Of a DNA stretch of 64,000 nt, positions 1 to 64,000 are shown in pieces. Every line of letters starts with the position of its first letter. Position 1 is the first letter of the stretch. A program made the position numbers and the translations under genes. Below the pieces are notes generated by a model. It was not told the DNA's origin and did not search any database. It saw nothing but the letters and a program-made list of their open reading frames with translations. Source of the DNA: Amylostereum areolatum (taxonomy: Eukaryota > Basidiomycota > Agaricomycetes > Russulales > Stereaceae); NCBI GenBank assembly GCA_012932865.1, contig SAXG01000006.1, forward strand, positions 1,323,902 through 1,387,901. Reading direction: 5' to 3'.

Positions 1-317
1 TTGTCACGTTCGATTTCGGTGACGGCTGTGAATTCTTCGCGTTCATACACGAAGTCGAAAGGGGAAATGGAAGTTTTCTTCTTCCAAGGCTTGGTGTTCC
101 TCTCCCATGTACTAGCCCCCGAGTCGAGGACGGTTACTAGTACGGCAAGGGGATCGGGGTGTCGAGGGATATGTCACTGGTCTTTCCAATCGCAAGACGG
201 TCTGCCTCAGCCTTCTCGGTGTTGGCTGTCTCTCGTTCAAGGGTCACGAGCCCAAGAACTTCTGGGTACTTTCCCTTGTCGCTTTACTAGCCTCCTACAC
301 CGTTAGGTGTGCCACAG
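1..317 (-). repeat. Gypsy leader/gag-start fragment, copy 1
   Basis: Positions 40-310 are repeated almost exactly at 788-1066 in the same orientation. The same sequence recurs, inverted and more diverged, at about 3090-3260, just before gag of the chromovirus. It is therefore a piece of the 5' leader and gag start of a related LTR element read on the minus strand. No intact ORF is supported. Positions 1-39 match nothing else I could see in the window. Confidence 0.7.
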
Positions 318-787
318 GCATCTCGGGAACCTCGGGGACCTCGGGGATAATATCCCAATTCATTTTTATTTTCATTTCCATCTGACTACTCATCACTTAG
401 TAACACTCCGTCACTCCGGTGGAGACCCGGCTTATCCTTGCTCCTTCCTGACGTCATGACTCCAGGCTCGTCTTATCATCGCTTCCTTTGACTCCACATG
501 ACATCATAATGCTGCGCATGACATCATGCCGCTCCGGACCTGGCTCATCCTTATTGTCTCACTTACTGATCCTGCTGTGCATGTATCTATACTTAGCTCT
601 GCTTACTGACCGCCGTGTGTCGTAGCTTACTAAGTGACTCTGCCTCGTAGTATATAAGGGCTCCGTTCCTCCTGTACATATTCCCCATCTCGACCTGGTC
701 AATACTACCGACCTTATCCCCCATCGTCCCTCTTCACTTGTGTTACACGTCGTCGCCTAGTGCTCGTCACTAAGGCCGTTGCTGACA
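318..787 (+). mobile_element. LTR of gypsy subfamily A, 5'-truncated
   Basis: This 470-bp LTR ends in TTGCTGACA like the other gypsy LTRs here and has a TATA box (TATATAAGG, 651-659). It is the reverse complement of 1333-1802. Compared with that full copy it lacks the first ~23 bp, including the TGTCATGAAC start. It is related to but clearly diverged from the LTRs of the main chromovirus (1826-2191 and 28847-29304), so I call it subfamily A. Direct copies of leader sequence flank it on both sides, which a simple LTR insertion would not produce. Confidence 0.8.
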
Positions 788-1332
788 CGTTCATACACGA
801 AGTCGAAGTCGGGGAAATGGAAGTTTTCTTCTTCCAAGGCTTGGTGTTCCTCTCCCATGTACTAGCCCCCGAGTCGAGGACGGTTACTAGTACGGCAAGG
901 GGATCGGGTGTCGAGGGATATGTCACTGGTCTTTCCAATCGCAAGACGGTCTGCCTCAGCCTTCTCGGCCTGTTGGCTGTCTCTTCGTTCAAGGGTCATG
1001 AGCCCAAGAACTTCTCGGGTCACTTTCCCTTTGTCGCTTTTACTAGCCTCCTACACCGTTAGGTGCACCTTCAACTGTCACGTCTGGGTTCTCGTGGTGT
1101 TCGAGGGGCCCCGAGTACGTGTAACGTAACGCGGTTACGTCAAGCCGGCGCCGCTGATGCGTGCACACGACCACAGAATCGGGGTGACTAGTCGCGTACG
1201 CTGGGGGTAATGATCCGAGGCGGCACGAAGAAAAAGTGGAGTTAGTAGCGCAATAAGGCGTCTACTACGGACAGGTATGCTACGCTACGATGGTCGTCGG
1301 GTAGTGCGATGGTAAAGTAGATCTCGACCTTA
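788..1332 (-). repeat. Gypsy A leader/gag-start fragment, copy 2
   Basis: Read on the minus strand this follows directly from the inverted LTR at 1333-1825. Its first bases (1332 downward) align with the leader that follows the 5' LTR of the chromovirus at 2192 onward (TAAGNTCGAGATCT-type start). The distal part (1066-788) is the gag-start sequence also seen at 40-310 and, diverged, at 3090-3260. So 1825 down to 788 looks like the 5' end (LTR plus leader plus gag start) of a minus-strand gypsy element, cut off where the forward LTR begins. Confidence 0.7.
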
Positions 1333-1825
1333 TGTCAGCAACGGCCTTAGTGACGAGCACTAGGCGACGACGTGTGACACAAGTGAAGAAGGACGATGGG
1401 GGGTAAGGTCGGTAGTATTGACTAGGTCGAGATGGGGAATATGTACAGGAGGAACGGAGCCCTTATATACTACGAGGCAGAGTCACTTAGTAAGCTACGA
1501 CACACGGCGGTCAGTAAGCAGAGCTAAGTATAGATACATGCGCAGCAGGATCAGTAAGCGAGACAATAAGGATGAGCCGGGTCCGGAGCGGCATGATGTC
1601 ATACGCAGCATTATGATGTCATGTGGAGTCAAAGGAAGCGATGATAAGACGAGCCTGGAGTCATGACGTCAGGAAGGAGCAAGGATAAGCCGGGTCTCCA
1701 CCGGAGTGACGGAGTGTTACTAAGTGATGAGTAGTCAGATAGAAATGAAAATAAAAATGAATTGGGATATTATCCCCGAGGTCCCCGAGGTTCCCGAGAT
1801 GCCCGGAATGGTAACGTTCATGACA
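1333..1825 (-). mobile_element. Full-length LTR of gypsy subfamily A, inverted
   Basis: A 493-bp LTR on the minus strand that starts TGTCATGAAC and ends GCTGACA, with a TATA box on that strand (plus-strand positions 1461-1469). It is the inverted partner of 318-787. The junction at 1825/1826 abuts the truncated 5' LTR of the main chromovirus, so this insertion or rearrangement seems to have removed the first ~95 bp of that LTR. I see no 5-bp target duplication. Confidence 0.8.
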
Positions 1826-2191
1826 CCGGACCCGGTTCACCTATATCCCGCCCGGACCCACGTGACTCATCTTGACCCGGGTCTGACTCCTTTCTCTTGA
1901 CTCATGCTGTACGATACTGACTCATGCTGTGCTCTTTTACATACGACTGCTTACTTATACTAGGTCTGCTTACTGATCGCCGTGTATTGGTTGCTTACCT
2001 AAGTCTCTCTCCTCTTGTGTATGTAAGGCTCGCTCGCGCTGTACATATTCCTTATCTCGAGCTAGTCAATTCTACCGACTTTGCTTGCTTTCCCTTGTCT
2101 GTCGCCGTGTCTGATCGGCTCCCCTCCGTTGTCCTCATCTTCTAGTCAGCTGTGTCGTAACTTGGTGCTGTTGCACTAGTCGTTGCTGACA
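1826..2191 (+). mobile_element. 5' LTR of the chromovirus, truncated
   Basis: Matches 28939-29304 of the 3' LTR but lacks its first ~95 bp. It ends GTTGCTGACA at 2191. All differences from the 3' LTR that I can find are C/T or G/A, many in a CpG context. One changes the TATA box from TATATAAGG in the 3' LTR to TATGTAAGG here (2020-2028). Confidence 0.85.
1863..1924 (+). promoter_or_regulatory. Cluster of three TGACTCA (bZIP-type) motifs in the LTR
   Basis: The heptamer TGACTCA occurs at 1863-1869, 1898-1904 and 1918-1924, upstream of the TATA-like box. The same three motifs are kept in the 3' LTR at 28976-28982, 29011-29017 and 29031-29037, and the first overlaps a CACGTG E-box (28972-28977). 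TGACTCA is the consensus site of Gcn4/AP-1 bZIP factors. Use of these sites is inferred, not shown. Confidence 0.5.
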
Positions 2192-2322
2192 TAAGCTCGA
2201 GATCTGTTTACTCTTGCACCACCCTACGACCGTCCCTATGTACTGTAGCATAGTAGTAGTAGTACCCGTCTGGTATTGACCTTGTTCTTCCCCCGTGCCA
2301 CCCTAGACCGTTGCCCCCAGAG

Positions 2323-2977
2323 TAGAGCTCTTCACGAGTGCACTCTTACAGGTACCTGCAACCTTGAGACAGGTACCTGTGACTCCAGATCTTATACTCC
2401 CACTCTCACGAGTATCAGGCACACAGGTACCTGTGGCACGGATACTCCCACTCGCGGATACACAGGTATGACAAGTACCTGTCGTTCCTAGAAAATATGA
2501 TACAAGCAGCAGTAGTGGCCTTCTTAGACTCATCTTGGAAGCTCTGTTAGGCATATTGACACTCCATCTTCAAGGCAAGGATAATGCTAGTAACATTTAA
2601 GTACAGGTAAACATGTATCAGAGTATGATACAGCATACCACACAAGGCTTTCAGCTATATATGTGAGGGGAGGAGAGGAAATAGATGAGAAAGGGGCCAC
2701 AATAGAAACAACAGTACATAAGGATCTACAAGAGAGAATGATTATATCAATCCAACAGCTATTATCTGTAATTACATCAAGATCAACCCTGCCAAAGTAC
2801 CTGACAGGTATTTGACAGGTACTTGCACAGGTAACCTGTGAGCTCAAAAGTCATACCTGTACTCTCACGAGTATCAGGCACACGAGTACCTGTATCCGCG
2901 GATGGCAATACCCACGGATGTGCCTTACAGGTACTCATACAGGTACTCACGAGTATAGCCACTCGTGAAGAGCTCTA
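2323..2977 (+). mobile_element. hAT-like MITE, copy 1 (655 bp)
   Basis: Terminal inverted repeats TAGAGCTCTTCACGAGTG / CACTCGTGAAGAGCTCTA bound a 655-bp element, flanked by the 8-bp direct repeat CCCCAGAG (2315-2322 and 2978-2985). An 8-bp duplication and a TAGAG terminus fit the hAT superfamily. Both ends are packed with ACAGGTACCTGT-like motifs, possibly subterminal transposase sites. It has no transposase, only short chance ORFs. An almost identical inverted copy lies at 10703-11357; the one difference I noted is a single codon in a chance ORF. Confidence 0.9.
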
Positions 2978-3118
2978 CCCCAGAGTACGCGACTCGTTAC
3001 CCTGACATTGTGGTCATGCACACGTATACTGGTGCCGGCTTGACGTTTCCTCGAAACGTTACACCTACTCGAGACTCTCCAATACCAGGAGTTGAAAGCT
3101 CAGAGGTGACAGTAGAAG

Positions 3119-5240
3119 GTGCACCCTTGGTGTAGGAAACGAGTAAAAGCGGCGAAAGGAAAGCGGTTTAGGAAGTCTTTGGGCTCGTGTCCCCTAGACA
3201 AAGAGACAGCCAACAGGTCGAGAAGACTGAGGCAGACCGTCTTGCGATCTCGTAACAGAACCACCTTCCCTCGACAAAATCTTCCCTTGCCGCACAGAGT
3301 AACTATTCCGACTGGGGGCTCGTGCATGGAAGATTGGTGCTCGCAAGTACAAGAATTCATCCCCATCAGCAACGATACTATCATCTCCCTCATCAACGAG
3401 TCTAAAGACCCTTGGGCCTGGCACAATTGGAAGGTCGCCCTCGGCGTAGAAGAACTTGAAGACTCCGTCATAGACGTCCACTTCTATCGCCTCAAAATAA
3501 GCGAACAAGGAAACGGAAACCTCTACGTCTACTTCTGCCCATACGACACCTACCGCTACAAACTCGAGCAACCCCCAACGTCCTTCTACGCGCCCAACGA
3601 GAAAATACCAGTTGACACTCGACACACCCACCACCTCCTTACACCAGGCAACACCCCCAGCCCCACACCAGAGCCAGAGGTCATCGACCTCACCCACTTA
3701 TAAACAATTCCCTTGTTTGAACTCAATGGTTCCGACTCCAGCTCCGAAACAGGCTCTGACACCGACATCGAGAACTGCTGCATCTTCCCCCTCCCACTAG
3801 GCTTCACCCAAGAAGACGAGGACCTCTTCTTTGCTCGACTTGGAGACACCACCCAAGAAGTTGCCTTTGTAACCACTGAGCTTAGTGGCATCATCTGGTA
3901 CTTCACTGACGGAGACCAACCCGACCTCACCGAAGCTGACTTCGACTTTATCGCCGCCTCCGCCCTACCACCTGTTACCAACGAAGACTTCTCTGACCTC
4001 GACGAACCAGTCATGGCTGCCCAGTGGATCCGCACCGACCCCCAACCCCCTCTCCCTGCCGAGCTTGCCAACTGCACCGAAATCGGTGGAACATGGAACA
4101 TCGTCATCGGCCAAACTGGCTCTCCCATCCAACACATGAATAACGGCACCGACGATGCATGGCTCATGGAAGTAAATGGCCAATGGGTCGCCATCCCTGC
4201 CGTGCTTGTTGCCGCCCTCAACCTGCCACCCCCCACCGTCAACGTCACTGCCCCCCCATCACCGTCAACCCCCCTGCGGTCACTGTTAGCGCCCCAGCCG
4301 CCGCCGCTGCCAGACCCCCTTGAAAGAAGGTCCACACAAAAACTCCTGAAGGCTTCTCTGGGAAACGAGAGGACTTCAACGGCTGGATGCGGTCATGCGA
4401 GGAGTACATGCGAGCCGCCGAGGATGACCTCGTGACGGACAAGGACAAAGTACTCTTCATCCTCACCTACATGACGGGGGAAGCAGCACGCACCTGGAAG
4501 GCCAAGTACGAGGATGCGCACCTAGCCAATGGAGCCATGGTTGCCTGGGTGGACTTCCACAAGGCGCTCAAAGGCGCCTTCACTGACGTCAATGAGCAGC
4601 ACCGTGCCGCGGTCGAACTAGACGGGTTCAAACAGACGAAGGGTACCACCGCCCATGAATACTTTGCCAGGTTTGAACAACTGGCAAGGAAGGCTGGGTA
4701 CTCCACGGCGCAGGACCCCATCCACCTCATGCAGCTGCTTAAGCACAACATCTACTACCGGACCATCTACTCCATCTATGACAGCGGTCACGTCCCTCAG
4801 AAATATGAGGACCTCAAGGAGCGCATCATTCTGATTGATGGACTGTGACAGGAGCGGGAGGACCTGAAAACTCAACGCAGCGGCCCTGCGCAGAACCAAA
4901 AACCCAAAGGACAAGGGTCGTCCAATGGGCAGCAAGGGGGACAGGTCCCATGGCGCCGCAACGGAACCGGCACGGTACACAGTGGCAAAGGACAGCCGAT
5001 GGACGTCAACCGTGTCGACATTAAGGACTGATGCTTCCGCTGCGGACAGAATGGCCACCAGGTGCGGGACTGCAGGGTGGACGTGAAGAACATCCGAGAC
5101 ATGTGGGGAGGGACCGGTACACGTAACCACCAAAGCGGGAGGCTCGAGCACAGACGTTCGAGACGCCCACCGCTTGGGCTAGGAGCCTGTCGGCTGAAGA
5201 TCGGAAAAGCGTGATGGACGTGCTTCAAGCTCCGCCGAAG
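3119..5240 (+). pseudogene. Chromovirus gag (broken)
   Basis: Gag of the chromovirus. The N-terminal part runs from about 3275 and passes an in-frame TAA (3701-3703) into an acidic, Pro-rich segment (3713-4300). A frame change near 4310 leads into the conserved capsid-like core (about 4330-4845; Trp-rich, with an ARTWK..Y motif near 4488 and a Y/F-ARFEQLAR helix near 4665). An in-frame TGA (4846-4848) is followed by a basic Gln/Gly-rich tail, then a second TGA (5029-5031) directly before a CCHC zinc knuckle (C-x2-C-x4-H-x4-C, 5032-5073) that would bind the RNA genome. Four lesions show the gene is non-functional. The exact start codon is uncertain. Confidence 0.8.
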
Positions 5241-5263
5241 GTGGAAGAGAAGAAGGAGGGTTT

Positions 5264-7622
5264 TTGAGGGGGCTGACGATGTACATGGCATCTGAAGCCC
5301 AAGTTTCTGTTTCTCGCTCATCTGGTTTTGTTGCGCCTCGGTGGCCTGGTTCTCATTTGCATATGCGCATTGTTGATTCGGACTGTACTACTACGGGGGA
5401 TATCCCCATTATGACTTCTTTTACGGACTCTATCGGTACGGGCACGTGTTCCGTTGTTATTTTAGATAGTCAGGCTTCGATTTGTGAGCCTTTGGCTTTG
5501 GATACGGCATCAGTTTCGGTTTCAGTTTTGGATACGGCTTTGGATACGGACTCAGTTTTGGTCATGGACCCTGTGGAGACAGGGACAACACCGTGCGATG
5601 GAAGGGGCACGGCGCCCAAATCATGTTATATGGCAACTGGAACGGCTCAATGGACGCTTCGTCGCTTAAGGGAAGACAAACCCAAAAGTGTGATCACAAT
5701 CCTTCGCATCTGGATACACCATCGATGCCGCGACGAAGCTACTTATGAAGCTATCAAGGAGATAACTGGAATGGAAGACAAATTGGCATGCCAAGCTCTA
5801 CTAGAGCTCGCCACTCCCATGCAGTTTATACGCTCCTTGAGCGCTAAGGAACAAACGGTCATTCCCACACAACTTGTGGTAGATTCCAAGCGCATTGTCA
5901 AGGCTCTCGCACTCCTGGACAGCGATTGCACTGGCTCGTGTATCAACACAAAGTTTGTACAGGAAAACCTCATCCCCACGCGACGGACTGCTCGCCCAAT
6001 CCCAGTACGAAATGCAGATGGCACGCTCAATGCGGGAGGTCCCATCACGGAATATGTCACGCTTCGTCTAATCATTCAAGACCATGAAGAAAGCATCGAC
6101 CTCGCAGTCTCCAATCTAGGAGATACAGACCTCTTCATCGGACATGAGTGGCTGAAAAAGCACAATCCTCGCATTGACTGGAAATCAGGATCGATTGAAT
6201 TCGACCGATGCCCTACAAGCTGCTCTCATCCCCCTCCCCTTCTCAATATTGATGATGACGAAGAAGAGGAGGAAGAGCCAGTCCACATGGAAAAGGACGA
6301 GCAGCTGTTCGCTTTCGACTGGGACGGTTACAAGACAACCTACCACATCCGGACCCATGCATCAGACATTGCAATCGAGGAGCACGCTAAGAAAAAGGAA
6401 CAGACCTTCTCAGAGCGGGTCCCAACAGTGTACCATGAATTCAAAGACATCTTTGACAAAGACGACTTCGACAAGCTTCCTGAGCGACGCCCATGGGACC
6501 ACGCCATTGAACTCACTCCTAACTTCAAACCGGTCGATTGCAAAGTTTACCCCCTCACATTGGACGAGCAAAAGCAACTGGACGCCTTTTTGGAAGAGAA
6601 CCTGAGATCTGGACGGATCCAGCCGTCCAAATCACCCATGGCCTCCCCATTCTTCTTCATCAAGAAAAAAGACGGCTTGTTACGTCCTGTGCAAGACTAT
6701 CGAAAGCTCAATGAGATGACAATAAAGAACTGTTACCCGCTCCCACTCATCCAAGAGTTGGTTGATAAGCTTAAGGGAGCATGGCACTTTACCAAGCTCA
6801 ATGTCCGATGGGGGTACAACAATGTTCGGATTAAAGAAGGGGACAAATGGAAAGCTGTGTTCCGCACGAACAAAGGTCTCTACGAGCCTACAGTCATGTT
6901 CTTCGGACTCACCAACTCCCCATCTACGTTCCAAGCCATGATGAATGACCTGTTTAAAGACTTGATCCACCAAGGAGTCGTAGTCGTCTATTTGGACGAC
7001 ATCCTCATCTTCACGCATACACTAGAAGAACATTGTCGGATAGTCAAGGAGGTTCTTCGGATCCTGCGAGAAACAAACTCTATCTGAAGCCAGAAAAGTG
7101 CAAGTTTGAGAAGGCAGAAATCGAATACCTGGGCATGATTGTCGGTGGAGGAAGGGTTCGCATGGATCCAGCAAAGGTTGCAGCAATCACCAACTGGCCA
7201 GCCCCCAAAACGAAGAAACAACTTCAATCGTTTTTGGGCTTTTGCAACTTCTACTGTCGCTTTATCAAGGACTTCAGTGGCATCGCTCACCCAATGACTA
7301 AACTCACAGGGAAGACAGAATGGGTCTGGGACACCCCACAGCAGGAGGCGTTTGAGGAACTCAAGCGACATATAACATCGCAGCCGGTTCTAGCAATCCC
7401 TACAGATGAGGGACAGTTCCGTGTCGAAGCGGACTCCTCTGACTATGCCACGGGCGCGGTACTTTCGCAACAACAGGACAATGGCAAATGGCACCCAGTC
7501 ACCTTCCTCTCAAAGTCCCTCAGCGAAGCTGAGAGGAACTATGAGATTTATGACAAGGAATTACTGGCTATCATGACAGCACTAGAGGAATGGAGACAAT
7601 ACCTCATGGGGGCACGACAGGA
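5264..7622 (+). pseudogene. Chromovirus pol, first part: protease, RT and RNase H start (broken)
   Basis: The protease active-site region reads Leu-Asp-Ser-Asp-Cys-Thr near 5915-5930, where retroviral-type aspartic proteases normally have Asp-Ser-Gly, so a key Gly is replaced (GAT, 5924-5926). Reverse transcriptase follows, with the substrate-pocket and FFGLTNSP region (about 6898-6930) and the catalytic VVVYLDDILIFT motif near 6976-7012. A frameshift near 7080 separates this from the RT connection and RNase H (FRVEADSSDYATGAVL near 7419). Coding stops at 7622, where the KDZ transposon is inserted; the missing RNase H part resumes at 26209. Confidence 0.88.
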
Positions 7623-7710
7623 CCCCAGACAGTCAAGTAATAAGCAGTTAACACATAATCTACGCGTCTTTTAACCCACTCTTAACACAAACCCCACGGT
7701 AGGCCCAAGG
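7623..7710 (+). repeat. KDZ left terminal inverted repeat
   Basis: Pairs with the reverse complement of 26109-26199 over ~90 bp with scattered substitutions and small indels. The best conserved stretch is the inner end, ACAAACCCCACGGT followed by GGCCCAAGG. The outer end begins CCCCAGACAGTCAA here and CACATAAGACAGTCAA on the right, so the first 4-6 bases differ. Confidence 0.85.
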
Positions 7711-9461
7711 GGGGGTCCGGGGGCCCAAAGGGACCTATCCTCCGGGGCATAGTGAGATCATAGGGGAGGGGGTGGGGTAGGAGTACCCGCGGATTCCATA
7801 GGGGGTCCGGGAGACTGCCTATTCAACGTCCGGGGGAGGAGATAAAGAGGGTGGGGAGGGGTCCCCATCCGGGCTACATCCGAGGAGGCAGGGTCCAAGG
7901 GGGGTCCTGCACCCATCATCCGGGGCACATCCGGGAGGGGGTCCGCCACCCACCATCTGGAGAACATCTGGGAGGGGTCCACCACCCACCATCCGGAGAA
8001 CATCCGGGAGGGGTCCACCACCCATCATCCGGGGCACATCCGGGAGGGAGTGGGTTCATCCATGGGGTCAATGTTTGGGGGAAGCACATAATATATTGCT
8101 ATATATACTAGTATCCTAACTACTACACCCAGTCACCCAGGCACGCAAATCCAGATATAACTCCCGGATGGTGCCATGGGTCTGAAAGAAATGAAGATAT
8201 CAGATAAATTCGAAGATGGGATCGTGAGAGGCAGACAGTGTAGGGTATTGGATGGCAGGAGAGGAAGGTGTTCCTCTGCGTCGGATGGTGGGACCTTTGG
8301 GCCCTGCTGGTATGTGACGGAGTGGCGTCAGTTGTGGACTCGGACCCACACCCAGATGTGCACGGACCTGTTACTGATTTGGCAAGTGACGGAGTGGTGT
8401 CGGTCGCAAACTGACATCTGGCGCTCGGGCCCTGGACTTGGTGTGTGAACGGAGTGGCGTCAGTCGCGGACTCGGTCATTAGTGGGGGGGGCGGGCGTTG
8501 GGATGTGATGGAGTGGTGTCGGTTGCAGACACGGAAATGGTAGCGAAGTGGTAGTTCATGGGGCTCGGCTTTGAAAGAATGGGATAAGACGGAGGCAGAG
8601 GGGGGAGGGAATGCGAACATACATTTTTACAACTTGTACACTGTGTTCCCCAGGTCCGGATGCCACCCTCGGATGCCACCACCCTCGGATCATCGGTGCC
8701 ATAGTAAATATGATATCAGTGGGAGACAGCTAGGAAGGGTGTAGCGGGCACACCTTCGATAGCCTCCAGAACTGCTGTCCTCGTCTCCTGTGGATGGTAT
8801 AACCTGTTCATCTACCTGGATTTGGAGAGGGGGGGGTGGCCAGGTGGTGCCCTGTCGGTGACGAGTCCGTTGTGACATGGCCGCTTTCCTGGGGGATGGA
8901 GGGCTGACATTCTGACATTACGGAGCCACAAGCATTAACAATAATGATTTAAGGGGGCTCATGGGGCTAATGAGGACATAAAAAACCCAAGAACTGGGGG
9001 TGTGGTGTCAGGTGGCAAGACGAGGTCGAAGCCAAAAATGGTAATGCATTTGGACCGTGTGAATTCCGACCGGAACGACCAGTAATGTCACGTGCACTCT
9101 GCTAAGCGAAATACTCTAAGTCCCCAGTTCTTCCCCACCCTTCCACACACAGAACGACACAAGCAGAACCATTGATACAATTACTTCGGGGAATCAAGTC
9201 ATATATCTACATTACCATTACATACGCATGACAACCCTGCCACAGACACACAAAGTCATCCTCAACCTCCGAACCATCCGACACGTCCGAGACATCCGAG
9301 ACATCCGAAACATCTGAAACATCCGAAACATCCGAAGCATCTGACGCATCTGAGACACCAAAAAAACCATAACCCAAGAGATATATTACACTGTGTTAAA
9401 AGGTCAGAAGCAACCACACCTAGAACAATGGAAGACCTACACAAGAAGGTAGACTAGGAGT
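7711..9461. other. Left subterminal region of the KDZ element, no gene seen
   Basis: A G-rich stretch with several tandem repeats and no convincing coding region. A 36-bp unit (CATCCGGGAGGGGTCCACCA... type) is repeated about three and a half times at 7928-8050. A looser repeat built on GTGACGGAGTGGYGTCRGT recurs about every 65-75 bp at 8316-8550. A 9-bp array lies at 9278-9355. Long ORFs here only read through the repeats. The 3' untranslated part of the minus-strand cargo gene probably lies just left of 9462. Confidence 0.6.
9278..9355 (+). repeat. 9-bp tandem array, GACATCCGA type
   Basis: About eight imperfect copies of a 9-mer with consensus RACATCYGA. A second 9-bp array with core GGTCCGA sits near the other end of the element at 25915-25980. 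Both share the TCCGA core, which is also common through the rest of the element. Confidence 0.75.
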
Positions 9462-11963
9462 CTACTTGCTAGGCCCGGCCGCAGACTCGTCATTGCCACT
9501 CGGATGCTTGCCCTCGGATGCACGAAGCAGCGCTTCAAGCCGTGTGCTCACCTCAAGTACCTTCTCCGCATCCTTCTTGAGCTCCCCGCACTGCACCTCC
9601 AGGGCCTTGACGACGTTGAGAAGCTCCAGGTTTTGCTTGTGGATATCCAAGATGTGGGCCATGACGATGGTGTTTGCATCCTGGACCACACCCTCGAATT
9701 CGATCTGGGTGAACTCGATCTGCCCCTTGATGGAGATGCAGAACTCGTCCAGGGACTCGACCACAACACCATGCAACAAACTCCTCTTCCGGAGGGCCGC
9801 AGGTCCGACACGTTTCTTCCCTGGATCTCCAGTTTCACAGTCAGTATCCGCAACCTCCCGGTAGGAAATGGAAGACCTACCGTCGCTCCCAATGCCGAGG
9901 TTGGCCTTCTCCTTTCCTTTCGGCTCCTTGACGGTCCCCCCGCTAGACGAACCTTCACCGGCGGACGAGCTTGCCTTCGAGGCCGCAGCACCACTCGGAC
10001 CTCCCCTTGGACCTCCCTTCCCAGCATCCTTCACAACCTTCCCGTCCGGAATGTACTTCTCCAGACGTCTGGCTCGGCCCTGCTTCACCAAGGTCAGGTA
10101 CGCGGCTCTTGTGGTTGCCATCCCCTTCGAGTGGTGGCTGCACGTCGACTTTTTGTCGTAGCAGCGCAGGCACGTGTCCCCCTTGGGCTTGGCCCAGCAC
10201 GCCGCGTGTGCCTTTCCGCACTGAGTGCAATCGACCTATGAAATCACGATAAGTTATTAGTCCGTACGAAAGGGAAGGGCCACGCACCATGTTCGGCCAG
10301 TACTCGCCATCTGAGGAGTACAAGATGGAAACCTCGTCAGCCTCTGCGGCCGCCGGACCCTCCGGACCCTCCGGAACCTCACCAACTGCTCCTCCCTCGC
10401 CCTCGCCCTCACCGCGATCGCGATCCTCCCCCCCATTGCCGTCATTGCCGACCTCGTGAAGCTGATCAACCTCCCCCTCCTCCTCATCGAGATCCACATC
10501 GTCGTCGTCGACCACCATGCTAAACTCCACAGGCGCGAAAGCCGTGTCGTCAACATCCATTGCGTCGTCCGGCACTGCGTCCTGCACCACCGGCTCCTCC
10601 TGCAACACCGGCTCTTGGGAGCCAAACGAAGGGAGGTCAAAGGCGGGAAGGGTTTCTTCGTCCGAGTCTTCGTCCAGGTCTTCGTCCGCAGAGCCACCAG
10701 ACTAGAGCTCTTCACGAGTGGCTATACTCGTGAGTACCTGTATGAGTACCTGTAAGGCACATCCGTGGGTATTGCCATCCGCGGATACAGGTACTCGTGT
10801 GCCTGATACTCGTGAGAGTACAGGTATGACTTTTGAGCTCACAGGTTACCTGTGCAAGTACCTGTCAAATACCTGTCAGGTACTTTGGCAGGGTTGATCT
10901 TGATGTAATTACAGATAATAGCTGTTGGATTGATATAATCATTCTCTCTTGTAGATCCTTATGTACTGTTGTTTCTATTGTGGCCCCTTTCTCATCTATT
11001 TCCTCTCCTCCCCTCACATATATAGCTGAAAGCCTTGTGTGGTATGCTGTATCATACTCTGATACATGTTTACCTGTACTTAAATGTTACTAGCATTATC
11101 CTTGCCTTGAAGATGGAGTGTCAATATGCCTAACAGAGCTTCCAAGATGAGTCTAAGAAGGCCACTACTGCTGCTTGTATCATATTTTCTAGGAACGACA
11201 GGTACTTGTCATACCTGTGTATCCGCGAGTGGGAGTATCCGTGCCACAGGTACCTGTGTGCCTGATACTCATGAGAGTGGGAGTATAAGATCTGGAGTCA
11301 CAGGTACCTGTCTCAAGGTTGCAGGTACCTGTAAGAGTGCACTCGTGAAGAGCTCTACACCAGACACTCCAGGGAGGACATCCGCCAGAGCGTCGAGGTC
11401 TGCATCCGGCTCGGTGTCGTGCCTCGCATCTGGCATGCCCTTCTTGTAGTTGGGGTGGGGGGGTGTGAAGGACCGAGGAATAGGGTTTGCATCAGGTATG
11501 AATAAATCTAAAGAAATCAGAAGGGAAGTTAGCAGTTAGTGGTGGGGTTCATGCATAACCACGCACCTTCGGCCTCCCACCATCGGCTCCCAAGCGGAGG
11601 AACCCCGTCTGTACCTTCGACCTCTCGCATCCACACTGCCGTGTTCTTCCGCATACAGAGTTCGTCATCTTGGAGCAACAGGATCCGCGCCCAGAACGAC
11701 ATGTATCCTAGAGGCGGATCCTGACCGATCTCGGCCTCCGCGCAGTAGGCCTGCCGTGCCCATCCCTGCAGCCACACGATAGTTAGCAGTATAGCGGATA
11801 CACAGGGACTGCGACGCACAAATTCGACCGCAAAACGGTCCCACCAGACACCCCTCGGAAGACGACCAGACAGGATCTTCGCCTTGAGGTACAGCCACGC
11901 GTGATGGAGGCGGATTTTGTGTCGACGCGCGTCCAGGTAAATTTCATGCTTGACCGTGCTCAT
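9462..11963 (-). pseudogene. KDZ cargo gene 1: Zn2Cys6-cluster protein with coiled coil, MITE-disrupted
   Basis: Unrecognised protein. The start ATG is at 11961-11963. The N-terminal part has a GVWWDRF motif and a basic/aromatic helical stretch, then RWWEAEG just before an intron of about 111 bp (ending near 11445). An acidic segment follows, then after an intron near 10240-10290 a cysteine cluster spaced C-x2-C-x6-C-x8-C-x2-C-x6-C (about 10140-10235), which matches the Gal4-type Zn2Cys6 rule. A basic Gly/Ser-rich linker leads to a C-terminal heptad-like region (about 9480-9740) and the stop at 9462. A 655-bp MITE (10703-11357) interrupts the acidic exon; without it and one target repeat the frame is continuous. 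Divergent from cargo gene 2, whose layout it shares. DNA binding is inferred. Confidence 0.65.
10703..11357 (-). mobile_element. hAT-like MITE, copy 2 (655 bp), inside cargo gene 1
   Basis: Same length and terminal repeats as the copy at 2323-2977, in the opposite orientation and nearly identical. It is flanked by its own 8-bp duplication, CACCAGAC (10695-10702 and 11358-11365), which proves independent insertion. The insertion falls inside an exon of the minus-strand cargo gene. Confidence 0.92.
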
Positions 11964-12201
11964 TTTGTAGCTTGTGCGGGGTGAACAGGCGACTTTGAGC
12001 GATGGGATCGGAGGAGGTGGTGGTGGTAGGAAGGAAGAGAGACGCGGAGGCCGGGGAGGTGACACTGTGACACGACATTGCACAACGGAAAATGCCGACG
12101 GGTCACGTGACCACGCAAAGACGACACGTAATCGCACAAGTTGTGTCTCACTCTCTTTCTCTCTTCATCTTCCATCCCACTCGCAATACCCCTCATCTGA
12201 C
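11964..12201. promoter_or_regulatory. Shared promoter region of cargo genes 1 and 2
   Basis: A 238-bp spacer between two divergent start codons (ATG at 11961-11963 on minus, 12202-12204 on plus). No clear TATA box is visible. A short C/T-rich stretch (about 12150-12180) precedes the plus-strand start. The divergent layout recurs for cargo genes 4 and 5 (20849-21121), which suggests paired regulation or duplication of a gene pair. Confidence 0.4.
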
Positions 12202-13839
12202 ATGTCTTCAACTTCCGCCGCGCACTCAGGTCCTATTGACGTCGATAACTACATGTTCTCGCATGACTTCCGCAAACTGGAAGCCCGGCTCCTATGTGCT
12301 ATTGACACCTTGCAGACCACACCCGGACGGGCGAATGTGAAGTGGTGGAACCTGTTCAAACGGACATTGGTGCGTAATTCCCTTTCTCCTTTGCATTTGA
12401 AAATAACACATCGCGATCACAGCAACGTCTCATCGACACGTACGTTGTCGAGGCCCGGCAGCTCGGAGTCACCGAGTATCCGCAGAGCATCTCGTCGTTA
12501 CTTTGGTGCCAAGTCATAGTCGACAGGTGTGACAGTCGCAGTCACAACAGTGATGGTGCTGATGAGTTGACGGGACGGGACTGGCGTTCGGAGGCGGAAA
12601 AAACCGGCCATAAAAGTGGGTCCCACATCCCTCACCTACCATCCGAGGCTTCATCCGAGCCTCTGCAGGATTTTGGGTCCAAAACATCATTCAGGATGAA
12701 CCCGCATCCGAGGTCTCTCACGACTCGGATAATCTGACGTGGTAGACAAATGAGGTACGCATCACCGCTAGTATACATCGAGGTTGTCTAGCTAACCATG
12801 GTTCAGAGAAAGTGCCACAGATGCATGGCCCACAACTTCGGATGCTGGAACATGGGCAACGTCCGGTCCTGTGTCCTCTGCGTCCGGGCGGAGATGGAGT
12901 GCTCCCACAAGACCAAGATCACAACGAGGACGACCAAATCCTCATGGGTCCATCTTTGTAAGCGTGATGAGGCTGGTCTTCAGCGTCACATCCGTCCGCC
13001 GGCCCCGGTCATCCCCCCCTCGGTTGCAACCACACCCCCTCCGACCCCCCCTCCACCCCCTCAATCTGATGCCAGGCCTGCGCGTGCCCGGCCAGAACGG
13101 CAGGCCGCCAAGGTCGCCGCACAGCTCCTCGTGAAGCAGGACGAGGCCCTCAGTGATGACGACTATCCTGATGAGGCAGGATATCAGGCAGAGTATCCCT
13201 CGGACCCGGACCCGGATGAAGATTGTATGTTCGACTTTTCGTGGTTCGCCCCCCCAGACCCACTCTAACACTCTCAATTTAGCGGAGCTCAATGCTGGCA
13301 TCGACCACTTCCTCAAGATCCTGACGACGAAGACCGGACCCGAACTCACGGAGGCTATCTGTGTCAATGACGAGGCCCTTCGCACCACATTCCATCACTA
13401 CATCGGGGATGCTAAGGAGCAGCTTGCATACGAGCTTGTACTTTATTAGGCCCTCCAGACCGTCGTCTCGCAGCTCAAGGACGATATTGTCACAGCTGGG
13501 AAGGTCCTTCAGGCTGCAAAGGAGCGCCAGGATGCTATCGAGGGGCAGCTGATCCGCCGGATGGAGGCTGCGCTAACTTTGGCCGGACCCAACGACGATG
13601 AATCCGAGAGCCGCGGCCCCCAAGACAGTGACTCGACCTCGGACACCTCCGGACTCCCACCCATCGTTGCCCAGGAGGACAAGGTGAGCTGGGAGACACG
13701 TGCTGACAATGACGATGCTGCGGAGGAGGAACTGGGCGATGACGAGGACGAGGACAAGGATGAGGAGGAGGATGATAATTTTGTGCCGGACTCGCAGGAA
13801 GGACAGGTCTTCGACGAGGAGGATGAATACGACAAGTAG
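12202..13839 (+). pseudogene. KDZ cargo gene 2: Zn2Cys6-cluster protein with coiled coil (broken)
   Basis: Unrecognised protein. The first exon (from 12202) has a KWWNLF motif comparable to WWDRF of cargo gene 1. An intron starts near 12370 and the next exon begins at 12424. After further exons, a cysteine cluster C-x2-C-x6-C-x8-C-x2-C-x6-C (about 12810-12905) has exactly the Gal4-type Zn2Cys6 spacing. Pro-rich and acidic segments follow, then after an intron (about 13226-13282) a predicted coiled coil near 13420-13575 and a very acidic tail. Two in-frame stops break it: TAG at 12743-12745, just before the intron leading to the cysteine cluster, and TAG at 13447-13449 within the coiled coil. 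The same domain order as cargo gene 1 argues for common ancestry. Confidence 0.6.
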
Positions 13840-14057
13840 ATAGGTCGCATTGGGCGCTCGGTTGTATTAATCTGTGTTGGTCTTAACAAGTTGGGTGTGC
13901 TGCTTGGTGTCCGTCCAGACCTGTGCAGACTTGTGAGGTGTGATGGTCACCGGCCATCCGGGCCGCCCAGATAGCCTAGAATTTGATTCCGTTCCACGTG
14001 ATATGATGCCCGTCCGCCGATGAGCTGGCACTCTTTCCGTCGTACCATCACCACCAA

Positions 14058-17000
14058 ATGTCTGATGATGAGCAATCCGACGTACCATTTCAATCATGGG
14101 ACATTCCGGACCCCCATGGCGCCCTCCTGGATCACGAACTCCCGGACGATCAAGCGAAAGAACTTCCGCCCTTGCTCCCCGCTGAGCAAGACTGGATAAC
14201 CGATCACCTGGAAGAGTTCAAGAAGCTCACGTACACAGACAAAAGTGAATGGGTGAAACAAATGCGAGTTCAGTTCTTTGCGGAGGTTCACAATGCAAAG
14301 CTCTATGATCCTGATCATCCCCCAACAAAGAAGAAAGATGCTGCTTTCCACGAGCGAACTCAGGTACGTGGCTCGGATACTTGCGTCCGGAGCCTTCTCT
14401 CGATACCGTATCCCTAGGCATTCCGCTGGCATATCTTCGAACAAGGCCGTGTCCGCCGACCTCGAGACTATCTTGTCCATGATAAAGGCTTCAGCTTCCA
14501 CGATGTGTTCCGCAACATGTTCGAGAAACAAATTCTTGAGCGCCGTGACGAGCTGGTGAATGAGATGACGGAGGAGGACCGAGAGAGGAGCAAGAACCCA
14601 GAACTGCAGTGCTATCAACTGGCACTTTCCGAAATCCTAAAGGGGCTGATGGCGCAGGATTGTGCGGATGTGGAGAAGCACCAAGCTGAACTCAACGCCC
14701 GAGGGCTTCCGGAGGATTTGAAGAGAATGTACGTCCGAGCCGGATCCCATCCAGATGCTGGTCGTTGACGACCAGAACAGCAATGCACGCACCCTGCTTT
14801 CCAAGATCCTGTACGAGACCCAGAGGAAGGTGTGGAGACTGTGTGGCGTCCCGCTCCTCACTTCCGGGGCTATTCCAGGCAAGGTACCCGGCTCCTTCAA
14901 AGTCGAATGGTAATGGTGACATTCTTGCTTTACCAGACCAATGCTGAATTCACAGCAGTTTCGAATATGGCACGGCATGCAACTATCTCGATAGGCCGTT
15001 CACAGAGGTATTTCCCAACTGGGCATATGAGCCTCTGGATGACAACCTCCCGGAATGGGCACGTGCATGCAAAAGTATGTCGTCCGGACGCTAACAATCC
15101 CATCGCAAGCTGACTACGTGCAGTTTTTAAGCCGGACCCAAAGAAACCCGCTCAGGTCACAAGGTCCGGGAACGTCAAGAAGCCATGGCTGAAGATCCCT
15201 CACAAGGATGGCCTTCCTCAGCCCCCAGATACTCCATGGACCCCAACTAAGCCACCTGTGGGTGAGAAGCGTCTATGGTGCTGTGCGTATCTTACTGCTG
15301 AACTCCGTACGTCCTCCGACTTTTGCCTATTGATGTTGTGTTGACTTCGCCACAGGCATCGACGCGGATCGTGGCAACGCACACGTATTCTGGGGGGAGA
15401 TCCTAAAAAAGGCGGATGAAACATTTTTCGCCATGTCTCAACTTCCTGCAGAGTGGACTAGGCTGTCGGATCCGGGAAAATGGACGCACGAACAATGTGG
15501 AGAATTTCGAGCAGTGGTAGAACAAAATCTTGCCGCCTCCGGACGTGGTTTCTACTTTCATCACGTCCACAGCTCTGGAGAGATCCACCCGGCAGTTCCG
15601 GCTGCTGACCGCACCTGGTCACCGGAAGATGCAGAGAAGGAGGCAGAGGAGCGAGCAAATGAAGCGAATGAAGATGATGAAGAGGGCGAGCATCCGGCCC
15701 CGCCTCGTCAGAAGAAGAAGACAAAACATTTGAATGCAGCCTCACGCTCGAGGAATAAATCTACCCCCCATACTGCAACCGTCGAACCTCCGAGTCAGGC
15801 TTCGACCCCGAGACGGTCCAAGAAAATGACCAGAAAACGACGCACCAAAGGGAAACGGGTTAGCAAAGCCGTAGTGGAATTGTCGGATGAAGCAGAAAGC
15901 AGTGCGGCGCAGGGTCTTGCATCCGGGTCATCGGACACTCAGTATCAAAGTGCGAGATGGGAGATGATTGCTGCGGGGGAGGATTCGGAAGATGAACGTG
16001 ACAACAGCGTTCCTATGACACAGTGGCCCCACCCAGCATGGCCCGGAACTGCCCCCAACACGGTTGCACAACAACCGCAGGCACGGTTCACTTACCTCCG
16101 GACACTGTCGGACAAGGATCCTTACATCCGTCTAGTAGATCTGGTATCTCGTATTCCGGTACACCATCTCAATACCCATACCAAGACAATGTGAGCTAAC
16201 CTCTTCTCCTCACACATAGGCGGCACAGACAGACCTCAGACTCCCGAAAGACACACCAAAATGTGGGCTGTGGGATTGGCCCAAGTGATGGATTGGGTCC
16301 GAGCAGCACGAGTTTCAGCCAGCGATGATCGAGCTCCGGAACTGTGTCACAGACTTTAATGAAGATCCCCCAACATTTCTGTGGCAAGGGGAAGACAAAT
16401 CATGGGCTGGAAGAGATCGCGCGTCTGCAGCGTTATTGCTCCTTGGGCTATACGATCACGACACAGTGTTCTGGGAGGCAATGAAGACCCAGTCAGACCT
16501 GTGGAGGGAGTCTGCGCTGGCCCCCTGCAGGGTGTCCTCAAGAGGCACAATCATGACCTCTTGCATTGGCAAGCTGCCCGAGTACGCCGACGATGGCAGG
16601 GAAGGAGGCTGGTGGTGGTCGGAGGCAGTGGAGGTGATGACCCTGGCCGCACAAACTGAAATTGCAAATTTGGAAGCTGCAGGCATTCCAGTCAATGCAT
16701 CCACATCCGCCATCCGAAGGAATCCGACTCGCAAGGCCCAGCCTCTCCCTAGGTCTATAAATATTCCTCGGTCGGACGAGGAGCATCCGGATAGCCCATC
16801 TCAGAGTGGCCCACCCCGTAAGACTCCATGTTATTAATGTGGGTTCGAGCTAACAACCACACTGTCCAGGTCCACGTCCGAAGCCGCGTCCGACGGGCTC
16901 CAGGTCAATGGAAACGCCTCGTAGACGGACCGATATGGATGCACTGGCAGCCATGGACGTGGATGACTTTCCCCTGCCCACCTTTGATGGGGTTGTGATG

Positions 17001-17479
17001 TCTGACAATGACGAAGAGGATGTCCTGGACTCTTCGGACATTTTTGCGCCACTGGTCTTTTCCAAGGTGATCGACTCCGATGAGGATGAATCTCCTTCCG
17101 ATCATGCCCCACAACACCATGTTCAATTTGTATGGACTCTATCTCCCTCACTGATACACTTTGACTGATGTCGCCTATAATGTAGACTCCACCACCAGCC
17201 AATCTGGATGATCCTGAAGAGCGCCCGAAGCGCAAACAAAAACCACCATCCAGGGCAGATTAATTATATCCCCCTCCTGTGTTGACGAAGCCCACAACTT
17301 ACAAGAGGAAGCAGAGGTCGACAAAGGTAGTGATCCAGCCAAATGTTGCGGCCGGTGATGCCGGACCCTCTTCTTTACCTGTGCGACCTGAGACAGCCGA
17401 CTTACAGGATGGTGGACGGAAGCGGTTAAGCAGTGTTGTGAACACCCCCCGAAAGGGGAAGGGAAAGAGGCGAGAATGA
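14058..17479 (+). pseudogene. KDZ cargo gene 3: large hypothetical protein (broken)
   Basis: Unrecognised multi-exon gene. It starts MSDDEQSD at 14058. Exons I could connect: 14058-14363, an intron to 14416, then 14417 to about 14725, then segments with FEYGTACNYLDRPF (about 14965) and PWLKIPHKDGLPQPP (about 15183), a long exon from 15357 with an acidic run and a basic NLS-like block (RRSKKMTRKRRTKGKR, about 15811-15858), and further exons to 17479. Lesions: a frame change near 14730 that I could not explain with a canonical intron, an in-frame TGA at 16286-16288 inside an otherwise coherent Trp-rich segment, and TAA at 17261-17263. The basic and acidic blocks suggest a nuclear protein. I saw no domain I can name; it does not look like a TET/JBP dioxygenase. 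Confidence 0.55.
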
Positions 17480-17540
17480 ATATATTTTTGTTGGTTGATG
17501 TCAGATAGGGCAGAGGGCGGAGGGCGGAGCAGTGCCGGAT

Positions 17541-17901
17541 AGTAGATTGATCTGGACTGTACACCACCCCATCCCAAGTCCTATAATGGCGACACGTTCT
17601 GAATGGTTCATTGATTGCCTTTGTGCCAAGCCCGTTGAGCTTGTCCTCTAGTGAACGAGGCATTGTGATGTGGGCAGCGAGGCTGGATGTACTAGTAGAT
17701 GGGGGGGACCGAACCCCGTTTCATTTGTTCGGTCCTCCCTTCTACTGGTACATCCAGCCTCACTGCCCACATCGCAATGCCTCGTTCACTAGAGGACAAG
17801 CTCAACGGGCTTGGCACAAAGGCAATCAATGAACCATTCAGAACGTGTCGCCATCATAGGACTTGGGATGGGGTGGAGTGTACAGTACAGATCTGTCTAC
17901 T
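17541..17901. repeat. Large near-perfect palindrome (174-bp arms, 12-bp loop)
   Basis: Left arm 17541-17714 and right arm 17727-17901 are reverse complements with only scattered mismatches. The loop is 17715-17726. ORFs read from the arms are mirror images of each other and are not believed. The outer ~60-80 bp of the arms occurs a third time at about 18386-18475. No target duplication is visible outside the arms. Confidence 0.9.
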
Positions 17902-18951
17902 CAATGGGGGCGTATCCGGCGATGATGGGTTCCGGTTCTCCTTCGTCATCAGGGCCGAAGACACAGAGAACGGTGATGAATTCGAAGAATCGGATAGGCA
18001 CATAATTGCCTGACTCGGCGAGTATTTGAGTAGGGTGACGACACATTCGACTACCGCTCCTCGAACCAGTCCGAGCTCATGGGTGCCCTCGGGATGGATC
18101 AAAGCCAGTAAAATGGGTTCTAAGATTCCTACCCCTCCCTCATGTTCCCTGGCCTACCCAAACTATCTCAGCCAAATGTTCAACGAGACCATCGAAGCGC
18201 ACACGGTCGCGAGCGGCAACTCGGATGCGGACAGTACTTCCGACACGCGCTCCCACCAAGCGCAGGCGGCTCTCCAGCTCGTCCGCGACCGACCCCCCTT
18301 CGTCCGCGGTGTCCTATTCCTCCTTCGGGCACCGTCGCAACCGTCCAGCAATAACAGCAACAGCAACAAGTCGTCTATTGGTGGGCTCGGTGCCGGATAA
18401 CAGATAGATCTGTACTGTACACTCCACCCCACCCCACCTCCTATGATGGTGACATGTTCTGAATGGTAGATTGACATGTGTGAGAGTATTGAAAATGATC
18501 AAGGGACAGGGGACATACCGTATCTGTGGCCTCCGGGGTCTGTACCATGGCCCATGCTGTCTCTGTAACTTCACCGTCGGAGGCGGGGAATCTGTACGCA
18601 ATGAGTGCCTGACAAGGGCCGGAATAGGATCAATCTTCATACCTATGTGACCACCAGGGGTTACAAATGTTTTGATGGTGCACAGCATACATCACGTAGG
18701 TGGGTGGAATGGATTGAGGTGGTGAAGGGGAAGGACGGGGCACTGGGTTTGACTTGGGGATGCTCATGTCTTCTGTGCTGTTGATGAAGATGAGATGTGA
18801 CCTTTGGTCATTTTATACTTCCTCAGATGTTGCCGGATTCACACATCACATGACGAAAGCGATGCAATAGCAGACACAGTGCGACTAGGTACATTCAAGA
18901 TATTTTTAAAAAGTCCGGACCCTCCTGCAGACCCTCCGGCGACGCGCTACC
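17902..18951. other. KDZ internal region without a supported gene
   Basis: This stretch holds a third, diverged copy of the palindrome end (about 18386-18475, sharing GTACTGTACACTCCACCCCA-like sequence and the upstream TGCCGGAT). A plus-strand ORF of 124 codons (18026-18400) is Ser/Thr/Pro-rich and could be a gene remnant, but no start, intron or homology supports it. Near 18850-18950 lies the probable 3' region of the minus-strand cargo gene 4. Confidence 0.5.
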
Positions 18952-20848
18952 TCACTTCTCGCCCTGCTGAAACTTCCGCATGAGGGCCATGAACGGTGCG
19001 AGCTTCTCATCAAGCTTGCGATCGATGAGGGCGGTGATGGAGTTAGCAGTGGCGGTGTCCAAGTCACCATCCACCTGCATCGGCTCCACCACCTCCGCCG
19101 CGGCCTTCTCCTTCCCCTTCCCTGCACCAAGCGCCGCCACCAACCCTCCCTCCTCCTCTGCCGACATGGGGGCCATCTCCGGTGCGATCAGGACATGTCC
19201 TCCGCTGGACGCGGCCTTGCGGTACCACACCTTGGACGACTCGGGGTGGGGGGTCCAGACGGTGTTGTTCAGGTGCTTGAGCTGGGCGAGGGGTTCCTGC
19301 ACCAGGGTGCCGATCTCCGTCGCGATCCGGGCAGCAATGCGATCTTCGAGCATCCGCATTGCAGCTTCGAGTCCGAGGCCACCTGGATTGGCCACGTCAA
19401 CGTGAGGTAGGGTCACAAACAAAATGGAAGCTGACTTACTGTATGGGTCCGTGCCCTCCGAGGCTGATGCCTCCTGGCGCTGATGTTTCGGAGGCGGAGC
19501 CTCTTCTGCGTCTCCTGCGGGGGGTGTTGAATCTGGGCCAGAGACCTCCTCCACCTTCCTTTTCAATGGGCCCGAGTCGGTAGGGGTCAGGGGGAGAGGG
19601 CTGAAAGGTCCCGGAGGCGGTTAGGACCCCTTCTCCGCGACGTCCACATCGACTGTAGGCTTTGGGTCCGGGGCAGGGAGCCCCTCGGATGTCGGTGTCT
19701 GCACGGCAGGGGGAGCGGACACGGGGACCTTGGTGGAGGTCGCGGGGACCTTTGATGTGGTTGCGGAGGGCGACGGCGTTGGGGGTCCAGGCGGGGGTCG
19801 TGATCCCTTCTGCATGACGTCCGCAACGTCCAGAGCCTCGGGGTCCGAGGGATGCACGTCCTTAGAGGTCGTAGGAGCGGGAGGGGGGGGGGGTGTCTTC
19901 TTCGCCTGTGTCAACTTGGGCTTCAGCCTCACCACGGACGGCTTGTTTGTGGTGGAGGCTGGGGGGGGCAGGGTCTTCTGCGTCTCGGACACGGACGGGC
20001 CAGTGTCAGTGCGAGGAGGTGGTGTGGCTTGCTTCCTCCTGGACGCGGACGTGGCTGAGGCCGGCGTGGGCGTGGTCTTCTCAGACGTCGGCGGGGGAGG
20101 CTTCGCGGTAGGGGCCGTGGTGGGCACGGTCTTGTCGGACGTGGGGGGGATGCTTAGCGGCAGGGGCCACGGTCTTCTCGGACGTGGGCGGGGGCGGGGG
20201 ACGCTTCGCGGCAGGGGCCGGGGTGGGCGCGGTCTGCTCGGACGTGGAGGGGCGAGGCTTGGCAGGGGGGGGCGGATGTCTTGGTGGAGGTGGACGCGGT
20301 CGACGATGACGGGGGAGGGCGGGCGTCTACGTCACTCCTCAGGTCAGCCTTCTTCTTCTTAGACATCCAGATATCTAGAAAAATGTGAGAAAAGGAATAA
20401 GGGGAGGTAAGTGTGACGTACCTTCGACAGTCCACCATTGCTCCCGAACCTCTCCCAGCCACTTGCGCTGATATGTCTCCAGCGGTATCTGCTGAAGCGC
20501 CTCGGACCACTTCTCCTTCCCACCCGCCCTCATGGCGGCGGCCACCTCGTTAACAAATGTTGGGAACCGCTTGATACCGTGCGCAGCAAGCGTCGAGTGC
20601 ATCTCTTGTGTAAGGAACGTCTGGGAAGGTACTAGTTAGTAAGTAGGAAGTGGGAGAGTATATAGCAAACGCACCAGGATCGGGTGGAGCTTGTTCCAGA
20701 ACGCTGCTCCAGGGACGACCTTGCGCGATTGGAACTCGGCCAGAATGTTGTGCACGATCCTCTCGTTGCGCATTATCTCCACGGAGAAGATGAACACGTC
20801 GGAATCGATGTCGACGTTGGTGGCGGCGGCGGTGGCAGCAGGGGGCAT
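18952..20848 (-). pseudogene. KDZ cargo gene 4: Pro-rich protein related to cargo genes 1 and 2 (broken)
   Basis: Starts MPPAATAAATN at 20848. The N-terminal exons carry an AAFWNKL motif and end QWWTVEG just before an intron (near 20420), closely like the RWWEAEG-intron junction of cargo gene 1. Next comes a long Pro/Thr/Lys-rich region (about 20330-19630) with a repeated TSEKT...PAPAAK-like unit. It needs two frame changes, near 20270 and 20150, both at G/C homopolymers. An in-frame TAA (19621-19623) separates it from a continuous C-terminal part (19566-18952) with a basic start, one intron near 19380-19440, and amphipathic helices near the end. No cysteine cluster was seen. Divergent from cargo gene 5. 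Function unknown; nuclear is a guess from basic blocks. Confidence 0.5.
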
Positions 20849-21121
20849 GATGGTGGGCTAGAGCGCGAGTGAAGTCGAGAGGGGAGACGGTCAGACGGTC
20901 GGACGGTGAGGTAAGAGGAGAATAAAAGAGAAGAGAACAAAGTTGAACATCGGCGCGACAGATGACTAATACATTCGCACGATCATGCGGTGGACACGTC
21001 ACCAATGTTCACAAGTCGTTTGTTTCTCCTGGACATCGACTGCCATCACTAGGTAAGTGTTGCATTGTACTACCGGGCTTGATCTGTTGATGACTGCGTA
21101 TCAGGTCTATCATCCATTACC

Positions 21122-21601
21122 ATGCCAGAACCGTTCAAGCAGGCACCTCTCTCGACGCCTTTCAGTACGCTCGCGCAGTATGACACCGATGAGGACGGTG
21201 ATCGTCAGAGGGAACATCAGTCTGAGGAGCAATGTAAGGTTCCATTCTTCACTTTTTATTTGTCGTTGAATGACATTGGTGATCAAGCTGAGGATATCTA
21301 ACACCATCCGGCGACATCCATGGGGGTAGCCGGGGAGCGGTCAACGTCCCACCCTCCGAGCCCTCTCACGGACCCTGTAGTTTCCGACAGTGAGGATGAC
21401 GAGGCCATTTCTCCAACGCTGCCAAGTCTGCAAGATGGATTACCACCTTGTGTAGTTTACCCACGGAGAAAATCAAAGTCGCCTGTCGAGCCGGACCCCA
21501 AAGGAAGCAACAAGCGGCTCCGCACCAGTCCGGATGGAAAGGGCAAGAAGTGTGCACGGTCGGGTGAGGACCTTAGTCGATGGTCAATTGCTCATGGCTG
21601 A
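21122..21601 (+). CDS. KDZ cargo gene 5: small hypothetical protein
   Basis: A short two-exon gene. Exon 1 starts MPEPFKQAPL at 21122 and ends near 21235 at a GTAAG donor. The second exon (from about 21310) encodes a Ser/Pro-rich acidic segment and a basic C-terminus (KGSNKRLRTSP..KGKK), with the stop at 21599-21601. No domain is recognised. It lies head to head with cargo gene 4 (273-bp spacer) and tail to tail with the transposase. It is the only cargo gene in which I see no lesion, but it is short and the intron acceptor is uncertain. Confidence 0.4.
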
Positions 21602-21689
21602 ATTGTGGATACTCTAGACCTGTCATCCGGGCAAGGAGAGGAATCAAACGAGTAGTATACATGTTTTCGAGGGGGTTGTAAAAATTGAA

Positions 21690-24600
21690 TTAGACTGCAA
21701 CATTGTATTTCCAAAAAACCTCCTCGGCTTCCTGCCTCAGTGTGCTCCAGGTCTCTATCTGTCGTGAAGCATAGCATGATGCTCCTATGTCCTTACGGGC
21801 TAGGTGTGTGTTTCGGATGTCTGACCATTCGGATACCTTTCTGTTGTGGAACCGGAGCGTGTTCCCCATCTGAGCACGGACACGTCCAATCTGTTCTTTC
21901 GTCCGGTCTAGGTTTGCCTTCGCGCGAAGAAGATTGACCCGAAGGACTGTACAAGAGTGAGCAGGTATCAGAGGGGGTTAGGATGACAACTACTTACACT
22001 CATCCTTCCAGGTTGGATTCGAAGAGTCTGACTCCAACGGGCGATCCATTGTCCAAAACCACGCGAGTTGAGCGAGGACGGTGTGTGGGTTGGACGGGTC
22101 AATAATAGTGGTGCTTGCTTTGAGGTCTTGTTTGGTGAGGGGTTTGAAACGGTCAAGGACAGTCGGATCAGTGTGAAGTCGGCTCAGTGCTTTCCGAGAG
22201 TCCATGTAGACTTGGACATGCTGCCGAAGGGTGCCGAGGGTCCCCATGACGGCCGAATATGCACGGGTCACCTGGCGTTGAGTGGACGCTGGCCGGACCC
22301 CCGTCCGGTACTGAAACGAGAGAATTCCGACACTGTTACAGATCTCCCCAAGGGCATCATTGGCGACACCGATCCACAGCTGAGTCTCCTCCTCCATGAC
22401 AGGGTGGTTGGTTTCGCTGCCTCGCCATGTTTCAGACATGGAGGATGGAAGCAGGATTGGTAGGCACTCCGCTGGAATTTGAGTTGACATTTTCTTTGGA
22501 GGGGAATCTGCAACAGGAAGGAGTTCGATCTCGCCAACCTCGTCCAACTGGGGAATAAAGTCTGAAGCGGGTCGGACCCCGGACCATCCGAGCTGCTTCC
22601 GTACAGCACCGTTGAAGGACATGATTTGTTGCTTCAATTTTGACTGGCGTCCGGCAATTGTCAATGAGTCCTGACTCGGCCGCCTCTTTTCTGCCTGTAG
22701 AGATAGTCTATAGAGAATGTTACAGTGGGATGAGAAGGCAGGTGGGGAAACTCACTGTGCCCCCCGGAGGCGGATTCCACTTGCCAGCCATTTCACGCGG
22801 ACCCCTCCCCCGAGAGCCTTTTCCTTCTCTATTAATCGCATCTGTAGCTCCTTCTTCCCCGGAGCTAGGACTTGGTGAGTATGGAGATGATATGGATGGG
22901 ATATTGTCGTACCAAGCTCAAGGCGGACATCGAAAATGGTCATTTTCTCACAATCTGTCTCTCGACAGTTGAGTGCCTCGTCCATCTCGGACAGCCACCC
23001 TTCCACCTGTTCTTCTGTCGCTTGGGCTTTGAGCTCCTTATAATACTTGTCTCGGTCTGGGAGGTCGGTCTGGGCTTTGCAGAGGCGGCGGTCCAACATT
23101 GCGGCTGGATAGAAATTAAGTAGATTCCGGATGTGAGGGTTGTGGACGCACGCATTCCAATGGCCTTCCTCCAGTTTGTGTTAAGTATATGCCAGTTGAG
23201 ATGCTCTTCACGAGCTGCGGGTGTCATGGCCTGAGCATTTTGGGAGGCGGCGTTGAGGATCGACCAAAGCATTTCCACGATCTCACCATTGATGTATCCT
23301 ACCCCAGGGATATAAACTGGTGCAAACTTGGCAAAGCAGTCATCCACATGTCCGTGGATGTGAAAGACGCCGACACCCTGTTTTATCTTGAGGCCCGGAG
23401 GGAGTTTGAGATACATGCTGCCATCGACTCGGCGCCGGAGGTGGATTCCGTACTTGCACATAATGTCGTACAATACCATAACTTCTTCAATATCTCCGAG
23501 ACTGTGCTGGAGTGCACTGCACAATGCATAATCAACATTCGCCTGCCTAGAGCGGGGTACATAGTCAGTGATACGCATGCAGGGAGGATATGGATGGTGA
23601 CGGACTTTTCTCCCTTCTGCAAGTTGACGGTTCCAACAGGGAGCCAGCATCCGTGGTCTGTGCATGCCACAGAGACTATACCAGACACATCCCTTCCTTT
23701 GTGTTCGGAGTCCGCCTGCAACACTGCACGGTGGTTGACACACTTCACTCTGGTGGTCTGAAAATTCATAAGTTCAACATTTACATTACGAAGGACAAGA
23801 TATCCAGACCTTGGTCTCCACCGCATTTGCAAGATGGGTTTGGTAACGCGCTTCCGGGACAAAATACCCAGTTCCATGACCCAATCGGACTTCCTTTTTC
23901 TGCGGGGTTGCGGGCGCGAGATGTTGTGCGCTGTAGTTTCCATCTAGGACGGCAGTGGCAATGTACTTGTACCTAGATCAACAGTACTTCAGTACTTGCA
24001 AGGGGATGTGGGAAGCTGACGCACTTATCCGGATCGTCCTTCCAATTCACCTCCAGATTGACGCCAGGTCGAGGACAGGTTATGCATCCAAGTGTCAGCT
24101 GTCCTGGGGCCAGTGTAGAGGAGTCGGATGCGTGAAATCGTTTCAGCAAGGTTAAATAGTGATATTGTCGATTTGCTCGGCGGAGTTCCTGGTAGTGAGT
24201 CTGGATCGTTGTTATGGGTCCGAATGGTATCCGAAGTGGAATAGGGACTTACCGGTGTTTTCCCAGGAGACCTTCGATGTGTTTTTACTTTCACCTGTTA
24301 CTGTTGAAAATACAAGCTGAGTGTTGTATGAGAGATGATGTTCTGGTCACTAGCATCATCCAATGCCGCAAATGTGAATGCGGACTTGGGGGTCTTGATG
24401 CTGGCTGGATACAATCCCAGTTTAAGCAACTGAAGGTCATCGGCAGCTGCTCCTTCGCATTTGCAGAAGTGGACCCCTCCCTATGCGGTGAGCACCAGTT
24501 GAATGGACAACCACCATGATCCTGTTTGTGAATGGATCCACGAAGACGGGTTGATCGGATGCGGGAGATGGCAGTTTCAGAATGTCGTCACTTTGTAGTG

Positions 24601-25588
24601 CGATGGGTGTGGTTGGGGTGGGTGTGGTTGGGGTGGATGGGACGGGGGTGGAAGGTCGTGATGATGTAGGAGTACTGAGGTTTGTTGTGGGATGGGATGG
24701 GGTGGGGGGGGACTCCGGTGGTGGGGTTGGCTCCGGTGTCGGTATCGTAAGACCAACAGGATTGTCTGAAGGGGTGGAGATAGACTCTGGTGGGGGGGTT
24801 GGCTCCGGTGTCTGCATCGTAGGATCAGGATAATGGAGGGGATCATTAAGAGGAGGTGTCGGATGTGTAGGGGGAGGGGTCGGATAGACGGATCAATAAG
24901 TCGGATGTTTAGACTGGAGGGAGGACACCTCAGATGGGATACTAGGACTGGACGGACATGGCTGTCCTCCATGTCCAAGGCAAACTACCAGACCGACGTC
25001 ATGTAGCCAAGCATCAGTGAACCTTTCTCCTGTCCACCGTTGCACACGATGGAAAGGATGACGGAGGTGGGCCTTCCGAAGGCACTCTGCGCAAACATTG
25101 GGACAGCCGAAGCACTGCTTGCACCGCCAGTTACCATCTTCGACACCACAGTCGATACACTTGACTGACATTGGAGCCTCGCGACTATACATCACGGAGG
25201 TATACTGGGAAATTCTTGGCTTCTACTCCTTCATAAACGCATTCTGAGACTGGCCGACGGATGCTGTGAGTTCCTCTTGGGGGACGAAAAGAATGTACGG
25301 ACTCACCTTGCCAGCTATGTGCCTGGTTGGATGTGGAAGAACTGGAGGGTCCACGAATCGTAGGTAATCGGTGTCATCATCTTGTGGGAAGTCGTTTGGA
25401 GGGGAATCATCATCATCCAGGGCCTGGCTTTGGTTGTGTTCCAGTCTTTGCTTGGTTAGTGGGCTGAGTGCTCGGCTCTTGAATGCCTCTCCCATTGGTC
25501 CTGCTTGAAATTTGACTTTCCCATACCAATTCCGCCTGGCCTTGTGCTGGGTGACTCTGGACTCCGAGTACACAGTTTTCCTGCCCAT
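21690..25588 (-). pseudogene. KDZ transposase with CxC2-type cysteine cluster (broken N-terminal half)
   Basis: Starts MGRKTVYSESR at 25588. Exon 2 (about 25230-24897) holds the KDZ-associated CxC2 cysteine cluster (C-x2-C...WRC-x2-C...C-x2-C...H..PFH near 25165-25060, then LGH.G..CP). A Pro/Thr-rich linker follows. The catalytic part lies at about 23960-23170: DGNYSAQH, YDIMCKYG, then VFHIHGHVDDC and YINGEIVEMLW, the typical KDZ motif series with acidic catalytic residues. The C-terminal helical region (23100-21690) is open apart from normal introns. Lesions lie only in the N-terminal half: TGA at 24893-24895, a ~4-bp insertion shifting frame near 24471-24488 (just before FCKCEG), and TAA at 24298-24300. 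It would act as the DNA transposase for this element; as read it cannot make full-length protein. Confidence 0.85.
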
Positions 25589-26108
25589 CGGTGTGAAGGA
25601 GAATGGATATTGGTGTCTAAGAGGTTTGGATTGAGATGTATGAACAGTGGTCGTTGACAGGTATGGTGGATGGGAAGAGACAGATAGGGCAGTGGGGGGA
25701 GGTTATCAGATCAAAGGTGGACCACGTGAAATGGGTACCTTTTCAACATAATCCATTCCAAGTGATTGCCTCGGAGGGGTGGGATTCATGTCAAGGAACA
25801 CTGTAGCTTATCATTATGATTCTCATGTAGGACTGAGGCTACAGGGTGTGTACTAAAGTGCTTGGAGAGGTTGAGTATCCAAGACGTAATATTTAGAGAA
25901 TGGGTGTGAGTCCAATGGGTCCGGTGGGTCTGGTGGGTCCGATGGGTCCGATGGGTCCGGCGGGTCCGGCGGGTCCGAACCTGCTTCGAGGGTCCTGGAG
26001 AGTCCAGAAGGGTCCGAACACTGTTTTACGGTCCTGGTGGGCCCAGGGAACTATCCTGGCACATCAGCATAGGGGGACCCCACATGGGCCCATGTGTTGC
26101 ATATGGCA
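25589..26108. other. Right subterminal region of the KDZ element, with 9-bp array
   Basis: The upstream region of the minus-strand transposase, so it probably holds its promoter. At 25915-25980 lies a 9-bp tandem array (about seven copies of a GGGTCCGRT unit) close to the right terminal repeat. No coding sequence is supported; the ORF through the array encodes only Gly/Pro repeats. Confidence 0.6.
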
Positions 26109-26199
26109 CCTTGGGCCCACCGTGGGGTTTGTGTTGAGGGAGGGATAAAAGACTCATGGATTATGTGTTGACAACAGCACTAATTGACTGTCTTATGTG
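26109..26199 (-). repeat. KDZ right terminal inverted repeat
   Basis: The reverse complement matches 7623-7710 over ~90 bp with some substitutions. The inner end CCTTGGGCCCACCGTGGGGT is best conserved. The right copy of the target duplication starts at 26200. Confidence 0.85.
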
Positions 26200-26208
26200 A
26201 CGACAGGA

Positions 26209-27736
26209 GTTTGAAATCTGGTCGGATCATCGCAATCTCACGTACTTCCGCAAGGCGCAGAAGCTAAATCGGAGACAAGCACGGTGGTTAACGGAGCTGC
26301 AAGAGTATCATTGTACGCTACTCCACAAGCCCGGCAAAACAATGGTTAAACCTGATGCTATTTCCCGACTAGCGGGCCTTGAGAAGGGGGAGAAAGACAA
26401 TGAAAACATTGTCCTCCTGAAACCAGAACTCTTTCGCGCCCTCAACCATGCAGGAATTATAACCAATGGACCTGACAATGTCTTCATTGAGCGGATTCAG
26501 GAGGCTACCTTACTCCGAGACCATGCAGTAGAACACGCCTTAGCACTCAAAGTGAAGGGATGGCTGGAACATGCAGATGGAACGGTCACCTGGCAACACA
26601 GACTCTGTGTCCCAAGAGACAAAGGGCTCCGTGCAGACATCATCCAAGCTCATCATGACGGCCCGCTTGTCGGTCATCCAGGACGATACAAGACCCACGA
26701 GCTCATTACACGCAACTACTGGTGGCCTGCCATTAGAGACAATGTCCGGAAATATGTTGAAGGATGTGAGACCTGCCAATGTACCAAGATTAGACATGAT
26801 CGCATTGTTGCTCCACTCCACCCACATGACCCACCACAAGCGCCTTGGGAGCATGTATCCATCGACTTTGTCATGCCGCTCCCAGTCTCGGATGGAAAAG
26901 ACGCCATCTGCAATGTGAACTGCATGGGTACCAAACAGGTTGTATTCTGGGCCACGACCAAAGACCTAACGGAGGACGAACTCACCTTCGAGTACCTACG
27001 CGAGGTGGTCCCCCATCATGGAATTCCTAGAAAGATTGTCAGCGACCGTGGCAGCGTGTTTGTCTCCAAATTCACCACGGCATTGTTCCAACTGTTAGGC
27101 ATTGAAGGGAACCCGTCCACGGCGTATCACCCTCAGATGGACGGACAGACCGATCGCTCCAACATGACCATGGAAAACTACCTCCGCATCTTCGTCAATC
27201 AACGACAGGACAATTGGACACGTCACCTCCCACTTGCCATGACTGCGCTCAACAACATGGTCCATAGTTCGATTGGGATGTCTCCCAACTTTGCCAACTA
27301 TGGTCGGGAACTCTACCTGGGGACAAACCTTCGACGCGAGACAGACAACCCATCGGCGAACGAGTTTGCACAACGCATGCGAGACATCTATGAGGAAGCC
27401 CGCTCTGCGCTAAAGGCAGCACAGGATGATCAAAAGCGCTTTTACGATCGCAAGAAGGACGAACCAATAGATTACAAAATTGGCGACTTCGTCTGGCTGG
27501 AAGCAAAGACCAGAGATGGCCAAACCGTAATCAAAACGGCACGTCCTATGCAAAAGCTAGATGACAAGCGCTTCGGTCCTTTCAAAATCCTGGAAAAAGT
27601 CGGAGCATTGGCCTACAAGCTTCGCCTCCCTGCATCCTGGTCACGAAAACATCCGGTCTTCAACGAGTCCCTCCTATCTCCACACAACGGTCCCGCCTTT
27701 GACAATCAGAAAGCACCTACACCTCCACCCCCAGAA
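26209..27736 (+). pseudogene. Chromovirus pol, second part: RNase H end and integrase
   Basis: Continues RNase H in the frame that ends at 7622 (FEIWSDHRNLTYF at the start), then a linker with the HKPGKTM motif. Integrase follows: the HHCC zinc domain (H..H near 26655-26680, CETC-x2-C near 26766), then the DDE core with SIDF (about 26863), SDRG (about 27040) and, where the third catalytic Glu of GQTE is expected, GQTD with Asp at 27152-27154. The C-terminal GPY/F-like region (KRFGPFKILEKVG) is near 27567. The reading frame is open until the hAT relic begins at 27737. The Glu-to-Asp change would be expected to weaken or kill integrase, unless it is a subfamily trait. Confidence 0.88.
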
Positions 27737-28558
27737 TAAGGCTCCAACTGTTTAGTTTATGTTTACTGAGATTGGGGTAGCTAGAAACTAAACTAAACTA
27801 AACAGTAAATAAACAGTAAATACACAGTTTAAACAGTTATATATTACTACTGGATTGAGGTAATGAAGTCAGCATAAAGCTTAGGATCCTGTAGCCACTT
27901 CTTAGTCGACATGAGCTCGGAGATAGTTTCAGCCTTCAGAGATGAGCGGGCATCAGTACATATGTGCCGAGCATCAGAGAATAAGCGTTCAACAGAGACA
28001 GAGGTGGCAGGAATTGCTAAAAAGTCCTGGGCCATGCGTGCAATCACAGGAAAACAGACATCATGTTCCTATACACAGTCAGCAAACATCAAAGAATAGA
28101 CAATATAACACACACCTTCCACCATTTTAAAGGTTTCCGGTGATTCCCATATCCACCCTCATTGGCCATCCAACGGTCAAGCTCGGATACCTCAGGTAGT
28201 GCAGACACAGGTGTTGGATTGGCTGGATGGCGGCCAAGACGACTGAAAGGATCACCAGAGCCAGGAGCAGGTGCAGCAGGTGCAACAGGTGCGGATGGCT
28301 TGGTAGACGGCACATACTTCCAGATTAGGAAGGAGAAGTCAAGCTTCATCCACATTCGGAAATTAATGTCCTGAAGCCTGATGGTAATCTAGGCACTCTT
28401 GCCCTTGTCCAAGGCTCCCAATCTGACTATTCTGTAAATTGTTTACTGTTTACTATACTGTCTACTTACTGTCTACAGTGGCAAGGGTAGCTAGACAGTA
28501 AAAATATAGGGTATAAACAGTTTATATAAAGTAAATAAACTATAAAGTTGGAGCCTTA
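27737..28558 (-). mobile_element. Internally deleted hAT transposon (822 bp)
   Basis: Terminal inverted repeats TAAGGCTCCAACT / AGTTGGAGCCTTA are flanked by the 8-bp duplication CCCCAGAA (27729-27736 and 28559-28566). Inside, on the minus strand, is the 3' end of a hAT transposase gene. Most of the transposase is missing, so it is a deletion derivative. It separates integrase from the chromodomain of the host chromovirus, and removing it restores the frame. AT-rich repeats of TAAACAGT type lie next to both termini. Confidence 0.9.
27847..28355 (-). pseudogene. hAT transposase C-terminal fragment (dimerisation domain)
   Basis: The second exon (about 28070-27847) encodes the hAT C-terminal dimerisation domain, with ARMAQDFLAIPATSVSVERLF followed by ICTDARSSL and the TKKWL end, then a stop. 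The upstream exon ends PLKWWK before an intron of about 48 bp, matching the usual WW-K position ahead of this domain. The catalytic DDE part, BED zinc finger and RNase H fold are absent, so it can have no transposase activity. The exon join was made by eye. Confidence 0.88.
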
Positions 28559-28566
28559 CCCCAGAA

Positions 28567-28854
28567 TTAGTCCAAGGAGAGGAAGTCTATGAGGTCGAAA
28601 AGATTATAGACTCCAAAAAAGTTGGTCGCAGCTTCAAGTACCTCGTCAAATGGAAAGGCTACCCAGACAATGACAATACTTGGGAGCCTCTCACCAATCT
28701 CCAGAATGCTAAGAAACGCATTGACGACTTCCACCGTGAACATCCGGGTGCCCCGAAACCTGCACGCCTTAATCGTTGGGAACTCCTGTCGGAGGAAGAA
28801 ACTGGATCTGATTATGACGAGGACGTCGAATCTAAGGAAGGGGTGATGTCATGA
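28567..28854 (+). pseudogene. Chromovirus C-terminal chromodomain
   Basis: Encodes a chromodomain: EVEKIIDSKK, then FKYLVKWKGYPDNDNTWEP with the aromatic-cage residues in place. This is the targeting module that marks chromoviruses and steers integration to methylated-histone chromatin. The frame is continuous with integrase once the hAT relic is removed. The stop TGA (28852-28854) lies inside the first bases of the 3' LTR. Confidence 0.92.
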
Positions 28855-29304
28855 ACGGTCTATAATGTTCTTTTTACTTTACATCGGTTACACGCTTTAG
28901 GACTTATCGGCTTATCACCGGTCCGGCTCCACTTTGGCCCGGACCCGGTTCACCTATATCCCGCCCGGACCCACGTGACTCATCTCGGCCCGGGTCTGAC
29001 TCCTTTCTCTTGACTCATGCTGTACGATACTGACTCATGCTGTGCTCTTTTACATACGACTGCTTACTTATACTAGGTCTGCTTACTGATCGCCGTGTAT
29101 CGGTTGCTTATCTAAGTCTCTCTCCTCTTGTGTATATAAGGCTCGCTCACGCTGTACATATTCCTTATCTCGAGCTAGTCAATTCTACTGACTTTGCTTG
29201 CTTTCCCTTGTCTGTTGCCGTGTCTGATCGGCTCCCCTCCGTCGTCCTCATCTTCTAGTCAGCTGTGTCGTAACTTGGTGCTGTCGCACTAGTCGTTGCT
29301 GACA
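28847..29304 (+). mobile_element. 3' LTR of the chromovirus (458 bp)
   Basis: Begins TGTCATGAACGG right after a purine tract (GGAAGGGG) and ends GTTGCTGACA. It has an intact TATA box TATATAAGG (29133-29141) and three TGACTCA motifs upstream of it. About 10 transitions separate it from the 5' LTR over 366 bp. Confidence 0.92.
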
Positions 29305-29937
29305 GTGGGCCGGCTATCTTGACACTGAAAACACCTGGCTCCCGTGTTCGTCACTCTCAAAGGTTACTGACATGATCGACGCCTTCCACAAGCGTCACCC
29401 AAATGCGCCCCACCCCGTGCATTCCCTCGGCATCTCCTTTGACGATTTTCTTGCATCTACCCTTGCAGATGACATCGCGCTCCAGGCGAAAGCGCGTCTT
29501 AAAGGGGGGGTAATGTCACAGATCGCTCCATTTCTCTCTTTGTTTGCAGACCTTGTACACGCGACGCGTCACGGCACATGACTTTCCTTCGCATCACATG
29601 CTCCAACGACATCATTGCCTGGACTTCTGAATGGGGTTCCGCATCCTTATCTATGACATCATTGCTCCGGACTTCCGTCCTCCACCCCATGACTCCTTTC
29701 TTATTGTTCTCCCCCGCTCACACCACTATCGCATCACATCGCATTATCGTTCCCACTTGTATATAAGGACAGTATCTCTTTTCCCTTTTCCTTAGATTGT
29801 CCATCTCGTCCTACAATACTGTAGCTCACGTTGCACTACCCTAGACTCGGCACTCTCGAATCCATTTGTTCTCTCTTGCTCCTCCCATTGTCGCGACTTA
29901 GGCGGTTCCATCGGTCTCATAAACTGCATTTCTAACA
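29305..29937 (+). mobile_element. 3' end and LTR of another retroelement (family C)
   Basis: A short coding-like tail (29372-29513) runs into a polypurine tract (AAAGGGGGGG, about 29502-29511) followed by a 423-bp LTR, 29515-29937. The LTR starts TGTCACAGATCG, ends TTTCTAACA and has a TATA box TATATAAGG (29760-29768). The polypurine tract next to a TG...CA LTR is the usual 3' end of an LTR retrotransposon. The rest of this element is not in the window; the chromovirus probably inserted into it. Confidence 0.75.
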
Positions 29938-30338
29938 GATGGTGGGAGGTGCATTTTCTATGTCAGAGCCCTTTCCGTATGCTTTGGGCATAAAGCTTGA
30001 ATAAACCGAGAGTGAACAGCACGGTAAGCCGCAAGAAGACGAAGTGAGACCGGGAGGGGGTAGAAGTTACCATATGAGGATTGCATATGATGTGCAGAAG
30101 GATATTTGAGGTCAGAATAGTCTGAAAGCCTGGGGGGGGGGGTCCCCCCCCTTTCAGATTTTATTCTACTTGAGGGTCTGAACCGAGAATGTAACGCAGT
30201 CACAACTCACTTACAGTTGGCATCCCAGCTCCAGGGTCTAAAAATGTCTACTTTATTCTATTCACACAATTGAAGGCCTACGGAAAGTCACCCAATGTTT
30301 GTGCAAACAACTGCAATATATATTCTGCCAACCAGGCT
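29938..30338. other. Spacer with a G-run/C-run hairpin
   Basis: No coding sequence. At 30121-30158 is a hairpin: TCTGAAAG and CTTTCAGA arms enclose a run of about 11 G, one T and about 9 C. It lies ~180 bp beyond the stop codon of the glucosidase II beta gene, within or past its 3' end. Confidence 0.6.
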
Positions 30339-32485
30339 CTAAAGTTCATTGTGCTTCATGCTTTCATCCACATTCAATGGAAGGCACAGGGCCGGTGTCG
30401 TTGCAGTGAACTGGTACTCACACTTCTCCAATTCTTGCACAGTGAGAAGAGCATTTTCCGTACCACATGTGAGATGCAGCTAGGATAACTGCATCAGCAT
30501 CTTCTCCATGAAGGGAAACATCTCGACATACTTTAAGGTTACGTTGAGGACCATTCCAGCACTTTGTACCAGACTTGTATACCTGGCGACCGTAATATTC
30601 TGGTGTACCGACAGCGGCTGACGGATCCCAGGATGCAAATTTACTATGAAGACCGATGAGAGCAACCGACAAAGAGACGATCGATTGACGAACCCAAGAC
30701 TGAAAGTCGTCCCGCCGCGGTTGGGTTTCTGCCGGGCTTCGTCGAACAAACAAACCTCGTAGGTGTAGCTTACGCAAGATGTCAGTCAGCGCATCGAAAG
30801 ACACTGTGAGTCCACGTACTCCCCGGTATCCTTGGACAGACAAACATGATCAAGCTTCTTCCATTCTCCTTCCGTACCGAACGCCGAGGCATCGAACAGC
30901 CACTCGAGGTCTTGTTTCGCATCGTCAAGTTCTTTCTTGACCTTCATCAAGCCGCGCTCCGACTCGCTCAAGGCTTCCTTAGATTTGGAAGCGTCTGTGG
31001 ACCCAACGAGGACGGTGTTATAACAGACTCTGCTTATAGAGATGAAACTCACCAGATGAGGATGTGCTAGACGGCCCCTTGACGACCCCGAGCGTACGCA
31101 ACCAAGACAGAGCAGCGTCACGCAGGGTTTCGTACTGTGGAATGAGTGCATCGGGTATATATGCAGTCGGGTCATAAACTGCGACCAAGAATGAGTAAAG
31201 AGAAGATGTAGCAACGGCGGGCACGCACTCAGGGATTCTGCAGTTGGGATCCCCACATGATTGTCGTGCTCAAGAAGAAGTGAGACGTAGTCTGTACGCA
31301 AGAGAGGATCGAGCTTAGTGTCAAGCTCGTCCGCCGTCCACATGCCCTCTTCGAGTTCTTCTTCCTCTTCCTCTTCGCTCTCCTCGCTCTTGCCAGATTC
31401 GTCTCGCGAAACGTCGTTGATATGTGGAAGCTTCTCCAGGTATTCCCAGCCACGGACGGCTTCAAGGACGGCCATGTCTTGATAATTGGGGTTGTAGCCT
31501 CGACGAAGAGTGTCCAGAATGTCGCCGAGAGCCTTCTCGCGTTCAAGGTGCTTCTTATGTTCACGTTGAAGAGATTTGAGGGCGTTAGAGTGTGATATGA
31601 GAGAGGTGTAAAGTGCTGGCAGAAAGGCGTGATATGTCCACCATCGACGAGGACATTCGAGGATGCGACGTACGAGATTGCTTCTTGGCCTCGAGAGCTT
31701 CCGCGGAGAGCGCTTCTGTCCTGTCGACAATGTCTATGTACGCGTCAAGGACATCTCCCTTGCATGGATGAGGCGAACGCACCTTTCAAACGGGAAGTCT
31801 CCTCCTCGCGAGCCGCCATATCCTTCTCGAGGTCTGCAATGGTACCCTCAAGACGCTTCTTCTCCTTCTGAGCGAAAGAGATGTAGGACGCCCGAATTTT
31901 GGATCCCTAAGAGACGTCGCCTTGGTCAGATCTCCAGGTAGTACAGGGGTGAGAACCCACCGTTTTGCGTAACTTGTGCTCAGCCTCACGCTTTGTCCGA
32001 TAGGCTTCTCCTACTTCCTTGCACTTATTCGGACAGACGCCTGAGGGTTCGTCTGAACCGTCACAGCACTCGGGCTCTGTGGACAGATCAGAGACATGAG
32101 GCGACCACAGCGAGCGACTTACCGCAAAGGCCATCTCGAACTCGTGTGCCAGAGATGATCGAGCCAATGTGACCCTTATTCGTGCAGTGAAATGTGGTAT
32201 TCGGGCATGCACCCGTGCCTATACGTGCGCCCCCGAGGTCAGCAACATAGAAGAAGTAGCGTACCCGTAAGCACCTGGTTCATCACTACCATCCGGACAG
32301 TCGCAGTAGTCGTCGTTGACAGACGTCCACGAGATATCCTTCGACCCGTCCAGGCATGTCCATCTCTTGCCGTCTGGTACGTAACGACTCAGTAGGGCAG
32401 GAGGGACGCCATGAGTCTGATCGACGACAGAGGAGGCGACAGTAGAAATGAAGAAGGGGAGGATGGAGAGCAGACCGAAGTGCAT
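30339..32485 (-). CDS. GTB1: Glucosidase II beta subunit
   Basis: Regulatory beta subunit of ER glucosidase II, which with the catalytic alpha subunit trims the two inner glucoses of N-glycans and drives the calnexin cycle. The start at 32485 gives a clear signal peptide (MHFGLLSILPFFISTVASS). Two LDL-receptor-A-like Cys repeats follow (WTCLDGSK..DDYCDCPDGSDEPG near 32300, ECCDGSDEPSGVCPNKC near 32070). A long coiled, acidic middle region (SEEEEEEELEEG, about 31330-31380) leads to the C-terminal MRH lectin domain: YEVCLF near 30750, YYGRQVYKSGTKCWNGPQRN near 30580, and the closing EKCEYQF..TPALC near 30400. At least six introns are read through by eye; the stop TAG is at 30339-30341. A KDEL-like end was not seen. 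Divergent from RPS25. Confidence 0.9.
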
Positions 32486-32882
32486 TGGCCAACGCTGGTC
32501 GTGTTCTGGAAAGCTATATTCGATTTCGGCCTCTAACAGCGTGACGTGGTCGCGTCGCAAGTATTGACACGTGTTTACCCCAGTCGGTGAAAAGTTTAAT
32601 AAATGAGAAATATCGCGCGTAGATTTGTGCACGATTGGACTCTTCTAGCGTGTACAAGATGCTACGTACGGGGGTACGGAGGCGAAACTGTAAAGTAGAG
32701 GGTTGCTGAAGCCTGAAGCTTGAAGCCGAACAGCGAAGATTGAAGAGAGTTGAAATGAGCGCCATCGACTCGGACTTCCTGACATAATCAGTTCACATGG
32801 TTCAAACTCCGATCGACGAAGGGACACGAGCGTGCCGTACAGACAACGACCTCACCGACTCATCGACGACAAGGCCAGGAAG
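32486..32882. promoter_or_regulatory. Shared promoter region of GTB1 and RPS25
   Basis: A 397-bp spacer between divergent start codons. A pyrimidine/purine-skewed stretch is visible, but I cannot name a defined box. No independent gene is supported. Confidence 0.4.
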
Positions 32883-33420
32883 ATGGTGAGTGCATTTCTT
32901 GCCTTGATGTCCGTTAGCAGCGTTTCGTACCCTCTGGAGGCTTTGTGTGTCGTCAGGCGCAGTGGAAAAGGGTGGATGGCATCTGAGCCGTTCCGATGGA
33001 CTTGGCCTTCCAGACATCATTTGCTGATGTCCGCGTTTTCCACTAGGCCAAAGCCAAGGCAGCAGCACCAACATCGTCAAGCGGCGGCAAGGCCGCAAAA
33101 AAGAAGAAGTGGTCCAAGGGCAAGGTCAAGGACAAGGCTCAACACGCCGTCACCCTCGACAAGCCCACCTACGATCGCATCCTGAAGGAAGTCCCCACCT
33201 TCCGGTTCATTAGCCAGTCCATCCTTATCGAACGGCTGCGTGTCAGTGGTAGCCTTGCTCGCATCGCTATCCGCCATTTGGAGAAGGAGGGCTCGATCAA
33301 ACGCATCGTGCACCATCACGGGCAGCTCATCTACAGTGCGTCTTTTTGTCCCTCGATAGTCATATCCTCGTCCTGATCCAGCCTCTTCTCTTAGCTCGCT
33401 CTACTACGAGCTCGGATTAA
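32883..33420 (+). CDS. RPS25: 40S ribosomal protein eS25
   Basis: Component of the small ribosomal subunit near the mRNA exit channel, needed for some IRES-driven initiation. The coding part of exon 1 is only the ATG (32883-32885), followed directly by an intron with GTGAGT donor that ends at about 33046. Exon 2 starts [15 protein letters not shown] and continues with the Lys-rich block [13 protein letters not shown], then the conserved winged-helix core ([47 protein letters not shown]). A final intron splits the last Thr codon, and the protein ends TRSTTSSD with stop TAA at 33418-33420. Total length of about 105 residues matches the family. Confidence 0.93.
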
Positions 33421-33834
33421 GCATCCCCCGCTCATGTATTGTTGCCATATGCCTACCACGCACGCCCATGTATTTCCAGACGCTTTCCAAAATATGCAAT
33501 GACGGTCCATCCTTCTGTGTTCTACATCCGAACTATCTTGCGATAAGCTATATCGTACCCCTATGGGAAAGCGCTGGGGGCTAGGAGTTAGGCGTAACAG
33601 CGAGCTTCTTCAGCTTTTGCCTTCCCCTCTTAATCTATATAGCTTGAACGATGGAGCTTCGCGTGCGGAATCAATGAGTGAAACCCGCTCGGTATTTCCT
33701 GGTGTGAGAGGATATTGTTGGTGGTTCAGGGTGATTCTTCCTATGGGGTCGGTTCGTGACGTAACTGAGGCTTCCCTCCAACTTGTTTCGGGGTTGCACG
33801 AGGCGGACACGCACACACTTTCCTCCCAACCATC
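33421..33834. other. Spacer between RPS25 and the FGGY kinase
   Basis: 414 bp between tandem genes, holding the RPS25 3' end and the kinase promoter. A TATA-like TATATAG occurs near 33636. No coding sequence is believed; the ORF that overlaps it is out of frame with the kinase. Confidence 0.4.
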
Positions 33835-36000
33835 ATGCCAGCCCCGACCTACTATATCGGAGTCGACGTCGGTACTGGCTCTGTCCGCGCCGGTCTTGTT
33901 AAAAACGATGGCACCCTCATCGCGTCTTCCACCAAAGACATCACCACCTGGCGCGATCCTCAAGACCACCGCATCTTCGAGCAATCCACCACCGAGATCT
34001 GGACCAACATCGCGTCTGTTGTTCGCAACGTGGTGGCTGAGGGAAAGGTCAGCCCATCCGACGTCAAGGGCATCGGTTTCGATGCGACGTGCTCCACCAC
34101 CGTCTCGGACTTCAACGGAGATCCGGTCACTATCACCAAGGGCGCTGACCTCGGAAAGTCGGGCGAGCGCAACATCTTGCTCTGGGCCGACCACCGTGCG
34201 GAGAAGGAAGCCCAGCTCATCAACGGCACCAAGTCGATCGTACTCAACTATGTCGGCGGTACTATGAGCGTACGTACCCCCTCCGCTGTGACCATTCTCC
34301 GCGATGGTGGACGATAATCGCATCATCTGCCCTTGTTCTCCGTGATAAAAGCGTCTAACAAGACGCTCTGTCTAGCTCGAGATGGAAGTGCCCAAAATTC
34401 TCTGGCTCAAACGGCACATGTCTCCCGAGCTCTTTGCCCGATGCCAATTCTTCGATCTCCCCGACTTCCTCACTTATCGCGCGACAGCAGTCACCACGCG
34501 CTCCGCGTGTTCGGTTACCTGCAAGGAATCATACGTCCCGGACAAGGGCTGGCAAGCAGACTTCTTCACCACCATCGGTCTCCCCGAGATTCCACAGAAC
34601 GGATTCAAACAAATGGGCGCCGTCGATGGCGACCTCCTCACTGCTGGCGTCCCCGTCGGCAAGGGTCTCTCCAAGAAAGCGGCCGAAGAACTCGGTCTTC
34701 TGGAAGGCACGCCCGTCGGCAGCGGTGTCATCGACGCGTGGGTGGTTCCTTCTTCGTGCGCTGCAGAGCACTTACGCCTCGAAGCTACGCAGGATGGGTC
34801 GGCACGATCGCCGCTCGTCATGAAGACGGCAATCAACTTTCCAAACCCGTCGCTTTTGAGGACTCGGGTCACCGTCTCGCTGCCATCGCTGGTACCAGTA
34901 CTTGCCATATCGTGCAGGTAATGTCGACGCTTCACGACGATGAACGCCTTGTATAACCTGCCGCAGAGTCGCGAGGGCGTGTTTGTTCCCGGAGTTTGGG
35001 GTCCATACAAGGTTCGTCCTGTGCGCAATCAGCATCCGTGACAGCTCTACTTATCTTCCACATAGGACCCCGTTTTCCCCGGCTGGTGGATGAACGAGGG
35101 AGGTCAATCGTCGACGGGTCAGGCAAGTCTTGAAGCACTGTCACATCGATACGCCAACTAACACACTCACCAGCTCATCGATTTCATCATCACCACACAC
35201 GCCGCATACCCCGAACTCCAGAAAGTCGCCAAAGAGCGCAACGCCAACATCCATCAAGGTGACATATACCCCTCCTATCGCCACTAGCAGGCTAAACACC
35301 CTTACGCAGTGCTTCGGGACACTCTCGAGGAGATCAAGAAAGAAGAAGGTGCCGCCTCCTGGACAGAAATGCTCAAGGACATGCACTTCTACCCCGACTT
35401 GCACGGCAACCGTTCCCCCATCGCCGACTCTCAGATGCGCGGCGCCTTCATGGGTCTCACCCTCGTACGTCGCGTCCCCCCCCCCCCCCTTCCGAAACGC
35501 TAATCTTTAACCCAATACGATCGCACCAGAGCGCCGGCCTACACGACCTCGCGCGCAAATACGCTCTCACCCTCGAAGCGATCGCCTTGCAAACCCGACA
35601 CATCGTCGACTCGCTCAACAACGCCGGCCACGCGATCACCTCGATCTACATGTCCGGCAGCCAGGCGCAGAACAGCGCGCTCATGCAATGGTTCGCGGAC
35701 GCCTGCCGCATGCCCGTCGTTCTCCCCCACTCCTTCTCCGCGGCCGTCGTCATGGGCTCCGCCATGCTCGGTCGGTTCGCTGCCGAATACGAAGCCAACG
35801 GTGGAAAGAGCATGGACGAGGTCAAGCACGCGAAGACGCTCTGGACGATGATGGAAGAGATGACGCCGCACGCGACCATCGTGAGGCCTGCCGCTTCGCC
35901 CAAGGAGCAGAAGCTGCTCGAGGCCAAGTACAAGATCTTCCTCGAGACAATCGATATCCAGCGGCGCTGGAGGAAGGAGATGGAAGAGGCTTCCAAGTGA
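33835..36000 (+). CDS. FGGY-family carbohydrate kinase (YDR109C/FGGY type)
   Basis: ATP-dependent sugar kinase of the FGGY family, closest in motifs to the eukaryotic FGGY/YDR109C group (D-ribulose-type substrates). Starts MPAPTYYIGVDVGTGSVRAGL at 33835, with the phosphate-1 loop GVDVGTGS. Exon 1 ends 34269; exon 2 starts 34376 (LEMEVPKILWL). Later exons carry LAAIAGTSTCH (phosphate-2 region), PGWWMNEGGQS, and the C-terminal adenosine/FGGY signature region IYMSGSQAQNSALMQWFADACRMPV split across the domain near 35646-35720. The stop is at 35998-36000. Seven introns are inferred; the one at 35123-35173 is GC-AG (CAG|GCAAGT ... CAG) rather than GT-AG. About 590 residues, usual for this group. 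The natural substrate cannot be read from sequence. Confidence 0.88.
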
Positions 36001-36237
36001 CCACAACGAACGTAGAACGGCCATGGACCTTACACATACATAGATAGAAATGCTTTTGTGATGTAAATGCAACGAATTCAAGCCACGCTTGCGGATGAAC
36101 TGATGGCATGTAGTGCATGGTGCATGGTGCGAAGGCATATGAAGTTTCTTGCGTCGTGCATACAACATTTTGTGGGTCGAGGAAGCAGTAGAGCGTAAAG
36201 AGGGCATGATAGTAATACGTATGAACAAAAACGAGCT

Positions 36238-37259
36238 CTACGCGTCCTTGACCTTGACCGAACCACGCAGGAGACCAGTCTAAACGCAACCGTTAGAATC
36301 TCACGCAATCCAGACCGAGGGAAAAAACAACGTACCCGACGAGCGGCGATGAGACCGACTTTCTGACCGGGGACGGCAGAGCGCGCGATGGTCGACGCCT
36401 TACCGATATGCTGGTGGTTACCACCACCATGAGGATGGTCGACGGGGTTCATAGCCACACCACGAGTACGGGGCCAGCTACAGCCAACAGTCAGAAACGT
36501 AGCCTCGATATATAAAAAGCGGAACGGAAACGTACTTGTAACGCTTGGCCTTGTACTTGTGGTACGCACGACCGGCCTTAAGCAAAGGCTTGTCGATACG
36601 GCCACCACCAGCGACGATCCCGATCGTCGCACGCGCGCTCCCGCTGACGGTCTTCTTCGAGCCGGAGGGCAGACGAATGCGCGTCTTGTTCTCCTCGGGC
36701 GAGTGTCCGATGATGGTGGCGTAGTTGCCGGAAGTGCGGGCGAGCGCACCGCGGTCGCCGACCTTCTCCTCGACGTTGCAGACGATGGTACCCTCGGGGC
36801 ACTGACCGACGGGAAGAACGTTGCCGACGCTAAGAGCAGCCTTCTTTCCTGCGTAGATGAAGGCGCCCGTGTGGAGGCCCTCGGTGGCGATGAAAGTCTC
36901 CTGGCGGAGCTTGTAGCGGTAGGGGTCACGGAAAACGACGCGGGCGAGGGGAGCACCACTGAAAAAACGCTTCAGTCCAAGCCTATCTCCCGCTTAAGGA
37001 AAAGGGCACGCACCGACCAGCGTCGTGGATGATGTCCTTCACAATCCCGCGAACGTAACCATTGCGCTCGGCAAAGTCGAGAGCGCGGAACTGGGCCGGG
37101 TTCTTGTTGTGGTGGGTGTGCGCCTTGAACTGTGAACAGAGAAAGAAAAACGCGCGATCTCGGTCAGTATCGCGCACATCGGCGCATCCCCACCGGGAGA
37201 ACGAACGAAGAACGTACGATGGCGTGAGAGCGCCTCTGTGCCCGAATGACCCTTCCCAT
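36238..37259 (-). CDS. RPL2: 60S ribosomal protein uL2 (L2/L8)
   Basis: Core large-subunit protein at the peptidyl-transferase region. Starts [10 protein letters not shown] at 37259, with a first short exon followed by an intron. The middle exon encodes [15 protein letters not shown] and [16 protein letters not shown], the next [16 protein letters not shown], then [23 protein letters not shown]. The final exons contain the universally conserved [13 protein letters not shown] loop (near 36430), whose His sits by the peptidyl-transferase centre, and end GSVKVKDA with stop at 36238. Four introns are read by eye. Length (about 255 residues) is normal. Convergent with the FGGY kinase (237-bp gap). 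Confidence 0.95.
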
Positions 37260-38147
37260 TGTTTAGTCTGCGAAAGCAAGCGATGAGCCCGTCGTCCAGG
37301 ATCACTGCATACCGCCCCGAGCCCCCGCGACCGTCATCCAGAACTTCTGTGTCCATCCATCCTCCAAACGCATTCCTCCGACCTCTAGCTTTCTCCTAGC
37401 CGTTCCAATGGGCCCTCCGACGCATCCGCGGTCTGTGAAGCAGCATAACGACGGGAAATTACTCACCGAGAGACGTTTTGTGGCTTGGTTGACGGCTGGC
37501 GTAGCGTATATCGACGCAGGTCCCCCAAGTCAAGACCAAATAAGACCAAATCAGTACTGTCACGTGACCTCATTCAAAGCTCCTCGAAGAGTCGAATCTC
37601 GATCTGAAGTACAGCTCAGGAAGGATCCTGGATGGATTGTGGATGGGTGCAAGGATGGGTGCAAGGATGGGTGGTAAAACGAACCTAGATGATCTCTACG
37701 ATATACAAGCGCGACAGTCGCATACGCCGGACCAATACCTCACTACCAGTCCGCATTTTATATTCTCAGCCAGAGCTATGTAAATACGCGCTAGCAGGTG
37801 CGTCCCCTGTCGAGTCGGTAACATAAGTATACCATTAAAATCACACCAAAAGACACAATGCGACGCAAGGTCTACATACACAGTACAGACAAGCACAAAC
37901 AGATATCCAACAGCAAGCAACAAGCAAACGCGACAACGGCAAGGACGAGACTCGAGATCTGAGAGAGACGGAGGAGAGAGTATAGAGATAGTACTCGAGG
38001 AAAGGGAGAAAGAAAGGAAGAAAGAAAGGAAGAAAGAAAGGAAGAAAGAAAAAAGCAGCAGCCCGACAGATACTGAGATAGTAAGCACACCCTTCCACCC
38101 GCCTCGCCAACTAGAAAAGATAATTCGACCCGGGCCCCCAAAACGCG
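37260..38147. other. Spacer upstream of RPL2, with a GAAA-rich repeat
   Basis: 888 bp that should hold the RPL2 promoter and the 3' end of the SS18-like gene. A purine repeat built on GGAAGAAAGAAA lies at about 38003-38055, and GGATGGGTGCAA is repeated near 37630-37672. No supported gene; ORFs across the purine repeat are low-complexity Phe/Leu runs on the other strand. Confidence 0.5.
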
Positions 38148-39320
38148 CTACGACCAGTTAAAAAAGTCGCCAAACTCGATCCCGTCCACAGGCGACCCCT
38201 GCGCCAACCCGCCCCCTCCCGCCCCACCCGGCGTCCCCGCATTGTCCATCCCGAACGACGGGTCAAACGAGAAGTTGCCCACCCCTCCCCCTCCCTGCCA
38301 GCTCTGCATAACACCACCACCACCACCCCCGCCAGCCCCACCACTCGGCGAAGGCGCAGCCGCCGCCGCCGCCGCCGTCACCCCTGCTCCAGGGAACGAG
38401 TGGCCGTGCGCGCTCCCAGGCGGAGAAACGCCGAACGAGCCGCCCCCGCCCCCGCCGCCCATCTGCATACCCTGCGATTCCTGCTGCCACCCCGCCCCCG
38501 CCCCGGCGCCCCCTCCCGCCATCATCTGCTGGGGATTGATGAACCCACCCCCGCCCTGTTGCGGAGGCGAGCGCGGACCCAGCCCTTGCGCGGCCTGCAT
38601 CGCCATCGCGCGGAAGTCGTTCTGCTGGCCGACTCTGGGCGTCATTGGCGAGGGCGCCGAGTCGGAAGGGGAGTGCGTGTTGCGACCGATGCTCGGCATG
38701 CCGACGCCCTGCATGCCGCCATAGCCCACGTTTCCGCCACCGCCGATGTCGCCAACAGGTGGTCCCGCATGCATAGGCGATCCAGAGTGCTGCTGGTGTT
38801 GCTGTTGTTGCTGTTGCTGGTGTTGCTGTTGCTGCTGGTGTTGCTGCTGCTGGATCCGCTGCTGCTGTTGATGAGCAAGAATTTGCTGAGGATTAATAGC
38901 CCCGTTGAACGCCTGCGGGTTCATCCCCTGACCCGGATTTGACCCGCCCGCGTTTCCCATCCCATTCCGCATCTGCAGCTGCTGTTGCTGCATGATCAAG
39001 ATCTGCTGCCGTTGGGCGGGGGTGAGGTGGGCCATGTTCTGCGGGGTCATCATGGGGTTGCCGATCCGAGGGTCCATCTCGCCCCGCATGCCTCCTGGAA
39101 GACCGTTGTTGGGGCCGCCATGACCGCCGGCGCCGCCAAACGAGAGATTCGATGTCGGTGAATGCGTCGAGCCGGACATTTGGGGACCGATGGGCGACTT
39201 CTGGGTCATCCCACCAGCATTTCCGCCGCCCATGTTAGCGAGCTGAGCGGCAGACATCCCGCCGGCCATTGCTCCATGTGCGCCCGGCATGCCCCCGTTC
39301 TGCTGCATGGTGTGTCGTCC

Positions 39321-39351
<31 letters not shown>

Positions 39352-41374
39352 TGCTGCTGCATCATCAGCTTGTTCTGCATGCCCTTTTGCTAAATAACGG
39401 TCAGCGCGCGCCACCCAAAAAACGACGAGTCACACGTACATGAACCTGGTTCATCAAGGAAAGCTGCTGAGCGAGCGGCATGGACATGAAGTTGGGAACC
39501 TGTTGCTGCATTACCCGCAAGAAGGTGTGGTTCGGATCGCTGAGTATCTGAAGGAACTGCATGCCAACGCTCCCATACTGTTGAAGCAACGCAGCGACTT
39601 GATTTTGATCCTGGAGTCCACCACCACGGGCGTCCCCGCCCCCAATGTTGCCCCCGGCCATGGCTCCAACGTTGCTCATGCCTTGCATGCCGCCACTGAG
39701 CATCTGTCCGGGTAGCATCTGTGTCGGCGACATTTGTCGTCCCGCCTGCTGAGCCTGGACCATCTGGGCTTGCTGCAACTGCTGCTGTTGGTGTTGTTGT
39801 TGCTGCTGCTGCTGTATAGCCTGTTGACGCATCTGGATCTGCCGAGCGCGATGAAGCTGAGAGTCGGGGGTGCCGGCGTTGAATTGAGGATTGAATTGTT
39901 GCGATTGAACGGGCGGACTGTGTTGCATCTGGGGTGTCGCGGAAACGGGGAAACCAGGCTTGGGAAAAGTGGGAGGAAGAGCAGGGTTGAGAGGGGTACC
40001 GGGAGGGTGCATGGACCCCTTGCGTTCGCCGGTATCACGACGCTTGTTCATAGGGTCAAACATGTCTTCCGAGCGGTCGCGCTTGAGAGACATGTTCGAA
40101 GGGACTGGAGTGCCGGATTGAGGTATAGGAGGGGCGGACGCTTGCTGGTGGGCCTGTGCACGGGCGACGTCTTTTGCGAAAATGTGCGGCATTTCGGAGT
40201 AAAGTTCCTGTATGCGCGGAAATGAAGGGTGGTCGATGAACGGCGGACAAGTGAGGATGGGGGGCGGGATCGGCACCCGGGTCATCTACGCGAGATGCAA
40301 CGAGGTGAGCACGAACAAGAACCGTCATCGATTTGAACGCACGCGTACCGCAGCTCGATTATCGGCGAGGGCTGCACACCAATGGATATTTCCTTGCAGT
40401 CGCGCGGCATACCTGTACGGGAGGGGGAGTGAGTTAGCGCGGAGCCGAATGGACGAAACCCGACCTACTCTTGTAATCGAGGGTCGGTCGAGGGGGAAGC
40501 ACCCGATGCTTGCATTTCCAGACAGACGCTGGGGGCGGGCGATTAGAAGACGACGAAAGGGAAGAAAAGGATGGATCGCGCACGTGAAGAGCTCCGAGTT
40601 CAGATCCAAAATGGTGATGACCTTGGGGTTTTTCCCGGCGGGTGGCGCATGGGACGAGGACAGCGAGCGCTGGTGGTGGGACATTAATGACCTGGAAAAG
40701 TCGGGAGCGGAGGTGTGGGGCATGGGCTGGGGATGGGGATGGCGTGAGGAAGAGGCGGAAGAGGGGTGGCGGGGTTGTTCGGGTTGTTTTTTGTTGACTC
40801 CGTTGAGGCGGGGGGCGGATTTGGCAGCGTTGGCGGCCTTTGTCCTCGCGCGGGTGGAGGGGCCCTCGCCCTTGTCGACCTCCTGTGTTTTCTTTTTCGG
40901 CTCCTCCTTGGGCTCCTCCGGCTCGTCCTCGTCATCTTCGTCCTCGTCCTCGTCGTCGGGGGCGGGAGACAGCTCACTCAGGGGGGAGGGTGCGCCGGTG
41001 TCGACGTCTTCGGTGGTGCTGGCGGGGGCGGAGGGGTTTGTGCCCTTGTCGGTGGAGGAGTCCTTCCTAGGCGCGTCTCCGGAAGGGGAAGTGTCGGGGT
41101 CGCGGTCGGGACGAGGGGGGCTGCTCTCGGGAGCGGGGGTGAGGGAGGAGTGGCGGTGAGTGGGAGAGGAGGGCGCGTCGTTGGACGCGCCGCCTTGAGT
41201 GGGCGGGTTCACGTGAGAGGATATGGTGGCTGGAGGAAGGGCGGGGGAGGTGTGGTTCGAGCGAGAGGCATCCCTTTGGAGGGAGGACCAGAACTGATCC
41301 GGATGGGAAGAATGGAGGAGGGCGGAGGAAGCGTTCGAAGACGGAATGTGCGGATTGCGATCGAGGCCAATCAT
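38148..41374 (-). CDS. SS18-like (SSXT domain) Q/G/M-rich nuclear protein
   Basis: Starts MIGLDRNPHIP at 41374; stop TAG at 38148-38150. The N-terminal ~240 residues are disordered, Ser/Pro-rich and then acidic. Next comes a short helical domain spread over three exons (about 40630-40355): ITILDLNSELF, then CLEMQASG, then YAARLQGNIHWCAALADN. This matches the SSXT pattern of SS18 (LLDEN..LI..I...Q..G....YQ..LQ.NL.YLA.IAD). The rest is Gln-, Met-, Gly- and Pro-rich, with poly-Gln runs near 39321-39360, 38790-38870 and 39780-39830, again as in SS18. SS18 is a SWI/SNF (BAF) subunit acting as a co-activator, so a similar chromatin role is inferred. Intron borders around the SSXT exons are by eye. 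Confidence 0.7.
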
Positions 41375-42376
41375 GAATCCCGTCGGGAATGCCGAGATAA
41401 CGAGGACGAAATCGGTGACGGGCTCAGAACGCTTGCGGTCAAGTCAACGGTTGCGAGCCGTGGTATCCCGTGCGCCGTTCCCAGGGCGGTGATCGGTTGG
41501 ATGCGGTGGCTGGCGGCGGGAGCAAGGGCGGAGGAGCGTCGACAAAAACGGCTGAGGGATGCGGCCGCTGGTGTGGAAGAGCGTTTGGGGGGCGAGGACG
41601 ACGTGGAGGGCGAGAGGAGGCGGAGGAGAGTTGGACGAGGAGAACGAGGAGGACAACGTCGGCAAAAGATGGCGCGCCTGCCGCACCGTGGGACTTTATT
41701 TCCCCTTTGCGCACCTCTCCCGCCGCACCTCTCCGTCGCCGGCGGGGCCTTGACTCTTGAGAGGGCTCGCTCTCGCTCTGCGCGTACTTATCCTCGAGGA
41801 AACGAGCGGCGAGCACGAGGGCGGGATGTGCGGGGGCGGGGAAGGATGCGGGGTAATCCTTTAATACAAAGAGAGACGCGGTGGAGCGCTGCGTCACGTC
41901 ACGACACAAACCGCGAGACAAGTGAGCTTTCTGATTGGTTGTGGGACAACAGCCACGTCATCGTAACGCGACGCGTGACAAGTCGCGTTGACAAATGCAC
42001 GTGGCTGCTTGCGTCATCCTAGGCTTGCGCGTCGGCCGGGTCGCCGCGTCGCTCTTCGTCTTGACCTCCACCACGTACTTGGCCACCGTCATACCTTCCC
42101 ACTCTCTATGGCACCTCTACGCACCGCCGTTAGCGTCAAAGTAGCCTCCATGGCACAGCCCTACTTATACCTTTTACTTTGTATATCAGAAAACAAATTC
42201 AAATCAATTTTCCTCCAAAGCAATGTTTGTGCAGCAACATGGACGTGTTTTGTCGCTTCGGTCACGATGACCGCGTCGCTCCCACCCCCCCTGATTGGAT
42301 TTATTTATATATCTAGAGATTTTTCGGGAAATTTCCTCGGTGCTCGGATGAGGCGTGGTGGTCCCGAGCTCGAGTG
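41375..42376. other. Spacer upstream of the SS18-like gene
   Basis: About 1 kb without a supported gene. ORFs on both strands (for example the long plus-strand ORF crossing 40766-42022) have the skew of antisense shadows over GC-rich disordered coding sequence. CACGTG-like and CACGTCA motifs occur near 41950-42005, but nothing specific can be claimed. Confidence 0.4.
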
Positions 42377-43243
42377 ATGTACGACACGACCCGACCCGAC
42401 ACGACACAGTACAGCACACCCTGTCATCTGCATCCAGTGCATCTCGGTGCGTTCATCTGGATCATGTGCGCATTTTCTTTCTCTCTTGCGAGACGAACTG
42501 ACATGTACTATTTGTGCAGAAGAATCTATGCGAGTTGGGGGTGACATTGGCTGGCCATTGGGACGGTGCACCGAGCAGGAACGCAGGTCCACTGATTCCG
42601 TCCAAGATGCAGCCCCCAGAAACAGTGCCCATTCAACCTCCTCGCAAGCGAACGAGAACACGGCCGTCCAGGTATGACTGACCTTAACAAACTGATCAAT
42701 GTCCTTGCTTACTATATTGTTGTCTACAGCTTTCCTCGGCTGACGCCATTGGCCACCGCCGGTCTTGAGTGCGAGCACAACGACATCCTCAGGATCCTGA
42801 AGGTCCGCAACAGCATTGTATTGTGTCGTCCACGTCCGAATCAACGACAGGCGACACGATAATGCAAGAACCCAACCAACCAGCAAGCCTCGAACGGAGC
42901 TTTCATAGATGGTACGTGCATACAGTATCAATCAATGTGATAGTAAAGGCTTTACTGATCCTTTTGTTATCCATATCACAGGTGATATGTCCTCATCGAC
43001 ATTGCATATTCGCAGGCCTACTCGGCCCTCGGCGACTTGCTTCCTACGCCCCCAAGGACTCCAGCTCTGAACCCTCAAGGAACAGAACAACCCACTCTGC
43101 TATCGAAATGGCAGATTGCCAAGAGAGCCCGACACGAGCGAGAGCATTTGGGACCGTCACAAACCCCTCTAGGCATCCCGGCTACAGTTTTCCTACTATC
43201 GGACTGCGAGTTGAATCTTCTACACTTCATGCTTAGTACTTAG
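42377..43243 (+). CDS. Small hypothetical protein
   Basis: A possible multi-exon gene. A first exon starts near 42377. A later exon holds MQPPETVPIQPPRKRTRTR (about 42608-42664), an NLS-like basic block, ending at a GTATGA donor. The next exon (from about 42730) reads RLTPLATAGLECEHNDILRI, and the last (about 43017-43243) has LPTPPRTPALNPQG and a helical KWQIAKRARHERE, with stop at 43241-43243. Joins keep one frame using plausible introns, but the intron before the last exon would be about 200 bp, long for this genome. I do not recognise the family. The alternative is non-coding sequence with chance ORFs. Confidence 0.4.
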
Positions 43244-44153
43244 TTATGCTTATTTGTTGCTTATTTGAATACAATCACCACAGCCTTGCTACTTGAATGA
43301 GTGCAATGCATGGGTCTATGCTAGTTTCTTACAGGCGGAAGCGAGCGGAGACGATATAATGATCGATGGCAGTTTGTCTCCAAGACTCTGCCTCTGCCGG
43401 GCCTCTGCCTCGAAAGACGTTTCAGAATCGATCACCTTCGTCCCTTTCCACCATCGTCAGCCTCGCCCAGCTCGTGTACTTGCCACCCTGATACTTACCC
43501 GGGCAACATCTCGCAGATTCCCTGACCCGTCGCACCACGCTTCAGAAGCACCTCCTCCCCAAGGTCTGACCATCTCCGACTCGGTCATCTACATTGATAT
43601 ACCTAGATCCATAAGCAGCGAATTCGGACGAGCTCCGTCGAGCCTTGCGCTCGCTCTTCCAAACATAAAGTTCCTCGCTCCGGTATTCCAAAACATCATT
43701 TCAAATTTGGGTCTTTCCCGCTTTTGCCTCCGACTTGAGCTTGAGAACCCGAGTCTCGTCATCGACGACCTGTACGGTACCTCTCCCCCTCCTCTCCCCC
43801 TCCGTCTAACCTCCAACTATATCAACAGGCTTTGCCATATCCCCTCGCTGTCGCATACACTCCCATCGTGCTTCTAACCCGGCGTCTACCTACGTCTCCC
43901 CTCGCCCTTGTCTTCTCAGCGCCAGCCGTCATCTTGTCTTCTTCATCTCCCTCGCCGTGCGTGAGCTAATCAAAGCCTCCCAAGTACCTCAAGGTCCCAC
44001 AGTCGCCCGCCGGCCAACAGCCGCATTGCATTTCGACTCATCGCATTGTTCACATCACGCTATAAATCAAAGCGTGGCCTCCGACCGCGTGTCCACCCAC
44101 CCTTTCTCTCCACGACCACGACCTACCACCGCCACCCTCCCCAAGCCTCGGAA
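43244..44153. other. Spacer with an unsupported ORF, upstream of the SH3 gene
   Basis: A 194-codon plus-strand ORF (43293-43877) covers much of it and is rich in Ser, Leu and Pro. It shows no motif or family likeness, and two other frames are equally plausible in parts, so I do not call it a gene. The 3' half (43900-44150) is pyrimidine-rich (CTCT, CCACC), as in promoter or 5' UTR regions of GC-rich fungal genes. Confidence 0.4.
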
Positions 44154-45513
44154 ATGGCCTTCTCCAACCTCTCAGGACACGAAAAGGACGCCTTCTTCTC
44201 CCTCCTCGACGAGTTGAGTCCCCACCGTCCGACCCGATCTCACGGCCCCGCATCTTCCCCAAGATCCCATCGTCCGGTCCTCCCACTCACCCTTTTCCGC
44301 CAGGTACTTCACCTCACGCCCCCACCTGCTCTCCCAACCCAACACAGGCGCCACAGCTCCAGGTCCAACCGCATCCACTGCCGCCGCCGCCTCCGCCGCC
44401 TCCGCCGCGCACCGCGCCTTCTCCGCAAACCCCGACGCAGCCTCCCGCTTCGTCTCCTCAGCCTTCAAAGCCGCAGCCCCTCCCAAACCCGCGCCCTCCG
44501 CATCCGCATCCGCCGTACTACCCCCCCCGTCCGTTTTTCCTTCGCTTCGCTCACGCGCTTACGCACAGGAATCCGACGCGCCGGACCCAGCGCCCGTGAG
44601 CGTGCGCGCGCGCGTCGCCGCCGCCTCCTCGCTCTTCAATCACGCGTCCCCAGGCGGCGCCGCCTTCCGCCCCTCGATCCCGCCCTCGCCCCAACCGTCC
44701 TCGACCGCAACCGGCGTCAGCGGCCTCGTCACCAGCCGTGTACGTACCCCCCTCCTCCTCCTCCTCCTCCTCCTCCTCCTCCTCCTCCTCCTCCTCCTCC
44801 TCCTCCTCCTCCTCCTCCTCCTCCTCCTCCTCCTCCTCCTCCTCCTCCTCCTCCTCCTCCTCCTCCTCCTCCTCCTCCTCTTTCCCGTCCTCCTTCTCTT
44901 TCCCCTTCCCCGCAATCCCTCCTCACGCGCCATCTACCCCCGCAGAAATTCGGCGACATCGACACGACCTCGACCAAGAACGCCTTCGGCTCCATCCGCG
45001 GCTCGACCGCGAGCAAGAACGCACCGGCCGCCGCGCCTCCCGTGCCCCCCGCGTTCGGCGCTAAGAAGAGCGCGTTCGCGCCCCCGCCCATCCGACGCAC
45101 GTCCACCGCCTCCACCTCCCCCACTGCCTCTCCTTCGCCACCACCACCGCCGCCTCCGCCTCCACCACCACCAGCACAGGCAGTCCCAGAGGAGGAAGAG
45201 ACGTACGGGGAGTGGGCAGAGGCCATCTACGACTACGACAGCGGAGTATGTCCCCCATCCTCACCCTCACCGATCCACGCGCCCTTCCCTGACACCGCCG
45301 TTTCGAAATTCGCACCCGCAGGAAGCCGGCGACCTCGCGATCAAGGAGAACGAACGGATCCTGATCACCGAGCGCACGTCGGACGATTGGTCGGCACTCT
45401 CCCTTTCGTTTTTTCACCTGCGGGGCCCGTGCTGAGCGTCATTTCATAGGTGGACAGGAGAGGTCGACGGCAGGACAGGCTTGTTCCCTTCGGCGTACGT
45501 AAAGCTCTTGTAA
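44154..45513 (+). CDS. SH3-domain protein with Ala/Pro-rich linker
   Basis: Starts MAFSNLSGHEKDAFFSLLDE at 44154. An intron ends near 44303 and the next exon reads YFTSRPHLLSQPN, followed by an Ala/Ser/Pro-rich disordered region. The intron at about 44739-44944 contains a long CTC microsatellite. The next exon carries KFGDIDTTSTKNAFGSIRG, a run of about 12 prolines (near 45137-45173), then EEEETYGEWAEAIYDYDSG. Three exons build a C-terminal SH3 domain: ALYDY-type AIYDYDSG, then EAGDLAIKENERILITERTSDDW, then WTGEVDGRTGLFPSAYVKLL, with the ALYDY, WW and Pro-Tyr (SAYV) ligand-binding positions present. Stop TAA at 45511-45513. A C-terminal SH3 plus Pro-rich linker suggests an actin/endocytosis adaptor. 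Exact identity unknown. Confidence 0.85.
44750..44881 (+). repeat. CTC/TCC microsatellite, about 44 units
   Basis: An uninterrupted trinucleotide run of about 132 bp. It lies inside an intron of the SH3 gene, right after the GTACGT donor, and its C/T content resembles a giant polypyrimidine tract. ORFs of poly-Ser, poly-Leu, poly-Arg and poly-Gly across it are artefacts. Confidence 0.95.
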
Positions 45514-45963
45514 GCACACGACCGTCCCCAGCCGCCCCCGTTCCGTATGTACTCTGGTAAGCTCTCCCTCGCGTCCATCCGAAAGTGTGTGGTATCCGAT
45601 TATGATATTTTTGGTTCTAGCGCTACATGACGAGTGGGGTGACAGAAATTAGACTGTACTACATGAATCAATCCAGGCCAGAGAATAAACGAGGACACGA
45701 AGGCGTATAGTGCTGGATACATATCGAGCAGACAAACAAAAAACCAGGCACGGTACCGAACCAAATCGACGCGCTCGCGATGCATAGGACTGCGCTACAG
45801 GGTAAAAGAAGCAACGGGGCCGTCGGGAACAGACTGAGAAGAAAGAAAGAAGAGGCGGGGAGAAACCCCGTTCGGCGTCCAGAAGTTTCGATAAAAAGAA
45901 AGGTGGGAAATACGATGTGGATGGCCGAGCACATCGACCCCCCGTGTGGCATCACTGACTCGC
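45514..45963. other. Convergent 3' spacer between the SH3 gene and the cyclin
   Basis: 450 bp with no supported gene. It holds the 3' ends of both convergent genes. Confidence 0.5.
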
Positions 45964-47499
45964 TCACGCGTCCGTGTCGACGCCGGCGTGAAGCATCGAC
46001 GACCGCGACTGGGCAAGACGACGAAGGTGGAAGGACCCCGTAGACTGAGCATGACTGAGACCCATCGGTTCGGGCTCCACGATGTCGACGACGGTCCCCT
46101 GCAGCGTCTTCCCGTTCGCCATGGTCACAGGAGCAGAGCCTTTCGTCGCAGCACCCCACATGCGGCTGAGGAAGTTGCCAGAGCCCGAGGAAGCAGTTGT
46201 CGCACGCGTGGGGCTGGCCATGGAAGGCAAGGTCCGGCTGGCAGACATCTTGGACTCCACGAAGGTCGACCGCCTCACGCGGAGGCTGCGCTTGTTCACC
46301 AACGCCTGCTTTGGGGAGGGCAAGATCGCCTGCGGGAGGTTCGCCAGCGTCGAGTCCGAGTGGAGGGTGTGAAGCGAGGTAGACGAGTCGCGAGCGCCGA
46401 TGAGCGTGGTGTCCGAGGCTTTGCGTGCGCGCGAGGCGCGGCGGTACGCAGCCACAGGGACCGGACGCAACACAAACTTGGTGTCTTCCCGGGGACGCTC
46501 ATCCACAGAGTCCGACTCGTCGCTGGAGGCACAGTCGTCCGACGTCGCAGAGCCGCTGTCTTCGGTGAGCAAAGGCATCACGTTTTCCGAGTCCACCGAA
46601 CTGCCGACGCTGACGCTTCGCGAACTAGGTTGGCTCGCGCCCGCCGCGTTGACGTTGTCGGCCTTGAGGTACGGCTTGGAGATTCGCTTTGCGAGGCTGT
46701 GAACGGCGGCGACGAAGGCGGGCGGCGGCGGAGGCACGACATGGTGAACGTCGGAGTCATACGGCGGTGTGGGCGGCATCTGCGCCTGAGCACGCGCCTT
46801 GCCTGCTTCGGTGACCTTGCTGACCGCTTTCTGTCTTGCTTCCGATCGTACAGGCAGGGGCATGAAGGGCGCAAAGAAGCTGCAGGCCTCTTCCTCGTCG
46901 AACCGAAGGTCATAGTCGAGCAGGAAGAGCAGTTGCTTCTCCATGAGGTTGATCTCTGCGATGTCGAAGATGCGCGCGTACGCCGCCCAGTGCTTGTTCT
47001 TCGGGGACGAGTCGTTGAGGTACTTCGCGGCCACGATGAGCGTCGCGAGGAAGACCCGGTGGCGTGTGCATGGAAGCCCTACATGGTGGCGGCGGTCAGT
47101 TCAAATCACGGCGACGGCTAGGGGACCAAGCGCACCCTTGGCCATCTTGGGCAGCTTAAGATGCAAACGCTCGAGGAAGATGAGCGTGGTCAAGAGGACG
47201 GGGACCTGGACATGGGACGCGTTGACGATCTGGATGATGAAGTCCTCGAGCGGCATGAGGCCCTGCAAGCGGAAAGGATCCTCTACGAACTCTCCCCTGA
47301 CCGGCGTGTGCGGCGGTGTAGGAAGAGCGGCGGCAACATCGAGGGGCTGCTCGTCTGAGACGGGGATGACGCGGGTAGCCTGGCGTGCGACATAATGGAC
47401 CATGTCGTACGTGACGCCCTGGCGGACGAGCTTGGTGAGGAGGGGGTTGTGGGCCGTATGGGGGAGGAGAGATGCGGGATGACGGCGGGACGAGGCCAT
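45964..47499 (-). CDS. Pho85-type (PCL1/2-like) cyclin
   Basis: Starts MASSRRHPASLLPH at 47499, with stop at 45964. The cyclin box reads MPLEDFIIQIV, ..TTLIFLERLHLKLPK (exon 1, about 47290-47120), then, after an intron near 47080-47137, PCTRHRVFLATLIVAAKYLNDSSPKNKHWAAYARIFDIAEINLMEKQLLFLLDYDLRF. The (H)RxFLAxLIxAxKYLxDxxxKN-W pattern is that of Pcl1/Pcl2/Pcl9 cyclins, which activate the Pho85 kinase in G1 and in polarised growth. The C-terminal ~280 residues are Ser/Ala-rich and disordered (DSGSATSDDCASSDESDS), probably holding phosphorylation sites. The nearby peptide PTPPHTPVRG (exon 1) offers TP sites. Divergent from the transporter gene. Confidence 0.88.
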
Positions 47500-48021
47500 T
47501 GGAGAAAAAGCGAGTGGGGGGAGTATGAAGATGTGGTGGACGCCGCCCTGCAAGGGGAAAGGGAGGGGATGAAGGACGAAGGTGGCGGCGGGCGCTGGGT
47601 TTTATAGGGCGCTGTCGATCGCGAAGGCGGCGGGAATCGATCCAAACAAGCAACAACGGCGGGAAGAACTGGGCGAGCGAGTTGGATGCCGCTTACAGCA
47701 GACGAGGGTAGGCTGCTTTGGGACTCAAGGCTGCACTGTTACGGCCGCTGAATGAACTCGATCTGAAAGCGAAGGGAAGGTAGAAAGTGGAGATGGAGAA
47801 GGAGAAGGAAGAAGAGGACTGAGAACGATGTAAAGCCTCCAACAGGAGTTATATACCGAAACTGATTTGGGTTTCGACTGCTCCCCACTTGTGACTTAGA
47901 CTCGGAATGCAAACGCGACGCGCACGTCACGTGCTGGGAATATCGTAGTTGATGGGCGCGTGCTGCTCAAGACACGTCTGCCTTCCGAATCCAAGTACTT
48001 ACCGTAACCGCATGTCTAACC
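47500..48021. promoter_or_regulatory. Shared promoter region of the cyclin and transporter genes
   Basis: 522-bp divergent spacer. The reverse-strand part upstream of the cyclin is C/T-rich. A CACGTCACGTG-like stretch lies near 47921-47934 (two CACGT cores); it could serve as an E-box/CRE-type site, but this is inferred only. No gene seen. Confidence 0.4.
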
Positions 48022-49330
48022 ATGCTTATGGACTGGGTCGCAACGTTTGGTCTTGTATTTGGAGGCTGCTGCAGGTACGCATCTCCTCGAAAATGAGATG
48101 TTCGTATGTAATGACCACCGTCCAGCAACGCAGTTACGCTTGAACGCCTGACCTCGGAACATCCTACCATCGGCTCTCTCATCACTTTCGCTCAGTTCGC
48201 CGTCGTCTCTATTCATGGTCTGCGCAAGTTCCTGGTTTTTACAAGAGGCCCTTTTGGCCTTCCCCTCCCTCAACTCAGGCCGCGCCGGGTCCCTCTCTTG
48301 CCCTACATAATCCAAGTCTGCCTGTTTTCCGTCATCTCCTTGCTCAACAATGCAGCTTTCGCCTACAAGATACCCATGCCTGTCCACATAATATTTCGGA
48401 GCGGTGGCCTTGTAATCAGCATGCTCATGGGCTGGCTAATATCCGGCAAGAAGTAGGTCTTCTTTCTCTCTCTCACCTTCCCTTGTACCTATTGTTTGTG
48501 CTAGGTATACTGTCATCCAAGTGGTTTCCGTGATTGTGATCACATCCGGTGTCTCCCTTACCACCCTATCTGCATCCCATCGGAAGAAATCCGTTTCTAC
48601 AACATCGATATCCTCCTCGGACGGACCTGCGCTAACAACCTACCTAACCGGAATCGCCATCCTTACCCTCGCCTTGGTCCTCTCCGGCTTTCTCGGTCTC
48701 GTACAAGATCATACCTACTCAACCTACGGAAAGCGATCATCTACTGCAAGTTCCGAACCCAAAGCTCCCCAAGACGATGCTCGCAGCAATACTCACCACG
48801 GAAAACTCCCTGACATATGGGAAGAGTCTATGTTCTACCTCCATTTCCTTTCGATGCCCATGTTCGCCTTCGTCGCGGGCGATCTTGCCTCGCAAGTCAA
48901 CCTTCTGACCACCAGCCAACACATTCACGTCCCCCTCCCTCTACCCAACACCCTGCTCCGGGTCTTACCCCCATCTAACGTGCAGACATTTGCTCCCGCG
49001 TCGTCTTCATTCTCATCTTACAGACTCCCCATACCCTCTGCGCTCCCCCCTCTTATTCTCAACACGCTTACCCAGCTCCTATGCGTCGCAGGTGTCAATC
49101 GCCTCACCACGCGCGTCACCGCGCTAACAGTGACCCTCGTCCTCGTGGTCCGCAAGGCGGTTTCCCTCGTGCTCAGCGTAGTCTTGTTCAACGGGAACAC
49201 GTCCATGGACCCCCAAGCTCGAATGCTGTTATGGGGTGGAGCCGCTCTGGTATTTACCGGAACGGTAGGCTACACCTTTGGCTCAAACAAGCCTCAAAGC
49301 TCCGTCAAACAAAAGGACAAAGACGAGTAG
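48022..49330 (+). CDS. YEA4: UDP-N-acetylglucosamine transporter, YEA4/SLC35B4 type
   Basis: A nucleotide-sugar transporter of the UAA family in the ER/Golgi membrane that brings UDP-GlcNAc (and possibly UDP-Xyl) into the lumen for chitin or glycan synthesis. Starts MLMDWVATFGLVFGGCC at 48022. The first intron (about 48075-48124) splits a Ser codon; exon 2 reads NAVTLERL..P..GSLITFAQF. It continues with LRPRRVPLLPYIIQVCLFSVISLLNNAAFAYKIPMPVHIIFRSGGLVISMLMGW, the diagnostic UAA motif region. The second intron ends near 48504, and the rest has further hydrophobic helices and a Lys-rich tail (KQKDKDE, stop at 49328-49330) that resembles an ER-retrieval KxKxx-like signal. About ten membrane segments fit the family. 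Confidence 0.9.
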
Positions 49331-49436
49331 GATTTTCACGTTTTTTTCATGGGTATCGGGGGACTCTTGGACCAGTTCAAGTGTATTCTATGTACTTCAT
49401 ACTTTAAGTAACTTATACCAAGCCTATTGCGACACG

Positions 49437-51218
49437 TTACTCCACAGGCGATGCATATACCCCACTCTCCGTCAACATCCTGACACACTCCTTTATCTCC
49501 TCATCTATGTCGTGGTGCCATACCTTCTCCCACAGCTCCTTCAAATCTGCCTTTCTCGCTTCATTCGTAGGACCCGACGGTCCGTGTCCATGGTACAAAT
49601 CGCCAGCCGCCTTGCTCCCTAGGGTGATGTATGCATCGCGAGGGACACGAACGGCGTCGTACGCGCCGAGAACGGCCTGTCCAACACGGGTGCGGTCAGC
49701 GACACACTCTCTGCAGGCGTCCACCATCATGTCCCCACCTCCAAGTTGGACGAGGTTGTCTGCGGATGACCGAGCAGGCGAGAGAGGACGTATGCATCCT
49801 CTATGCCCGCGCCCGCGCCCGCACCTAGATGTGGGAGCATTCCATGCGCCTGCGCAGTCATAAAGTGAGACCGATATAGCCTATTGCAAGGTCGCACACG
49901 AGCTAACCGCATCGCCGAGCAGAGCCACATTACCCTTGACGAACGTCTTCAACGGCGGGTAGATTCCATGAACCGACCACCTGCTGGGCCTCTCGATGCA
50001 CTTGAGCATTATCAAGGCATCTTCGCCCCACCCCTCGTATTGATCAAGCAGCTCCTTTTGCGTCACTTCCTGGACCCAGCTGCGCGCACCATTTGGGTCG
50101 GCTGGCAACATAGGCTTGTCGAAATCGGCCACGAACGCGACGATGTTGAGCTATGAACACACAAACGGCGACAAACCCGTTAGCATCTACCAAGAGAACG
50201 TTTGTACCAAGCAAGCCCGACATACCACCGTGTCGTGCTTGATGGGGAATGTGATGATATGCTGTTTGAGACCTGTATAAGTATCGACTCCCCGTATGTC
50301 TGTGAGGCTCACCCTCCCGTAGCCCATCCAGCAGTTCAACAAAGGACTCATCTCGGGCGCCACCTTCATCCCGGCTTTCTTCAGCGTTTCCAGCCCCACC
50401 AACCCACGATACGCCATCGTGTTCATAGACACCAGCGCCCTCTCATCCGCCTCCGGACCGATCACAAATCGCCTCACACTGCTCCTCACCCCGTCCGCCC
50501 CGACGACGACGTCCGTCTCGTGCGTGGTCCCGTCCGCAAAGTGGATAACTGTCCGGGACGGGGTGGTCGATGACTGCGTGATATCGACGCAGCGTTTCTT
50601 GAAATGCGTTGGGACCGTGCTCGGGTCGATGAGTGCCGCCAGTCCATCCAACAGCCCCGCGCTACAAGCTTCACGTCACTCAGGCATGACTTGCCGAATG
50701 TGAAGGCTACTGACCGATGTAAAGAAAAGCCCACATCCTCGGGCCGACACTCGTACTTCAGATCTGGTCAATACATCCCTCAAGCACACCGGAACGGCAG
50801 CTTTCACGCTCACCTGGTAAAGTACCTCGTGCCCTTCCCCGGCCCGTCTGAAAAGGAATGGACGCACAGACGGCGCATCTTCCGCTCTCGCCGCGATATC
50901 ATCTAATATGCCCAACTTCCCCAGAATTCTCACAGCGTTCGGTCCTAGCACGCCAAGGTGGGCACTCACGCTCAGCTAGCCACAACTTAGTCGACCCACC
51001 GATCCCAATTCCCGCACCTATCTCGGCATACTTTGGCTACGTTGATCCATTAGCTCAACGCGCCACCATTCCACAAGCATTGAGGTGCCCACCGCCGCTT
51101 CGAAGATGTCGACCTTGACCCCCTCTTGGACCAGCGCGATAGCGAAAAGGAGGCCACAGATCCCACCTCCCACGATCGCTACCTGGAAGTCTTTCTGCCC
51201 TACTTGTGCCAAGGTCAT
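49437..51218 (-). CDS. FAD-dependent aromatic-ring monooxygenase 1 (salicylate hydroxylase-like)
   Basis: A group A flavoprotein monooxygenase. Starts MTLAQVGQKDFQVAIVGGGICGL at 51218, with the Rossmann GxGxxG (GGGICG) close to the N-terminus. A small second exon reads KYAEIGAGIGIG, the third LGPNAVRILGKLGI. The central exon has DVVVGADGVRSSVR (the DG motif, about 50490) and the next NVALLGDAV (the GD motif, about 49920), followed by HGMLPHLGAGAGAGIEDA, the FAD-binding end. The C-terminus is ESGVYASPVE (stop 49437). These three motifs define the FAD_binding_3 family, which hydroxylates aromatic acids such as salicylate with NAD(P)H and O2. The substrate is unknown. A tandem paralogue lies directly upstream at 51841-53583. 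Soluble; no signal peptide seen. Confidence 0.87.
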
Positions 51219-51840
51219 TTTACTCGAGACACGCGGCTTGCCTTCAGTCACAAGTCGGTCTAACGGGGAGCAGGATCTTACCGTATGCTTCAAGACTTCG
51301 AGGGAGGTGAAGAAGGAGGCGCTGACACGATATTTTCATCTTCCTTACATGTTATAACCCCCTGGGCCGTGGGTGACCAGCCTTCCTATCGGCGTCTGAC
51401 GAATCCTGCTAGGGATGGCACATCTACTCATGGGGATACTTATTAGAATGCAAATTTTTCTGTTGGGTTCCTGTTGGGCCTTGTCACGAGGCCGCTCAAC
51501 TTAGCATGCACTGGCATATATACCTTTATAAGCAATGCGATGAAGCTAAGCCTTATGAGTTCTTAGTATCATCCTCCCTACCGAGTAGACACTGTCACTG
51601 ACACACTATCTTGGTGTCGACATATTTGTTTTTGCGACAGTCTTTGGACAGTCTCGCATCCTTCACATTGCCTTCGGTGGGTTTCCGGAGGCCACACACA
51701 GTAGTGGCGAACGAGAGTCGTTTCAAGTGCAATCTTAGTCTCGGCTCCAGACGTTTTCCCACTCTAACCGGCGCGCAAGGACTCGACTCCAAGTCAAACT
51801 GAAGATTCATATCAGGGCTTCAACGGAGCTTCGCGACAAG
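51219..51840. other. Spacer between the two monooxygenase genes
   Basis: 622 bp with the promoter of monooxygenase 1 and the 3' end of monooxygenase 2. No gene is supported. ATATATACC near 51517-51525 is AT-rich but too far from the start codon to call a TATA box. Confidence 0.4.
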
Positions 51841-53583
51841 TTAGTCTACCACCGCAGAGGCATACGCCCCACTAGTCGTCAACATATGAATGCAGTCATC
51901 CATTTCTTTATCCAAGTCATGGTGCCAGACCTTTTCCCATAGCCCCTGCAGATCGGCCAGTCGCCCCTCGTCTTGGGGACCTGACGGACCATGACCTTCA
52001 TATAAATCGCCCGCCGCCTTGCTACCTTGCGCGATGTATGCGCCGCGAGGGACACGAACAGCGTCATACGCACGGAGCACATCCTATTCAGTTCCGGTAA
52101 GTGGACGCAGTACGTAGCCCTCTCGATTTCTTGCTCACCGGCAAGTTGGAAGAAGTTGTCTGTGGATGACAGAGTAGGCGGTAGAGTATGTATGCATCTT
52201 CTATTCCCGCCCCAGCACCTGCCCCCAGGTGCGGGAGCATGCCATGTGCCTGTACACCCGAAGAGGTGAGGAGACGTATCACTGAGCACATGAGAGTGCT
52301 TACAGCATCTCCAAGCAGTACGACATTATTTTTGACGTAAGTGTTCAATGGGGGGTAGATTCCGTGGACTGACCACCTGCTGGGCCGCACAATACACTTG
52401 AGCATGATCAGCGGGTCTTCCCCCCATCCTGCATACTGGTCCAGCAGTTCCGTCTGCGTCACCTCCTCCACCCAGCTCTGTCGGCTGTTTGGGTCTACGG
52501 GCTGCATGGGTTTGCTGAAATCGGTAACGAACGCGACAATGTTGAGCTATGGATAAAATCAGTATCCGCCATAAGCAGTTCTAGCATGTTCGCCTTACAA
52601 CTGTATTATCCCTGATTGGAAAAGTGATGATGTGCTGTTTTCCAAAACACCGTGAATATCAAGTCTGGCTTACGCATCCAATACTTACCCTCCCATCACC
52701 CATCCAACTGTTTGGAAAGGGTGTCATCTCCGCCTTCATGCCTGCTTTCTTGAGCGTCTCCACACCCACTAGTCCGCGGTACGCAACCGTATTCGTAAAC
52801 ACCAGCGCCTTCTCACTAGCTTCAGGCCCGATAACGAACCGTCTCACGGTGCTCTTCACTCCGTCCGCCCCAACGACGACGTCCGTTTCGTGCGTGCTTC
52901 CATCCGCGAAATGGATGATTGTCCGAGGCGGACTGGTCGATGACTGTGTAATGTCGACACAGCGCTTCTTAAAATGGGTTGGAACAATGTTCGGGTCGAT
53001 GAGCGCCGCTAGGCCGTCCAAAAGGGCCGCGCTTGTTCGACGCCACAAATCAGCCGTGACCGCAACCAACATAAACGGGGCACCAACCGGTGTAGTGCAA
53101 AGCCCACATCTTCTGGTTGACATTCATACTGTAATCCAGGTCAGGAAACAGTATATAACGCGCTCCAGACAAAATCCACACACTTCGTATAGCACTTCAT
53201 GTCCTCTCCCTGCTCGCCTAAACTGGAACGGCCGCACACATGGCGAGTCCTCGGATTTCGCAGCGACGTCATCCAATATACCCAGCTTCTTCAGAGCCCT
53301 CACTGCGTTTGGACCTGGCATTTTAACGTGAGCATTGTCTACCCCATTGTTCACAATAAAGCAGACCCACCGATGCCTATTCCTGCTCCTATTTCACCGT
53401 ACTTCGACTGTGTTCAAAGGTCAGTAAAACCCTTCGTGTAACCTTCAGTTTGAACCCTACCGCCGCTTCAAAAATATCAACCTTGACTCCCGCCTTGGCT
53501 AGCGCAATGGCGAAAACAAGCCCACATATCCCGCCTCCAACGATCGCCACCTGGAAGTTCTTCCTCCCTTCTTGCGAGTTCAT
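51841..53583 (-). CDS. FAD-dependent aromatic-ring monooxygenase 2 (tandem paralogue)
   Basis: Starts MNSQEGRKNFQVAIVGGGICGL at 53583 and ends TSGAYASAVVD (stop 51841). Same exon plan and motifs as monooxygenase 1: GGGICG, then the short exon KYGEIGAGIGIG, PGPNAVRALKKLGI, DVVVGADGVKSTVR (about 52870), NVVLLGDAV (about 52320) and LPHLGAGAGAGIEDA (about 52230). Both genes have introns in matching places, so this is a tandem duplication that came after the intron pattern was set. Differences cluster in the region between the DG and GD motifs, where the substrate pocket lies, so the two enzymes could have different substrates. Both appear intact. Confidence 0.87.
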
Positions 53584-53987
53584 GATGGTCGAGATACTTA
53601 GCCTATTGTAGCCTATTGTATGGGGCCACTGACGCCACGGATCCGCTAGGCTCAAAACTGGAGACAGCCACGACCAAGGGGGGATGAATGTGCAATCAAG
53701 GACACCGTTGCATGCCTGACAAACCACTCCTGCGAACAGTTGCCCCTCTACCGGCATGTTATGCCGAGCGTCGCAAGATGTACTTCGAATTCCAGCGCTC
53801 GGTTCTGCCAGAATATTATTGAACTTGTCACGAGGAGCTTGTGCGGACGCACATGGGACTTATCTTGCCATAACAAGGGCAAGCCTTGTTCTACATTTGG
53901 GCCGCCGGAGGACACCGGCCACCAAGGGACGTGAACAGACGAGGGGAAAGAGTCTAATAACGATATGTCAAAAGCACACGATTCAGA
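53584..53987. other. Spacer between monooxygenase 2 and CBP80
   Basis: 404 bp holding the promoter of monooxygenase 2 and the 3' end of the CBP80 gene (both minus strand). No gene seen. Confidence 0.4.
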
Positions 53988-56900
53988 TCACTCCTGCCCT
54001 ATTGCTCTGCTCCAGATCTTCTTTGCCAACTTGGCTGCTTCATCATCTGCGCCGTCCAGCCTCGATAGTGCAACCAAACCCAATGTAGTTGCATAGTTGC
54101 GCAGATACGGCGAGTACTAAAGATTGCCATATTTTAGTCGTGTTAGTCAGGGCGAATGAAAATAACTCACGGAAGTGCAAAAGTGTCTGTACCATCCCCA
54201 CGTTGTCCATGTCTTCCACTGGTCGTTATTCCAGGTTGCTCGGGTTTCCCAAGCCCCGTCCGCAATAACTTGGGACGCAGTGGAGCCGGCGATAGCACCC
54301 GAAGGACAGAGTAGGCCAACGAAGCCTTCCAGGACATGGGCCAAACACGACTTTTGCTCGCGAGTAAGTGATGATATGGCCTTGAGGGCAGTCGTCAATG
54401 CGGGTGATTCGACAGCCAGTGATTCGGCTGGAGGAAGAAAACGTTAATCGTCATCTTTTTACCACGCCACGACAGGCTTACCTGGCTTTGTTTCGCTATC
54501 GACCTCCATGTTTGCAACGTCCCCTCCATCACTGGCCATGGCTCTAGCTCTTGTTTCGTCCTCCTCTTTCCTTAGCGTAGCCAACCTTTTCGTTGCGATA
54601 ACCACCCGTCCATTTGCCTTGTCGATCGCGCCCTTCAAGAATTCCCAATCCAGACCATCTTCCACGTGCGCGAACACCCACGCGACCACGTCCGTAGGGT
54701 CGACAATTTGGTATTGCATGAGTTTGTCGAACACAATCATGATCATCTGGCGGTTACGCTTCCAGAAGGCAGCGACGGTGCTCAGAATGTGCGCCTTGGC
54801 TTCTGCGTTGCCTGTCCCACCAGTGGATATGGTTCCTGCGGCGATGCTTCGCAGCAAACTGATGTACCGTTCGATGGCGTTGAGGAAATGGGAGAAAGAA
54901 CGTGATCCTATGTGCAACAAGGATTGAATGGTGATAGAACGAATGATTGCATCGATATTGTCGTCGCCCTCAGCAGTTTCTGTCAATGTATTCTTGAGAG
55001 ATTCCAAAAGGGTCATGATGTCTTCAGGCTTGCCGCGGGAGCGCAGTTGATTCAACACACTTTGCGCGGCATCGTGGTAAGGTGCAGCTAAAGTGTCGTC
55101 AGTATTTGTGTATAGTGGCTGCAGATATATCTTACATGGATCATCATAATCGTAGTCCGGACCAGGAGCTTGGTCTGGCACGACGCCGGCATCAGGGTCT
55201 TGGAATGGCTCCGGCAACGTCTTCAGAACCCGATCGTAGTACGAGAGGCGAATCTCGTATTCCAATGCTCGTCGAATGAACACAGTTTTGGGATGTTGAG
55301 CACACAGTGCGAGGTCCGGGATCCTGGTGCTCCAATAAGGACGTCACAACAAATGACGCGAGCGCAAGGACATACCATTCTTTCCAAACCCACTGAAACC
55401 CGAAGTTGCTCATGTGAAGAGAGAACCACTCTGAAAAACGGCGGCTGATATCGGGATCTAGCCCGTCCTGAAGATAGGAGTACAGCTTGCGGATAGATTT
55501 CCCAACCGCTGGGCCCACTGTTTGTGGCGAGAGTTTGGCAAGCTCTGTAATCAGTGTTGCGTAGTAAATCGGCTTGTGTGGAGGCTCAGGAAGAAGGAAC
55601 TGTGCGCCGAGGATGGTCTGCAAACGAAATACGACTCAGCGACATGACGTGTTCCTATGTCATCACATACCTCGATGATGGTGCTTTCAAGTTGCCAGTC
55701 TTTGCCAGGGACTGGTGTGCGGTCCGGCACGTCCCCAGCTCCTCCTGGTCGAGGTTTAAACGCGCCTTCGACTGTCCATTTTGGGTATTCTACCAGCAGC
55801 CTTGAACACTCCTTCCTGTTTATCTCAAATATCTCAATGATGTCGAGAAGGTCGGCACGGGCAGCATATCCAGCAGGAGACGAGGGATCTGGTGTCACCT
55901 GAGAAAAATGTTATCAATAAGAAAAGTGTGCCAGAAAAGTTGTATGTTCACCTCGCTGTCGAAAAGACGAAGAAAATAATCTGGCCATTCCTCTTTTTTT
56001 ACTATGGCACCTTCCCCGGAATCCGAATCCAGACCTTCAAGTTCGATGGCGTCCGGAGGTACAAGTACCGAGGGAAGATCGTACAATTGGTCTTCTACTT
56101 GCGAACTATCGTAGTTGGCGTACGGCTGGGGATATATGAACGCGACTTCAGAGAAGTCCTCGGAGTCAAGTGCTTTGAGAGCTTCAACAGCACAGTCGAG
56201 AATCTAAAGAAGACAATGGTTAACACCAGAAAAAAGGGAGGGGGAGGGGGCGACGATAACCTCATTCGCACAAGAAGCAGCGCTGTTCTGGTCATGTAAT
56301 TTAAGCATGGGTTGAACCAGCCACTTCGCGCCGGGGACGAGGTCGTTGTATGTTTGGATGCCCGTAATCATTTCAATTACCGCCGCTGGAGAATGGTCTT
56401 TCAGTGGTTGTCCTGCCTATTACCCTCCATTTCAGAGATAATTCACGCCGTACCGGGGAAAACGCACCCGCATGAGACCCTCAGCTGCGCAACGAGCAGC
56501 ACGTTTAGCCCTTCCATGGGAAACACCGAACTCGTCCAGGACAGCGGTGAACGATTGCAGAAGAGTAAGCATGGACTGTGGCGACACTACTTTGGCCACA
56601 GTGAGGTGCGCAAAGAAGTGTATCTAAAGATCCTCAGCACAGAGAAAAGATAGGAAGGCGGACACTCACGCAAAAGCGTGTCTCTCTCCAGGCCAGCTTG
56701 TCCACATATGCCTGGAATCCCTTCCACAGGTCTTCCAGAATCTGTCTCCCAAGAGAAATACTCTGAGATGTTTCACCCTCCGGTTTTGCGGGATGGTTGC
56801 AAAGGCTGCGCAGGAACATGGCATAATAGGGAATTTTGTAGGGCTGTTCCGTGAGCCTGTGAACCAACTTGAGATGAGTCCTACAAGACGTGCTACATAA

Positions 56901-57248
56901 AACGCACCCAATTCGTAATGCTTCAGAAATGACAGAAACATTGGGCACGTCCTGGTCCACTATGCTCCGCACTAGCCTATTCAACTCTTCAAGCGCGTCC
57001 TAGGAAGCGATTCATTCACGTATAGCGCATGGATGAGACAAGCTGGGACTCACTACATCCCCAAGCTGAATCACAGTCGTTTTGAATTTTTGGTCGGGAG
57101 TCTCATCAAAATCGCGTCTGCGGTCCTGGTCGCGGTGGTCGTCTATAATCCCAGTCGGTGACCTTCCGCCTACATCCCCAAAGGAAATCTCCTTACCTCG
57201 GTAGCGCCTACGGCCTCCCTGACCATGATGCTGACGTTCATAACTCAT
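53988..57248 (-). CDS. NCBP1: Nuclear cap-binding protein, 80-kDa subunit (CBP80/NCBP1)
   Basis: Large subunit of the nuclear cap-binding complex, which with CBP20 binds the m7G cap of nascent RNAs and acts in splicing, export and the first round of translation. Starts MSYERQHHGQGGRRRYRG at 57248, a basic N-terminus with an NLS-like stretch. MIF4G-like helical repeats run through at least nine exons: DALEELNRLVRSIVDQDVPN (about 56970), FSEWFSLHMSNFGFQWVW (about 55420), and the third MIF4G-like part HAILSTVAAFWKRNRQMIMIVFDKLMQYQIVDPTDVVAWVF (about 54790-54670). The middle connector has KIYLQPLY and the region after it THRLATLRKEEDE. The last exon ends LAKKIWSRAIGQE with the stop at 53988-53990. 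The total of about 850 residues is normal. Exon joins are by eye. Confidence 0.88.
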
Positions 57249-57455
57249 TTCAAGGTAGCGCTGAATCAAGTATATGTGGGTAGCGGACGACGTCGAGGCC
57301 GAGGAACAAGATGCGACGATGCAAGACGCGCTGGCCCCGAACCGACCGCGTGTCACGTGATATAACCGGAAAACGTCGGGGCGCGGAGAAGACGAGTTGA
57401 GCATCGACCTTCACCACCGACAGCGACAGCAACAGTGAACGAAGGTGTGCGTTGA

Positions 57456-60356
57456 GTGGTACAGTGTCTGGCTATTTACCTGACGTGCATAAGTCTGGTG
57501 CGTGATCATCACACTGTTTTACGCTACGCTGGTATTGACAAGGTTTACAGTAATGCTAGACACATGCCATGCCTTTGGTCGACGAAGACCACTATCTTCA
57601 AACAATTCAGCGGCGGCATTCGAACACTCTCCGCGCTGAAGGGCGTGACGGGAGCTCCTCGGAGCTCTTGGCGGAGCGCACCTTGCTCTTTCCACGCGTT
57701 TCGCGCGACACCCGTTTCAAACTTCCACTGGTCACTTCCATCGTCGGCTTTAAGCCCGGAAATCTCGTCTCCTCCACCAAGTTCATCCAAAGCGGATGCC
57801 CCTCCTTCAACCTTCCCCGACCAACTGTCTGAAGCCCAGCTGTCCAGAGCAGTTGGTGCTGCGATCCGACTCTCTGTCCAGCGCGCGGATTACTGGGATG
57901 CATTTCATCTCTGGCACTCCACCAGATGGTCTGTTGCCCACTATAACTCTCTTCCCTTCCAGAATCCATTCTCCAAGTTTCAACCCATAAATTTTGGCCG
58001 CGCCGTGTCGCCTCGATATGCGAGCCATTGTCTCATCCACGCCCTCTTGCGCGCAGGGCTCCGCAAGCACGCCGCACCCCTTGCCCAGCAAATGATGAAA
58101 GATGGTACCCTGCTTCACACCAAGTCTTTCGAAGCTCTTCTCCACTCCTTTCACCCCGATACTATTATTCCCGGGGAGGACCGCACCATGTTCAACCGGT
58201 TGAAACATCCGCATCCAAAGAAATCCGCGCTGAACGTTCGCATGGCTCTACCCGAGGATCCCCTTACATCATTGGCAGTTCAACTCCTTCGTGATGCCCA
58301 CAAGCATCGCTGGCAACGTACCCATTCCATGTACGAGACCGCCCTTAGCGCATGTCTGATCCAGGGTGAAATCCTTGTTGCATCCCTACTCCTTGCTCTT
58401 TTGATCAAGGACTACCAACTGCGCTGCTCTCGCCGGCATGTATCCAGCAAGGAATCTCCAGATGCTTGCATCCAGCCGGCAAGTCGCTCTTCGCACGAGG
58501 CTGATCAGCGTTCCATGTCTGCTCTGGTCAAGGCAACAAAGGCATCCCTCAGTAACATCGAGGATTTTATCCGACCTCATATCGAACGTGGACAGTCCGA
58601 TCCTCTCTTCGAAGAGTGCTCACAGAGCCTCGCGATTCTGGCGGGTCTCCTCGAAACACAGTCCCTCCCAACATCACGAATCGCGTCGTTGGTCAAACTC
58701 CTTTATATGTATCCTAGATGCGATGTTCAGGTTTTGGTGAGGCTGCCCTCAGGAGAATGGCAGAGTTGCGGCGCCTACTGGTGCTTCAACAAGGTCCTTG
58801 GTCGACTCATCCACACTCTTCCTACTGCCAGAACCTTGCACTCCAGCGAGCGCCTCCCCCCTCTGGACCGTGCCTCTTATCACACCCTGCTCCATTACGC
58901 TCTGATCGAACGTCGCTCTGTAGACACTGCCAACCGCGTTCTTTCCCATATGTTGAACGAACGCCAGCCTCCCCTCCAACCAGGCCCTGTCGTATACAAC
59001 ATATTGCTACGAGGAAGCACGCTACTTCGTCGAAACGAGTTAGCCAGCGATGTCATTGCTACCCTGCGCAAGGTGGCCTCTTCCATAGACCCTATCAATG
59101 AACCACTACGATCGACCGAAGAGCCCCCTATATTGTCAAACGCCTTCGAAAACGTCGACAATGCTGAAACCCACGCTACTTCTACACTCAAACGCACATA
59201 TCCCCCATATCTTACGCGCGTCTCGCGTCTCGTCAAGCAGGCGAAGGAAGGCGCTTTAGCCGTACCAACACCGTCCAAGTCAGTTCCGACCAACTCTCGA
59301 ATGCTCGTCAGCTACATCAAGCACATTGTATCTGCGGGAACCCCGGAGGCGTGTGCCGATGTGCTCTTCCGAATGCTACCGGAGCTCGCCACAGTCAACC
59401 ACCCTGACTGGGGTAACATGGGCGAGGACCGACGGCGCATGCATATCAGTCGAAACCGCAACACCGCCATGGTTCGCGCCGTAGCTCTCGGGCCACAGTT
59501 CTTCGCCGTTGTAATCAATGCATTGCGCAAGGCGGGGCGAACCGGACTCGCTGAACGAGTGTGGATGCTCGCTAAAGAGGCCGAGGCCGCCTCGTGGAAC
59601 ACGGTCACCCCGTGGTGTTTGCCTATCGAGGCATACACTGCGATGCTTCAGTGCTACGGCACAGAGGCGCGCAAAGGCCTTCTTATCCACTACCCAATTC
59701 CGCTACAGGATGGATCTCTCCATTATGAGGGGCGGTCGTCAGTCCCCACCAAGGCATATGCGTTGGGCTGGGGCAGATTTATGGCTAATCAGGAAGCGTG
59801 GGCTCATTCGCAAGATCGACGACGCCATGTTCTTGGGCGTCGTATGGGCCTCCTCCTCTATCGATCCATGCAAATCGGCGGCCAGTCCATCTACGGCTCT
59901 CTCGTTAAAATGCAAGATGAACACATCTTCAAGAAGATGTCCGTCAAGCCCCCCGAGGTTCCTGTCCCTGATGCCCGATTCTTCAACGCTGCCCTTGACC
60001 TGTTTTCACGACGCCCGAATATGATTGCCCGACGAGTGCATCCGTCCCGAACGCGCTGGCAGCAACGTCTACGACGCGCGAATGAACGATTCATCACCCT
60101 GGGCTACACTTCTCCGCAGTGGACACCAGAGCTGGAAGAAGTGGCACGGGATATGTTAGACTGTGGCTATCCGATACCTGCAGGGTTCCGCCCTGCCCTT
60201 GTTGGGAAAATCCAGGGTTTCATGGGTCAAGAGGAGGGTCCGGAGGTGAACGGGCGGCGGCCTTACGCATTCCCAGCTGTTCCACGGAGGCCTCGATTCC
60301 GACCGCATGCCATCGCAACGGCAAAATCGAAGGGCACGCCCGTTCAACGAGGTTGA
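57456..60356 (+). CDS. Mitochondrial PPR-like protein
   Basis: A 966-codon ORF without an obvious internal intron. The first ~35 codons may be 5' UTR or intron; an internal Met at 57564 (MPCLWSTKTTIFKQFSGGIRTL) gives a basic, hydroxylated, mitochondrial-type presequence and may be the real start. PPR-like helical hairpins are visible, for example YHTLLHYALIERRSVDTANRVL followed by PVVYNILLRGSTLLRRNELA (about 58880-59045), and RFFNAALDLFSRRPN near 59975. The C-terminus is basic. PPR proteins bind organellar RNA and act in processing or translation. The family in fungi is diverse, so no specific target can be given. Divergent from NCBP1 (207-bp spacer); its stop lies in a 9-bp repeat. Confidence 0.7.
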   Translation: MVQCLAIYLTCISLVRDHHTVLRYAGIDKVYSNARHMPCLWSTKTTIFKQFSGGIRTLSALKGVTGAPRSSWRSAPCSFHAFRATPVSNFHWSLPSSALSPEISSPPPSSSKADAPPSTFPDQLSEAQLSRAVGAAIRLSVQRADYWDAFHLWHSTRWSVAHYNSLPFQNPFSKFQPINFGRAVSPRYASHCLIHALLRAGLRKHAAPLAQQMMKDGTLLHTKSFEALLHSFHPDTIIPGEDRTMFNRLKHPHPKKSALNVRMALPEDPLTSLAVQLLRDAHKHRWQRTHSMYETALSACLIQGEILVASLLLALLIKDYQLRCSRRHVSSKESPDACIQPASRSSHEADQRSMSALVKATKASLSNIEDFIRPHIERGQSDPLFEECSQSLAILAGLLETQSLPTSRIASLVKLLYMYPRCDVQVLVRLPSGEWQSCGAYWCFNKVLGRLIHTLPTARTLHSSERLPPLDRASYHTLLHYALIERRSVDTANRVLSHMLNERQPPLQPGPVVYNILLRGSTLLRRNELASDVIATLRKVASSIDPINEPLRSTEEPPILSNAFENVDNAETHATSTLKRTYPPYLTRVSRLVKQAKEGALAVPTPSKSVPTNSRMLVSYIKHIVSAGTPEACADVLFRMLPELATVNHPDWGNMGEDRRRMHISRNRNTAMVRAVALGPQFFAVVINALRKAGRTGLAERVWMLAKEAEAASWNTVTPWCLPIEAYTAMLQCYGTEARKGLLIHYPIPLQDGSLHYEGRSSVPTKAYALGWGRFMANQEAWAHSQDRRRHVLGRRMGLLLYRSMQIGGQSIYGSLVKMQDEHIFKKMSVKPPEVPVPDARFFNAALDLFSRRPNMIARRVHPSRTRWQQRLRRANERFITLGYTSPQWTPELEEVARDMLDCGYPIPAGFRPALVGKIQGFMGQEEGPEVNGRRPYAFPAVPRRPRFRPHAIATAKSKGTPVQRG

Positions 60357-60389
60357 GGAGGTTGAGGAGGTTGAGGAGGTTGAGGAGGT
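60351..60389 (+). repeat. 9-bp minisatellite overlapping the PPR-gene stop codon
   Basis: Just over four copies of GGTTGAGGA in tandem. The first copy supplies the TGA stop (60354-60356) of the PPR-like gene, so the array begins inside the last codons and continues into the 3' UTR. Confidence 0.9.
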
Positions 60390-60503
60390 TCGGATTGATG
60401 CTCACTGAGACTGTACACATTGTAGCAATAGCATGGCACTTCACACACTTTCAGATAATATCATAAATGCTCCACATTATTACGTCTGTGGTGACACCGC
60501 ACT

Positions 60504-61265
60504 CTATGTAGTCTCCGAGCTCTCCTCGGTACGACGCTCGGTAGCGGCAGGGCGCAACTGTCTGTCCTTGTGCTGCAATTGCACGACGACCGTATGGCGA
60601 GTATAACTTCGCGGTGCCCACTCCCGCGCTATATCCTCAAGCTGGTTCAACCAGCTCGTGAGGTGCGCCTCCCTGTCCTCCTTGCCGACATGCGCCTGCC
60701 CCGATTTCTCCGTGACGACGAGGGTGGCCCGATGACCTTTGGTAAGCTCCTCGCGGATTTTGCGCAACTTGTGTTCGACATCTGCAGATGCAGCGCCCCA
60801 TGTAAGCTGGATCTCTTTGGTTTCCAGATTTCGGCGGACTTCTTGCTGGCGAACGCGCGCAGCTTTGCGCTTCACGAACTGCTCCTGCTTGTTGAATCGT
60901 CGGACGAGGGCATAGCCGCCCATCTCGTCCGAAGGTGGACGAACGACTTCGACGTAGTGGGTCTCGACATCGCGCCACTTGTCGTCCTTGATTTTCTGGC
61001 GCGATTTGAGCGACTGCAGGACGTCATGGAGGCTTTGCGGGTCTCCAGGTTTACCCGTCTCGTCTACGACACGAACTTCATTGTAAGGGATATCTCGGTT
61101 GCGAAACGGACCAGTCGGAGCAGCTGCCTTTTTCGCGTAGAAACGCGTCTGTTGATGTGTCCAGGTAAATGGCAGTGATACGCGAGCACAAGTCGAAGGG
61201 GATGGCAAAGACTGAGAGAGATGAAGTAACGCCTTCACAGAATGTCGTAATGCTGGCCGAGACAT
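60504..61265 (-). CDS. Mitochondrial translation initiation factor IF-3
   Basis: Starts MSRPALRHSVKALLHLSQSL at 61265, a basic, Ser/Leu-rich presequence with cleavage likely before RFYAKKAA. An upstream in-frame Met at 61331 is possible but gives a poorer presequence. The IF3 N-domain begins NRDIPYNEVRVVDETGKPGDPQSLHDVLQSL, the mitochondrial counterpart of the bacterial IF3 start. The C-domain is divergent, as is usual in fungi (yeast Aim23 type), with KEIQLTWGAASADVEHKLRKIREELTKGHRATLVV. It binds the mitochondrial small subunit and prevents premature joining. The ORF is uninterrupted to the stop at 60504. Divergent from TAD2 (229 bp). Confidence 0.87.
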   Translation of the reverse strand: MSRPALRHSVKALLHLSQSLPSPSTCARVSLPFTWTHQQTRFYAKKAAAPTGPFRNRDIPYNEVRVVDETGKPGDPQSLHDVLQSLKSRQKIKDDKWRDVETHYVEVVRPPSDEMGGYALVRRFNKQEQFVKRKAARVRQQEVRRNLETKEIQLTWGAASADVEHKLRKIREELTKGHRATLVVTEKSGQAHVGKEDREAHLTSWLNQLEDIAREWAPRSYTRHTVVVQLQHKDRQLRPAATERRTEESSETT

Positions 61266-61494
61266 TGTCCCTGTACCAGTAGTGAGTGAATGCGTTGTAT
61301 CTGAGGTACAATACTGACCTTTGGCTGCCAACGCGTGCTAGCGAAGTGCTCAGACAAAACGTCATCGGCCCTTGGCAGAGGCTGTAGCATAACAAGCACA
61401 AACAAAGTGATCGTCGGCGAACTTCGAACCAGAAGTCGCCACTGGCTTCATTGTCCACTGGCATATATCATCAGTCCATCTGTTTCGCAGTGCG

Positions 61495-62290
61495 ATGTCC
61501 GCTTCTCAATCAAAAGTTTCAGTGGCTGTCCTTACAGAAGATGATGATGTGCATATAAAGTGGATGCGTGAAGCCTTGGCCATGGTAAGCACACTACAGT
61601 GCCTCGATTTTACCACACGACCAACCCGTGATGGGTAAAGGCAGAAGAGGCCCTCGCGGCCCAGGAAGTCCCAGTAGGCTGCGTTTTCGTGCGAGGTGGA
61701 AAGGTGATCGCGAAGGCTCGCAATAGGACAAACGAACTTCAGAACGTAGGTCGCATCTACTTTTGCCTACATTTAACATGACTCCTTGCGCGCAGGCAAC
61801 AAGACATGCCGAATTGGAAGCTATCGATGCAATTCTCGCGAATCCCATGCTTACCCCAGAGTCCGTCCCATACCCTCTCAAAGATACAACTCTGTACGTC
61901 ACCGTGGAGCCTTGCATAATGTGTGCCTCTGCTCTCCGTCAGGCAGGGATCAAGGAGGTTTTTATGGGGTGCCACAATGAACGTTTTGGCGGATGCGGTA
62001 GTGTCCTGGGTGTGAACGGAGGGCATGCTTTTCCCCCTCTATTCTTCTCTCCATAGACTCACGTTCATACAGGCTCAAACATCCGCGACATCCGGTTTAC
62101 AAGGCAACCGCTGGATATTGCCGTGAAGAGGCGATTATGGCTCTCCGTCGGTTCTATATTACAGAAAATGTCAACGGTGAGGACAACCCATGGGTTTGCG
62201 TAAAACACTTAGCCCCTTTCTCTAGCTCCTGCTCCTAAATCGAAGTCTAATCGTGTCCTCAAAACGGACATTCGTCCGGTCACAACATAA
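61495..62290 (+). CDS. TAD2: tRNA adenosine deaminase subunit TAD2/ADAT2
   Basis: Catalytic subunit of the heterodimeric deaminase (with TAD3) that converts A34 to inosine in the tRNA wobble position. Starts [18 protein letters not shown] at 61495. The first intron ends at about 61640. The next exon has [12 protein letters not shown], then after an intron [14 protein letters not shown] with the zinc-binding His and proton-shuttle Glu of HAE, then [16 protein letters not shown] with the two zinc-binding Cys of PCxxC and [10 protein letters not shown]. The last exons read [29 protein letters not shown] and APAPKSKSN, ending at TAA 62288-62290. All catalytic residues are in place; length is about 185 residues, normal for Tad2. 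Confidence 0.93.
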
Positions 62291-62464
62291 CTAGGCCATT
62301 TGAGAGTGGCGTGTATTCGCATGCACTCGGACCATTCTTCACAAAACGGGCTCCCTTAGTTCGTAGTGCACCTCGATCTCTACATTCATAATCTCGCCTC
62401 AAGAGGACTGCAGTCATCATTGATTCTTCAGTTATCCTCTGTACGGCAACCGTATAATCCTTGC

Positions 62465-64000
62465 TTACGCTTTCCACTCGAGCCCCAAACATTGCGCAAC
62501 GAAACCCAACTTGTCCGCGGACGACTTGATCCTGTGCACATGCCCATGTTCAGCCCCAAACGAATACTCTGACTTCGAACCGGTTACATACCTTTGCTCC
62601 GTCGCCTGGCCAGCGCCGTGGCCCGCTTTCTTCTGCACGCGAATAAGAAGTGGATGCGGATTATCTGCCTTCAGATGTTGCAACGTCGCAGCGTGTTTGA
62701 ACGAGTGTAAGGGTACCACCCGGTCATCATCTAAAGTGATGTCCATTAGCATCGAGTCAGGATAGCGATAGGCGAGATAAACGTACGATCAGCCGTGAGC
62801 AAAATGGTCGGTGGCAGTACCTTGTCCTTCGGTATATTATGGAGCGGGGAAATTGGGTAGATGAAGTCGAAGTCGTGGGCTTTATGCGGGTCGCCGTAAT
62901 CTGACGTCCAAGCCCGGCCAATAGTGAAATCCGCAAACTACTTACATCAGTACTATGGTCAGGTGAATGCAACAAAGTGCCCACCTTGAGAAGGTCAAGG
63001 ACGCCAACTTCAGCTATCGCAGCACCAATCAAGCCCTCGGGCGCTCTGTTGACACAGGCAGCTACAAGTAGGCCTGGAAGGAAGGATAATGTTTGTGTCA
63101 AGGGTGGTAAACTCTCTAAAGGAGGTCGACCAACCTCCGTTCGAGCCACCATTGATGATAATCTTGCCCTTCGCCGCGTACTTGTTCTGGACCAACCACT
63201 CCCTAGCGCTCGCCATCAGGACACATTCCCCAGAAGAAGAACCAAACTCACGACGCCGCAATGAAATCGTCGAAGCAATTTGCCTGAATATTTCCATCAA
63301 TCTCCTCCACCGCCAACGAATAAAAAAAAACCGCACCTTGCGCTCTTTCGTGCCGGCCAAGTGCCAGTCCTCTCCAAATTCACCCCCACCACGAATGTTA
63401 GGCACAGCCAAGATCCCACCATAAGCCTTGAGGAACGTGAGTAGAGAAGGGCTGTAAAAGGGATTAATGGAGATAGAGAAGCCCCCGTATCCTGGAAAGG
63501 AGCGGTTAGCCTTGCCGACGGCCACTGGCTAATATAGTGCCAGGCCACATACCGTACTGCACAGCCGGGGCAGTCCCATCCAGCTTAGTATCTGCGTGGC
63601 GGACGATGAACATGGGTATCTTGGTACCATCCTTGCTCTCGTACCAGATCTGAAAGTCAAACGTCTCATGAAAAGGCCCTTAAATAAATGGCCAGAAACT
63701 CGTGCTTACCTGCTCCGCGATGAACCCGCCCGTGCCCGCAAGCCCATTGACAAACGTCTCGCGCCAGATACTCCACGTTCCTCTCTCGCTTCCACTAGCC
63801 TCGCTGAATTCATACCTTGCGACAGTGCCCGGGTTCGTGAACCCCGTCTGTGAGATGAAGAACCAGTTCTGGTCGCGGCGGCCGTATGCACCGAGCGTGC
63901 CAACGTGGTCGGCTGCCAGCCGTGTCAAGCGCTGACCCGTGGCAAGCGCGTGGATGTACAGTTCGTGTTTAACCTGTACGCACGTCAGGTTAGCGTTGAC
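62465..64000 (-). CDS. Prolyl oligopeptidase (S9A), C-terminal part, continues past window end
   Basis: Cytosolic serine peptidase that cuts short peptides after proline. Only the C-terminal part is present; the N-terminal blade region continues beyond 64000. Visible in order from the right: [24 protein letters not shown] (end of the beta-propeller), [12 protein letters not shown] (about 63840), [15 protein letters not shown] and [17 protein letters not shown] (start of the alpha/beta-hydrolase domain, about 63490-63360), [10 protein letters not shown] with the catalytic Ser (about 63155), [14 protein letters not shown] with the catalytic Asp (about 62740), and [12 protein letters not shown] with the catalytic His (about 62620). 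The stop is at 62465. At least five introns, by eye. Complete catalytic triad, so likely active. No toxin-precursor gene was seen beside it, so nothing points to a macrocyclase role. Confidence 0.92.

Follow-up and report, generated by a model that had tools for sequence, protein, structure and literature searches.

The 18.6-kb transposon in this stretch of Amylostereum areolatum DNA (GCA_012932865.1, contig SAXG01000006.1, positions 1,323,902-1,387,901, forward strand; 'the window' is the whole 64,000 nt analysed) is confirmed as real. It very probably (about 0.83) represents a Kyakuja-like KDZ lineage that carries a dedicated, vertically inherited module of five accessory genes and that lacks TET/JBP. 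These genes, termed g1 to g5 (Table 1), look like the element's own old gene set, not captured cargo. This view follows from the recurrence of the same set in other copies, its collinearity in three diverged families, the purifying selection acting on those of its pieces that were compared and the lack of any recognisable host domain in the pieces scanned.

The window element is inserted in a gypsy element. An uninterrupted version of the site is present in three gypsy paralogues of the same assembly (C130, C1 and C66), and the window flanks, once joined, match it, so the gypsy reading frame is restored as an earlier note on this DNA had proposed. Flank duplication, inverted ends and the three empty paralogues together establish the exact ends that the note had described. 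Its right boundary (26199) stands, and the direct repeat is real, but this repeat is 7 bp long in nine exact pairs of ends and not the 8-9 bp first given. The apparent 9-bp duplication arises because left ends start with GACC and the window's downstream flank happens to begin with GA; these two bases are the element's own, which moves its first base from 7622 to 7621. The inverted repeats, originally put at about 90 bp, extend slightly further: pairwise alignment across the outer 95 bases gives 74 identical columns of 98, and a repeat search of the window recovers a 64-nt core of 86% identity.

Table 1. Features of the KDZ element and its insertion site, in window coordinates.
Feature	Position	Strand	Description
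Whole element	7621..26199	+	18,579 bp, 5'-GACCCCAGACAGTC...GACTGTCTTATGTG-3'; ends common to other loci
Left target-site duplication copy	7614..7620	.	ACGACAG, 7 bp
Right target-site duplication copy	26200..26206	.	ACGACAG, 7 bp
Left terminal inverted repeat	7621..7715	+	Imperfect, about 95 bp; outer 6 bp mostly mismatched
Right terminal inverted repeat	26105..26199	-	Partner of left repeat
g1	9459..11963	-	Acidic protein; Cys cluster CxxC...CW...CxxC...CSH, C-terminal tail; predicted start codon and exon joining
Nested MITE-like insert	10703..11357	.	655 bp, 18-bp perfect ends, 8-bp duplication CACCAGAC
g2	12202..13839	+	Divergent from g1; g4-related N-terminal domain ahead of a Cys cluster of the g1 kind
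g3	14058..17479	+	Large multi-exon protein, about 800-850 aa; P0001 is its Amylostereum chailletii homologue
Palindrome	17561..17879	.	Between g3 and g4; near-perfect, 146-nt arms, 95% (repeat search)
g4	18952..20848	-	N-terminal domain in common with g2, Pro-rich central region, C-terminal part conserved
g5	21122..21601	+	Small Ser/Pro-rich protein; predicted start and exon ends
Transposase	21690..25588	-	CxC2 Cys cluster and KDZ catalytic core; broken here, open in copy C53

Exact 7-bp duplications flank nine same-contig pairs of ends, too many to be due to chance: C139 (the window copy), C53, C115, C13, C34, C98, C172, C128 and C126. The two ends of C98 are inverted in orientation despite the exact 7-mer pair. 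In C1, whose ends are also inverted, and in C114 the two duplication copies differ at one base, and the C150 pair has a matching duplication with 87 kb between its ends, an odd geometry. Duplications at C140 and C56b mismatch on their own contigs and match crosswise to each other. Left ends examined begin with GACC and right ends finish with ATGTG; the ends are common to eight left-end and seven right-end loci, with one exception on the left (GACCCT) and one on the right (GACTATC). The earlier note would have given up its cargo-carrier idea had no second copy with these terminal repeats existed, or had the genes lain outside the repeats. A search of the genome found further copies that share both the ends and the internal genes, and the non-transposase genes lie inside the repeats both in the window and in other copies, so neither of these refutations holds.

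Within the window copy, whose exon limits were set by eye, g1 is disrupted by the nested MITE, an insert missing from copies C53 and C4. One g3 junction requires a frame change with no obvious intron in both subfamilies (A and B). Shuffles gave no support to homology between the N-terminal part of g1 and the corresponding part of g2 or g4.

The proposed KDZ identity of the element is borne out by its transposase. The KDZ domain PF18758 is found in a window exon (E 1.7e-26) and in the open C53 copy (E 2.3e-45); the latter also matches CxC2 PF18803 (E 1.2e-21), which a Pfam scan did not detect in the broken transposase pieces of the window. In a tree built on about 120 residues, the transposases of module-bearing elements form one clade (support 100/95). 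Its sister branch, in a comparison made among this genome's own KDZ genes, consists of eight KDZ rows, three of them with a TET/JBP match within 12 kb. The tree includes just four KDZ genes that neighbour TET/JBP: the sister-branch three, and a fourth placed beside that branch without resolution. The element's lineage would lie next to Kyakuja, and probably within it. Genome-wide there are 27 TET/JBP (PF12851) matches; 21 of them have a KDZ gene from outside the module clade within 12 kb, and none lies that near to any of the 30 module-clade KDZ positions; a TET/JBP gene in the element is thereby rejected. The PF20515 profile gave no match, and its control was equally silent.

The five non-transposase genes are arranged and oriented identically in three KDZ families: that of the window, family 2 (C140; 18,753 bp) and family 3 (C118). 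The gene set is likewise identical in the copies compared, and so is its order. The window's family is 61-69% identical to family 2 in transposase pieces, 40-65% in g3 and about 30% in g1, and the homology of g4 and of g5 between families was tested against 1,000 shuffles in support of collinearity. Matches to g1, g2 and g3 were located genome-wide. Within 30 kb, 25 of the 29 g3 matches have an opposite-strand KDZ gene downstream, 19 have an opposite-strand g1 upstream and 18 have both. The gene model P0002 of A. chailletii likewise places g2-type sequence next to g3-type sequence; beyond the A. areolatum genome, three proteins of A. chailletii were the module's only trace in searches scoring about 8,000 candidates each.

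The selection comparisons covered parts of g1-g4 and of the transposase, and these parts are under purifying selection. In-frame dN/dS is 0.12-0.46 for the pieces compared, the low-divergence transposase core excepted, and 1.25-2.4 in a wrong-frame control. For the core, D and C exons of the transposase the values are 0.6-1.0, on a dS so low (0.01-0.06) that they are barely informative.

An ancient fusion, wherein g1-g5 derive from a second mobile element that rides with the KDZ transposase and is inherited with it as one unit, is improbable. Core and module histories do differ in places, since A and B, the two subfamilies, show identities of 0.95-0.99 in the core, about 0.94 in g4 and 0.57-0.82 over most of the rest, and 4 of the 29 g3 matches have no downstream opposite-strand KDZ gene listed within 30 kb. 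Against this, a general repeat search of the window listed no further pair of long inverted repeats flanking the module, and every module family that the tree includes has KDZ genes of a single clade.

Still less probable is a Starship-like carrier, as claimed in the earlier note, in which host genes have been picked up and moved and the content varies. Its appeal lies in the large size of the element and the several non-transposase genes between exact ends, but the content is constant across the copies and diverged families compared. Moreover, the pieces scanned show no host domain: no Pfam domain exceeded the cut-off in pieces of g1-g4 or in the g5-type frame of C140, nor in P0001, P0002 and P0016 (one sub-threshold FRQ match in P0002), and a solved-structure search with the g3 alignment gave a best E of 0.93. 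The predicted g3 structure has a mean pLDDT of 35.9. That the module proteins have no recognised domain or fold also weighs against the preferred reading. The element also lacks the DUF3435 tyrosine recombinase, which has five matches in the genome and none on the window's contig. The cargo-carrier claim thus gives way to the collinear set in three families, purifying selection and the absence of host domains in the pieces scanned.

It is hardly credible that the family is overstated and consists of very few elements repeated as haplotype or assembly duplicates. Certain right ends do have the same flanks (C142 with C96b; C150b with C96a), and crosswise matches between contigs occur for several duplications, but each of the nine same-contig pairs carries a duplication different from the rest. 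Divergence among copies is 2-10% inside subfamily A and reaches about one-third between A and B over much of their length.

The element is best read as a cut-and-paste DNA transposon of the KDZ superfamily, 18.6 kb long, that codes for a CxC2-KDZ transposase of its own together with five dedicated accessory proteins. The RNase-H-fold transposase may bind the roughly 95-bp ends and insert with a 7-bp stagger, and g1 and g2 with their Cys clusters, the large protein g3, and also g4 and g5 could be DNA-binding partners or regulators of transposition. Alternatively, g1-g5 might be anti-silencing factors that replace the TET/JBP of related KDZ elements. The defective window copy would move only with proteins supplied by other copies. 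A bolder proposal, which we hold tentatively and rate below even odds, is a distinct KDZ subclass in which five proteins, passed down together with the transposase across deep divergence, stand in for TET/JBP as the means of silencing escape or transposition-complex assembly and form a dedicated, virus-like accessory set unrelated to any Pfam family.

The apparent cargo carrier would thus become an uncommon kind of eukaryotic DNA transposon, one that has five conserved genes in addition to that for the transposase. Related KDZ elements next to TET/JBP genes occur in the same genome, and two accessory strategies side by side raise the question of whether the extra proteins aid jumping or prevent silencing. 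The case also urges caution with cargo claims: genes between exact ends should not be called cargo before copies and diverged relatives have been compared.

KDZ was reportedly defined by Iyer et al. in 2014 (PNAS). The Starships of Pezizomycotina, defined by a tyrosine recombinase captain (DUF3435) and carrying variable cargo, resemble the window element as large fungal elements with several genes; the window element differs in its KDZ transposase and constant gene set. KDZ1-KDZ3 of Cryptococcus neoformans, for which movement was shown, are likewise large KDZ elements with inverted repeats (139-241 bp), but they are about 9-11 kb long with CxC1 and 4-8 bp duplications, compared with 18.6 kb, CxC2 and 7 bp here, and the five-gene module is absent from their description in the excerpt available (PMC12810828). 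Zisupton shares the superfamily and terminal inverted repeats and makes duplications of 8 bp, as opposed to 7 (excerpt of PMC12730594). Closest in several respects are the TET-positive Kyakuja (KDZ) transposons of Agaricomycotina (Kojima, 2025; PMC12730594, in excerpt). In that excerpt they have 5'-CA..TG-3' termini, with no terminal inverted repeats reported, and two Laccaria Kyakuja families have a 7-bp duplication. The window element departs from them in its left end, which begins with GA instead of CA, in its imperfect inverted repeats of about 95 bp, and in having five other conserved genes in place of TET/JBP. It shares with them the KDZ transposase, the 7-bp duplication, the terminal ...TG-3' and the presence of extra gene content inside the element, and its sister branch in the A. 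areolatum genome includes KDZ genes beside TET/JBP.

The earlier note had described a KDZ transposon with inverted repeats of about 90 bp, and both points are borne out. The ends are precise and further copies exist; in the copy on contig C53 (C-numbers denote contigs of this genome and the copies on them), the transposase has open exons with CxC2 and KDZ domains; and 74 of 98 columns pair over the outer 95 bases of the terminal inverted repeats, with the outermost six mostly unpaired. The element begins with GACCCCAGACAGTC and finishes with GACTGTCTTATGTG. Its flanking duplication is 7 bp long (ACGACAG) rather than the 8–9 bp proposed; the two extra bases arise because the element itself starts with GA and a GA also happens to follow the downstream copy. 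The right end of the proposed span (7622–26199) stands, and the start is corrected to 7621. The uninterrupted site is kept in three gypsy paralogues, confirming that the element interrupts a gypsy frame.

Features of the window element (window coordinates)
Feature	Position	Details
Whole element	7621–26199	Ends fixed by 7 bp duplication and comparison of end sequences
MITE-like insert in g1	10703–11357	655 bp; perfect 18 bp ends, 8 bp duplication
Palindrome between g3 and g4	17561–17879	146 nt arms, 95% complementary
73 nt arm	18402–18474	Related to the g3/g4 palindrome

Searching the genome (57.1 Mb, 182 contigs) with the left 229 and right 240 bases gave 25 and 35 matches, respectively; both counts take in left/right cross-matches, and the second also includes another family. 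This search, which the earlier note had called for, recovered same-ended copies. C53 is complete (18,113 bp), identical in layout and 95.9–97.8% identical in sequence to the window copy. C4 keeps the same layout up to window position 25491, and no right end was found for this copy. A subfamily B (C115, 20.1 kb, and C13, 20.0 kb; 98.1% identical to one another) is roughly 65–93% identical to subfamily A, that of the window copy.

In each of nine same-contig end pairs, C98 among them, the two ends share an exact 7-mer, and in two further pairs (C1 and C114) the duplications differ by one base. The duplications of the C150 pair agree, but are separated by 87 kb. On C1 and C98 the left and right ends lie in inverted orientation with nearly the same (C1) or the same (C98) duplication, a geometry as after internal inversion. 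Two elements of a second family, C140 and C56b, carry duplications that mismatch within their own contig and match exactly crosswise, a swap that either reciprocal crossing over or an assembly join made within the repeat would leave. Cross-contig matches of end pairs were also seen for C66/C130, C138/C146 and C4/C56a.

From left to right the element carries g1 (−), g2 (+), g3 (+), g4 (−), g5 (+) and the transposase (−), whose first exon is broken by stops into several frames in the window copy. The conserved transposase motif YDIMC, whose Asp we take to be catalytic, appears as YNIMC in the C115 copy and as YKIMC in that of C118 (family 3), so these two transposases may be inactive. Genes g1 and g2 have a cysteine cluster in common (C-x2-C-x6/7-C-W-...-C-x2-C-x6-C), the strict pattern of which occurs once in each of five elements (in g2 of the window copy, C53 and C118, and in g1 of C115 and C140) and is absent from 200 base-shuffled versions of the window copy. 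An N-terminal domain common to g2 and g4 scores 50–66 against shuffled means near 25, a level reached by 0 of 1,000 shuffles. Each family 2 element (C140, C56, C114, C128, C172) has two g1 and two g2 matches, indicating that the cysteine-cluster genes have duplicated there. At a junction in g3 (C53 element position about 6440–6480; window about 14720–14760) the frame shifts with no evident intron in subfamilies A and B alike, reflecting either an unusual splice or decay common to both.

The same gene set recurs in diverged KDZ families. The g1 and g2 queries have 51 and 45 genome matches, and a g3 exon has 31, the lowest at 36% identity over 161 residues. Close comparison of one copy each from family 2 (C140:196584-215336, 18,753 bp) and family 3 (C118) revealed all six genes with order and strands unchanged. 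Identities to the window's family in families 2 and 3, respectively, are 61–69% and 52–74% for transposase pieces, 40–65% and 34–49% for g3 pieces, 45–51% and 34–36% for g2, and 27–30% and 40% (over 60 residues) for g1. For g4 and g5, pieces chosen by eye among frames at the expected place scored 124–196 against shuffled means of 25–27 (0 of 1,000 shuffles in each of three pairs) and 65–98 against 32–36 (0, 1 and 0 of 1,000), respectively.

Neighbours were counted for 29 of the 31 g3 matches (for the other two, another piece of the gene was already counted), using 34 of 51 g1 matches (without cross-hits to g2, second pieces and weak matches) and 88 of 155 KDZ matches (without second exons and weak matches). 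Within 30 kb, 25 of the 29 have an opposite-strand KDZ gene downstream, 19 an opposite-strand g1 upstream and 18 both; at 15 kb the counts are 21, 18 and 14. The KDZ neighbour of one match among both the 25 and the 18 (C150:39647) falls outside the module clade, the branch of the transposase tree (below) that includes those with g1–g5 (the module) nearby. When any of 107 listed KDZ positions is accepted, 20 of 29 g3 matches lie within 12 kb, a distance covering at most 4.5% of the genome, and 27 within 30 kb.

Selection was assessed on pieces of g1, g2, g3, g4 and the transposase. Comparing subfamily A with B gives dN/dS values of 0.20 for g3, 0.26 for the transposase N part, 0.12 for the g1 Cys part, 0.28 for g2 and 0.32 for the g4 C part, with weaker single pieces in g1 (N part, 0.46) and g2 (Cys part, 0.45). 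True frames contain no stops in A and 0–1 in B, whereas wrong-frame controls give 1.25 to 2.36 with stops in every case. Transposase exons D, core and C yield 0.60, 0.62 and 0.99 on dS of only 0.06, 0.01 and 0.03.

No host domain scored above cut-off in the accessory-gene pieces scanned. DUF3435 has five genome matches (C177, C104, C150, C124, C1), none on the window's contig. Because gene order is conserved in diverged families, selection is purifying in the pieces tested and the scanned pieces lack host domains, we conclude from these sequence comparisons that g1–g5 are best regarded as the element's own genes and not, as had been claimed, Starship-like cargo. The element is real, a multi-gene KDZ transposon lineage, and we infer a role for g1–g5 in movement or anti-silencing. 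The literature searched, mostly outside subscription journals and including passages of PMC7641404, PMC12810828, PMC8290104 and PMC12730594, contained no account of KDZ elements with a module of five genes.

Identity between A and B is 0.57–0.82 along most of the element and higher locally (g3 3′ part, 0.88–0.89; g4, about 0.94; transposase core, 0.95–0.99). Correspondingly, dS is 0.01–0.06 in transposase exons D, core and C and 0.16 in a g4 piece, against 0.37–1.24 in other in-frame pieces. This mosaic suggests recent exchange between the co-resident subfamilies.

In two database searches (about 8,000 candidates scored each), the only relatives of g3 found were three Amylostereum chailletii proteins. 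One, P0001, aligns to the C53 g3 model at 88% identity; another, P0002, is a single gene model joining g2-type and g3-type sequence, which indicates that the g2/g3 neighbourhood is kept in A. chailletii too. The host is probably an Amylostereum or close to that genus. The best relatives found for the transposase are Lactarius and Dentipellis CxC2-KDZ proteins (29–32%).

Forty KDZ core sequences were placed in a tree after six further partial, wrong-frame or near-duplicate rows had been removed; one branch (support 100/95) unites eight transposases with adjoining module genes, C52 and three family 3 near-copies. C52, whose core is of subfamily B, sits at the end of its contig and showed no g3 match; no g3 was detected next to the near-copies themselves. 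If C52 is scored as carrying the module and the near-copies as lacking it, the tree requires 3 changes of the module label, against 8.3 when labels are shuffled, and none of 500 shuffles needs as few. The sister branch comprises eight rows, three of which (C75, C128, C137) have a TET/JBP match within 12 kb; the fourth and last TET/JBP-neighbouring gene in the tree, C164, attaches beside these two branches at an unresolved position. The TET/JBP profile PF12851 has 27 genome matches, 13 over the family cut-off; 21 of the 27 lie within 12 kb of listed KDZ genes outside the module clade (e.g. C14, C164, C128, C75) and none within 12 kb of any of 30 listed module-clade KDZ genes.

A recent study assigns the TET carriers detected in Russulales to Kyakuja and reports 7 bp duplications for two Kyakuja families (Kojima, 2025; PMC12730594). 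The present lineage matches that duplication length, but differs from Kyakuja in two reported features of the ends, CA..TG termini and the absence of inverted repeats. Given the TET/JBP-neighbouring sister branch, the identity of the Russulales TET carriers and the 7 bp duplications, the new lineage probably works like Kyakuja and belongs there.
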